Source: a virus. Taken from it: 41,192 bases of DNA. The stretch covers positions 1 through 41,192 of IMG/VR virus record IMGVR_UViG_3300045284_000220; one strand, written 5' to 3'. Positions 1 through 41,192 of the stretch are shown in pieces; positions within the stretch are counted from its first letter, which is position 1, and every line of letters begins with the position of its first letter. A program made the position numbers and the translations under genes. Under the pieces are notes generated by a model that was not told the origin of the DNA, did no database searches, and saw nothing but the letters and a program-made list of their open reading frames with translations.

Positions 1-212
1 CGCGCAGGAATTGGCGGTGAAGGCCGGCGTCTCCGCTGAAGACGCGGCAACCGCGATGCAGAGCCAAGCCAAGCTCCTCGAGGACGCGCGCAATGTATCG
101 ACACAAACCGGCGGCCCGCTGGCGGGAATGCCGACGGTCTATAAAGGTGGTGGGGTTGCCGCTATTACCGAAGAATTCAAGAATCTGGGTACCGCTGCCA
201 AATCCGCAGGCG
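1..212. repeat. Terminal direct repeat, left copy
   Basis: Bases 1-212 are the same as 40981-41192 except for C at 85 against A at 41065, which changes Asp to Glu in the tape measure protein. The repeat shows that the assembled molecule is circular or circularly permuted. It is an overlap of the linearised assembly and not evidence of a physical end. Confidence 0.95.
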
Positions 213-1639
213 AGGCCATAGAGGGTGTGAGAGGACATTTAATAAGGTTGCCCGATACTTCCGGGAAGATCGCGCCGGCATTGCCTATGGCTTACCGCGG
301 GGGAGCTCAGGAAGCCCGCGATTTTACGAAGCCGCTCGAACTTTATCAGTTCGAGGTAAAGCGGTTTGAATCGAGCGCGAAGGGGATTCTTCAGCAACAC
401 CAGTTTTTGAATGCGAGCTTTTTGCAGTGGCGGAAAATTCTCGGCGACACCTCGACCGAGCTCAACGTTCTATCGAAGGCTCAATTCGGCGTCCCGGCCG
501 CGACGGGCATCAAATTAGCCGAGACGAATATCAAGAACCTCGACAAACAAATTAAAGAATTAGAAGGCACCGCGCGCGGCGCCACGGCTGGCGCGCTGTC
601 TGACGATGAACGGTTACGAATATCGCAGGCAAAGCTCGCGACGCAGCGCGAGGAAACGGCCGCCAAAATCTCAAGCGGCATTCTCTCGGCTCGCGTCGCT
701 ATAATTGAGTTCAGCGTCAAAGCAAATGACGTGATGACCAAAGCTTTAGAGGATATCGGGGCAAGTGTTAGCCGTACATGGAAGGCGATTGCAGCGGAAC
801 CCGCTAAAGCCATCGCCTCGTTTCGTCAGAACCTAGAATTGTGGAGCAAGGCTTTTGACCCTTTGTGGAATAAATTCCAGCAATTCGGCAATTGGCTGAG
901 CACAACATTTTCATCCACCATCGGTTCGGCCGCGAAGTGGTTTTCTGACGCATGGACCGCTTCCTTTAATTGGGTATCGAGACAAATCAGCAGCGTCATC
1001 GGCCTATTTCGTTCACTCACCGGCTCCGCCATCGAGGCAGCAAAAGCAGCGGGCGCCGCGGTAGGCGCTGCTGGTGCAGGCGCAGCGATGGCCAGCGCGG
1101 GCGGCGCGCCACCAGGCACACCGGGGACCAGCGGCTACCAAGCGGCGCCTGCTCAGATGGTTTCGCCAACCGGCGATGCGAGTTCATTTGGAGTCAACGT
1201 CTACCGGGGCGGCTCGGGCGGCACCGCCGTTCAGCCAACCGGCGGGCCGATGTCTATCCGTGAAGAGCCACACGCCACTGGCGGCTACATCCGCGGGCCG
1301 GGCACCGGCACCAGCGATAGCATTTTCGCGCGGCTGAGCAACGGCGAGTTTGTGCTCAACGCCGGCTCGGTTCGCCGTCTCGGTGTCGGTTTCCTGCAAT
1401 CACTTAATTCGTTCGCCGCGGGCGGCCTCGTCGGCGCATCGCCGATCCGCTTCGCCGCGGGCGGCTTGGCGTCAGCCTCGGCGGGCCGAGCGGTACATCT
1501 GCATTTGGGGTCGCAGAGCTTCGCCCTGTCCGGTTCGGCGGGCGTCGTCGATGCGCTGGTTAGCGAGGCGCATTGGCAGCAGACGCGCTCGGCCGGTGTC
1601 AAGCCGTCATGGTTTGCAGGCCGACCAAGTGGGCGCTAA
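1..1639 (+). CDS. Tail tape measure protein, C-terminal part (gene continues from 40475)
   Basis: This is the C-terminal part of the protein that sets tail length and assists DNA passage. The frame is open at base 1 and matches the start fragment at 40475, giving about 714 residues across the join. Visible features are a central helical, amphipathic region, an Ala/Gly-rich segment near 1030-1110, and a C-terminal motif of the form GTSDSIFARLSNGEFVLNA followed by RRLG, which is common at the end of tape measure proteins. Gene order (tail tube, chaperones, this gene, tail tip) agrees. If about 1.5 angstrom per residue holds, the tail would be near 100 nm; that figure is an inference. Confidence 0.9.
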   Translation, partial: AQELAVKAGVSAEDAATAMQSQAKLLEDARNVSTQTGGPLAGMPTVYKGGGVAAITEEFKNLGTAAKSAGEAIEGVRGHLIRLPDTSGKIAPALPMAYRGGAQEARDFTKPLELYQFEVKRFESSAKGILQQHQFLNASFLQWRKILGDTSTELNVLSKAQFGVPAATGIKLAETNIKNLDKQIKELEGTARGATAGALSDDERLRISQAKLATQREETAAKISSGILSARVAIIEFSVKANDVMTKALEDIGASVSRTWKAIAAEPAKAIASFRQNLELWSKAFDPLWNKFQQFGNWLSTTFSSTIGSAAKWFSDAWTASFNWVSRQISSVIGLFRSLTGSAIEAAKAAGAAVGAAGAGAAMASAGGAPPGTPGTSGYQAAPAQMVSPTGDASSFGVNVYRGGSGGTAVQPTGGPMSIREEPHATGGYIRGPGTGTSDSIFARLSNGEFVLNAGSVRRLGVGFLQSLNSFAAGGLVGASPIRFAAGGLASASAGRAVHLHLGSQSFALSGSAGVVDALVSEAHWQQTRSAGVKPSWFAGRPSGR

Positions 1640-1661
1640 GCTGCCGGGACTACGCTGACGA

Positions 1662-2129
1662 ATGGCGATCACGGCGGCGACCCCGACCGATCTTAGTATT
1701 ACCTTCGACCTTTCCTTCGGGCCGGGCGTCAACCCCTACTCGGCGCGCGGCCTGCGCGGCACGCTGAGCCCGATCGACGCGGCGCGCGGCCTGGATAAGC
1801 TCGCGCGTACGGTCAACGGCGGGCTCATCGACATATCCGCGCCGCAGATGCGGCGATATCGGCTCAGCGTCTCCGGCAACGACTACGCGCCGCCCGCGCT
1901 CGATGGCTTGTGGGTCGGCATGATCGTCGACGTCAATTCGCACGTCGAGCTCGCGGTGCTTACCGCGACGGGCACTACCTCGCGCCCGCCGGTCGCCGGC
2001 AGCTTACGCACCGAAGGCGATTACACCTATTACCGTCCGTCGTTCCGCATGATGGTCGTCGAGTATCAAGTGGATCGCGAGGAATGGGAGCAAGCCGTGT
2101 CGTGGTCGCTGGCGCTAGAGGAAATCTAG
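1662..2129 (+). CDS. Tail-associated protein of unknown function
   Basis: The 155-residue protein starts at ATG 22 bases after the tape measure stop. I do not recognise its family. It looks globular and mostly beta, with no signal peptide or membrane segment, and ends in an acidic helix (EWEQAVSWSLALEE). Its place directly after the tape measure gene and before a large tail tip protein is where siphoviruses usually keep the distal tail protein, so a tail tip or baseplate role is the best guess. That function rests on position alone. Confidence 0.75.
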   Translation: MAITAATPTDLSITFDLSFGPGVNPYSARGLRGTLSPIDAARGLDKLARTVNGGLIDISAPQMRRYRLSVSGNDYAPPALDGLWVGMIVDVNSHVELAVLTATGTTSRPPVAGSLRTEGDYTYYRPSFRMMVVEYQVDREEWEQAVSWSLALEEI

Positions 2130-2132
2130 CGG

Positions 2133-4988
2133 ATGCCTGGACCGTTCTGTTTTGCCTGGGCCGGCGGGGAGTTAGCGGATCAGGTGACGCTGGTCACCAA
2201 CGGCAACACCCACGGCGCGCGTCTCGACCGCGCGACCTTCGTCGGGGATGTCAATGCCGGCAACAACCAGTTAATCAATATGGGCACGAACCAGGGACTC
2301 GAGGTCGGCTGGCTCTACCGGCTATCGGGACCCGGCGTCACCGATGGCACCTATTTCGTGTATGACGACAGCGTGCTCGTGGGGTTCCCCGGCAGTATCA
2401 ATCTATTCTCGGCCGCGACCGGCACGTTGCGATCCGGGACGTTCGAGGCTACCAAGTCGACCGTCATCGGCACGGTGCTCGGTACGCTCAGCCACGGCAG
2501 CAACGTCGTCTTGATCTCCGATGCCGGGTCATTGCCGGATGGCGTCTATGGCGTGTTCGGCACCGGCATCGGCGAAACGAACGTGCCGATCGGCACCACC
2601 ACCGGGACGACCTACACTACCGGCGGCGGCATCATGGAGATCGGCTATGCCTGGATGCAATATGCCGGCGGCGTCGGAACGCTTCACGTCCTTGCTGCAA
2701 CGCCGCACACTACGCTCAACGTCGATTTGAGCGGTCAGCAGACCAGCGTCACGACTTACACGGTCGCGCCGCAAGCGGTACGGGCGACCGCCGGCGGCCT
2801 TTTCCCGATCGAAGTGACCGGCTTTCCGACCGGCAGCGCCTATACCGTCACGAATATCCCATCGCTAAGCGATCTCATGCCTGGGCTTGTCTACAATATC
2901 AGCGGCAGCGGCATTCAGACGGGGACAACGTTTGTCGCGCCGAGCGGCGGCACGTCGATTGACCTCGATCTCCCGGCCGAATCGTCCGAGATTAATGATG
3001 TGCTGACGATCGCCGGCCCGCGCACGCCGAACGCTCCTTTTGATCCGGCCGTACACAACCGCTTCGATGAGGAAATCATTAGCGTCGAGATCGCGCAGGA
3101 GGAAGGCGGCTTCGCTACGTTGACGGTCGATATCAAAAATCCCGGCATCGGCCTGCTGGCGACCGGGCGTATGTTGTGGGCTTGGCTCAGTTGGGACCAA
3201 GCCTGGACACCCGAGGGCGGCAGCGCTCCGGATCTCGTGCCTTTGTTCAATGGCCGATTGATCGGCGTGCCGCGGCTGCAAGCAAACGAAGTCGTGCAAC
3301 TGCAATTTCTCGCGCGGCCGGATGACTTCAATGTGCAAAAGCTCGGCTGGGCCGATTATCTCGCGGTGCTGCCTTACTACGATCCGATCTGGTACGCGCA
3401 AAACCTTAGCTCCGACACCGTGCTCGAAGCCTACTCGTCATTGTGGCACATCGACCGGAGCTCATTAGCGGTCAGCGTCAGCGATATCTTGCAGGGCGAA
3501 GACGGCACCGTCTCGATCGGCGAGGATCAGACGATCTATGATCGGTTTAGCCTTGCATATGGGCAACCGCCGCTGATTTCCGCGACGATCTCCGGAACGG
3601 TATCCTGGCAGCAGCAAGCCGAAGGGATCATTGATGTCACGCAGGCGATCGTCAGCGCGTTCCATACCTCTGGCTCGGCTTATGCTTACACGTTCGCCGT
3701 CGGCCATTTCGGCAATAACGGCGGCGGCTTGATACAGGTACTTTGCGGCGACGGGCTCAAAAGCGACTGGCCGAGCCCAGGCACCAGCATCGGCGGCGGC
3801 TGGTCGCTTAGCACCCGCAACGACGGCCGCGGCTATCCGCTCTGCTACATCATTGATGCCGTAAAGCCGAATGGATGGATGATGCCGCTGGTTTACACCG
3901 TCACCTATGAAGGACAGCCGGCACCGGCGAGTCAGGCGGGCAACACAACCGATCAAAGCAACGTCAATATCTTTTTACATCCGTTCGGCGTTTACACCGC
4001 TGCCTTTCCGCTGAACGTCTACAAGGTGCGGATGAATCTCGAATATAAGGCCAATCGGAAGCGCACCGAAACCGTCACCGCGGTACTCACAGCAGGCGTG
4101 CAGCGCGAGCTGTCCGACTCGTCGGAAAGCGACCGCGAAACGATCAGCCTGAGCTCGGAGTACGTCGGCCAGGGGGTCGATCCCGGCGGCGTTATCCCGA
4201 TCGGTAATGTCGCGTATCGCTCGTATTTCCAGACGACGCGCGGCGGCTCCTCCTTTGAATATCTGTTGCTGCTCGCGCGGGCGAAGATTAGGGCACGGGG
4301 CCGAGCCGTCGATGTGACCTTCGCCGTCGATTGGCGGACCGCGCTCGGCATATCGCTGCGCCAGAGCATCGAGCTCACTGACCGGCGGCTTCCCGGCGGC
4401 ACGGCAAGCGGCAAGGTTAAATCATACAGGCTCACCGCCAGCACGACCGGAATGCTCGGGGAGTTTACCATCGGCTGCACGATCGGCAGCGGCGACGGCT
4501 ACGATATGGCATATCAGACGCTCGGTGATTTCGTAGTCGCCGATGACGGGCTCAATCTGACCAACCTCACCGTGGGCAGCGCGCTGAACGAATGTGTCGT
4601 CACCAACGGGATGCTAAAGCAAGTTCCGATTCTGCACGGCTTCCAGCACTCTACTTGGCCGCAGTTTAGCGACCCGATCGGTACTATGCGAACAATCTCG
4701 ACAACGGTGACGCTCGATATGAAGCCGGTCGTGGGCGGGGAGTTCCATACTGATTTCTATCCCTCGGTCGCGATGCTGAGCCTGCCGCGCACGATTGATC
4801 TTTCGGCTTACAGTCCCGGTTGGGTGCCGCCGCCGGGTTATCCGTTCGCCGCGCCGCCCGATGTGTATGTGCCGCGTCCGCCCGTCACCGAGCCGTTTGT
4901 GCCGCAGCCCGGCGATCCAGTGTATGCTTATGTCGGCTATGTCGTCGCCGGTTATCAGCACTACGCCGGCGCGCAGATAACCATCTAA
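2133..4988 (+). CDS. Large tail tip or baseplate protein
   Basis: The 951-residue protein starts at ATG three bases after the previous stop, with a GAGGAAA ribosome site about 10 bases upstream. The first 300 residues are Gly/Thr/Val-rich and look like beta-sandwich material. The middle (about residues 305-420) contains EEIISVEIAQEEGG and a stretch with NGRLIGVP and VVQLQFLARP, resembling the hub-type domains of phage tail proteins. A Pro-rich tail (VPPPGYPFAAPPDVYVPRPP) closes it. Position and size suggest a Tal-like hub or host-contact protein. No peptidase motif was found, so a cell-wall-cutting role is not supported. Confidence 0.75.
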   Translation: MPGPFCFAWAGGELADQVTLVTNGNTHGARLDRATFVGDVNAGNNQLINMGTNQGLEVGWLYRLSGPGVTDGTYFVYDDSVLVGFPGSINLFSAATGTLRSGTFEATKSTVIGTVLGTLSHGSNVVLISDAGSLPDGVYGVFGTGIGETNVPIGTTTGTTYTTGGGIMEIGYAWMQYAGGVGTLHVLAATPHTTLNVDLSGQQTSVTTYTVAPQAVRATAGGLFPIEVTGFPTGSAYTVTNIPSLSDLMPGLVYNISGSGIQTGTTFVAPSGGTSIDLDLPAESSEINDVLTIAGPRTPNAPFDPAVHNRFDEEIISVEIAQEEGGFATLTVDIKNPGIGLLATGRMLWAWLSWDQAWTPEGGSAPDLVPLFNGRLIGVPRLQANEVVQLQFLARPDDFNVQKLGWADYLAVLPYYDPIWYAQNLSSDTVLEAYSSLWHIDRSSLAVSVSDILQGEDGTVSIGEDQTIYDRFSLAYGQPPLISATISGTVSWQQQAEGIIDVTQAIVSAFHTSGSAYAYTFAVGHFGNNGGGLIQVLCGDGLKSDWPSPGTSIGGGWSLSTRNDGRGYPLCYIIDAVKPNGWMMPLVYTVTYEGQPAPASQAGNTTDQSNVNIFLHPFGVYTAAFPLNVYKVRMNLEYKANRKRTETVTAVLTAGVQRELSDSSESDRETISLSSEYVGQGVDPGGVIPIGNVAYRSYFQTTRGGSSFEYLLLLARAKIRARGRAVDVTFAVDWRTALGISLRQSIELTDRRLPGGTASGKVKSYRLTASTTGMLGEFTIGCTIGSGDGYDMAYQTLGDFVVADDGLNLTNLTVGSALNECVVTNGMLKQVPILHGFQHSTWPQFSDPIGTMRTISTTVTLDMKPVVGGEFHTDFYPSVAMLSLPRTIDLSAYSPGWVPPPGYPFAAPPDVYVPRPPVTEPFVPQPGDPVYAYVGYVVAGYQHYAGAQITI

Positions 4989-5002
4989 ACGGAGAGCATC
5001 CG

Positions 5003-5443
5003 ATGTTTCTCGAATACGCGGTGCGGCCTTTTCAGACAGCGGATTCGCACGGCGCGATCATCATTCCGTCAACGTCCGCTGGCACCCGAGAACGCGCAAC
5101 GATAACCTGGGGCGCTAAGGCGACGATGCCGAACGCCAACGCGGGCATTAACTTCCAGGTGCAATGCTGCAAGAGTACCGCCACCGAGAAAAACCGAAAA
5201 AACGATCGGGTTAGAATCACCGGGTCAGATGGCGAAAGCTATGTGGACGTTGACCGCGCCTATCAAATGGAGCTCAACACAGAAAACAAAAACAATTGCG
5301 ACGACCCCTCCTCGCAGTGGTCGGGCGTGACGCAGGCGATGAATGAGGATATGGCCTCGTGGGTCTCCGACTTCGCCAGCATCGATTTCAGTAACAGCCT
5401 CGAAGGCACATGCGCCGCAACGTGGAACTTCTCGCGCTCCTAA
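5003..5443 (+). CDS. Phage structural protein of unknown function (146 aa)
   Basis: The ATG at 5003 has a good ribosome site (GGAGAG) eight bases upstream; longer upstream starts would run into the tail tip gene. The 146-residue product has no membrane segment, is rich in Asn, Ser and Asp, and has a Cys pair (QCCKS). Its family is not recognised. It lies between the tail tip and fibre genes and ends directly against the next start, so it is probably a minor virion protein or an assembly factor for the tail tip. Confidence 0.75.
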   Translation: MFLEYAVRPFQTADSHGAIIIPSTSAGTRERATITWGAKATMPNANAGINFQVQCCKSTATEKNRKNDRVRITGSDGESYVDVDRAYQMELNTENKNNCDDPSSQWSGVTQAMNEDMASWVSDFASIDFSNSLEGTCAATWNFSRS

Positions 5444-6091
5444 ATGCCCTACTTCCTAGAAGATCCGTTTGACCGGATCGTCGATGTTCACTGGAAGAAG
5501 AAGCCGGATGACGGCGGCGGCGGCGAGCCGCCGGTATATCCGCCACCGAACTGCGGCGGATGGAGTTATACTGGCGATGTTGGCGTGTCGATCATCTATG
5601 TGAGCATAGCGGCGGCACACCGGGCGGCCGGGCCGGATGGCACATATATTCAACCGACCGATATGCCGCCGATTGATTGGGCTCAAATTGGGCCGCCGCA
5701 AGGGAACAACACCGTTCGTGGCGCTCAAGTTTATGTGGCTGGCGTAGGCTCGGACGGTGTTCATATACGCATCACCGAGAGCCCGGGAACTTTGGTGTGG
5801 TGGGTTTGGCCAGGCAAGGCATGGACTGATCCTACCATCTGGCAGTTTCCGTATTCACTCCCGAGCGGCCCACCCCATGGGACGGGTAGCTTTGATCAGA
5901 TAATTCCAAGTGCGAGTAACCATCCTGGCCCGGTAGATCCTAACAATCCTAATAATTTGGGCACGACAATCCAACTTGGCGTCCATGCCACGGGCACCTC
6001 GGGGCCTCATATTTGGACGGTTTCGATAGATCATACCTCCTGTCCGGCTGGCTCATTACCGTATGTCTCGGTGCCACCTGTTCCGGTGTAG
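5444..6091 (+). CDS. Unknown protein in the tail tip operon (215 aa)
   Basis: The ATG follows the previous stop with no gap. The N-terminus carries a basic-acidic segment, then a Gly run and a Pro-rich stretch (GEPPVYPPPNCGG) that looks like a linker. The rest is Trp-, Gly- and Pro-rich and beta-like, ending with Pro/Val. There is no signal peptide or membrane helix. A virion-attached domain such as a small fibre or accessory protein is plausible from context. Base composition near 5930-5970 is slightly more AT-rich than its neighbours. Confidence 0.7.
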   Translation: MPYFLEDPFDRIVDVHWKKKPDDGGGGEPPVYPPPNCGGWSYTGDVGVSIIYVSIAAAHRAAGPDGTYIQPTDMPPIDWAQIGPPQGNNTVRGAQVYVAGVGSDGVHIRITESPGTLVWWVWPGKAWTDPTIWQFPYSLPSGPPHGTGSFDQIIPSASNHPGPVDPNNPNNLGTTIQLGVHATGTSGPHIWTVSIDHTSCPAGSLPYVSVPPVPV

Positions 6092-6094
6092 ACG

Positions 6095-8314
6095 ATGGAT
6101 TTAACGTTCCGCACATTAGGACCGTGGGGCGCGGGCAAAGGCTCGGACCTCTATGCATCCGAGGTCGACAACAACTTCTGGTCGCTCGCGCAGGCGATCG
6201 TCGATCTGACGAACAACCCGGCAACACCGAACGGCATCGAGTCGATCTCCGTCTCGGGCACGCAGATGACGATCACCCTGCACGATGGCACGGTGCTCGG
6301 CCCGTACACCATGCCCGTCTTAACGTTCCGCTGGCGCGGCGAGTATGAGGCTGGTGCGATCTATGCGGTTTTGGACGTTTTCACCGTCAGGACCGGCAAC
6401 CCGTCGATCGCCGACATTTCGACGGTGCGGTACGGGATCTTTATGGTGCAGATTGCGCTCTCGGATGCGCCGCTGTTCGATCCAGACCTGACTGTCGATG
6501 GTGCGCCGGTTTTCCTGCAATTGTACGGCTCGGTCGACACGCTGTTAAGCACCCTAGGTGACGTCGCGGTAGATGAGCCGCCCGGCTCAAATCCTCTTAT
6601 TGACGGTATGGCGTTGCGGTGGAGCACCGCGACCAACAAGTGGGTAAATTCATATATCGGCTCGATGGCGGTTCAGAACGCCGATTTTGTGACGATTACC
6701 GGCGGTACCATCCAAAATATGCCGCCACCACTGCTGCCGGGTGACGTTGCCACCAAGGCTTATGTCGACGCGTTGCCGGCCGGAATGACATCGCCCGACC
6801 AGACGATGTTGGCAAACATCTCTGGCATCATCGCGCCAGCGATTCCAAATACCCTGAGTGATTTTCTCGACCGCGTGCTCGGTACGACGATCCGGGGCAC
6901 GCTGCTTTATCGCGGCGGCCCCGGCTGGATCGCGCTACCACCCGGCACCAATGGCTTGTTCCTTCAGACGCATGATGCCGGCGCTGATCCGACATGGGAG
7001 ATCGGCGCTTCCGGCGTTGTCTCGATCACCGCCGGCACCGGGATCTCGACTGGAAGCGCACCGATCACCGCGACGGGCACGGTATCTCTAGATGCGATCT
7101 CCGATAGCAATTTGCTTTCGAATATCAGCGGTGTGTCGGCCGCCCCGACACCGACGACGATCTCGGCATTCCTCGATCATGTTCTCGGCGCCGCGCGCGG
7201 CACGGTGCTGACGCGCAACGTCAGCGGATGGGTCGCGCTGCCGCCGGGCACCAGCGGATATTTCCTCAAGACGCAGGGGACGGGCGCTGACCTTGCGTGG
7301 GATGCCCCGGTAGGTTCGGGCACCGTCACCTCGGTCGCGGCCGGCACCGGCCTGACGACCGGCGGCGCGCCGATCACCGCCAGCGGCGCGATCTCGTTCG
7401 CGACGATGGCCGATAGCAGCCTGCTCGCGAATGTCAGTGGCAGCACGGCGGCGCCGGTTGCGACCACGGCGACCCTGCTGCTCGACCATGCGTTCGGCGC
7501 CACGCAGGGCGCGGTGCTGTACCGCGGAGCGAGCGCCTGGGTGATGCTCACGCCCGGCACCAGCGGGCAGATCCTGACGACCGGCGGCGTGGCGGCGAAT
7601 CCTTCCTGGCAGAACGCGCCGACGACCGGCGGCTCGGTGCCGAACCAGCGGATCATCGCCAACATTTCGGGCTCGTCGGCCGTCCCGAGCGGTAACACGC
7701 TGTCGAACATTCTCGATGCGATCGTATCGTCGGCCCGCGGTACTCTGCTGTATCGGACGAATAGCGGTTGGGTCGGGTTGGCGCCGGGCGTCTCGGGCCA
7801 AGTGCTTACGACCGGCGGGTCGGCGGCCGATCCGAACTGGGTCACGAATGCCGGCGGCACCATCGCGATTACGACGCCGCACGCGCAGGACACGCTCTCG
7901 TACAATACGAGCTCCGGTAAGTTTGAGAATGTGCGCCCGCGCTATGTCGTCGGCGCGTTCACGCCCGGCACGATGCTCGCCGCCAGTCAGAATTTGCTAT
8001 TTCACAAATTCTCGAAGGCCGTGACGATCCCGGCGAACCTCGGCGCCTATCTCGGGCATACGACCGAGGCGGGCGGCTCGGTGGCGGCAACCGCCTCGAC
8101 TGCAATCACGCTGGCGCGGTCCTTGGCTGGATCACCGACGAGCTATAGCCCGGTCGCAACGATCACCTTCGCCGCCGGGTCGGTGACCGGCTCGATGTCC
8201 ACGCAGGCGGCGATCAGCTTTGGGCAAGGCGATATTTTGCGGCTGCGCGGCCCGGCCTCGCCCGATCCGACCTTTGCCGATTTCCACCTGACTCTCGTGG
8301 GGTTCGAGACATGA
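6095..8314 (+). CDS. Tail fibre protein with four internal repeats
   Basis: The 739-residue protein begins with a conserved virion-attachment-like segment. A degenerate repeat of about 70 residues follows, seen four times between about residues 230 and 600. Each unit holds an ANISG or NVSG core, a segment like FLDHVLG, then RGTLLYR, a GWxxLxPGTSG motif and ADPxW. Short Gly/Thr-rich links (SITAGTGISTGSAPITATG) join the units, as in trimeric fibre shafts. The C-terminus looks like a receptor-binding or trimerisation domain. Host recognition is the expected role. The stop overlaps the next start (ATGA). Confidence 0.85.
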   Translation: MDLTFRTLGPWGAGKGSDLYASEVDNNFWSLAQAIVDLTNNPATPNGIESISVSGTQMTITLHDGTVLGPYTMPVLTFRWRGEYEAGAIYAVLDVFTVRTGNPSIADISTVRYGIFMVQIALSDAPLFDPDLTVDGAPVFLQLYGSVDTLLSTLGDVAVDEPPGSNPLIDGMALRWSTATNKWVNSYIGSMAVQNADFVTITGGTIQNMPPPLLPGDVATKAYVDALPAGMTSPDQTMLANISGIIAPAIPNTLSDFLDRVLGTTIRGTLLYRGGPGWIALPPGTNGLFLQTHDAGADPTWEIGASGVVSITAGTGISTGSAPITATGTVSLDAISDSNLLSNISGVSAAPTPTTISAFLDHVLGAARGTVLTRNVSGWVALPPGTSGYFLKTQGTGADLAWDAPVGSGTVTSVAAGTGLTTGGAPITASGAISFATMADSSLLANVSGSTAAPVATTATLLLDHAFGATQGAVLYRGASAWVMLTPGTSGQILTTGGVAANPSWQNAPTTGGSVPNQRIIANISGSSAVPSGNTLSNILDAIVSSARGTLLYRTNSGWVGLAPGVSGQVLTTGGSAADPNWVTNAGGTIAITTPHAQDTLSYNTSSGKFENVRPRYVVGAFTPGTMLAASQNLLFHKFSKAVTIPANLGAYLGHTTEAGGSVAATASTAITLARSLAGSPTSYSPVATITFAAGSVTGSMSTQAAISFGQGDILRLRGPASPDPTFADFHLTLVGFET

Positions 8315-8436
8315 TCACCGTGACCGCCCGCTATCCCTGCGGCTTTTGTCAGAAGGTCCGGACCATCGCCGGTCGCTTAATCAAGCCCAGACCCGCGCCG
8401 CCACCGAAGCCGCCAACCCAGAGTGTAAAGCGATGA
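8311..8436 (+). CDS. Small CxxC protein between fibre genes (41 aa)
   Basis: A 41-codon frame is coupled at both ends by four-base ATGA overlaps, with the fibre gene upstream and the next tail gene downstream. This is strong evidence that it is translated. The product starts MITVTARYPCGFCQK, a single CxxC pair that could bind metal, followed by a basic Pro-rich tail (KPRPAPPPKPP). No function is known to me. It may be a small structural link or fibre chaperone. Confidence 0.65.
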   Translation: MITVTARYPCGFCQKVRTIAGRLIKPRPAPPPKPPTQSVKR

Positions 8437-9092
8437 CCGGATTCACCGACAGAACCTCGCAAGGCATCCTCAACCACATCACTGGCAAGACGGCGCTCTA
8501 TACGATCCCAACGGCCTATGTCGCGCTGTTCACCGCGGTCGGCACCGACGCCGGGACCGGCTTCACCGAGCCAGCGGTCGGCTCCTATGCGCGCGTCGCG
8601 ACGGCTGCGGCCGACTGGAACTCGGCATCGGGCTCGGCGCCGTCACAGATCAGCAACGCCAACACGCTGACCTTCCCCACGGCTACGGCCGATTGGGGCT
8701 CGATTATCGCGATGGGGCTTTACGACGCCGTGACCGCGGGCAATCTGCTGGCGTGGGATTATTTCGGAAACTATGCGTGGCTCCCGGCGACGGTTAGCGC
8801 GGCATCGCCGGCTGTCATCACCGCCAAAGCGCACGGCTTCTCAGCGGCCGATCTGGTCGAGTGGTCAATCGAATATGGCGGGGTCAACCCGACCTTCTCT
8901 CAGAGCAATTTTACCGGCCAGCTTACCGTCGCATCGCCCTCGACCGACACCTTTACCGTGACCAATGCGGCGACTGCGGTGAACACCAGCGCGACCGGCA
9001 ACGGTATGGTGCGGAAGCTGGTGGCGCAGAGCGTCAACAACGGCGCCTCGGCCGCTTTCCCGGCCGGCTCGCTGATTATCCGGTCGTCGTAA
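8433..9092 (+). CDS. Phage tail fibre-type protein (219 aa)
   Basis: The ATG at 8433 is chosen because it overlaps the upstream stop as ATGA and because the family begins here, with the segment GFTDRTSQGILNHITG followed by a stretch like YVALFTAVGTDAGTG and SYARVA. This pattern is widespread in phage tail fibre and minor tail proteins. The second half (after about residue 120) is a Thr/Ser/Ala-rich beta domain. The gene sits within the fibre cluster, so it is likely a virion component near the tail tip. Confidence 0.8.
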   Translation: MTGFTDRTSQGILNHITGKTALYTIPTAYVALFTAVGTDAGTGFTEPAVGSYARVATAAADWNSASGSAPSQISNANTLTFPTATADWGSIIAMGLYDAVTAGNLLAWDYFGNYAWLPATVSAASPAVITAKAHGFSAADLVEWSIEYGGVNPTFSQSNFTGQLTVASPSTDTFTVTNAATAVNTSATGNGMVRKLVAQSVNNGASAAFPAGSLIIRSS

Positions 9093-9093
9093 C

Positions 9094-10605
9094 ATGGCGC
9101 TGTTGTTTTTGGAATCTTTCGACAAATACGGCCCGGTCAACAGCAATCCGACCTCCGTGAATGCGATGCTGACGGCCGGCGAATGGACGAGCGCTGGCGT
9201 CAATTGGTCTGTTGTCGCCGGGCTCAGCTCAACGGGGCAGGCGATTTCGGGAGGGATGGGTGGCGCCCTGCCTCTCGTCAAAACCCTCAGCGCTAATTAT
9301 TCGCGTTTGATCGGCGGCGTCCGGTTCGCCTCGAACCTCGTCGGAGGGTTCGCAGCCGGCGTAGGATTCGGTGACGCGGGGGCAGTTCAATGCACGATCA
9401 CGATCAACCCGGCCGGCACGATCAGCCTGCGTAACGGCCTCGCCACCAGCGCGACCATCCTGGCAACATCGGGGACCAGCGTCAGCGCAAACAGCACACA
9501 TTACCTCGAATGGGACATTACCTTCGGGAATAGCGCGGCTTATCAGGTTTGGCTCGACGGCGTGTCTCTCTTTAGCGGCACCGGAGACACGACGACGACG
9601 GCAAACAATACAGCCAATCAATTTATTTTGGCGGCTTCCGTCACCGCCACAATAACAATGACTTATGACGATCTCTACCTGTTCGACTCGACCGGCACCA
9701 CCAACAACGCGGTGCTCCTGACCTCGCCGCGCGTCGAGACGACCTTCCCAACCTCCGACAGCGCGGTTCAGTTTGCATTCGGCGCGGGAATCCTCGGCTC
9801 GAACGCCGCGCGTGTGGCTACGACGAGCGCCCCGGCGGCCGGCTCGCTGGTGCTGCGCCGGTTTACGCCGGCCGTCGCCGGCACGCTGGCGTCGATTACG
9901 ATTATGCCGGGCGGGACCAGTGCCCCGGCGAACTACCGCGGCGTCTGCTACGCCGACAGCGGCGGCACGGCGCCTGGTACGCTGATGTCGTCGGGCACTC
10001 AGGTCACGGGCGTCACCTCGGGTACGGCCGCCACGCTCCCTCTGACAACGCCGCAGAGCTTGAGCGCGGGGACGCAATACTGGATCGGCTTTATCAACGA
10101 CACGGCGGTTGTGTTGCAGCAATCGGACGGGAGCACCCTCGGTTACCGGGCTGCAAACACCTATGCTTCGGGTGCACCGGGAACAGCGCCCGCGATGACT
10201 AGCGGGCAGGCAAGCTGGCTCCTTTGGGGCAACCTGACCGGCATCAGCGGGGCCAACTACAACGAGGTGACCCAGCAACCGCCACCGGGCGCGCAGAGCT
10301 ACGTCTTCGACGCGACGGTCGGGCACGAAGACCTCTACAACTTCGGCGCTCTCAGCACGTCGCCGGCCTTTGTCTACGCGGTCGCCGTGAAGGGCTACAT
10401 CCAGAAATCGGACGCGGGCGCGAAGACGATCAGCCTGCGGATGAAATCGAGCGCGACTGACAGCGCCGGCTCGCTCGCCGGCCAGACGCCCGCCACGACC
10501 TACGGCTGGATGACGTCGCTGTTTCCGACCGATCCGAACGGCTCGATCGCCTGGACCGGGACCGCGCTAAATGCCGCCACCAGCGGCTTCCGCGTCGACA
10601 GCTAA
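9094..10605 (+). CDS. Concanavalin A-like minor tail protein
   Basis: The 503-residue protein begins MALLFLESFDKYGP, the start typical of virion proteins with a lectin-like (LamG or concanavalin A-like) first domain. In that domain (about 1-200) strands alternate with Gly/Ser turns, ending with TITMTYDDLYLFDSTG. A second part (about 245-350) resembles a beta-sandwich found in tail appendages. It probably contributes to surface glycan contact. It starts two bases after the previous gene and has no signal peptide. The domain calls come from sequence pattern only. Confidence 0.8.
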   Translation: MALLFLESFDKYGPVNSNPTSVNAMLTAGEWTSAGVNWSVVAGLSSTGQAISGGMGGALPLVKTLSANYSRLIGGVRFASNLVGGFAAGVGFGDAGAVQCTITINPAGTISLRNGLATSATILATSGTSVSANSTHYLEWDITFGNSAAYQVWLDGVSLFSGTGDTTTTANNTANQFILAASVTATITMTYDDLYLFDSTGTTNNAVLLTSPRVETTFPTSDSAVQFAFGAGILGSNAARVATTSAPAAGSLVLRRFTPAVAGTLASITIMPGGTSAPANYRGVCYADSGGTAPGTLMSSGTQVTGVTSGTAATLPLTTPQSLSAGTQYWIGFINDTAVVLQQSDGSTLGYRAANTYASGAPGTAPAMTSGQASWLLWGNLTGISGANYNEVTQQPPPGAQSYVFDATVGHEDLYNFGALSTSPAFVYAVAVKGYIQKSDAGAKTISLRMKSSATDSAGSLAGQTPATTYGWMTSLFPTDPNGSIAWTGTALNAATSGFRVDS

Positions 10606-10611
10606 GCAGCG

Positions 10612-11073
10612 ATGACTGATGCCCGGCTCGGCGGCCTTGGCCGGGAAGCACTCGTCGCCGAAGCGGGGCAGCTTCGGGCTGGCGGCGTCGTTCGCGAAGC
10701 GCTCATTGCGGGCGTCGGGCTCAGCGCCACCGTCACCAGCCAAGCCGCCGCGAGCGGCACGGCGACCGCGCTATTCGCCGGGGTGATCCTGTCGGCCTCG
10801 ATCAAGACGACGAACAGCAGTGCGCGGGCCGGACCGTTCAGTCTCCACATCAATCTCGGTGGGCGGGTCGGCGCGAGCTCGTCGACGCGCGGCGGGTTTG
10901 TCTCGACGCTCCTGCTGAGCGGCCGGATCATGGCGAAGTCGCAGGCCGAGCTCTTGCCGCTGGGCGTGCAGGGGTTGCAATGCCGGATCAGCGCGACCAG
11001 CGATGCCGAGGTCTTCGCTATCGTCGCCTCGATCCGCACTCAGCAGGGCGCGGTCACGATTATTAGTTCATGA
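10612..11073 (+). CDS. Unknown protein at the end of the tail cluster (153 aa)
   Basis: The product is small, Ala/Gly/Ser-rich and beta-like. Its start (ATG at 10612) lies six bases after the preceding stop. The sequence holds repeated Ala-Gly stretches (LIAGVGLSATVTSQAAASG) but no clear membrane helix or catalytic motif. It is probably another minor virion protein, judging only from co-orientation and tight spacing with the fibre genes. Confidence 0.65.
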   Translation: MTDARLGGLGREALVAEAGQLRAGGVVREALIAGVGLSATVTSQAAASGTATALFAGVILSASIKTTNSSARAGPFSLHINLGGRVGASSSTRGGFVSTLLLSGRIMAKSQAELLPLGVQGLQCRISATSDAEVFAIVASIRTQQGAVTIISS

Positions 11074-11076
11074 GCG

Positions 11077-11232
11077 ATGAAATGGGGCCGGCTACGTCAA
11101 GAGGGGTTTTTGACGATTGCGATTGTACTAGCGGCGAGCGTAATCCTCGGCGCACTACTTCCGCATTTGGAGCCGAAGGCCGGGCTGCTGATAATCGCGG
11201 TCTTAGCCTTGCTGCTCGGTTGGGTGCCTTGA
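11077..11232 (+). CDS. Two-helix small membrane protein, holin candidate (51 aa)
   Basis: A 51-codon frame starts three bases after the previous stop. The product has a short basic N-terminus (MKWGRLRQ), a hydrophobic helix (about 11-29), a short turn holding Pro-His-Leu-Glu-Pro-Lys, and a second hydrophobic helix (about 36-51). Small two-helix proteins at the end of a phage late operon are often holins or pinholins that permeabilise the inner membrane. No endolysin is visible next to it, so the lysis role is an inference from shape and position. Confidence 0.65.
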   Translation: MKWGRLRQEGFLTIAIVLAASVILGALLPHLEPKAGLLIIAVLALLLGWVP

Positions 11233-11234
11233 GC

Positions 11235-11510
11235 TTACCGGCAACCGTCGCGCGCGGTCATCTTGTGCGGCGGCGGGCAGAGCGGGATGGCGCCGGGATC
11301 GAGATGGGCGCGGCGCCGCGCCTCGATTTGCGCTTCCTGAAAGGAATGCGTTGTGGTTCCGATCGCTTGACAAATCACCATGTCAACAGGGTCCACAATC
11401 GGTTTATGGCATCCCGGCCAAAGCGCTTCGAGTGGTTCATCGGCGCTTGCTGCGCCGCAAAGTGCGCCAGCCAGCAGCGCAGCGGCGGCGAGCGATTTGA
11501 CGGGGTTCAT
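11235..11510 (-). CDS. Small secreted Cys-containing protein (91 aa), leftward in the late operon
   Basis: The ATG has a strong ribosome site (AGAAGGA) about five bases upstream. The N-terminus is a textbook Sec signal: a Lys, a hydrophobic Ala/Leu core (SLAAAALLAGALCG) and an AASA cleavage site before Asp-Glu. The mature part is about 68 residues with four Cys, which could form two disulphides in the periplasm. No lipobox is evident. The gene is convergent with the membrane protein gene, two bases apart, and opposes the late operon. It could be a lysogenic-conversion or superinfection gene, or act in the envelope during lysis. The family is not recognised. Confidence 0.7.
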   Translation of the reverse strand: MNPVKSLAAAALLAGALCGAASADEPLEALWPGCHKPIVDPVDMVICQAIGTTTHSFQEAQIEARRRAHLDPGAIPLCPPPHKMTARDGCR

Positions 11511-11617
11511 ATTTCCTTCTCTGAGCTAAGGCCAAACTCTCGAAGAATAATCGGCAGGCTGCGGCGCCGGCCGGATAGTTCCGGCCAGAAACTTGATAAT
11601 CAGCACTTTGTACCGCT

Positions 11618-11634
11618 GCCGGCCGCGGGCCGGC
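11618..11634. other. GC-rich perfect hairpin between divergent genes
   Basis: GCCGGCC and GGCCGGC flank a three-base GCG loop. A second perfect stem, GGCCGG/CCGGCC with a six-base loop, lies near 11570-11586. Both are in the 152-bp gap between the leftward secreted-protein gene and the rightward Pro-rich gene. There is no T run on either side, so a simple intrinsic terminator is not supported. Confidence 0.45.
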
Positions 11635-11662
11635 GCTCAACCCTTTGTTAAGGTAATTAGCT

Positions 11663-12160
11663 ATGCAACCGTTTCTCGCGATGATTACGCCTCTGACCGG
11701 AGACGCCGGGGGTACGCCAGGGGTGCCGACGCATCCGATTGTCACTCCGCCGCCGTATCCCTCGCACCCGATCGTTATCCCCCCGGATGCCATCGGACCA
11801 GGGGTGCCGACGCATCCGATCTACCTTCCGCCGCCGGGGCATCCGTCACATCCGATCGTCATTCCGCCGGGTGCGATTGGGCCGGGCGTCCCGACGCATC
11901 CGATCGTGCTGCCGCCGCCGGGGCATCCGTCGCATCCGATCGTCATGCCGGGTCCCGGTGTGCCGACGCACCCGATCGCGTTGCCGCCGATCGTGCCCGG
12001 TGGCCCGCCGATTGATCTTCATCCGTCGCACCCGATCGTATATCCGCCACCGCCGCCGGAGGGTGTGAAGCCGCCGCCGGAAGATGGTGGCTGGGGCTAC
12101 ATCGAACCTTATGGCTGGGGATACTTTCCGGCGCAGGACGAGCCATCACCGAAGGCGTAG
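11663..12160 (+). CDS. Pro/His-rich repeat protein (165 aa)
   Basis: The ATG at 11663 has AAGG about nine bases upstream. After a short N-terminus, the protein is four imperfect copies of a unit of about 24-28 residues containing GVPTHPI, then LPPPGH, then PSHPIVIPP. Copies start near residues 19, 46, 74 and 98. The C-terminus is Trp/Gly/Tyr-rich (GGWGYIEPYGWGYFP). There is no signal peptide. Regularly spaced His in a proline scaffold could bind metal or act as a rigid spacer. The function is unknown to me, and the position after the holin candidate leaves a lysis or virion role open. Confidence 0.7.
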   Translation: MQPFLAMITPLTGDAGGTPGVPTHPIVTPPPYPSHPIVIPPDAIGPGVPTHPIYLPPPGHPSHPIVIPPGAIGPGVPTHPIVLPPPGHPSHPIVMPGPGVPTHPIALPPIVPGGPPIDLHPSHPIVYPPPPPEGVKPPPEDGGWGYIEPYGWGYFPAQDEPSPKA

Positions 12161-12377
12161 AGCCGAGCCGGCGGAACGAAAAAGAGCCCGACGCACAGGG
12201 GAGGCGCCGGGCCAAGGCCGGGAGGTTCGATGCCCGAACCTCGCCGGCGATCCTATACCGTAAGGTGGTCCGGAGCTACCGGGCCGGAAAATCGCCGCTA
12301 GCGGCCTTGCGGCAGGGCGCTAGCCTGGGGAAGCCGGCGCCGGCTACTATCCCCGCTCAGAACCGCTCAGGCCCGCT
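12161..12377. other. Noncoding gap with hairpins
   Basis: No convincing gene lies here. The stretch holds a perfect 8-bp stem (GAGGTTCG/CGAACCTC, 12222-12242, five-base loop) and an imperfect GCCCG/CGGGC stem near 12187-12212. Neither is followed by a T run. The region could carry an attenuator or an RNA structure ahead of the small gene at 12378. Confidence 0.4.
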
Positions 12378-12629
12378 ATGAACAGCCAGACCCGCGCCGT
12401 CGCCGCTCTCGTCGATCAGATCCGCCCGCTACTCGCCGGACAGCCCGCGCCAATTGTAGGCGCCGTGCTCGCCGATCTTCTCGCGATCTGGCTGGCCGGG
12501 CACCACGTTCCCGGCGATGCGGACAAAACCCGCTCGACGCGCGCCTTCCTCCTAGCGATGCATTGCTCCCAGGTCCGCCAACTCGTGCCGGTCAATGCGA
12601 AGATGGTCGGGACCGAGCCGGCGGGGTAA
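12378..12629 (+). CDS. Small helical hypothetical protein (83 aa)
   Basis: The ATG at 12378 opens an 83-residue, mainly helical product (VAALVDQIRPLLAG, then GAVLADLLAIWLAG, then a basic helix). It has a conserved-looking His-His before a charged turn (GHHVPGDADKT). No membrane helix is long enough to be sure of. It is the last rightward gene before the terminator region and the integrase block. The family is not recognised; codon use and high GC match the neighbours. Confidence 0.65.
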   Translation: MNSQTRAVAALVDQIRPLLAGQPAPIVGAVLADLLAIWLAGHHVPGDADKTRSTRAFLLAMHCSQVRQLVPVNAKMVGTEPAG

Positions 12630-12729
12630 GACAGGGCGGCTCGAAAGCCCTTGGTTTCGCTTCGGACGCTTGCCGGGGTAGGGTAGGACAATCTTCAGCC
12701 GGAGCGCCGCGGCAATCCTATGTTTTCCC

Positions 12730-12776
12730 AAAAAAAATCCAACAACCCGGCGAAACCGGATCGCCGAATTGCTGGA
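12730..12776 (-). terminator. Leftward intrinsic terminator after the integrase operon
   Basis: Read on the minus strand, a two-part stem (TCCAGCAA with TTGTTGGA, and CGGCGA with TCGCCG) is followed by eight T. It lies just beyond the end of the leftward gene at 12809 and would stop transcription from the integrase block. Confidence 0.75.
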
Positions 12777-12805
12777 TTGAAATCATTCGTCTTTTCGCGG
12801 TTTTT

Positions 12806-12838
12806 GTCTTACCCGATAGCGGGGTAAGACAATTTTTT
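12806..12838 (+). terminator. Rightward intrinsic terminator at the end of the late operon
   Basis: A perfect 9-bp stem (GTCTTACCC with GGGTAAGAC, seven-base loop) is followed by AA and six T on the plus strand. It overlaps the last codons of the leftward gene at 12809. It should stop readthrough of the long late operon into the integrase block. Confidence 0.75.
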
Positions 12839-13117
12839 AGCGGCGATCTGCGCGGGCGACAGCGTTTCGCGCGGATCGACCCGGTAGGACCCATCCGGTT
12901 GTCGATGGTAGACAAAAAGCACCAGCGTTTCCCGCCGAGTATCGTTTCGTCGGCCGATGACGCTCTGGTAACAGCGCCGGAAACCGGGGGAAACATCATC
13001 GGGTTCGGGCCACAGAAAGTGGACCATTCCGGTCTTGCCGAATTTGACGAGAGCGACCCTCTCAGCAATCACGCGGGCGGCTTCCATCGGGGAGCGGGCA
13101 ATAACCTTGCGGCTCAT
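12809..13117 (-). CDS. Hypothetical protein downstream of the integrase (102 aa)
   Basis: The ATG overlaps the integrase stop by four bases (ATGA), so translation is probably coupled. The first half is helical and basic (MSRKVIARSPMEAARVIAER); the second has beta-like segments with VLFVYHRQPDGSYRVD. It is not an obvious excisionase, as there is no clear winged-helix or MerR-like motif. Coupling to the integrase suggests a role in integration control or lysogeny, but the family is unknown to me. Confidence 0.7.
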   Translation of the reverse strand: MSRKVIARSPMEAARVIAERVALVKFGKTGMVHFLWPEPDDVSPGFRRCYQSVIGRRNDTRRETLVLFVYHRQPDGSYRVDPRETLSPAQIAAKKLSYPAIG

Positions 13118-14247
13118 GACAGTCCTCCCGCCGCCCGCTTGTACGCGGTCCGCGCTTCGCGAGCGAGCTTCGCGTTGTTCCGCTTCTTCGTATAGACCTC
13201 GATCGCCTTCGGATCGCGGTCGCCGAGCGCCGCGCCGATCCCGTAGTGGCTCGCGTTGTCATCGGCGAGCCGGCAGCCGAACGACTTCCTAAGACCATGC
13301 GCGCGGCAACAATCCGGCAAGCCGGCGGCCTTCGCCCATTTCGCGATATGCCGGCCGATCAGATCCTCGTTGTACGGCTTGCCGTTCTTCCGGAGTAGGA
13401 ACGGCAGATCTCGCGCCAATTGCCGCGGCGGCACAAGATCGAGACACGGCTTTAGGTACGGGCTGCGGAGATCATTCAACACGAAGCCGACGACCTCGAC
13501 CTTGGTTGACCGATCGGTTTTCCGCGGCGTGAATACAAGCTCGCCGCCGTCGTCGATATCCTTCCAGCCGAGCCGGATCGCGTCCGACCGGCCGCGCGCG
13601 CCGGTTTCATAGAGTAATTCGAGCGCGAGCCGCGCCGTGGTTCCGACCGGCCAGAATTGCCGATATTGCTCGATCTCGGCCTCGGTCCAGGTATGGTTGC
13701 CATCCGGATTTTCGAGCGGTAATTTTTTCATACCGAAGGTCGGCCGGTTGCGCCGGTCCAGCTTCAACTCGACTTCGGCGAACGCAAACACCTTGTTGAG
13801 CGCTTGCAGCATCGCGTTGTGGGCGCTCGCGCTGTAACGGTCCGCCGGCCAGTCCGGATCGCCCTTGCCGGTTGCCGCGCCGCGGAGTAGCGACTTGACG
13901 TTATGCGGCTCGACCTCCGCGACTTGGTAGCTGCCCCACCGCTTTTTCATGTAGCGCAGCGACGGCAGGAGATATTTCCGGCTCGCCGGTTTGAGCGCGA
14001 CCAGCCAATCCGGATCTTGCTGGTAGGCGGCGAGGATCGCGGCGAAGGTGCCGCGCGCCGCGCGCGGTTCCGGTTGCGTCGACTCGGCCGGCAGTTCGCG
14101 GCCTTCCTTTAGCGCGGCGAGTGTCCGGTGCCACTCCGGCGAGCCCGGTTCCGCGCGTATCCGCTTTTTCAGCTTACCCGGCCGGCGGAAATAATAAACG
14201 ATCCTGCCGTGCCGGGTTCTTTCTCTCGTAACGTAGTCTTTGTTCAT
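13114..14247 (-). CDS. int: Tyrosine-family integrase
   Basis: The 377-residue protein carries an N-terminal arm-binding-like basic region, a core-binding domain (about 65-175) and a tyrosine recombinase catalytic domain. Visible catalytic elements are Arg in ETGARGRSDAIRLGW, a Lys in the TPRKTDRST hairpin, His-x-x-Arg in AHGLRKSFG, and the nucleophile Tyr in EVYTKK. The usual second His (in LGH) is Asp here (ALGDRD). It catalyses site-specific integration, and usually excision, of the phage. The ribosome site GGAGA lies about ten bases before ATG. It makes the phage temperate. Confidence 0.93.
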   Translation of the reverse strand: MNKDYVTRERTRHGRIVYYFRRPGKLKKRIRAEPGSPEWHRTLAALKEGRELPAESTQPEPRAARGTFAAILAAYQQDPDWLVALKPASRKYLLPSLRYMKKRWGSYQVAEVEPHNVKSLLRGAATGKGDPDWPADRYSASAHNAMLQALNKVFAFAEVELKLDRRNRPTFGMKKLPLENPDGNHTWTEAEIEQYRQFWPVGTTARLALELLYETGARGRSDAIRLGWKDIDDGGELVFTPRKTDRSTKVEVVGFVLNDLRSPYLKPCLDLVPPRQLARDLPFLLRKNGKPYNEDLIGRHIAKWAKAAGLPDCCRAHGLRKSFGCRLADDNASHYGIGAALGDRDPKAIEVYTKKRNNAKLAREARTAYKRAAGGLS

Positions 14248-14291
14248 TTCGCCTGTTCTCCGATGTTCAAGGACAACAGCTAAAAAGTATT

Positions 14292-14323
14292 GGGCGGCCT
14301 GGATTTTTTCCAGCTTCCCGCCC
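14292..14323. other. Hairpin upstream of the integrase gene
   Basis: GGGCGG and CCGCCC enclose an inner perfect stem, CTGGA-TTTTT-TCCAG. It lies in the 85-bp gap between the early leftward gene at 14333 and the integrase start. It could be an attenuator or a protein site limiting integrase expression. No T run follows on the minus strand. Confidence 0.4.
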
Positions 14324-14332
14324 TAACCCGTT

Positions 14333-14575
14333 CTACCGCTTCGCGGTTTTCGCGGCGGCGGCCCTCTCATCGTGCTCGCGGCATTCTTCGTCAAGCGCCG
14401 ATCCGGCCGGCGAGCGCTCGCCTTCGATCGGCGGCACTTCCGGCGGTTCGCCGGGGATGATATGCACGCCATCTTTGCGAATCCAAACGTCGGCAATCGA
14501 GACGCCGGCATCTCGGACCGCCTTGACGGCGGCGGTAACGTCACGTTGGCGAAAGCTCAGGCGATCACGAGCCAT
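14333..14575 (-). CDS. Small hypothetical protein of the leftward operon (80 aa)
   Basis: The start ATG at 14575 was chosen because the gene then overlaps its upstream neighbour by only 11 bases. The product reads MARDRLSFRQRDVTAAVKAV, then a short beta-like segment (VWIRKDGVHIIPGE), then an acidic and basic C-terminal tail. This looks like a small phage protein with a helix and strand core that recurs in proteobacterial prophages, but I cannot name it. It is the last gene before the integrase. Confidence 0.7.
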   Translation of the reverse strand: MARDRLSFRQRDVTAAVKAVRDAGVSIADVWIRKDGVHIIPGEPPEVPPIEGERSPAGSALDEECREHDERAAAAKTAKR

Positions 14576-14801
14576 GATTACCGCAACGCTCCGCGGCTTG
14601 CGCCGCCGCGCGGCCGAGCTCCGTCTCCCAGAACACCCGCAGATCATGCCGGCAACCGGACAGCAGCGTCCCGGCGGCATCCGCCAAAGCGCGCAACGCG
14701 ACCGCCTCGCCGGCTTCCTGATGGATGATCTCGCGGATGATCCCGACGAGTAGCATGTCGGCGCGTGTTTCCTCGATCGGTGAGAGGCGAATCATGGTCA
14801 T
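14565..14801 (-). CDS. Small hypothetical protein (78 aa)
   Basis: The protein starts MTMIRLSPIEETRADMLLVG and is mainly helical, with a Trp-Glu-Thr-Glu segment near the end. Its ATG overlaps the upstream stop by four bases (14798-14801). There are no membrane or catalytic motifs. It belongs to the leftward lysogeny and recombination operon. Confidence 0.65.
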   Translation of the reverse strand: MTMIRLSPIEETRADMLLVGIIREIIHQEAGEAVALRALADAAGTLLSGCRHDLRVFWETELGRAAAQAAERCGNHGS

Positions 14802-15085
14802 GCCGAGCCCTTGATTTCGGGCTGGCCCTCAAACCGCGCAATCATTTCCTTCATCAGCGTGACCACGTCGCGGCGGTCGGCGCCGTTGCTGATGTAGTTG
14901 CAACGGCCCTCGACATCGCCGAACGGATAAACCATCAGGCAAAAGCCGACCTTGCGCGCGTCGCCCTTGGCGTCGCCGTTGAATAATTCATCGAGCGCCG
15001 ACGCGATCGTGTTCATTTTCCGGAGATACTCCGGCTCGATCGGCGCATCGCCGAGACGCTCGCCGCGCCGCTTGGCTTCACCCAT
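14798..15085 (-). CDS. Conserved-type phage protein starting MGEAKRR (95 aa)
   Basis: The ATG at 15085 follows a strong ribosome site (AAGGAGG) and touches the ATPase stop (TGATG). The product begins MGEAKRRGERLGD, an N-terminus I associate with many phage hypotheticals. It continues with a helix (IASALDELFN) and a beta segment (VGFCLMVYPFGDVEGRCNYI), then a helical end. The function is unknown. Coupling to the ATPase gene suggests it works with the recombination set. Confidence 0.75.
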   Translation of the reverse strand: MGEAKRRGERLGDAPIEPEYLRKMNTIASALDELFNGDAKGDARKVGFCLMVYPFGDVEGRCNYISNGADRRDVVTLMKEMIARFEGQPEIKGSA

Positions 15086-16770
15086 CACGCCGCCTCCTTC
15101 GCCTGCCGCGCCGGCTCGAGGACGCCGCCGGCGAGCCAGTAGGATTGTCCGAGCCCGGCCGCTTCGAGATCCGGCACCTGATCGCGCCGCGATAGCGTCA
15201 TCGCTACCAGCGCCGACACGCCGGATGCGTCGAGCATCGCGAATAGCCCGGACCGGGCCGGCGCATCGAGAATATCGGCGCCGTCGACGATGACCGCGTC
15301 GGACCCGTCCAGGCACGCCATCGCCAACTGCAGGACCGCCGCGACCCGGTACTGTTCCGATGAGGACAACATGCCGTAGGGGCGGCCGTCGTAGCGCAGC
15401 GCCATATCGGCATCGATGTCCACCCGCTTCCAGCCGGCCTCATCGGTCAGGGCGCGTAATTGCTTCTCGACGAACACGGCGCGAACCTTGTTCAGCTTAC
15501 GGGCCCGCAGCCCGTCGCCGGCGAGTAGGTCGAGAACGATCTCGTTTGACTCGATCTTCTCGTTGATGTCATCGGCCTCGCCCTTCATGCGGAATTCGCT
15601 GAGCCGCTTCTCGGCCCGGCTCAACGCCAGCTTTGCCGCCTCGATGTCTGTTCCTGTTTCGGTCGCAGCCGGCCAGTTGGCGATTCGTTCTTTCGCGGCC
15701 CGCGATCGTTCGACCGCGGCACGCGCGTCCGCCTCCGCCCGCCGCGCCATGTTGAGCGCGTCTGTGGCATAGGCGAGCTTGCCCTCGGCGTCGCCAATCG
15801 CCATGCGCCGCTGTTTGACATCGACCTCGCTCGGCGGCACCGCCACCGGCTTTTCGAGCCGGAGCTCGACGAGGTTGACGCGGTTGACGACGATCGCCGC
15901 GCCGCAATGGGGGCAAGGCATCGTAGGAGCCTGCTCTACAGGGGGGAGCGCTATCCGCCCTTGCTGAGCTACATGGAGCGCTTCGGCACGCTCCGCGACC
16001 GTCCGCTCGGCTTTGAGCGCATCGCCGCTGCGCGCGTCGAATTGATCGGCCTCGTCGGTTAGCCGCTCGCGCTCGGTCCGCGATACCGCCGCCGCGGAGA
16101 CCGCCGCGTCGTGATCGGCCTGGGCGCGCGCGACCGCCGCCATCAGCTCGGGCTCGTTGAGCGATGGGTCGGCCAGATCCGGCCGCCAGTTCGCCGCGAT
16201 CCGGCTGCCGTAATTCAGTCCGGTGATCTGCCGCCAGCGGCCTTTGAGCTCGGCGCCGCGATCCTTGCGCAGCGCGTGCGCCTTGTCCCAGCCCTGTTGC
16301 TCGATCAGCTTCCATACCGCCGCGATCGTCTCGTCGGGCCAGCCCTGGTCGGCGAGCTCGGCTTGCAGATCCTCGAAGGTCGGATCGGCCCGCAGATATT
16401 CGGACAGCACTCGCGCGCGGTCGCGCGGCGCCATCGTTACCACGCTCGAAAGGCCGGCGGCATATTCGCTCGCTTCCGGCGCCTTGCCCTCGCGGACGAT
16501 CTGCGCCGCCGGCCAAGTGATCGAGGCGGTCCCCTGGTCGCTGGCGATCTCGACCCGGCCGATGCCGGTGCCCGCACGAACAAACAGCCCCGCCGTCCCC
16601 TTGGTCATGCCCTCGACCGGCAGCGCGTCGCCGGTCAAGGCCGCGGCGATCGCCTGGGCGAGCGAAGTCTTGCCGGCCGCGTTGGGGCCGGCGACAAGCG
16701 CGATCGGGTTGCACTCGCCGGCGGCGCGCTCTAGGCCGCGGACATCATGCGCGCGGAATTGGAAACTCAC
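15085..16770 (-). CDS. Rad50/SbcC-like AAA ATPase
   Basis: The GTG at 16770 is preferred over a longer ATG start. It overlaps the upstream stop as GTGA, has AAGGAG eight bases upstream, and places Walker A (GPNAAGKTS) at residues 28-36, as in SMC-type proteins. Long helical arms (about 190-440) flank a CPHCG motif near residue 285 that resembles a Rad50 zinc hook. A signature-like LSSSEQYRVA and a Walker B (AVIVDGADI) lie near residue 485-500. Phage proteins of this type act with a nuclease or annealing protein in DNA repair and recombination. The 561 residues are short for SbcC, which suits a phage version. Confidence 0.85.
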   Translation of the reverse strand: MSFQFRAHDVRGLERAAGECNPIALVAGPNAAGKTSLAQAIAAALTGDALPVEGMTKGTAGLFVRAGTGIGRVEIASDQGTASITWPAAQIVREGKAPEASEYAAGLSSVVTMAPRDRARVLSEYLRADPTFEDLQAELADQGWPDETIAAVWKLIEQQGWDKAHALRKDRGAELKGRWRQITGLNYGSRIAANWRPDLADPSLNEPELMAAVARAQADHDAAVSAAAVSRTERERLTDEADQFDARSGDALKAERTVAERAEALHVAQQGRIALPPVEQAPTMPCPHCGAAIVVNRVNLVELRLEKPVAVPPSEVDVKQRRMAIGDAEGKLAYATDALNMARRAEADARAAVERSRAAKERIANWPAATETGTDIEAAKLALSRAEKRLSEFRMKGEADDINEKIESNEIVLDLLAGDGLRARKLNKVRAVFVEKQLRALTDEAGWKRVDIDADMALRYDGRPYGMLSSSEQYRVAAVLQLAMACLDGSDAVIVDGADILDAPARSGLFAMLDASGVSALVAMTLSRRDQVPDLEAAGLGQSYWLAGGVLEPARQAKEAA

Positions 16771-17024
16771 GGCGCCGGCTCCTTCGTCGTGTCCGGACTC
16801 CCGATCCACGCCTCGCGCATATCGGCAATGAGGTCGTGCAGCCGGCCGCGATCCGCGCTCCAAAACGTGACCGCGCTGCGGTCGTCATCTTCGGTGGTGT
16901 GGTGTAATTCAAAGGCCGATTTGAGCCAGACCCGCAAGCCGTAAAACTTTTTACCGTCGCGCGTTGTCTCCTCGATGAGATCGACGCCCTCGCCGAGTTC
17001 CTCGTCGTAAACCTGGACCCGCAT
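16767..17024 (-). CDS. Small acidic hypothetical protein (85 aa)
   Basis: The protein reads MRVQVYDEELGEGVDLIEET, is beta-rich in its first half and helical at the end, and is acidic overall. Its stop overlaps the GTG of the ATPase (GTGA), so the two are probably translated together. It may be a partner or regulator of the ATPase. The family is not recognised. Confidence 0.7.
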   Translation of the reverse strand: MRVQVYDEELGEGVDLIEETTRDGKKFYGLRVWLKSAFELHHTTEDDDRSAVTFWSADRGRLHDLIADMREAWIGSPDTTKEPAP

Positions 17025-17047
17025 GGCTACACCTCGAAAGCTAAGAA

Positions 17048-17416
17048 TCAGCGCCAGACGATCCGGTCGAACAGCACGGCATCGCCGACGATAACGTGCA
17101 ATTCTTCCGGCTCGCAGTCGGGATGCGCGCGCAGCCAGTTGGCGCGATAGATGCGGGTCGCTGCCTCGTTGCGCGGCTTCGGTGTTTCGCGGACGTGCCC
17201 CATTTCGTCGATGAACAGGTCGCGACGATCGAGACGCGGATCGACTTCGCCCGCTTCAACCTTCGCGGGGTCGAGCACCGTGACGTGCTCCATTGGGCCG
17301 GCCACGATCGGCTCGACGAGCCCGCGGATTAGGTCAAAGCCTGGATCCTCGGGCCAATCGACGCTGCATCGACGCTGCGAGCCGTCAGCACGGAAGATCG
17401 TGTAATCGGTTTTCAT
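17048..17416 (-). CDS. Conserved-type phage hypothetical protein (122 aa)
   Basis: The ATG at 17416 gives a 122-residue product. A segment of the form DWPEDPGFDLIRGLVEPIV is followed by EHVTVLDPAK, a strand with DLFIDEMGHV, NEAATRIYRANWL, and the end VGDAVLFDRIVWR. I have seen this pattern in many proteobacterial phage proteins of unknown function. The family has no activity I can state. It sits between the annealing-protein candidate and the ATPase. Confidence 0.75.
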   Translation of the reverse strand: MKTDYTIFRADGSQRRCSVDWPEDPGFDLIRGLVEPIVAGPMEHVTVLDPAKVEAGEVDPRLDRRDLFIDEMGHVRETPKPRNEAATRIYRANWLRAHPDCEPEELHVIVGDAVLFDRIVWR

Positions 17417-17426
17417 GCCGCCTCCG

Positions 17427-18551
17427 CTACTCGTCGAAATTGACGCGCCGCCGTTGCTGCGGCGCGGGTTGATCCTGCTGCTGCTCGGCCGCCGGCGGCG
17501 GTGGCGGCGGCGGTGGCGGGCTCGGCGGCGGCGGGGGCGAGCTCTGCTGCACCGCCGGCTCGTTGCGTGGTCGGCCGCGGCCGCGGGCCGCCGGCGGCGG
17601 TGGCGGCGGCGGTGGCGGGCTCGGCGGCGGCGGGGGCGAGCTCTGCTGCACCGCCGGCTCGTTGCGTGGTCGGCCGCGGCCGCGGGCCGCCGGTGGCGGT
17701 GGCGGCGGGCTCGTCTCTTGCGCTGCCGCCTGCGGCTCGCCCTGGCCGACTTCGAGGCCGAGCGCTTGCGCGGACTGCACGAAGGCCGGGAGCGCGCCCT
17801 CGCGCGCCGCATCCCCTAAGCCGCCGATCTGGTCGAGAGTCAGATGTTCGATCGCGCGCCGGTCGAGCGCGATGCCGCGCGACGCCGCGAAGCGCAGGAC
17901 ATTGCCGCGCTTCTCGTCGAGCACCGAGGCGGTGATCGTCTCGCCCTTTTTGAGCTTCAGCATTTCCGCCTTCCAGCGGATCGCTATGTCCTGCGGGATC
18001 AAATCCAAAACCGCGTTGCGATATGCTTTCGATTGGGCAATCGCTTGATATTTCGGCCGCTCGAAGGGCGTTCCGTCGCGGCGATATTCAAAGCGCGCTT
18101 CACGCTGCTCGATCTGGATCGAATTGCCGGTTTTGATGTCGGTCATCTCGACGATGACGGAATAGAAATCGGGCTCGCCGGCCAGTTCCATCACAACCGA
18201 GGCCGACACCGCCATCGGTAGATTTTCCGCCGGGAAGCTTTGGAATACAAAGAGCTCGCCGGTTTTCTGCATCGACGCAACGAGGCGGTGCTTCAAGCCG
18301 CGATAATGCGAGGCCAGGTGGCGCGCGCCGATGACCGAAATTCCCGTGATCGGCTTGCCCTGGATCTCGAAGTTGTAAACGAAGGTATCAGATCCGGCAC
18401 CGTGTAGAACGCCGTCCGCCACCAGCGCATCATCGCGCGCCTCCATGACGTGAAACGCGTCGATGTCGAAACCGCCGGTGACGTTGCGCACCGCTTCGAG
18501 CGTCTGCATGGCTCGCGGGGCAACCAATTGGGGACGGGCTGCGCTCTGCAT
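17427..18551 (-). CDS. Candidate single-strand annealing or DNA-binding protein with Pro-rich AT-hook tail
   Basis: The ATG at 18551 has AGGAGG four to five bases upstream. Residues 1-280 form one globular domain (YNFEIQGKPITGISVIGARHLA, later FERPKYQAIAQSKAYRN) of a kind common in phage recombination operons and not assigned here to a named family. The tail (about 290-374) is Pro-rich with two AT-hook-like cores (RGRGRPRN), which bind the minor groove of AT-rich DNA. Its neighbours are a Cas4-like nuclease and a Rad50-like ATPase, so a recombination partner such as an annealing protein is likely. That role is inferred from context. Confidence 0.75.
   Translation of the reverse strand: MQSAARPQLVAPRAMQTLEAVRNVTGGFDIDAFHVMEARDDALVADGVLHGAGSDTFVYNFEIQGKPITGISVIGARHLASHYRGLKHRLVASMQKTGELFVFQSFPAENLPMAVSASVVMELAGEPDFYSVIVEMTDIKTGNSIQIEQREARFEYRRDGTPFERPKYQAIAQSKAYRNAVLDLIPQDIAIRWKAEMLKLKKGETITASVLDEKRGNVLRFAASRGIALDRRAIEHLTLDQIGGLGDAAREGALPAFVQSAQALGLEVGQGEPQAAAQETSPPPPPPAARGRGRPRNEPAVQQSSPPPPPSPPPPPPPPPAARGRGRPRNEPAVQQSSPPPPPSPPPPPPPPPAAEQQQDQPAPQQRRRVNFDE
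17487..17700 (-). repeat. 99-bp in-frame tandem repeat in the Pro-rich AT-hook tail
   Basis: Two near-identical copies (17487-17585 and 17586-17684) are followed by the beginning of a third. Each encodes 33 residues: a Pro run, then AARGRGRPRNEPAVQQSS, then more Pro. The period is a multiple of three, so copy number can change without a frameshift. Confidence 0.85.
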
Positions 18552-18630
18552 CAATCCTCCTATGCGGCGTCGCCGCTGCTGCTCTTGTGACATCACTCGC
18601 GGCCATAACACCCGGCGCCAAAGGTTGCGC

Positions 18631-19137
18631 TTATTCACCGTGTGCGCCTTCGCGGCAAAACTCGGTGCCCTGGAAATTTAGTCGCGCAAATTCGCCGTAT
18701 TGTTTGGATGCGGCATTATCATAAGCGAGCGCTGCGGCGCGTTCGGAAATGAAGCTGCCAAGATACTGTTGATGGCCCAACGGATCCTTGATTTGGGCGC
18801 ACCATTTCAGACCATCGCGTCGGCGATAAACGCCCTTATATCGTGACGTTCCGATGATCTTCGGACGATTGGCATTCTGTTGTGACTGAGTGGCTAACCT
18901 AAGATTTTCGCGCCGGTTATCGAGCTTGTTTCCGTTCGCGTGATCGACGGTAGATGTGTCGGGCGCAAGTAAAATAAGCCGGTGCATCAACACCTTCATG
19001 CCGCCGCGGCGTCCCCACAAATCACAGATCGCGTAGCCCTGCGCGTTGCGATACCAATGCCGCTGCGATAGCCAATGATGATCGACCTCGGATACGAGGA
19101 CGTCGCCGCCATTGGCTAAAGGAATCGTTCGCGTCAT
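18631..19137 (-). CDS. HNH homing endonuclease with AP2 DNA-binding domain
   Basis: The 168-residue protein has an HNH_3-type motif (about 60-90: VDHANGNKLDNRRENLRLAT) and a C-terminal AP2 domain (about 98-155: YKGVYRRRDGLKWCAQI, then LGSF and AALAYDNAA). Such HNH-AP2 proteins are free-standing homing endonucleases that cut an allele lacking the insertion. Its ATG overlaps the nuclease stop (ATGA). Its base composition is visibly less GC-rich than the flanking genes, which fits recent acquisition. It splits an otherwise continuous recombination set. Confidence 0.9.
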   Translation of the reverse strand: MTRTIPLANGGDVLVSEVDHHWLSQRHWYRNAQGYAICDLWGRRGGMKVLMHRLILLAPDTSTVDHANGNKLDNRRENLRLATQSQQNANRPKIIGTSRYKGVYRRRDGLKWCAQIKDPLGHQQYLGSFISERAAALAYDNAASKQYGEFARLNFQGTEFCREGAHGE

Positions 19138-19994
19138 TTAGGCTGCCACTCATTACAGAATGAAGTACCCCAAGCTGGACACCACTTTTCACCGCACAAG
19201 ATCGAGCTCGGGTTCGCCATGAACGCCCAGGGATCACCGGGCAAGATGCGGCGCGCGGGATCGCCATCGCGAAAGGTCGTAAGATCGCCGGCAATATGAC
19301 GCAGGATATTCGCCGCCGCCGTCTCGGCCGGCCCGACCGCCACCGGATTCGAGACCGGCTCGGGCTGCGGCGTCGCGACCCGGACCCGCTGGATGAAGTC
19401 AATCGAAGCGCTGTCGATATCTAATCCGTGGCTTCGTGCCAGGAGGGCATAGCCGCCAAGCTGCGGCGCCGCCGATCCCGGCCGCCGTGCTCCGGATTTG
19501 AGATCACGGACCCGGTGCGGCTCGCGCGCGACGACATCCGGTTGACCGCTCAACACGATGCCGGGCTCGACTTCCGCCTCGAGGCGTTCCTCGACGACCA
19601 GCGGCTCGATATCCGGCGCGATCAGATAATGGTACATGCGTGTCATCGCGAGCGTCTGCAATTCCGCTTCACGGCGGCTATGGGTCGGACCGTGCGGGCC
19701 GTCAAATTCGATCTCGTATCTAGCCTGCTCTGTGAGCTCCGCGACGGCGATGTCGGCCGCCACCGTCACAGGCGGCAATTCGCCCGATCGCGCCTTTTCG
19801 TCGAGCGTCGTCGCGGCCGCCTTGTGTAGCGCGGACCCGATCGCCGCGCCTATGCCGCGCGTTGTGCGCCGCAACCGAAACCCGGCCGCCTCGATCTCCT
19901 GCCAGAACAACCGCGCCGCGCCGCGCCGCGGGCAATCGGGATAGCCGCTCAACGACGAGCAGCGGATCACGATCGGGCCGAAGGGCGCGCTCAC
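19134..19994 (-). CDS. Cas4-like PD-(D/E)XK exonuclease with Fe-S cluster cysteines
   Basis: The GTG at 19994 is favoured because it overlaps the upstream stop as GTGA and because the protein then starts just before the family's first Cys. The arrangement is one N-terminal Cys (SGYPDCPRR, residue 21) and three near the C-terminus (LCGEKWC and SFC). This is the pattern of Fe-S-bound Cas4 and AddB-type nucleases. Catalytic residues are seen in VLSGQPDVV and VRDLKSG. It probably resects DNA ends to give single strands for an annealing protein. There are 286 residues from this start. An RNA or CRISPR role is not suggested, as no array is present. Confidence 0.83.
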   Translation of the reverse strand: MSAPFGPIVIRCSSLSGYPDCPRRGAARLFWQEIEAAGFRLRRTTRGIGAAIGSALHKAAATTLDEKARSGELPPVTVAADIAVAELTEQARYEIEFDGPHGPTHSRREAELQTLAMTRMYHYLIAPDIEPLVVEERLEAEVEPGIVLSGQPDVVAREPHRVRDLKSGARRPGSAAPQLGGYALLARSHGLDIDSASIDFIQRVRVATPQPEPVSNPVAVGPAETAAANILRHIAGDLTTFRDGDPARRILPGDPWAFMANPSSILCGEKWCPAWGTSFCNEWQPK

Positions 19995-20143
19995 CGCAAC
20001 ACCACCAGCGGCGCGCCGATCAGCAGCCACGCCAGCGCCACAAGCACCAGGATGATCCGAGCCGCTACAAACCATGGCCGGCGAGCTCGGCGCCGCCGGC
20101 AGGCTTCGGCCGCAAAGATCGGCCGGCGTTCGATCGTAATCAT
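19991..20143 (-). CDS. Small single-pass membrane protein (50 aa)
   Basis: A 50-codon frame is coupled at both ends by four-base overlaps, ATGA with the upstream gene and GTGA with the nuclease gene. The N-terminal half is strongly basic (RRRRARRPW). The second half is one hydrophobic helix (about 30-48: IILVLVALAWLLIGAPLVV). It is probably an inner membrane protein with the basic end in the cytoplasm. The function is unknown. Confidence 0.65.
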   Translation of the reverse strand: MITIERRPIFAAEACRRRRARRPWFVAARIILVLVALAWLLIGAPLVVLR

Positions 20144-20367
20144 TGCGGCTTCCGTCGCGGCGGAAGAAACTCGCGCGCCTCGGGTGGATCTAGCGGCCGG
20201 CCGGTGCGCGGGTTCAATTCCGCGGCGGCCGGCGATAGCCGGATCTCGACCCGGCGCGCTACGCCGTCGAACTGAAGGCCGTCAATCTCGATACTGCGGC
20301 CGTTGACCAGCTTAATCCATTGCGGCCGGCTGAGCGTGACGAGCGGCACATGCCGCGAGCGCGCCAT
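20140..20367 (-). CDS. Small hypothetical protein (75 aa)
   Basis: The ATG lies directly after the repressor stop, with GGAGG about eight bases upstream. The product is beta-rich in its centre (IKLVNGRSIEIDGLQF, then RRVEIRLSP) and ends with a Pro- and Arg-rich tail. Its stop overlaps the membrane protein start. Coupling to the repressor places it in immediate early or lysogenic expression. The family is not recognised. Confidence 0.7.
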   Translation of the reverse strand: MARSRHVPLVTLSRPQWIKLVNGRSIEIDGLQFDGVARRVEIRLSPAAAELNPRTGRPLDPPEAREFLPPRRKPQ

Positions 20368-20634
20368 CTATTTGCCTCCGCGGGGGGGGGGGGAACCTTG
20401 CCCCTCTCCCGCGCGCGCGAAGCCCCAAATTTGGGCCGGAACGGCGCCGTCGGTGATCTCTTCCAGCCGAAAAGCATGTGCCAGGGATGGGGTCGCTTGA
20501 TGGCGTTCCCAACGGTACCACGTACGCTCGGAGCAGGGCACAAGGTCGGCGCCGGATCGGGCCGGTACTTTGCCGCGCTCGCGCCACTTGCGGAGCTCGT
20601 CGCCACCAGAATTGCCGCGCCGCCGCGTGTTCAT
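20368..20634 (-). CDS. Small Cro/CI-type HTH regulator (88 aa)
   Basis: The ATG at 20634 has AGGAG nine bases upstream. The core SERTWYRWERHQATPSLAHAFRLEEIT has the Trp-Arg-Trp-Glu recognition-helix pattern of small Cro/CI-type DNA-binding proteins (lambda-repressor fold). The C-terminus is a Gly/Pro tail encoded across a run of 12 C on the coding strand (20382-20393). It is the first leftward gene and faces the palindrome at 20787-20806, so it is the likely regulator of the divergent promoters. No separate CI-size repressor was seen. Confidence 0.75.
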   Translation of the reverse strand: MNTRRRGNSGGDELRKWRERGKVPARSGADLVPCSERTWYRWERHQATPSLAHAFRLEEITDGAVPAQIWGFARAGEGQGSPPPRGGK

Positions 20635-20781
20635 GGGCACAGTTCTCCTATTGCTGGCTCGCGCGCACGGCGCGATCAACGGGGTCGGTGGGGGTCAGAC
20701 TAGACGTGAACCTCGGTTTTCGTTTTTTTTTGATGATGACGCATATGTCCGGTACCCGCAAGAGGGGGTTGACAACAAATT

Positions 20782-20809
20782 TTGAGATAGGACACGGGTG
20801 TCCTATAAA
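20782..20809 (+). promoter_or_regulatory. Early rightward promoter with embedded operator palindrome
   Basis: TTGAGA (20782-20787) and TATAAA (20804-20809) match five of six bases each of the sigma-70 -35 and -10 boxes, 16 bp apart. The spacer region is almost filled by a perfect 9+2+9 palindrome, ATAGGACAC-GG-GTGTCCTAT (20787-20806). A bound regulator would block polymerase directly. The small HTH protein at 20368 is the obvious ligand. Confidence 0.75.
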
Positions 20810-20849
20810 TATTGATAGGCGTGTTTCCGCTAAGGTGCCGTCTTTTCAG

Positions 20850-20975
20850 ATGGCAAATAGTATCAATGGGACAAACGAGTCAGTTGTTCGAATTTTAGCT
20901 GTTGCCGTTCGCCCGAGCTTCCACCCAGCGAATATTGATCTCGATCAACCAAACTCAGGTCTTTTACGGGGTTGA
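20850..20975 (+). CDS. Possible 41-aa leader peptide of the rightward operon
   Basis: The ATG at 20850 is preceded by TAAGGTG, though spacing (about 13) is long. The frame reads MANSINGTNESVVRILAVAVRP and ends before the DnaB-N/HNH gene. It shows no domain. It may be a non-functional frame in the leader. Confidence 0.25.
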   Translation: MANSINGTNESVVRILAVAVRPSFHPANIDLDQPNSGLLRG

Positions 20976-21069
20976 CGGTCGGAGATTACCCGAGGCAACC
21001 TCACCGGCTTCCGGCCATCCCGGGGGCGGCGCATGAACAGACACCCGGCTTTTCGATCCTTCGTGTGAC

Positions 21070-21642
21070 ATGGCGCCACAGCCGCACCATGCGCCCGCGC
21101 CGCTCGTCAGCGAGCAAACCTTACTCGGCGCGCTGCTGCTTCATCACCACTCATGTTCTCGGGTAATTCGATTCCTGCGCCCGGAACATTTCTCTCATCC
21201 GGCGCATCGTCAAATTTTCGAGATCATCGGCGGCATTGTCCGAGACCACTCGGTCGCAAATCCAGTCACCGTTCTACATGCTGCGCGCGATCTGCAAGTG
21301 CTCGACGAAATAGGCGGTGCTGCATACTTAACGCAACTTGCTGAAGCTGCCGCAAAGCACGAGGACGTTAAACGGCTCGCGCGCCAACTCGTCGAAATTA
21401 CTACTGATGACAGAACGCGCTCGGGCAATTGGTCGGCTTGGTACAACGACTATCTTAATTCGGATGACTGGCGAGCGAAGCGGCGCCTCGTTATGGACCG
21501 CTGCGGCGGCCTTTGTGAAGGTTGCCGAAATTCGACCGTCACCGAAATTCACCATTTGACATATGAGCATGTTGGTGCCGAGTTCCTTTATGAGCTCGTC
21601 GGCCTTTGCGGTGACTGTCACTTGCGGGCGCATCAAAAATGA
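21070..21642 (+). CDS. DnaB N-terminal domain fused to an HNH endonuclease
   Basis: Residues about 12-100 match the N-terminal helical domain of replicative helicase DnaB: EQTLLGALLL, then RVIRFLRPEHF, HRQIFEII, and LDEIGGAAYLTQLAEAA. The RecA-like ATPase domain that should follow is absent. After a linker, residues about 125-190 form an HNH nuclease (YLNSDDWRAKR, then CEGCRN, EIHHLTYEHVG, LVGLCGDCHLRAH). The DnaB N-domain normally binds primase and helps form the hexamer, so the fusion could target a nuclease to, or interfere with, the replication machine. The gene is first in the rightward block and is overlapped by the next gene as ATGA. Confidence 0.85.
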   Translation: MAPQPHHAPAPLVSEQTLLGALLLHHHSCSRVIRFLRPEHFSHPAHRQIFEIIGGIVRDHSVANPVTVLHAARDLQVLDEIGGAAYLTQLAEAAAKHEDVKRLARQLVEITTDDRTRSGNWSAWYNDYLNSDDWRAKRRLVMDRCGGLCEGCRNSTVTEIHHLTYEHVGAEFLYELVGLCGDCHLRAHQK

Positions 21643-22385
21643 CCAAGCCGCCAGCCCCGCCTGTGCCGCGTGACATCGATCTGCGCGGTATGGCTTGGAT
21701 GCCGTACTACGGCGATCAATTACTGCGGAGCGAGCTCAATTCGCGGGTATCGGATGCGGGATATCGGGCTGCACATAATCTTTGGTGGGCTTCGTGGCAT
21801 CAAGTTCCTGCCGGTTCACTTCCCGACGATGACAACGTCTTGACACGCCTCGCGGATCTCGGACGGAACGTTCGCGCGTTCCGCCGAATCCGGGACGAAG
21901 CTCTGCATGGTTTCGAAAAATGTGCCGATGGTAGACTATACCACCGCTTTCTGTCCGACATCGCCCTACGTCAGCATAGCCGGCTCGCGCAGGCTAGAAG
22001 TCGCAAACACAAGCACTTAGCGCGTTCGTCCGACGGAGAGAACGCGGACGGAACGCGGACGGAACGCGGGCGGAATGCGTCCGGAACGCGACCGTCTCGC
22101 GCGGAGAGAGACTCAGAGAGAGACTCAGAGAGAGAAGGTTCTTCGGTTCTTCGAACCTCAGAACGTTCGACGCCTTCGGCGTCTCACCCCGCGCCTAACG
22201 GCGCGGGACGCGCGCGGGGCCGCGCGCGAGCGACGCCGGCTTTTCGTGACAAATCGCCAGTGACGAAGCTCTACGAGGGAGCGCTCGATGCAGCAGACGC
22301 CGTCACCGAACGCCAGGAAGCAAGCCAACCGCGAGATCGCCGCAATGGTGGCGCGGCTGCTAAGCCACTACTGGACGGCCGATGA
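21639..22385 (+). CDS. DUF1376-type replication protein
   Basis: The N-terminal 105 residues (MAWMPYYGDQLL, then AAHNLWWASWHQVPAGSLPDDD, RIRDEALHGFEKCADGRLYH) match the DUF1376 family found before phage replication genes. The C-terminal half is low complexity: repeated GTRTERGRNASGTRP and SERDSERDSERE segments, then basic residues. The family is thought to act in replication initiation, but I know of no firm biochemistry. Its start overlaps the upstream stop and its end overlaps the next gene by 98 bp, an unusually long overlap. Confidence 0.82.
   Translation: MTKPPAPPVPRDIDLRGMAWMPYYGDQLLRSELNSRVSDAGYRAAHNLWWASWHQVPAGSLPDDDNVLTRLADLGRNVRAFRRIRDEALHGFEKCADGRLYHRFLSDIALRQHSRLAQARSRKHKHLARSSDGENADGTRTERGRNASGTRPSRAERDSERDSEREGSSVLRTSERSTPSASHPAPNGAGRARGRARATPAFRDKSPVTKLYEGALDAADAVTERQEASQPRDRRNGGAAAKPLLDGR
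22031..22138 (+). repeat. Short tandem repeats inside the DUF1376 gene
   Basis: Two simple repeats are visible: GGAACGCG-type 8- to 10-mers (about 22040-22090) and GAGAGAGACTCA repeated near 22103-22138. Both are coding and lie in the linker, so they may expand or contract. Confidence 0.7.
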
Positions 22386-22707
22386 TCCCGCGCCAGCCCG
22401 GAAAGCGCAGATCGAGGACTGGATTGAAGATTTGTCCGAGTTTGGCCCGGAGTTGGTCAAGCAGGCGATTACTGAATTTCGCCACAGCGGATCGCGCAAT
22501 CGCCCGGTGCCCGGCGATATTCGGACGCTTTGCGTTCAGATCGACAACAACCGCCGCGAACGACAGGCCATCGCCGATCAGCGCCGCGAGCGCTGGCCGC
22601 AATGGCTCGAAGAAACCTGGGGACCGGAGCCCGAGGGGCCGCGCCTGCGTGCCGAAGCGATGGCACGCGACCGCGTCAAAACCGAAACTTCACCGACAGA
22701 GGAGTGA
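22288..22707 (+). CDS. Replication protein, helicase-loader-like (139 aa)
   Basis: The pattern is IAAMVARLLSHYWTADDP, a Trp-Ile-Glu-Asp-Leu segment, ELVKQAITEFRHSG and RPVPGDIRTLC. This resembles the G39P/DnaI-type phage helicase loader N-domain, in which a helix ends in a (P/G)DIR motif. The C-terminal tail is highly charged. With no helicase gene in the window, it would load the host DnaB. It starts inside the preceding gene and may be translated by coupling. The similarity is judged by eye. Confidence 0.6.
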   Translation: MQQTPSPNARKQANREIAAMVARLLSHYWTADDPAPARKAQIEDWIEDLSEFGPELVKQAITEFRHSGSRNRPVPGDIRTLCVQIDNNRRERQAIADQRRERWPQWLEETWGPEPEGPRLRAEAMARDRVKTETSPTEE

Positions 22708-22715
22708 TTGAAATT

Positions 22716-23132
22716 ATGGACGCCGCACTGTCACCGGAACAATCCTCGGCGCTGCGCTCGTACGCAAACCGCGTCGTCAACCTGCACGAGGAACGCGACA
22801 CGTTGAACGGCGATATTCGCGAAACCTACAAGGAAGCGAAGGGCGCCGGCTTCGACACCACGACGTTGCGCGAGATCGTCCGCGAGCTCCGGATGGAACC
22901 GGAGGCCCGGGAGTCGCGGTACTCGCTGCTGGACACCTATCGCGCAGCGCTCGGGCTGCTGGTCGGAACGCCGCTCGGCGAGGCGGCAATGGAGCGCGCC
23001 GAGCGGGAGCCGCCGGTTGCGGCGCGCCCGCGGCCGTTCGCGCAGCAGCCGATCAAGGGGCGTGGCCGCGGTCGTCCGCGCAAGCCGCGGCCGATGGACT
23101 TCCTGCCGGATGAGGCCGCCGGCACGGCATGA
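22716..23132 (+). CDS. GapR-like (DUF2312) protein with AT-hook tail
   Basis: Residues about 6-95 fit the DUF2312/GapR coiled-coil pattern: ALRSYANRVVNLHEERDTLNGDIRETYKEAKGAGFDTTTLREIVR. In Caulobacter, GapR binds overtwisted DNA ahead of replication forks. Here a Pro/Arg tail containing GRGRGRPRKPRP adds an AT-hook. ATG at 22716 is preferred, with GAGGAG upstream; GTG at 22704 is an alternative. Lying between a loader-like protein and a nuclease, it probably binds phage DNA during replication. Confidence 0.8.
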   Translation: MDAALSPEQSSALRSYANRVVNLHEERDTLNGDIRETYKEAKGAGFDTTTLREIVRELRMEPEARESRYSLLDTYRAALGLLVGTPLGEAAMERAEREPPVAARPRPFAQQPIKGRGRGRPRKPRPMDFLPDEAAGTA

Positions 23133-23575
23133 CCGCAGCCGCGCCACGCTTCCGGCTGACACCGCCGGCCCCGTCGGAGCGGGACGTGCACGAGCATTGC
23201 GCCAAAGTGCTCGACGCGCTCCTACTCCGGCCGGCGGAATGGACGCCCTACCCCGCAGGGGTCACGCAACTGTCACCGCAGCAGATGGCGCGTTACTCCC
23301 GCTTCGGTTTGAAGCGCGGCTATCCCGACATCCTGATTTTCTACCAGGGTGTCTACGGCATCGAGCTCAAGCGCCACGGCGCTTATCTGTCGGAAACTCG
23401 GATCGGCCGGACCGCGAGCGGCGCGCGGCGGATTCTGGTCGGCCAGGATGAGATGTTTCCGCGGCTGCTCGCCACCGGCGCCTTTCGGGCGATCTCGATC
23501 TGTCACACGGTCGACGACGTGCTCGATCGTCTCGACCGCTGGAATATTCCGCACCGGAGAACGCAGGGAGGGTGA
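23129..23575 (+). CDS. VRR-NUC family nuclease
   Basis: The 148-residue protein begins with a helix containing DVHEHCAKVLDALL. The catalytic core GYPDILIF, then VYGIELKRHG, is the PD-(D/E)xK motif of VRR-NUC proteins, including Asp, Glu-Leu-Lys and a following hydrophobic strand. Phage members are proposed Holliday-junction resolvases or structure-specific nucleases used in replication and packaging. Its ATG overlaps the GapR-like gene as ATGA. Confidence 0.88.
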   Translation: MTAAAPRFRLTPPAPSERDVHEHCAKVLDALLLRPAEWTPYPAGVTQLSPQQMARYSRFGLKRGYPDILIFYQGVYGIELKRHGAYLSETRIGRTASGARRILVGQDEMFPRLLATGAFRAISICHTVDDVLDRLDRWNIPHRRTQGG

Positions 23576-23576
23576 T

Positions 23577-23735
23577 ATGGGTGTACCGGGAATTCTGCTC
23601 GTTGCCGCGTTTCTGCTGACGCTGATCGCTTCGCTCTGGGGCGGCCCTAGCGCGCCTTATGTTGTGCGGTTCCCGCACTTGGGCTGGCTCGGCGTGAGCC
23701 TCTACTTTCTCGTGCTCGTGTTGGGTGGCAGGTGA
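23577..23735 (+). CDS. Small two-helix membrane protein (52 aa)
   Basis: The ATG follows GGGAGGG by a few bases. The product has two hydrophobic helices (about 4-21: PGILLVAAFLLTLIASLWG, and 36-50), with a short connecting loop (GPSAPYVVRFPHLG). It is an inner membrane protein of unknown function made early, in contrast to the late holin candidate. Its stop overlaps the next start (GTGA). Confidence 0.7.
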   Translation: MGVPGILLVAAFLLTLIASLWGGPSAPYVVRFPHLGWLGVSLYFLVLVLGGR

Positions 23736-23983
23736 CCGACTCCGACATCGACGGTCGGGCCTGGGAAGTGGTGCGTGCGATCCGCGACCAATTCATCGGC
23801 CGGCGCGGTCAGCCGACCGACGATGACTGGCAGGCGGCAATTGCCACGGCGCTGGCGAATGCGGAGCCGCTATATGATCCGGCCGAGGTGGAGCGGGCGC
23901 AATTCGTGATGGGTTATTGGGAGGGCTACGACGATAGCCACGAGGGGCGTCCGCATCGCTTCAAAAAAGCGGAGGCGGCATGA
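23732..23983 (+). CDS. Small acidic hypothetical protein (83 aa)
   Basis: The GTG start overlaps the preceding stop. The product has a helix (VVRAIRDQFIG), then a second helix near DDWQAAIATALANAEPL, and ends with a segment containing Trp-Glu-Gly-Tyr-Asp and a basic tail. No known motif. Its stop overlaps the next ATG. Confidence 0.7.
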   Translation: MTDSDIDGRAWEVVRAIRDQFIGRRGQPTDDDWQAAIATALANAEPLYDPAEVERAQFVMGYWEGYDDSHEGRPHRFKKAEAA

Positions 23984-24252
23984 TCAAATCCGCCGCGGCG
24001 GGAATGCGCCAGATCGCCGAGAAGCGCGTCGCGCAATATCTCCGCGATGTCGATCCGGCGCTCGCCGGCGCCAACGCGCGGGATCTCGTCGCGATCGTAT
24101 TCGATACCTTGCGCGAACCGGACCGCGACATGGCCGAGGCCGGCCGGCGCGAGCTCGCGCACGCCGTGGCTCCGCCTAGCAACGGCGCCGCCTACGAGCG
24201 CAATCTCGCCGCCGCTGTCTGGCGCAGCATGTTCGCCGAGGCGCAGCGATGA
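23980..24252 (+). CDS. Small helical hypothetical protein (90 aa)
   Basis: The sequence is almost all helix (MIKSAAAGMRQIAEKRVAQYL, then ARDLVAIVFDTLREPD, then AAAVWRSMFAEAQ) and mildly basic. It is coupled by four-base overlaps on both sides. The family is not recognised; a small DNA- or protein-binding helper is possible. Confidence 0.65.
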   Translation: MIKSAAAGMRQIAEKRVAQYLRDVDPALAGANARDLVAIVFDTLREPDRDMAEAGRRELAHAVAPPSNGAAYERNLAAAVWRSMFAEAQR

Positions 24253-24416
24253 GAGATAGCTCTGATCCCGTCTTGATGCGTCGCCGCCGATTACGCAATG
24301 CCGCAAAAATTCTGCTGACGCTGATGGGCTCCTGCCCCGAACTATTCGAGCATGTCGTGCCAATCAGCGATGAGGACGTACGGACATTGCGCGAAATCGC
24401 CGACGAGGAGACGTGA
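24249..24416 (+). CDS. Small hypothetical protein (55 aa)
   Basis: A short frame coupled by ATGA and GTGA overlaps to the genes on each side. It starts MRDSSDPVLMRRRRLRN, then a helix with LLTLMGSCPELFEHV and an acidic end (DVRTLREIADEET). The basic-then-acidic pattern is seen in small regulators. The function is unknown. Confidence 0.65.
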   Translation: MRDSSDPVLMRRRRLRNAAKILLTLMGSCPELFEHVVPISDEDVRTLREIADEET

Positions 24417-24907
24417 CGATGGAGCCGAGCGCGTTCTACCGGCAACACGTTCTCGTCGAGCAGCCGCGGATCGACACGCTGACGTTCCGCCCTTACTGGT
24501 CGGTACGCGATCGGACGCAACTCGACAAGCTGATGGCTGACGGCTCGATCTCGCTGCGCGAATGGCTCGCCGCGATCCGTTTCCGCGATGCGGTGCGCTA
24601 TCTCGCCGGCGAGCGCCGCGGCTACGAAGGTGGGGGAGCCGCGCAACCGCGAACGGCGACCATTTTCCGGTTCGATGCGTTGGCGCTGGTGCGCCGCGTT
24701 CGCGCCGGGCTTGGTCCCGTCGCGGCTGCGCTGGTCTGGTGGTGCGCCGTCGCCGATGAAAGCTGGGCCGCGATCGGCGCCCGGTTCCGAATTGATCCGA
24801 AAACCGCGCGCGCTTGGACAATCGCCGCTCTGCACGCGCTCGCCCTTCCCAAATCGGACGGAAAATATGCAAGTAAATATGCAAGAGCTATTCGCGCCGA
24901 CGATTGA
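24413..24907 (+). CDS. HTH-containing protein, late-transcription regulator candidate
   Basis: The GTG start overlaps the preceding stop; an ATG follows two codons later. The C-terminal part ends with WAAIGARFRIDPKTARAWTIAALHALA, a sigma-like HTH reminiscent of ArpU, RinA and Q-type phage regulators that act at the end of the early operon. The N-terminal part (SVRDRTQLDKLMADGSISL) is helical. Position after the replication genes and upstream of packaging genes supports a switch to late expression, but this is inferred. Confidence 0.65.
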   Translation: MTMEPSAFYRQHVLVEQPRIDTLTFRPYWSVRDRTQLDKLMADGSISLREWLAAIRFRDAVRYLAGERRGYEGGGAAQPRTATIFRFDALALVRRVRAGLGPVAAALVWWCAVADESWAAIGARFRIDPKTARAWTIAALHALALPKSDGKYASKYARAIRADD

Positions 24908-25037
24908 TGACCTAATCCGCTGCGCCGAGCGCGCGACCGAGCTCGGCGGCGAGCTCTATGCGGTCTATTGCCGGCTGCGCGACCGCGGCAAGCTGCCGCC
25001 GCGCTGGGAGCCGCCGCCAAAGCCGAAAGCCGGCTAG
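24867..25037 (+). CDS. Small hypothetical protein (56 aa)
   Basis: A 56-codon frame overlaps the regulator end by 41 bases and reads MQVNMQELFAPTIDDLIRCAER, then GGELYAVYCRLRDRG and a Pro-rich end (WEPPPKPKAG). Helical first half, no domain known. The Pro-rich end and lack of clear ribosome site leave moderate doubt. Confidence 0.5.
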   Translation: MQVNMQELFAPTIDDLIRCAERATELGGELYAVYCRLRDRGKLPPRWEPPPKPKAG

Positions 25038-25145
25038 CCTCGCGCGCGCACGCGCAGGCAGCCGCGCTTGACGAACAAATCCCGGCTTTGGTATCGCTTC
25101 CGCTACTGGTCGCGGATTGGGTTTTGCGTCCGGACTTTCAATCAA

Positions 25146-25541
25146 ATGGCAAATCGTTCTCCGGTCTATCGGCCGCTGCGGCGGCCGCCGATGATCGCCG
25201 CCGGCGCTCGGCCGGACGGCGGATTCTATCATTCGCCAGCATGGCGCAAGCTACGCCGACAGGCGTTGATCCGCGACGGCTACCGCTGCGTGATCTGCCG
25301 GCGCGATATCTCGGGCAAAGGAATGGCCCGCGTCGACCACATTAAACCGCTGCGCACCGATCCTGACCTAGCGCTATCTCTCGCTAACCTGCGCTCACTG
25401 TGTGCGAACCACGACAATCAGAGCCATCGGGAGAAGGGGCGCTACTCTGGCGCTCCGCGAGAAGAATTCTTTGTGATCACCGGCTGCGACGCGCGCGGCG
25501 TGCCGCTCGATCCGGCGCACCACTGGAAGCGGCAAAATTGA
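25146..25541 (+). CDS. HNH endonuclease
   Basis: The 131-residue product from ATG 25146 has the HNH core FYHSPAWRKLRRQALIRDG, then CVICRRDISG, RVDHIKPLRTDP, and LRSLCANHDNQSHREKGR. Metal-binding Cys and His are in place. Phage HNH proteins of this type often sit near terminase genes and are needed for packaging in some phages, though here it precedes the ParB-like and methyltransferase genes. A TTG at 25068 would lengthen the protein; no clear ribosome site supports either. Confidence 0.85.
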   Translation: MANRSPVYRPLRRPPMIAAGARPDGGFYHSPAWRKLRRQALIRDGYRCVICRRDISGKGMARVDHIKPLRTDPDLALSLANLRSLCANHDNQSHREKGRYSGAPREEFFVITGCDARGVPLDPAHHWKRQN

Positions 25542-25641
25542 CCCCCGGTCCGCAATTCTCGTTCTTACGCGCGGATCCCAACGCCGCTTGTTACGCCGCC
25601 TCGCCGGAATTTTTGCCCCTCCCCCCCCGGGGTCCTATCAA

Positions 25642-26178
25642 TTGACAGCTTGGCCTGCTGACAAGGTTGTGCGTCGTCCGATTGCTGAGCCCGTTCCTTA
25701 CGCGCGCAACGCGCGGTTACATTCCCCGGCGCAGATCGCGCAACTGGCTGCGTCTATCCGCGAGTGGGGCTGGACGATGCCGGTATTGATTGATCCGAAG
25801 GGCAATCTAATCGCCGGTCATGGTCGCGTATTAGCGGCGCATCAACTCGGTCTAACCGAAGCGCCGGCTATGGTTGCGCGCGGATGGTCAAGCGCGAAGA
25901 TCCGCGCTTATCGTATCGCTGACAATAAGTTGGCGCTCAACTCGGCATGGGACGAGGAACTACTCGGCCTTGAGCTATCCGACCTACGCGAGCTCGGAAC
26001 GTTTGACCTAGAGCTAACCGGCTTCGAGATGGCGGATATCGACAAGCTGCTAGCCGGCGACCAAGCGCCGGGCGAATTCTCATCGTACGACGAGTCGATT
26101 ACGACGACGCACACATGCCCGAAATGTGGCTTTCGGTGGTCGGGCACCGCGACGGCGAGCCGTGCCGCGGCCGAATAA
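25642..26178 (+). CDS. ParB-like protein with zinc-ribbon C-terminus
   Basis: The domain IAEPVPYARNARLHS, AASIREWGWTMPVLI, NLIAGHGRVLAA and AYRIADNKLALNS is the ParB/Srx-like fold often found joined to or beside DNA methyltransferases. The C-terminus carries CPKCGFRWSG, half of a zinc ribbon. No usual ATG is available, so TTG at 25642 is proposed, with TTG at 25588 as a longer alternative. It is followed within a few bases by the C5 methyltransferase, so it may guide or regulate that enzyme. Confidence 0.75.
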   Translation: MTAWPADKVVRRPIAEPVPYARNARLHSPAQIAQLAASIREWGWTMPVLIDPKGNLIAGHGRVLAAHQLGLTEAPAMVARGWSSAKIRAYRIADNKLALNSAWDEELLGLELSDLRELGTFDLELTGFEMADIDKLLAGDQAPGEFSSYDESITTTHTCPKCGFRWSGTATASRAAAE

Positions 26179-27484
26179 GCCGCCCTACCAAATCCCGCTG
26201 ATGCGCGAGATTACGCGCTCGCCGCTAAACGGTCAGCGCGTCGTCTCGTTGTTCTCCGGTTGCGGCGGATCTTCGCTCGGCTACCGGATGGCCGGCTACA
26301 AAGTGCTGTGGGCAAACGAGTTCATTCCGGCGGCGCGCGAGACGTATCACGCCAATTTTCCGGACACGGTGATTGACGCCCGCGATATCCGCAGCGTTAC
26401 CGGCGCCGAGATATTGGCAGCAACCGGCCTCGCCGCCGGCGAGCTCGATATCCTCGACGGCTCGCCACCCTGCGCGAGCTTTTCGATGGCCGGCAAAAGG
26501 CAGCACCATTGGGGCAAGGTCAAAAAATACTCCGACACGACGCAGCGCACCGACGACCTGTTCTTCGAGTATGTCCGATTGCTGCGCGACCTACAGCCGC
26601 GCCGGTTTATCGCCGAGAATGTCAGCGGACTCGTAAAGGGTGTCGGAAAAGGGTTCTTTCTCGAAATACTCGCCGGGCTCAAAGCGGCCGGCTACCGTGT
26701 TGAGTCGCGGCTGCTCGACGCGCAATGGCTCGGCGTGCCGCAGGCCCGCCAGCGAATTTTCTTCGTCGGCGTGCGGAGTGACGTCGACGGCGCGCCCGGT
26801 TTTCCGAAGCCGCTGCCGTATCGCTACAGCGTCCGCGACGCGTTGCCGTGGATTGCCGGCGTCGGTGACGTACGCGAAACCGGATTCCATCGGGCCGATG
26901 GCATGACGCCGGCGAGCCAACCATCCCCGACGATTATGGCTGGCGGTGGCTATGGCATGAATACGTCCCAGTTTGGCGTTGAGCCGGCGCCGACGATCCA
27001 GACGCACGGCCGGCGCGGAACCGAAAGCGAATTCACGGTTGAAGCCGAAGCGAGCGCGAACGGTTACGCGGTCGGCCGAGAGCTCGACAAGCTCGCCGCC
27101 GGCGGGCAATCGAGCCGCTATTTTTCGTTGACGCGTGCGCCGATCAACGGACCGTCGCCGACCGTTACCGCGACCGGCGGCGACGGTCATACGGCTTCGG
27201 TTGCGCATCCGACCGAGCGCCGCAAATTCTCGATTGCCGAGCTTCGCCGCATCTGCGGCTTTCCGGACGACTTCGTCCTGACCGGCACCTATGCCCAGCA
27301 ATGGGAACGGCTCGGCCGCGCGGTTCCGCCGCCGATGATGGCCGCGCTCGCTCGCGCCAATCTCGACACAAAAAAAGGGGCCGGCGAACCGGCCCCGATT
27401 AGGACGCCGCGGCACTCTAGCCGGCGAAATACCGCGTCCGGCCGTCAACCCGCTCTTTCCGAACCGCAAAGGGCGCCGCTTTGA
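26162..27484 (+). CDS. DNA cytosine-5 methyltransferase
   Basis: Motifs run in the standard order: I, LFSGCGGSSLG (about 30-40); IV, DGSPPCASFS with the catalytic Cys near 104; VI, AENVSG (about 151); VIII, QARQRIFFVG; and a motif IX/X region with GRAVPPPMMA near 393. Such phage enzymes methylate the genome against host restriction. GTG at 26162 is proposed; ATG at 26201 is possible. The C-terminal tail reads through a terminator hairpin and overlaps the leftward gene by 68 bases, so the last 45 residues may be unimportant or an artefact of a late stop. The target sequence cannot be read from the protein. Confidence 0.9.
   Translation: MPRPNKPPYQIPLMREITRSPLNGQRVVSLFSGCGGSSLGYRMAGYKVLWANEFIPAARETYHANFPDTVIDARDIRSVTGAEILAATGLAAGELDILDGSPPCASFSMAGKRQHHWGKVKKYSDTTQRTDDLFFEYVRLLRDLQPRRFIAENVSGLVKGVGKGFFLEILAGLKAAGYRVESRLLDAQWLGVPQARQRIFFVGVRSDVDGAPGFPKPLPYRYSVRDALPWIAGVGDVRETGFHRADGMTPASQPSPTIMAGGGYGMNTSQFGVEPAPTIQTHGRRGTESEFTVEAEASANGYAVGRELDKLAAGGQSSRYFSLTRAPINGPSPTVTATGGDGHTASVAHPTERRKFSIAELRRICGFPDDFVLTGTYAQQWERLGRAVPPPMMAALARANLDTKKGAGEPAPIRTPRHSSRRNTASGRQPALSEPQRAPL
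27370..27396 (-). terminator. Leftward terminator after the H1-like gene
   Basis: On the minus strand GGGGCCGG-TTCG-CCGGCCCC is followed by seven T. A perfect 8-bp stem with a TTCG loop and T run is a strong intrinsic terminator. It lies inside the methyltransferase coding sequence on the other strand. Confidence 0.9.
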
Positions 27485-27968
27485 TCGCCCGCGAGATCGT
27501 CGCACCGGCTTTCTTCCAGCCGCCGAGCGCTTCGCAGACCTCGCGCTCGTTGCAACCGTCTTTCCGCTGCATCAAGCGGTGGATCGTTGCGAACGTCGGA
27601 CTAACTTCGCCGCTAGCGGCCTTGCGGCCAGCCGTAGCAGGCGCTTTCGCTTTCCGGCCGGTCTTTGTAGCGGCCGGCGCTTTCCCCTGCTTGGCGGCCT
27701 TCCTAGCCGGCTTGGCGGCCTTGCCGCTAGCAGCCTTGCGGCTGGCCGTAGCGCGCGCGGCCGGCTTCCGGCTACTCCGGCCCGGCTTTTTGGCTTCCAC
27801 CTGCTTGGCGGCCAGCGTAGCCGGCTTGCCGGCGGCTTTCGCCGGTTCCGCTTCCGCGGCCAGCGGCGGAACGATCGCCGGCTCGTCGCGCGCGGCGCTC
27901 GCCGCGATCATCGCATCGAGCTCCGCGGTTTTCGCCGCAACGTCGAGCGGCTTCCTGGTTCTAGGCAT
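27417..27968 (-). CDS. Histone H1-like protein with winged-helix-like C-terminus
   Basis: The 183-residue protein has an N-terminal acidic-to-Ala-rich part, then Lys/Ala/Arg-rich repeats such as KAASGKAAKPARKAAKQGKA (about 60-120), resembling bacterial H1-like nucleoid proteins. A short ordered domain (about 125-183) contains TIHRLMQRKDGCNEREVCEALGG and ends VRKERVDGRTRYFAG, which looks like a winged-helix module. It probably binds DNA. It is the only leftward gene in the 21-41 kb rightward block and has its own terminator. A lysogenically expressed morphon or a packaging-related protein are alternatives. Confidence 0.75.
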   Translation of the reverse strand: MPRTRKPLDVAAKTAELDAMIAASAARDEPAIVPPLAAEAEPAKAAGKPATLAAKQVEAKKPGRSSRKPAARATASRKAASGKAAKPARKAAKQGKAPAATKTGRKAKAPATAGRKAASGEVSPTFATIHRLMQRKDGCNEREVCEALGGWKKAGATISRAIKAAPFAVRKERVDGRTRYFAG

Positions 27969-28036
27969 ATGTTCAAATCTCTTGCTGTCGGCGCCAGGAG
28001 CGGCGCCGGCGCTCTATCTCTTGGGCCGCGCAGCTA

Positions 28037-28738
28037 ATGTCCAGGGCTAGTCCGAACGGCGGCCAGTCGCCGGCTTTCGCGATCCCGGTCAACTGGACGT
28101 TCCGCGATGCCGGCGTTGCGGCCGGTTTCGACCGGCACGTTCGCGAGCAATTGCCCTGGTATGACCACGCGACCGGCGCCGTCGCCCATGTCGCGCGGCA
28201 TTATCTGCCGCAAGGCGGCACGGTCTACGATCTCGGCGCGGCAACCGGCAACATCGGCCGCGCGCTCGCGCCGGCGCTCGAAGCTCGCGGCGCGACGCTG
28301 ATCCCGGTCGAAGCATCGCCGGAAATGGCGGCGCTATATGCCGGACCGCAGCCGGAAAATCTCGTTGTTGCGCCGGCCGAAGAATTCGCACTCGACTATT
28401 TCGATGTCGCGATTGCGTTCCTGACCCTGATGTTTATTCCGCTCGGCTCGCGCCGCGCGCTACTGCAGAAGCTCGTTAGGTACGCGCGGCCCGGTGGCGC
28501 CGTGATCGTCTTCGACAAATGCGAAGCGGTCCGCGGCTACGCGGCAACCGTTCTGTGGCGACTGGCGCTCGCCGGCAAAGTCGCCGCCGGTGTCGAGCCG
28601 GCCGAGATCGTCGCTAAGGAGCTTAGCCTGTCCGGCGTGCAACGACCGTTTGATCCCGCGCTGCTCGACCATCTCGGAAAGCCGGCGATCGAGTTTTTCC
28701 GCTTTGGCGAATTCGCCGGCTGGCTGATCGAGACATGA
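28037..28738 (+). CDS. CmoA-like SAM-dependent methyltransferase
   Basis: The order WTFRDAGVAAGFDRHVREQLPWYDHA, then VYDLGAATGNIGRALAP (SAM motif I), VEASPEMAALY, and ALDYFDVAIAFLTLMFIP fits the CmoA group, which makes carboxy-SAM for tRNA wobble uridine modification. Phage copies are not widely characterised. Whether the substrate is SAM, tRNA or another molecule cannot be told here. It precedes the terminase genes and overlaps the small subunit start (ATGA), so it is expressed with the packaging genes. Confidence 0.8.
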   Translation: MSRASPNGGQSPAFAIPVNWTFRDAGVAAGFDRHVREQLPWYDHATGAVAHVARHYLPQGGTVYDLGAATGNIGRALAPALEARGATLIPVEASPEMAALYAGPQPENLVVAPAEEFALDYFDVAIAFLTLMFIPLGSRRALLQKLVRYARPGGAVIVFDKCEAVRGYAATVLWRLALAGKVAAGVEPAEIVAKELSLSGVQRPFDPALLDHLGKPAIEFFRFGEFAGWLIET

Positions 28739-29220
28739 AGCGGGGCATGAAGCCAAAGCCGACTCATCTGAAGCTGGTTACCGGCAATCCGGGCAAATAT
28801 CCGCTCAACGATGCCGAGCCCAAACCGCCGGCGGGAATCCCCGATCCGCCGCCGGAATTGACCGTTGACGCCCGCAAGGAATGGGACTCGATCTCGCGCA
28901 AGCTGCTATCGGCCGGAATGCTGACCGGAATCGACCGGGCAGCGCTCGCGGCCTACTGCCAAGCCTATGGACGCTGGCTGGAAGCCGAGCGTGTGCTCGC
29001 GAGAATGGCGAAGCGGGACAAGATAACCGCGGGTCTGATGATTAAGACCACCAACGGCAACGTGATCCAGAATCCGGTGGTCGGGACGGCGCGCAAGGCG
29101 ATGGCGGACATGGTTCGCTACGCCGTCGAGTTTGGCATGTCGCCGAGCTCGCGCAGCGGCATTCGGGTCAATTTCAACCGAGGCGATGCGGACAAGACCG
29201 AACGCTTCTTCGCCAACTGA
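28735..29220 (+). CDS. terS: Terminase small subunit, P27 family
   Basis: The 161-residue protein begins KPKPTHLKLVTGNPGK, typical of the P27/pfam03592-like terminase small subunits, followed by EPKPPAGIPDPP, a helix LTVDARKEWDSI, then helices around AALAAYCQAYGRW and a conserved end MSPSSRSGI. It recognises the packaging site and activates the large subunit. It overlaps the methyltransferase stop (ATGA) and runs 35 bases into the large subunit gene. Confidence 0.9.
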   Translation: MKRGMKPKPTHLKLVTGNPGKYPLNDAEPKPPAGIPDPPPELTVDARKEWDSISRKLLSAGMLTGIDRAALAAYCQAYGRWLEAERVLARMAKRDKITAGLMIKTTNGNVIQNPVVGTARKAMADMVRYAVEFGMSPSSRSGIRVNFNRGDADKTERFFAN

Positions 29221-30910
29221 TCCCGCGACGAGCTACGCGAAGCGGGTTGGCGCGGGGAAGATCCCGGCTGGGCCCCTCGTGCGCGCGGCGTGCAAGCGGC
29301 ACCTTGCCGATCTCGAGGACGGCGCCGATCGCGGGCTGTATTGGGACGCCGCGGCGTGCCGCCGGATTATTAGTTTCTTCTCGACCGTCCTGCGCCTGCC
29401 GGACGGCAACCACGCCGGCCAGCCGTTTCGCTTGGAGCCCTGGCAGGCTTTTGTCGCTGGCAGTCTATTCGGCTGGCGCCGCGGCAAAGGCGGGCCGCGG
29501 CGGTTCCGCACCGGCTATTGCGAGACGGGCAAGGGAAGCGGCAAGTCGCCGCTCGGCGCCGGGGTCGGGCTCTACATGCTGACCGCAGACGGCGAGTCGG
29601 GCGCGGAGTGCTACGCCGCGGCGGTGACACGCGATCAGGCGAAGATCCCATTTCGCGATGCGGTGCGGATGGTCGATGCCTCGCCGGCGCTCTCGAAACG
29701 CCTGCAAAAATCCGGCGACCGCGACGTGTTCAATCTCGCCTACATCGACACGGGCTCATACTTTCGGCCGATCTCGTCGGAAGGGCGGGGCCTCGACGGC
29801 AAGCGGGTCCACTTCGCGCTGATCGACGAAGTTCACGAGCACCCAACCGATATCGTCATCGAAAAGATCACCGCCGGCGTCAAGGGGCGCCGTCAGCCGC
29901 TAATTTTGGAGATCACCAATAGCGGGTTCGATCGGACGAGCATTTGCTATCAGCACCACGAATATACCGAGCGCGTCGTCACCGGACAGATCGAGGACGA
30001 TGAATGGTTCGGCTTTGTCTGCGGGCTCGACGAAGGCGATGAGCCGTTCGACAGCGAGGATTGCTGGCGCAAGGCAAACCCGTCGCTCGGCGTGACGATC
30101 CAGCTTGAATATCTCCGCAAGCAAGTCCGCGAAGCGAAGGGAATGCCGGCGAAGCAATCGCTAGTCCGGCGGCTTAATTTCTGTCAGTGGGTCGATGCGG
30201 CGAATCCGGCGATCGACGGCGATCTGTGGCGCTCCTGCGAAGCGGAATTCGACGAGGACGAGCTCGTCGGGCTAGAGCCGGTCGGCGGCCTCGACCTATC
30301 CGGCACACGCGACCTGACCGCGCTCGCGCGGGTCTACCCGCCGGATAGTGATGGCGTCGTTCACGCGGTCGTCGAGTTCTGGACGCCCGGCGATACCGTC
30401 GCGGACCGCTCGGCGCGCGATCGGGTTCCGTATGCGCAGTGGGCGCGCGAGGGGTACGTCACCGAGACGCCGGGCCGCTCGGTCGATTACGGCTTCGTCG
30501 CGCAGCGCATCAGCGAATTGCAGGCCGAGCGCGATCTGCGCCGCATCGCCTATGACCCGTACCGGATCAAATACCTCGAACGCGATCTCGACGAGCTCAG
30601 CCTTGATGTCGAGCTCGTGCCGCACGGCCAGGGCTATGCGAAGGCGGCCGACAGCGGCTTGTGGATGCCGCGCTCGGTCGAATTGCTTGAAGAATTGATC
30701 GGTCAAGGCAAGCTCCGGGTAAAGCGCAATCCGGCACTGACCTATGCCGCGGCCTCGGCGGTGCACGTCGCCGATCCGAAGGGCAACCGGATCTACGACA
30801 AGCGGCGCTCGACCGGCCGAATTGACGGGTTGGTGGCATTGGCTGAAGCCGTCGGGCTCCTACTAAATCAAGACACCGTGGCGCTCGACATCATGGCGAT
30901 GGTTGCGTGA
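29186..30910 (+). CDS. terL: Terminase large subunit
   Basis: The ATG at 29186 gives 574 residues. Walker A is ETGKGSGKS at about 113-121, and Walker B with catalytic Glu is ALIDEVHEH near 207-215. The C-terminal nuclease half contains GGLDLSGTRDLTALARV and IAYDPYRIKYLERDL, features of the HK97/P27-associated large terminase. The protein cuts concatemeric DNA and pumps it into proheads. The Cys-rich zinc finger sometimes seen is absent. Confidence 0.95.
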   Translation: MRTRPNASSPTDPATSYAKRVGAGKIPAGPLVRAACKRHLADLEDGADRGLYWDAAACRRIISFFSTVLRLPDGNHAGQPFRLEPWQAFVAGSLFGWRRGKGGPRRFRTGYCETGKGSGKSPLGAGVGLYMLTADGESGAECYAAAVTRDQAKIPFRDAVRMVDASPALSKRLQKSGDRDVFNLAYIDTGSYFRPISSEGRGLDGKRVHFALIDEVHEHPTDIVIEKITAGVKGRRQPLILEITNSGFDRTSICYQHHEYTERVVTGQIEDDEWFGFVCGLDEGDEPFDSEDCWRKANPSLGVTIQLEYLRKQVREAKGMPAKQSLVRRLNFCQWVDAANPAIDGDLWRSCEAEFDEDELVGLEPVGGLDLSGTRDLTALARVYPPDSDGVVHAVVEFWTPGDTVADRSARDRVPYAQWAREGYVTETPGRSVDYGFVAQRISELQAERDLRRIAYDPYRIKYLERDLDELSLDVELVPHGQGYAKAADSGLWMPRSVELLEELIGQGKLRVKRNPALTYAAASAVHVADPKGNRIYDKRRSTGRIDGLVALAEAVGLLLNQDTVALDIMAMVA

Positions 30911-30919
30911 GGCAGCGAA

Positions 30920-32836
30920 ATGACGCTCGTTCGTAAAACGGCGGCCGGCAAGCGGTCCGGGTCACTGACCTATATTCTGTCGGACGCTACGGTGGATCGC
31001 TACGGCGACATTATCGAGCCGGCCGGCTGGCAACTTGACTGGTTCCGCAAAAACCCCATCGCGTTGTTCAACCACAATGCCAACGCGCCGATCGGGACGT
31101 GGCGCGACATCCGGGTCGCGAATGACCAGCTCGTCGCCGAGCTCGAACCGGCCGAGCGCGGCACGTCGCAGCGTGTCGACGAGATCCTAAGCCTTATCGA
31201 GCAAGACATCCTCCGCGCCACCAGCGTCGGCTTCCGCAGCATCCAAAGCGAGCCGATCAATCCGAAGGATCCCTTCAACGGCACGCGCTATACCGAGCAG
31301 GAATTGCTCGAAACGAGCGTCGTCTCGGTGCCGGCCAATCCGGCCGCGCTGCAGGTTGCAAAGTCTCTAAACATTTCACGTGAAACCATGACCCTCGTCT
31401 TCGGCGGGCAAGCTGTAAAGAGACGGCGGGATTTGGCGACAACCGGCGGGCAAGCCGTGATCCAACGCCTTTCGAGGGCGGATATTCCCATGACCATTAC
31501 ACCCATTAGCCGACAGGTCGAGGACACGCAGGCAAAGCTCAACGCGGCGCGTGATGCGCTGACCGAGCACGCGCGCGATCCCGAGCACGACATCGACGAG
31601 GCCGATCTCTTGCAGCGTGAAATCGAGGTGTGCGAAACGAAACTCGCATCGCTGAAGCGCACCGAACAGGCGATCGGAATCCAAGCCGAACACCGTCAGG
31701 AGCAAACTCTAATTCCGGCGCCAAATAGCCGGCGCCCACTCGGCTTTCCGCAAAAGGAGATCGAGCCAAGCGAGCTCTTGTTTCGCGCCGCCGCTACGCT
31801 ATTCCGCTCGCGGGCCTTGCAGCGCTCGGTTGAGGATATGCTGCATGAGCACTATCCGGACCACGAACCTACCGCGATCGTCACTCGCGCGGCGATGACG
31901 GGTGCGACGACGACTGTGGCGGGCTGGGCGGCCGAGATTGTGCATCTGGCCCAGGCGGATTTTTTAGCCACGCTAGTGCCGACCTCGGTGTTTCCGAAAT
32001 TGGCAGCGCTCGGCATCTCGCTGACGTTCGGCCCGAATGCTGGCGCGATCAAAATTCCGAGCCGGACGACGACACCCTCTATCGGCGGTTCGTTCATTGC
32101 GGAAGGTGCACCGATTCCGGTTCGGCGTCTCGGGACCACCTCGATCACATTGTCGCCGCACAAGGTCGGCGGGTTGTCGGTATTCAGCCGAGAAATTGCG
32201 ATGTATTCCAACCCGGCAATCGAGGCGATCATCCGTGAGGGTATCGAGACGGACACCAGCATCAACATTGATGGCTTGTTGCTCGATAATGTCGCGGTAT
32301 CGACGACGCGCCCCGCGGGGTTGACCAATGGTGTGACGCCGATCACAGCTTCAACGGCGCACGGGTATACGGCGATCCTGTCGGATATCCAGGCATTGAC
32401 CAATCCGTTTTACGCGGTCAACGCCGGCCGGAAATTGGTCTTGCTGATGAACAAGGCGCAAAATCAGCAGTTAATCTTTGCACCCGGCCCGACAGGTGTA
32501 CCGTTCGGGTGGACGCAGCAATTCACCGATATGTTCAACGTGATCGTATCGACGAGCGTCCCGGCGGGACAGGTTTACATGATCGACGCTGCCGATTTTG
32601 TCAGCGTCAATGGCGCTGCCGAGTTCGAAGTCTCCGAGATGGCAACCCTCCACATGGAGGACACGACACCGCTCCAAATCGCTACGGGCGCGCAAGGCTC
32701 CGGTGTTCTCGCGACACCGACGCAGAGCATGTTCCAGACGGCGCAGATCGCGATCCGTATGCTGGCGAACGTAACCTGGGCGATGCGTCGGCCGGGGATG
32801 GTTCAGTACGCGACGGGTGTAAACTGGGGGCCGTAA
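30920..32836 (+). CDS. HK97-type prohead protease fused to major capsid protein
   Basis: One 638-residue frame. Residues 1-150 are the prohead protease, with TVDRYGDIIEPAGW, His52 in ALFNHN and Ser102 in ATSVGF as likely catalytic residues, followed by SVVSVPANP. Residues about 195-255 are a helical scaffold (delta-like), with ISRQVEDTQAKLNAARDAL. Residues about 285-638 are the HK97-fold capsid, beginning ELLFRAAATL and ending MRRPGMVQYATG. An internal ATG (M192) could start a capsid-only form, but no strong ribosome site precedes it. Autocleavage should release the mature capsid protein. Confidence 0.93.
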   Translation: MTLVRKTAAGKRSGSLTYILSDATVDRYGDIIEPAGWQLDWFRKNPIALFNHNANAPIGTWRDIRVANDQLVAELEPAERGTSQRVDEILSLIEQDILRATSVGFRSIQSEPINPKDPFNGTRYTEQELLETSVVSVPANPAALQVAKSLNISRETMTLVFGGQAVKRRRDLATTGGQAVIQRLSRADIPMTITPISRQVEDTQAKLNAARDALTEHARDPEHDIDEADLLQREIEVCETKLASLKRTEQAIGIQAEHRQEQTLIPAPNSRRPLGFPQKEIEPSELLFRAAATLFRSRALQRSVEDMLHEHYPDHEPTAIVTRAAMTGATTTVAGWAAEIVHLAQADFLATLVPTSVFPKLAALGISLTFGPNAGAIKIPSRTTTPSIGGSFIAEGAPIPVRRLGTTSITLSPHKVGGLSVFSREIAMYSNPAIEAIIREGIETDTSINIDGLLLDNVAVSTTRPAGLTNGVTPITASTAHGYTAILSDIQALTNPFYAVNAGRKLVLLMNKAQNQQLIFAPGPTGVPFGWTQQFTDMFNVIVSTSVPAGQVYMIDAADFVSVNGAAEFEVSEMATLHMEDTTPLQIATGAQGSGVLATPTQSMFQTAQIAIRMLANVTWAMRRPGMVQYATGVNWGP

Positions 32837-32845
32837 GAACCTTGT

Positions 32846-32878
32846 GAGGGCGGGGCTTTTGGTCCCGCCTCTCTCTTT
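32846..32878 (+). terminator. Hairpin after the capsid gene
   Basis: GGCGGG and CCCGCC (32849-32869), extended by GAG/CTC around one bulge, enclose a nine-base loop and are followed by CTCTCTTT. It probably attenuates transcription so that capsid is made in excess over the portal and connectors. Confidence 0.65.
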
Positions 32879-32895
32879 GTCGAGGGTATTTCGGA

Positions 32896-33357
32896 ATGGA
32901 CGAAACGCCAACGCCGCAGATCATCGAACCGGAGCCTGATCCGACGCAGGATCAGGCAAACGTCTTCAAGTTAGGTTCCCACGGCGGCGACACCACCGAT
33001 CCGCCGCTGCCGCCAAACTTTTCGCCTACAGTCATCGACGTGCCCTATGTCTCGGGGACCGGCAACGTTTGGGAACTGCTGACCTGCACGATGGGCAACT
33101 GGATGAACGAACCGACCTATTATGCGTATTCGTGGCGCAGGGATGGAACGACCGAAATCGGGACTGGCGATAGCTATACCCCCAACGACGCCGATGTCGG
33201 CCATAGCATCACCTGCGTCGTGATCGCCGGCAATGCCGCGGGGGCGAATGCCGCCCCGCCCTCGAACGCCGTCGAAGTAACGGCAGCGGCAGCGGCGGCG
33301 GCGCGATCGGTTCCGAGACAGCCGGAACCGCCAGCTCCGGCCGAAGGGAGAGCGTGA
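32896..33357 (+). CDS. Ig-like capsid-associated protein, first copy
   Basis: The N-terminus has PEPDPTQDQANVFKLGSHG. An Ig-like domain (about 50-130) reads LLTCTMGNWMNEPTYYAYSW, then YTPNDADVGHSITCVVIAGNA. The Cys pair before Thr-Met and after Ile-Thr could form the Ig disulphide. Such domains decorate capsids and bind host surface sugars. Its stop overlaps the next gene. Confidence 0.8.
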   Translation: MDETPTPQIIEPEPDPTQDQANVFKLGSHGGDTTDPPLPPNFSPTVIDVPYVSGTGNVWELLTCTMGNWMNEPTYYAYSWRRDGTTEIGTGDSYTPNDADVGHSITCVVIAGNAAGANAAPPSNAVEVTAAAAAAARSVPRQPEPPAPAEGRA

Positions 33358-33737
33358 TGCCATCCGATGCGACGCCGACGCAGCCGGAAGCGGATCAGTT
33401 AAAGCTGCTGGCGCACGGCGAGCTAGACCCCAACATTCCGCTGCGGCCGCAGTACCGGGACATTCCCTATCTAAGCGGCGTCGGCGAGGTCGGGGAGACG
33501 TTGAACTGCACAATGGGAAACTGGACCGGAGAGCCGACGAGCTACGCGTATGTGTGGGTCAGCGTTGCGCCGGATGGGAAGAAGCCGAAGCCGCCGGCAC
33601 CGGAGAACGAATACATCGTCGTCAGCACGGATGCGGGCAACAGCATCGAATGCGTCGTCATCGCTACCAATGCGGGCGGCAGTTCCGCGGCGCCGCCGTC
33701 TAATGCCATTTTGATCGCACCGGAGATAGCGAGGTAA
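33357..33737 (+). CDS. Ig-like capsid-associated protein, second copy
   Basis: A paralogue of the preceding gene: TPTQPEADQLKLLAHGE at the N-terminus and the Ig domain GETLNCTMGNWTGEPTSYAYVWV with NSIECVVIATNAGGSSAAPPSN. The ATG at 33357 has GGAGAG just before it; a GTG at 33354 overlaps the upstream stop. The pair is probably from tandem duplication and may form a capsid decoration or a portal accessory. Confidence 0.8.
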   Translation: MPSDATPTQPEADQLKLLAHGELDPNIPLRPQYRDIPYLSGVGEVGETLNCTMGNWTGEPTSYAYVWVSVAPDGKKPKPPAPENEYIVVSTDAGNSIECVVIATNAGGSSAAPPSNAILIAPEIAR

Positions 33738-33740
33738 GCT

Positions 33741-34055
33741 ATGCAATCCGACAAAAAAGAGCCTTCCACCGACGGTAAGAAAGAGCGATCCACCGACGAT
33801 GAGATCGCGGAGCGCGTAACGACCGCACCGCCGCCGCCGACGCCGACGCAAGCCGAGGCCGACGCGCTGAAGGCTGGCGCTGAGAGCGAAGCGCCCGAAG
33901 GTGAGACGCCCGAAGCGCGAAAAGCACGCCAGGAGCGCGAAGCCCGCGAGACGCCGGAGGAGCGTGCGCAGCGGCAAGCCCGCGAGGCGCGAGAGAAGCA
34001 GCAGCGGGACATGCGGCCCGGCGCAGGACCGGGGGCGGAGTACAAGACCCGCTGA
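33741..34055 (+). CDS. Small charged protein with TPTQAEAD motif (104 aa)
   Basis: The sequence is highly charged and probably helical or disordered (RQEREARETPEERAQRQAREAREKQQ), with PTPTQAEADALKAGAES in its centre. The same motif occurs in the two Ig-like proteins and the LamG-like protein of this phage. A scaffold or virion-anchoring role is possible. It ends one base into the portal start. Confidence 0.75.
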   Translation: MQSDKKEPSTDGKKERSTDDEIAERVTTAPPPPTPTQAEADALKAGAESEAPEGETPEARKARQEREARETPEERAQRQAREAREKQQRDMRPGAGPGAEYKTR

Positions 34056-35449
34056 TGGCGAACTGGCTGACGACTAAGGTCCGCTCATGGGTTGGGCGGG
34101 CTGCCGAAGGGCAGTACCGCCCCGGGCCTTATCTGCTCTCGACCGGCTGGCTGCCGGCAGGATCTCCCTGGAATTACTGGCAGACCGGGTTGCCTCAGTA
34201 CGGGTTGCCGTACGGCGAGCGCCGCGCGATGGTCGAGGCTTGCGTGTCGGCCTATTCGCAGACGGTTCCGATGTGTCCGGGCGACCATTGGCGCAAGCTG
34301 GAGAACGGCGGGCGCGAACGGGTCGCCAATTCCGCCCTGTCGCGCATCATGCGGCGGCCGAACGACTACGAGAGCATTTCGGATTTTCTCTTAAACCTAA
34401 CCCGCCGGCTTTATGAGCGGGGCGAAGCGTTCGCGGTCGCGATCCGCAACAATCGTGGCGAGATCGCCGAATTACACCTGATGCGGATCGGCACGCCGAT
34501 GATCGCCGAGGACGGTTCGATCTTCTATTCGCTGAGCGGCAACGAGATTCTGATGCAGCGGATCATGCTCTCGGTGCCGGTGCCGGCGCGCGACGTGTTG
34601 CATGTCCGGCTGCACACGCCGCGGCATCCCTTGAAAGGCGAAAGCCCGATCCTCTCGGCGGCGCTCGATTTGATGATGTCGGGCGCGGCGCTAAGCCAGC
34701 AGGTCAAGTTTTATCTCAATCAGGCGCGGCCGTCGTTTCTACTCGAAACCGATCTCGTGATGAAACGCGAGCAGGCGCAGGAATTGCGGGATTGGTGGGA
34801 AGCGCAGACGACCAGCGACAATGTCGGCCGGACGCCAATCCTGACCCACGGTCTAAAGGCGAATCCGATCGAAACAAACGCGGTCGATGCGCAGCTAGCC
34901 GAAATGCTCAAGATGTCGGATCAGAACATCGCGCTCGCGCTTCGGATCCCGCTGCAAATTCTCGGACTCGGCGGCAACACGTATTCCTCGACCGAGCTCC
35001 TGATGCAATCGTGGATCGCGTCCGGCTTGGGTTTTACGCTGAACCACATCGAGGAAGCCTTCGGCCAGCTATTTGGGCTGAAAGGTGTGCCCGACGAATA
35101 TCTCGAACTCGATACGCGTGCGCTGCTCCGCTCAGCCTATCGCGAGCGGATCGAGGCGCTGGCCCGCGGCGTCATCAGCGGGATCTATTCGCCGGACGAA
35201 GCGCGGGCGTCCGAGGATCTGCCAAAGGTCGCCGGCGGCCACGGCAATATGCCGAGGGTGCAGCAGCAGGTCGTCCCACTAAGCTACGGCAGCGATTTGC
35301 AACCGCCCTCGCCACAAGCCCCGCCGGCGCCGCCGCCGGCCCCGGCAGACAATTCGGCTGACGGGGGCGACAATGCCGGAGACGACACGACCGCAAGCAA
35401 ACTCGCTGCGCTCCGCGCTGCGTATGACCGGGAACGCCTTGCCGCATGA
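34055..35449 (+). CDS. Portal protein, HK97 family
   Basis: The 464-residue protein follows the HK97 portal pattern: [18 protein letters not shown], then [53 protein letters not shown], and [17 protein letters not shown] with [11 protein letters not shown]. Its C-terminus is Pro/Ala-rich ([12 protein letters not shown]). It forms the dodecameric DNA channel at one vertex. It lies after the capsid gene here, whereas HK97 and most relatives have portal before protease. The start overlaps the upstream stop by one base. Confidence 0.93.
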
Positions 35450-36281
35450 TCCGCTAGCCGTCGAGCTCGGCACCATCGCCGGCCGGGTCGAGCGCGAGCT
35501 GCGCCTACAGGTCGCCGCACTAACCGCCGAGGTTCGCGAAGAACTGGCGCGGCTTCGCGCCGGCCGCGCCGACGCCGAGCTCGCTATCGCGGCAAAGCTA
35601 GCCGAGCTTCGCGATGGCCCGCCGGGGCCGCGCGGCGAGCCCGGAGAGCAGGGTTCGCCCGGAGTGGCTACCGTAGGCCCGGCCGGCGAACAGGGGCCTC
35701 CTGGGCCTTCCGGCGCGGCCGGCGAGCGAGGTCAGCCGGGTCCGCCGGGCGAAGCCGGCCCGGCCGGCGAGCCGGGTCCACCGGGACCACGCGGCGAGGC
35801 CGGTCCTCCGGGCAAGTTTGCGGCGCCCGCGGCCTGGGTCCGCGGCGTTCATTACGAGAGCGAGCTCGTCACGCATGGCGGCTCCACCTGGTCCGCAGCG
35901 CGCGATACAGCGGAGGAGCCACCTCATGATGATTGGATATGCGTCGCGGAGGCCGGCCGCGACGGCCGATCCTTCACAATCCGCGGACTCTGGAAAGCGG
36001 CCGGACAATACCGGGCGCTCGATGTCGTCGCGCTCAACGGTTCCTCGTTCGTCGCGCGGGTCGACGAGCCCGGCCAATGCCCAGGCGACGGCTGGCAACT
36101 CATCGCGGCGCAAGGCAACCGCGGCAAGGCCGGCGAGCGCGGGCCGAAGGGCGAAGCCGGTCCGGCCGGCCGAGCGCTCGTAAAGGCAGCCATTGACGCC
36201 GAAGGGCTATTGACGCTGACGGCCGATGATGGCTCGGCGATTACCTGTGATCTCTACCCGCTACTGGTACGGGTGCGGTAG
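35424..36281 (+). CDS. Collagen-like phage protein
   Basis: The ATG at 35424 is chosen; an upstream start at 35373 would overlap the portal gene more. Residues about 10-65 are a helical stalk, then about 65-135 are Gly-X-Y collagen repeats ([16 protein letters not shown] with one ATV interruption). The C-terminal half has two small beta domains ([21 protein letters not shown] and [18 protein letters not shown]) and a short second collagen stretch. Such proteins form trimeric fibres on phage heads or tails. The gene lies between portal and LamG-like genes. Confidence 0.85.
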
Positions 36282-37091
36282 TTGCCCCCGCAACCGACAC
36301 CGACACAAGCCGAGGCTAACGCGCTAAGGCTGCAAGCCATGGAGTCGGTGCCGATCGCCGGCCCCGGCGCGGGTGGCGCGTATGTTGCCAAGGCAGTGCA
36401 TTTTGATGGTGCTACTTGGTTGTCGAATGCGGGTTTGACGGCTACTGATAGTAATTATTACGGTTTTTCTTATTGGGTGCGACGGGGAGATGTATTGGTT
36501 ATCAGTCCTTTAACATTCGGTCACGATATTCCAGATACGTTTGCTATTTATTCCTCATTCGGATCGGCAGGCCCAAATCAAATACGAACGGATTTTAGTC
36601 CTCCTGACTTTAGTAGTGAATTTAGGGTAACAAGTTCTGGCGAACCTCTACCCGTAAGTGTGTGGCATCACGTTATTTGTGCGGTGGATACCGTCAGCAA
36701 AGAGGGGAAGTTATATGTTGATGGTGTTGATGTAACAAATATTTCGATAGATTCTGGTGCCGGTTTTACGTTTGTTGTTAATGGGGTCAATTTTTTCTTT
36801 GGTGGCGATGATGATGGAGACTCGCTAATTGGGGATTTTGCCGATGTTAGGCTTGCTCCTGGGCAGAACTGGTTGACTGCTGGAGATATTTCTCCTGCAA
36901 CTATGGCGTTGTTTTATGACCCTGCTACGGGTAAGCCGGTTGATCCTGCGGTAGCAACAACTGCACTAGGTGCGCCCTGTATCTTGTTCTCCGGTGATGC
37001 TGCCAGCTTTACGACGAATCAGGGCACGGGCGGGCCATTCACATTGACCGGGGCGCTGACTGACGCCCTGAGCAGCCCGAGCGATCCGTGA
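36282..37091 (+). CDS. LamG/concanavalin A-like protein in a low-GC segment
   Basis: The TTG start immediately follows the preceding stop, as the TPTQAEANALRLQAME motif is then included. The main domain (about 35-225) has AVHFDGATWLSNAGL, YYGFSYWVRRGDVL, SVWHHVICAVDTVSKEGKLYVDGVDV, and DFADVRLAPGQNW, the hallmarks of a LamG or pentraxin-like lectin fold. From about 36410 to 36940 the DNA is far richer in A and T than any neighbour, suggesting recent transfer from another genome. It may be a head- or neck-attached glycan-binding protein. Confidence 0.8.
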   Translation: MPPQPTPTQAEANALRLQAMESVPIAGPGAGGAYVAKAVHFDGATWLSNAGLTATDSNYYGFSYWVRRGDVLVISPLTFGHDIPDTFAIYSSFGSAGPNQIRTDFSPPDFSSEFRVTSSGEPLPVSVWHHVICAVDTVSKEGKLYVDGVDVTNISIDSGAGFTFVVNGVNFFFGGDDDGDSLIGDFADVRLAPGQNWLTAGDISPATMALFYDPATGKPVDPAVATTALGAPCILFSGDAASFTTNQGTGGPFTLTGALTDALSSPSDP

Positions 37092-37726
37092 ATCACGGCT
37101 ACCGGATCACCCGCGTCACGATGCCGGCCGCCAGTCAGGCGTTGATTGATCTCGATCAGGTAAAGGCTGTGCTGAACATTCCGCCGACCGATGTCTCGCA
37201 GGATGCGATTCTAACTCAGCATATCGCCGCCGTCTCGGTCGCCATCGGGAACTGGTGCGATCGGGTTTTTCCGGTGCAGAGCTACCGCGACCAGCTTCGC
37301 AATGTCTGCGGCTTGTATGCCCAGCCGCTCGTGGTACGGCAATATCCGATCGTGCTTGATGGGGGCGGCCTGCCGCAAGTCGTCATCACCGAGGACGGCG
37401 CCGCTCTCGATCCGAGCCTGTTCGAGGTCTATCCCGAAACCGGCCAGCTATTCCGCCTCGATAGTTCGAGCAATCCCGCCCTGTGGACCGGCGGGCAAAT
37501 CCTGATCGACTACACGAGCGGGTTTCCGGTCATACCGGACCCGGTACAGAACGCGGCAATCGAATGGGTCACGGTGCGCTGGTATATGGCCGGCAACGAT
37601 CCGACGACGCGCTCGGAGGCGATTCCCGATGTTATCGAGCAGCGCTACTCGACCGAGCTGACGATCGGCGCGATGCCGAGCGGCCCGCGCGAGATGCTGG
37701 CGCCTTATCGGATCTGGTCGGTATGA
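37088..37726 (+). CDS. Head-tail connector, gp6-like adaptor
   Basis: The GTG start overlaps the LamG-like stop (GTGA); an ATG at 37121 is the alternative. The protein starts with LIDLDQVKAVLNIPP, then LTQHIAAVSVAIGNWCDRVF, followed by a beta-rich centre (YPIVLDGGGLPQVVITEDG) and helix AAIEWVTVRWYM. This resembles HK97 gp6-like adaptors, which form a ring below the portal. Its place after portal and before a closure protein agrees. Confidence 0.82.
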   Translation: MNHGYRITRVTMPAASQALIDLDQVKAVLNIPPTDVSQDAILTQHIAAVSVAIGNWCDRVFPVQSYRDQLRNVCGLYAQPLVVRQYPIVLDGGGLPQVVITEDGAALDPSLFEVYPETGQLFRLDSSSNPALWTGGQILIDYTSGFPVIPDPVQNAAIEWVTVRWYMAGNDPTTRSEAIPDVIEQRYSTELTIGAMPSGPREMLAPYRIWSV

Positions 37727-38067
37727 CGCCGCGATACATGATCGCACGTCTCGACGCGGCCATCGCAAAATACGGCCAGAGCGTCACATTGCAGCGCACC
37801 GCGATCGACGCCGCGAGCGGCGCGATCACCGTCAGCGAACAGGTTACATGCCCGGCCCACGTCCGCGCTTTCGCGCCGCAGGATCTCCAAGCCGGTGAGG
37901 TGCAGGACATCCGGGTCATCCTCTCGCCGACCGGGCTCGGTAGCTTCGGCATTCCCAACCGCGACGACCGCATCGTCATCGGCGCCGATCCGAGCAACAT
38001 CGAGCAGATTGGGCCGCTTTATTACGGCGGCCAGTTGGTCCGCGTAAATCTTCTCTGTCGAGGATGA
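37723..38067 (+). CDS. Head-tail closure or stopper protein
   Basis: The 114-residue protein overlaps the connector stop by four bases (ATGA). It contains KYGQSVTLQRT, a pattern common at the start of phage head closure (gp16/SPP1-like, HK97 gp7-like) proteins, and the beta-strand series VTCPAHVRAFAPQDL, VQDIRVILSPTGLG and QLVRVN. The expected role is sealing the connector until the tail joins. The assignment is by position and pattern. Confidence 0.75.
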   Translation: MTPRYMIARLDAAIAKYGQSVTLQRTAIDAASGAITVSEQVTCPAHVRAFAPQDLQAGEVQDIRVILSPTGLGSFGIPNRDDRIVIGADPSNIEQIGPLYYGGQLVRVNLLCRG

Positions 38068-38068
38068 A

Positions 38069-38311
38069 ATGGCCGTAGGCGACAGCCTTCTACAGTTTTT
38101 CACCTACGCGCATTTACGCGACGATCTCAAGGAAGTGAGCCGGCCGTTTTGCGAGCTCGCCCACGAGCTCGTTACGACGCTGCCGCGCAATCCGGAACGC
38201 ACCGTCGCGCTACGCAAGCTGCTCGAAGCGAAGGATTGCGCCGTCCGCGCGATCCTCTATGTCGACCCGGCTGAAAACGGCCGGGCGCGAGTTCGACATG
38301 GATCAACGTGA
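38069..38311 (+). CDS. Candidate Acb2/Tad1-like helical hairpin protein (80 aa)
   Basis: The product has two amphipathic helices with the shape of the phage Acb2/Tad1 hairpin family: FTYAHLRDDLKEVSRPFCELAHELVTTLP, then ERTVALRKLLEAKDCAVRA. The segment LAHELV(x)nLP...ERTVAL(x)KLLEAKD matches the pattern LA...L...P..REK.LAL.KLEEA I recall for that family. Acb2 sequesters cyclic nucleotides to block CBASS, and Tad1 does so for Thoeris. The match is by eye. It lies among head-tail genes, two bases after the closure gene, and ends 14 bases inside the next gene. Confidence 0.6.
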   Translation: MAVGDSLLQFFTYAHLRDDLKEVSRPFCELAHELVTTLPRNPERTVALRKLLEAKDCAVRAILYVDPAENGRARVRHGST

Positions 38312-38768
38312 GAACATCCTATCTCGCCTAGTCGCGGTGTGCGGCGCCGTCGAGGGCGTCGCGAACGCCGTACGCAACCGCCTCGATGTCGGGACGCTCG
38401 AACGGCCGACGGTTGTTATTCTCGACGGCTCGGAGCATTTCGCCGACGCGCCCTCGACCTCGTTCTATGCCGAGATCCAGCGAATGCAATTGGCGCCGGC
38501 GATCTCGATCCACGTCCGCGGCTCCGATCTGGCCGATGGCGGCAGCTTGTTGTCGATCTATCGCTCGCGCGTTCTAGCGGCGATTTTAAGCGACGCAACC
38601 TTGAACAGCTATGTCACCAACCAAGGCGACGGCCGGATTCGTTACGCCGGCTCCGCGGTAGCCGTGCCGGCCGCCGAGGGCAAGGAATACCGAATCGACC
38701 TGTCGTTAGTATTCACTTACGTCCTGAGACTGTCCGACATCGCCGCCGCCGAAGGGAGAGGCGTATGA
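38298..38768 (+). CDS. Tail completion or terminator-like protein
   Basis: The ATG at 38298 is chosen over a start 39 bases earlier, as the overlap with the Acb2-like gene is then 14 bases. Residues begin MDQRENILSRLVAVCGAVEGVANAVRN, then a strand RPTVVILDG, and end LSLVFTYVLRLSDI. This fits the tail terminator and tail-completion proteins that follow the head-tail stopper. It probably caps the tail tube. Its stop overlaps the next start (ATGA). Confidence 0.7.
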   Translation: MDQRENILSRLVAVCGAVEGVANAVRNRLDVGTLERPTVVILDGSEHFADAPSTSFYAEIQRMQLAPAISIHVRGSDLADGGSLLSIYRSRVLAAILSDATLNSYVTNQGDGRIRYAGSAVAVPAAEGKEYRIDLSLVFTYVLRLSDIAAAEGRGV

Positions 38769-39229
38769 TCCCGCTTACGATCGAAATGGATGACACGCGC
38801 CTTCGGGCGCGCTTTGACAAGATATCGAACGGACTTAAAGCGGAACTTCACAGCGTAATCACCAAAGAAACCGATGAATTGCTAGCCCGCGTTCAAGCCG
38901 CCGAGCCGGTACGCACCGGCTATTTACGGTCACAAACGCACGCGTATGTCGATGAGGGGCCGAATTTTATTCGAGGCAGAGTGCGCATCCTGCGCACCGG
39001 CCGCGCGTCACGCGCCGGCGCCGCATTTGGAGCGCTCGAATATGGAGCACCAGGGCCACGCGGCAGATTTCCGGTAAGAGCTTACACACGAGGGTCAGGC
39101 CCGGTTCGCGCCTATGACCGCACTGCACATATTCGTGCGAGGCGCTTTCTGCGCGGGTCCTTCGAAGCAATGCGGCAAGAGATAGTGGCTGAGATCAAGC
39201 AAACGGCCGCTCGGGCCATCCTTAAATAA
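38765..39229 (+). CDS. HK97 gp10-like tail component
   Basis: The 154-residue protein begins MIPLTIEMDDTRLRARFDK, then PVRTGYLRSQTHAYV and FGALEYGAPGPRGRFPVRAY, the pattern of HK97 gp10-like tail or neck proteins: a Thr-Gly turn, Leu-Arg-Ser, then EYG. The C-terminus is a basic helix. It helps join the tail to the head. It overlaps the upstream stop, and a 43-bp gap before the tail tube gene follows. Confidence 0.8.
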   Translation: MIPLTIEMDDTRLRARFDKISNGLKAELHSVITKETDELLARVQAAEPVRTGYLRSQTHAYVDEGPNFIRGRVRILRTGRASRAGAAFGALEYGAPGPRGRFPVRAYTRGSGPVRAYDRTAHIRARRFLRGSFEAMRQEIVAEIKQTAARAILK

Positions 39230-39272
39230 GTAACGAAATCCCGTTTAGACCTCTACGAAGGAGCAGCAAGTC

Positions 39273-39854
39273 ATGTCAGACTCAGGACGCCCTCGCGCAG
39301 AGACTCGCGTAGCCACGCCGGGCACCTTCGATGTTTTCAGCGCCGATCAGTTTCCCGCCAAGGTCAAATTCGTGGGCGGCAACAGCGTCGGACCGCAAGT
39401 CACGATGGAGCTGCTAAACGTCCTGCTTCGCCCGGCAAATCCGGTTGCGTTCATCGGGGATGCGTGGGGCGAATTGCATCTGACCGGCGAGGTGCTAGCG
39501 GACGAGACCGGCAGTTTCGGCACGTTGACGCATCCTGATACCACCATCGTCTCACCCGTTGTCGGAGCGTATTATCTGGGCAAAGGGATCGTCAGCATCC
39601 AAACCGCGACCGATATTTCCTATCGCGATGTCGGGAACGTGCCGACCTTCGAGTTCGTGCCGGCGGTGACGACCTTGCCGCACTATTCCTCGCGGCATGG
39701 TGTTCGGATCAAAGACCTTGAAATCATCCACGAGAAAGCGGCAACGCTGAACATGATTATGGATGAGTTCACCTACGAAAACCTGAAGCTGGTCTTGATG
39801 GGCGTCGATACCGGCGGATTGGCAGCAGCAGCGCGTCAGCCCGAGAGAGTTTAG
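39273..39854 (+). CDS. Major tail tube protein
   Basis: The ATG is preceded by AAGGAG (nine-base spacer), the strongest ribosome site in this part, as expected for a highly made protein. The 193-residue product is beta-rich, with PAKVKFVGGN, ELHLTGEVLADE and SIQTATDISYRDVGN, and a helical end. It forms the flexible tube through which DNA passes. The assignment relies on its position before the chaperones and tape measure, and its size. Confidence 0.82.
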   Translation: MSDSGRPRAETRVATPGTFDVFSADQFPAKVKFVGGNSVGPQVTMELLNVLLRPANPVAFIGDAWGELHLTGEVLADETGSFGTLTHPDTTIVSPVVGAYYLGKGIVSIQTATDISYRDVGNVPTFEFVPAVTTLPHYSSRHGVRIKDLEIIHEKAATLNMIMDEFTYENLKLVLMGVDTGGLAAAARQPERV

Positions 39855-39860
39855 CGGCTG

Positions 39861-40322
39861 ATGGTTTCGCTCGTCGACATCGTTCCGCAGAAGCGCAGCG
39901 TTCAGATCGCCGCGGGCGAACTGGAACTGCGCGGGCTCGGCCTACGGCAGATCGCCGATCTGTTCGTGCAATTCCTGACCTTGCGAAACCTCTTTACCGA
40001 GGGCACGCCAGACGTAAGCATCGCCGAGCTAATCGTGCAGGCGCCGGATGCTATCGCTACCATTATCGGTACTGCGGCGGATCAGCCCGAGGCCATCGGC
40101 AATATCGCCGATGGCGCGCTGACGCCGGACGAGATCATCGACTGTCTCGAAGTTATACACGCCCTGACGTTCCCGCGAGGTGTCGGCCCTTTATTCGAGA
40201 GGATGAAGGCGCTGGCCGCCGGCGCCGGCCTCGGCCTCGCCGATCCTGGCAAGGCGCAGGATACGAATGCGCCGAGTTCGCCGAGCAGCTTATCGCCGCC
40301 GGACATGATTGCTGCCGAGTAA
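39861..40322 (+). CDS. Tail assembly chaperone (gpG-like)
   Basis: The 153-residue protein has helices LRQIADLFVQFLTLRNLF, IAELIVQAPDAIATIIG and LEVIHALTFPRGVGPLFERMKAL, with a disordered Ser/Pro end (SSPSSLSPPD). It sits between tail tube and tape measure, as lambda gpG does. A slippery CCCTTTA lies 130 bases before its stop, and a frame shifted by -1 stays open through the next short gene, so a frameshifted gpGT-like form is likely. Confidence 0.82.
   Translation: MVSLVDIVPQKRSVQIAAGELELRGLGLRQIADLFVQFLTLRNLFTEGTPDVSIAELIVQAPDAIATIIGTAADQPEAIGNIADGALTPDEIIDCLEVIHALTFPRGVGPLFERMKALAAGAGLGLADPGKAQDTNAPSSPSSLSPPDMIAAE
40187..40193 (+). other. Candidate -1 frameshift heptamer CCCTTTA
   Basis: C CCT TTA fits the X XXY YYZ rule in the chaperone reading frame (codons Pro-Leu). 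The -1 frame from here has no stop until 40474 and includes GAGYECAEFAEQLIAAGHD, which looks like real protein, before reaching the 50-residue gene. The first segment after the slip is Arg/Pro-rich (RRRRPRPRR), which weakens the case and leaves a later slip site possible. Confidence 0.45.
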
Positions 40323-40474
40323 TGGACTACACGCCGATACAATTGCAGGCGTTTTGGTTCATCGCCCACCGGCGGCGACTGCGTGAGATGAGCGAGCAGT
40401 TGCATATCAACGCTCTCGCGGCGCGAGGCGATGAAGGCTCGATTCAAAAACATCTCCGCGAGTTGCAAAAGTAG
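40322..40474 (+). CDS. Short tail chaperone partner (gpT-like extension, 50 aa)
   Basis: The frame lies between the chaperone stop and the tape measure start, sharing one base with the former (TAATG) and touching the latter. It reads MDYTPIQLQAFWFIAHRRRLREMSEQ and ends KHLRELQK, helical and basic. In lambda-like phages the second chaperone is made by a -1 shift, and the upstream -1 frame here is open and protein-like. It may be made as an extension, by reinitiation at this ATG, or both. Confidence 0.65.
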   Translation: MDYTPIQLQAFWFIAHRRRLREMSEQLHINALAARGDEGSIQKHLRELQK

Positions 40475-41192
40475 ATGTCGGATAATCTAAGCGTTAGCAT
40501 CAGCGGCGATAGTACGAAGCTGCGGGCAGATCTGAAGCTCGCGGAAGCCTCAGTCAAGTCTCTCAAAAAAGAGTTCACTGCTTTAGCCGATGAGGCGATC
40601 AAGACCGGCGACAAGACGAAGGTAATCGCATTCACGCCGAAGGTTCAGGAAGCCGAGAAGGCGGTCGTCAGTCTACGCAAGGAGATTGTCGGTACACAGG
40701 TCGCGACCGGCGGCGTGTTCAAGCGGCTACAGGAGCTCGCGCACGGCTCGCGGCCGCTCAATCGGATCGTCCGAGAATTTGGCGATGCATCCAAAGCGGC
40801 CGACATCTTTGCCGGTAGCATAGGAGCCGCGTTCGGCGGCTTTACCGGCGGCGTCATCGGGACGGCGGTTGCGAAGGTAGCCGGTAGCATCGCCAGCATG
40901 ATTGACGACACATCAAAAAGGCTGGTCGAGCTCAGACAGCTCGGCGCCGAGATTGGTGTCAAGCCGATCGCAGCGCAGGCCGCGCAGGAATTGGCGGTGA
41001 AGGCCGGCGTCTCCGCTGAAGACGCGGCAACCGCGATGCAGAGCCAAGCCAAGCTCCTCGAGGAAGCGCGCAATGTATCGACACAAACCGGCGGCCCGCT
41101 GGCGGGAATGCCGACGGTCTATAAAGGTGGTGGGGTTGCCGCTATTACCGAAGAATTCAAGAATCTGGGTACCGCTGCCAAATCCGCAGGCG
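40475..41192 (+). CDS. Tail tape measure protein, N-terminal part (continues at 1)
   Basis: The gene starts at ATG directly after the short chaperone gene. The first residues, MSDNLSVSISGDSTKLRADLKLAEASVKSLKKEF, are a typical tape measure N-terminus with a coiled-coil tendency. Two short hydrophobic stretches follow (IFAGSIGAAFGGFTGGVIGTAVAKVAGSIASM, about 110-145), seen in many tape measure proteins. The frame continues at base 1; the last 212 bases duplicate the start of the window. Confidence 0.9.
   Translation, partial: MSDNLSVSISGDSTKLRADLKLAEASVKSLKKEFTALADEAIKTGDKTKVIAFTPKVQEAEKAVVSLRKEIVGTQVATGGVFKRLQELAHGSRPLNRIVREFGDASKAADIFAGSIGAAFGGFTGGVIGTAVAKVAGSIASMIDDTSKRLVELRQLGAEIGVKPIAAQAAQELAVKAGVSAEDAATAMQSQAKLLEEARNVSTQTGGPLAGMPTVYKGGGVAAITEEFKNLGTAAKSAG
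40981..41192. repeat. Terminal direct repeat, right copy
   Basis: These 212 bases repeat 1-212 with one difference (A at 41065 for C at 85). See the left copy. In the tape measure protein the difference is Glu against Asp. Confidence 0.95.

Follow-up and report, generated by a model that had tools for sequence, protein, structure and literature searches.

A DnaB N-terminal domain joined to an HNH nuclease domain in the replication operon of a phage record with no helicase motor

The fusion gene and its operon

The window analyzed here is the whole viral record of 41,192 nucleotides. On its forward strand, positions 21070..21642 hold a coding sequence of 190 aa with an ATG start, in which the N-terminal globular head of DnaB (residues 9-110; 21094..21399, same strand) is followed by an HNH domain (residues 120-190; 21427..21639, same strand). 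The head, which ends before most of the helical hairpin, was identified at the level of profile models: residues 11-108 match PF00772 (DnaB_N) with an E-value of 7e-22 and 77.9 bits, relative to a cut-off of 23 bits, and DnaB_N is the sole Pfam match in the N-terminus. The best NCBIfam model for the protein is PRK09165 (5.6e-20), which we take to be the alphaproteobacterial DnaB group, followed by TIGR00665. An AlphaFold model, computed from an input alignment of 48 DnaB_N and 8 HNH relatives, presents a mean pLDDT of 86.7. Its residues 5-107 superpose on the DnaB N-domain 1b79 (Z 13.4; 2.4 Å over 96 residues) and its residues 116-190 on the HNH nuclease of phage GVE2, 5h0m (Z 10.6; 1.9 Å over 75 residues). 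The original prediction, made from the letters of the DNA, had described a DnaB N-domain followed by an HNH domain and missing its RecA-like ATPase, and both the domain searches and the model confirm this architecture.

The fusion gene opens a rightward replication operon, as had been proposed. It is preceded by an 11-aa leader ORF read from the sequence (MNRHPAFRSFV; 21033..21068, forward strand), located after a G-rich stretch that resembles a ribosome-binding site; the TGA of this leader lies 1 nt before the fusion ATG, so translational coupling is likely. The next gene (21639..22385, forward strand) overlaps the fusion gene by 4 nt and encodes a DUF1376 replication protein (PF07120, 1.1e-8; phrog_22470 replication protein, 2.5e-27), for which no close relative was found in the viral contig collection. 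Five 11-bp direct repeats inside this gene (22040..22094, forward strand; unit GAACGCGGACG) form a putative iteron origin and are followed by a 12-bp GAGAGAGACTCA repeat. Tandem repeats in mid-gene were also found in the DUF1376 genes of EBPR podovirus 2 (L216) and Ssp-JY42 (L054), and none were detected within the fusion gene. Because its gene carries iterons, as in these two other DUF1376 phages, the DUF1376 protein is likely an initiator of the lambda-O type whose own gene contains the origin. This weakens the earlier suggestion that the fusion protein might itself be the replication initiator.

Further downstream, a 139-aa protein with a possible later start (22288..22707, forward strand) follows DUF1376, as a small protein does in Sulfitobacter phage pCB2047-C, and is a candidate helicase loader; this pair of DUF1376 and small protein is accompanied by no annotated helicase in the stretch examined of pCB2047-C and of EBPR podovirus 2. 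A GapR-like nucleoid protein (22716-23132; PF10073, 9.9e-19) comes directly after the replication genes. The presence of GapR and the affinities of the DnaB_N domain would fit an alphaproteobacterial host, and the plasmid matches include Rhizobium, Sinorhizobium, Bradyrhizobium and Phaeobacter. Between the divergent operons, a near-perfect 20-bp palindrome (ATAGGACACGGGTGTCCTAT; 20787-20806) adjoins a small HTH gene (20368-20679, reverse strand) and is probably a repressor operator. A scan for sigma70-type promoters returned no match. Elsewhere in the record, a cluster located before the terminase (25588-28738) encodes a ParB-like nuclease, a DNA cytosine methyltransferase and a CmoA-like SAM-dependent methyltransferase.

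We observed the same GC3 (0.56-0.59) in the DnaB head, the HNH half and the DUF1376 gene, below that of most other tabulated genes of the record (0.71-0.82). The equal GC3 of both halves and of DUF1376 supports one old common module.

The ATPase domain of DnaB (PF03796) was found nowhere in the 41-kb record, even at E≤10. This rules out a frameshifted or split dnaB gene with an ATPase half downstream, the alternative raised with the original prediction, and agrees with its statement that no phage helicase is present. Both ends of the record (1-1639 and about 40475-41192) lie in one tape-measure-like gene, with no overlap or in-frame join between them, and the genome looks permuted and nearly complete, with a small gap. 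A helicase gene hidden outside the record is therefore unlikely and the absence is meaningful: a phage without its own motor must use the DnaB of its host.

The DnaB head and the HNH domain

Residues 9-110 align end to end with chromosomal DnaB of the Alphaproteobacteria type at 34-44% identity, and the homology ends at about residue 110, which corresponds to about residue 111 of G. stearothermophilus DnaB. The globular head is complete, and the helical hairpin and linker beyond it are not present; the helix modeled at residues 98-117 is of low confidence (pLDDT 60-70) and represents at most part of helix 7. Relative to DnaB helicases (TIGR00665/PRK09165), the protein presents the same head fold and its gene sits in the same slot, upstream of DUF1376, but the hairpin beyond its first turns, the linker and the RecA-like ATPase are missing and the HNH domain stands in their place. 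Of the 22 near-invariant DnaB_N positions, the head keeps 17; the five lost are E13, A14, A17, N26 and Y103. For comparison, helicases deviate at a mean of 2.0 such positions, and 11 of 140 deviate as much as the fusion head or more. The retention of 17 of these columns argues against decay of the head. In the DnaB_N tree the branch of the window is long, with a support of 0.04. The head might derive from either a phage dnaB or a host dnaB, its identity being highest to chromosomal types.

The loss of the hairpin bears on primase binding. In G. stearothermophilus DnaB, the DnaG contact residues I119 and I125 sit in the longer hairpin helix, and a construct comprising the head and helix 7 binds DnaG poorly (PMC2761005). 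The region holding their equivalents is absent from the fusion protein. The loss of this region, together with the poor DnaG binding of such constructs, makes it very probable that the protein no longer offers a primase platform. The primase binding considered in the original prediction is weakened accordingly, as is a main role as a primase mimic or primase binder. The fold of the head is also common to the helicase-binding domain of DnaG (5z51, Z 8.1; 1t3w, Z 6.6).

The HNH domain matches several PHROG HNH families (best match phrog_119, 5e-8). Its match to Pfam PF01844 is below the cut-off of that model, and its assignment to an HNH subfamily is clear in the comparison with 125 loci. The domain carries a zinc ribbon (C149xxC152/C180xxC183) together with H161-H162, E175, H184 and H188; the cysteines C149, C152, C180 and C183 and the histidines H161, H162, H184 and H188 are invariant in the alignment of the subfamily (A10). 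Glu175, read from the sequence at the position of GVE2 N109, replaces the central Asn of the motif and is nearly invariant across the subfamily. The statement that all metal ligands are present was thus right for the CxxC pairs and the histidines and slightly overstated for the motif Asn. In the GVE2 nuclease, N109A loses 60% of the nicking activity and H93A 94% (PMC5304195). The domain resembles this nuclease (GVE2 HNHE; phrog_119/144 type) by its paired CxxC motifs, H161-H162, H184/H188 and the superposition reported above, but GVE2-type nucleases adjoin the terminase, carry no DnaB head and have Asn where the fusion has Glu.

The N-termini of the HNH relatives are very varied, and about one third of the 125 loci present a ribbon-like cysteine pattern upstream, in place of DnaB_N. 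Two BFVD HNH proteins (159 and 191 aa) match the fusion protein in part, over an aligned length that fits mainly the HNH domain. The record encodes two more HNH proteins, for a total of three: one of HNH_3 + AP2 homing-endonuclease type with low GC3 (18631-19137, reverse strand) and one of terminase-associated type (25068-25541, forward strand). We rejected the candidate assignment of the fusion as a defense protein, for which PADLOC gave only a marginal match to DruF (E 0.017).

Relatives and gene neighborhoods in other phages

A profile scan yielded 80 viral DnaB_N loci. All encode long proteins, of 415-682 aa, in which an ATPase was detected or could be seen, and none has a fused HNH domain. 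Conversely, DnaB_N was found in the same ORF at none of the 125 loci of the HNH subfamily. No match covering 80% of the query was found in 50,697 phage and 72,556 plasmid records, and searches of three partly overlapping genome sets (249, 385 and 15 genomes, adding up to 649) returned only full DnaB or HNH-only matches. DNA similarity over the whole module was found in no phage, and the open-access literature yielded no DnaB_N-HNH protein. The claim that no protein of this architecture has been described therefore holds for the literature and collections searched. The one short exception in the genome searches, an apparent orphan DnaB_N (L094), proved to be a chromosomal dnaB cut by the end of its contig. 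At two other loci (L136, 2869-4506; L003, 4890-6269), the partner of DnaB_N is not the DnaB motor but a divergent ATPase of RepA-like type, a further case of shuffling of this domain in phages.

The neighborhoods of related genes bear on the origin of the fusion. Seven viral contigs (L131, L133, L139, L166, L171, L178/179 and L193) carry a full dnaB directly upstream of DUF1376, the slot occupied here by the fusion gene, and Ssp-JY42 presents the gene order dnaB-HNH-DUF1376. Moreover, HNH genes of the fusion's subfamily overlap the 3' end of dnaB-type genes by 1-4 nt in L199, L254 and a group formed by L273, L274, L276, L280, L285, L286 and L293, so that this pairing recurs in at least three phage groups. 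These abutting pairs and Ssp-JY42 present the same components in the same order, but as separate genes with an intact helicase, and the HNH of Ssp-JY42 belongs to another subtype. In the abutting pairs, the dnaB genes are not closely related to the DnaB_N of the window. Among the neighborhoods listed for prophage loci in the 385 genomes of the class of G010, none had dnaB beside DUF1376.

The adjacency of dnaB with DUF1376 and with HNH in other phages suggests that the fusion most likely arose by in-frame deletion. The ancestor would have carried a phage replicative-helicase gene in an initiator operon of the order dnaB, HNH, DUF1376, and a single in-frame deletion that began where the DnaB hairpin starts and ended where the HNH domain starts would have joined the head to the adjacent nuclease. 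Neither an intermediate of this deletion nor a relative with the same fusion was seen in our searches, which counts against this reading. Overall, the original prediction stands for the architecture, the missing motor and the position in the operon, less so for primase binding and initiation; the nick at the host replisome that it suggested may be right, and an origin from adjacent genes was absent from it.

Possible roles of the fusion protein

Our best guess for the function is a nickase whose HNH domain is tethered to the DnaB ring of the host or to its replisome. We give a probability of about 0.45 to the reading that combines a deletion-fusion origin from dnaB with a head serving as a protein-binding handle, which would place the nickase at the origin complex or fork. 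Having lost its motor, the phage would depend on host DnaB, and the handle would act by head-head contact with host DnaB or by contact with the initiator or loader of the phage. The tethered HNH domain would then nick DNA and either interfere with the replication of the host or help the phage to replicate and recombine. By the neighbor and fusion argument, the dnaB-HNH pairs and the fusion, taken together, suggest that DnaB and this HNH subfamily are linked in function and that the nuclease works together with the helicase or at the fork. A bolder version appears doubtful to us: the phage would have made a guided nickase out of its replicative helicase, with the head assembling together with the DnaB ring of the host or the initiator complex and bringing the HNH domain to active forks.

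The closest tested analogue is Gp16 of the S. aureus phage NM1, which combines a NinB/Orf-like domain with an HNH domain. This early nickase binds RecA of the host and represses host replication, and replication of the phage requires it (PMC12817073). Fusions of HNH-bearing domains with Orf, Erf, Rad52, RusA and MutS have been described (PMC4118853). The DUF968/Orf-HNH proteins, including Gp16, resemble the fusion in their replication or recombination N-domain, their C-terminal zinc HNH and their position in an early operon near dnaB, dnaC or ssb (PMC4118853, PMC12817073), but their N-domain is Orf/NinB, their HNH belongs to another subfamily, and DnaB_N is all that Pfam recognizes at the N-terminus of the fusion. 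Several observations count against a tethered nickase. The hairpin that drives dimerization of the DnaB N-domain is mostly missing, and the isolated E. coli head is a monomer in solution and a dimer in crystals (PMC2761005), so that the head may hold on to DnaB only weakly. In addition, Glu replaces the middle Asn of the HNH motif, the HNH of Ssp-JY42 is of a different type and the abutting dnaB genes are not close kin.

The main rival to the tethered nickase is that the HNH domain alone matters, in packaging or recombination or as a selfish nuclease, and that the head is the leftover 5' end of a deleted dnaB gene, without function, which would merely supply a promoter-proximal start and solubility. 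The varied N-termini of the relatives indicate that the HNH module needs no fixed partner, and the near-invariant surface positions E13, A14, N26 and Y103 are lost from the head. However, the head is open, in frame and confidently folded, with most of its near-invariant positions in place, and the gene opens the replication operon and is coupled to that of the initiator; we regard this explanation as unlikely, though a serious contender. A dominant-negative or decoy protein, whose head would bind host DnaB, the loader or DnaG and block host replication with cutting as a secondary activity, seems improbable. The identity of up to 44% to chromosomal Alphaproteobacteria-type DnaB would favor it, as would the fold common to the helicase-binding domain of DnaG, by which the head could compete for DnaB, and the Gp16 catalytic mutants, which lose growth inhibition only in part (PMC12817073); on the other hand, the main DnaG-contact helices are missing and the zinc and catalytic His positions of the HNH domain are intact.

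Alternatively, this one metagenomic contig might carry an assembly chimera, or a dnaB gene that broke only recently, in place of a stable natural gene. In favor of this, the fusion is known from a single record, with no second copy in any collection searched. Against it, the frame is open across the junction, GC3 is alike in both halves, the gene shares 4 nt with the one that follows and a coherent phage operon lies on either side; we regard this alternative as very improbable. We consider least probable of all that the fusion protein is the initiator, an origin-nicking Rep that recruits host DnaB. It is the first gene of the operon and its nuclease domain could nick an origin, but the adjacent DUF1376 protein fits an initiator, its gene containing iterons like that of lambda O, and DUF1376 cassettes occur without the fusion gene in pCB2047-C, EBPR podovirus 2 and Magia. 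To our knowledge, HNH is not a known type of rolling-circle initiator, which also counts against a Rep.

The pairing of a replication or recombination domain with HNH is a known theme, and the literature and collections searched yielded no other combination of DnaB_N and HNH. Here, the N-domain of a replicative helicase has outlived its motor and is re-used beside a nuclease. Should the bolder version, the guided nickase, be correct, it would give the first nuclease with a targeting domain derived from DnaB, and the dnaB-HNH pairs that recur in other phages would encode helicase-coupled nickases. Together, the fusion and these pairs suggest that the replicative helicases of phages are functionally linked to an HNH subfamily that is common but unexplained.
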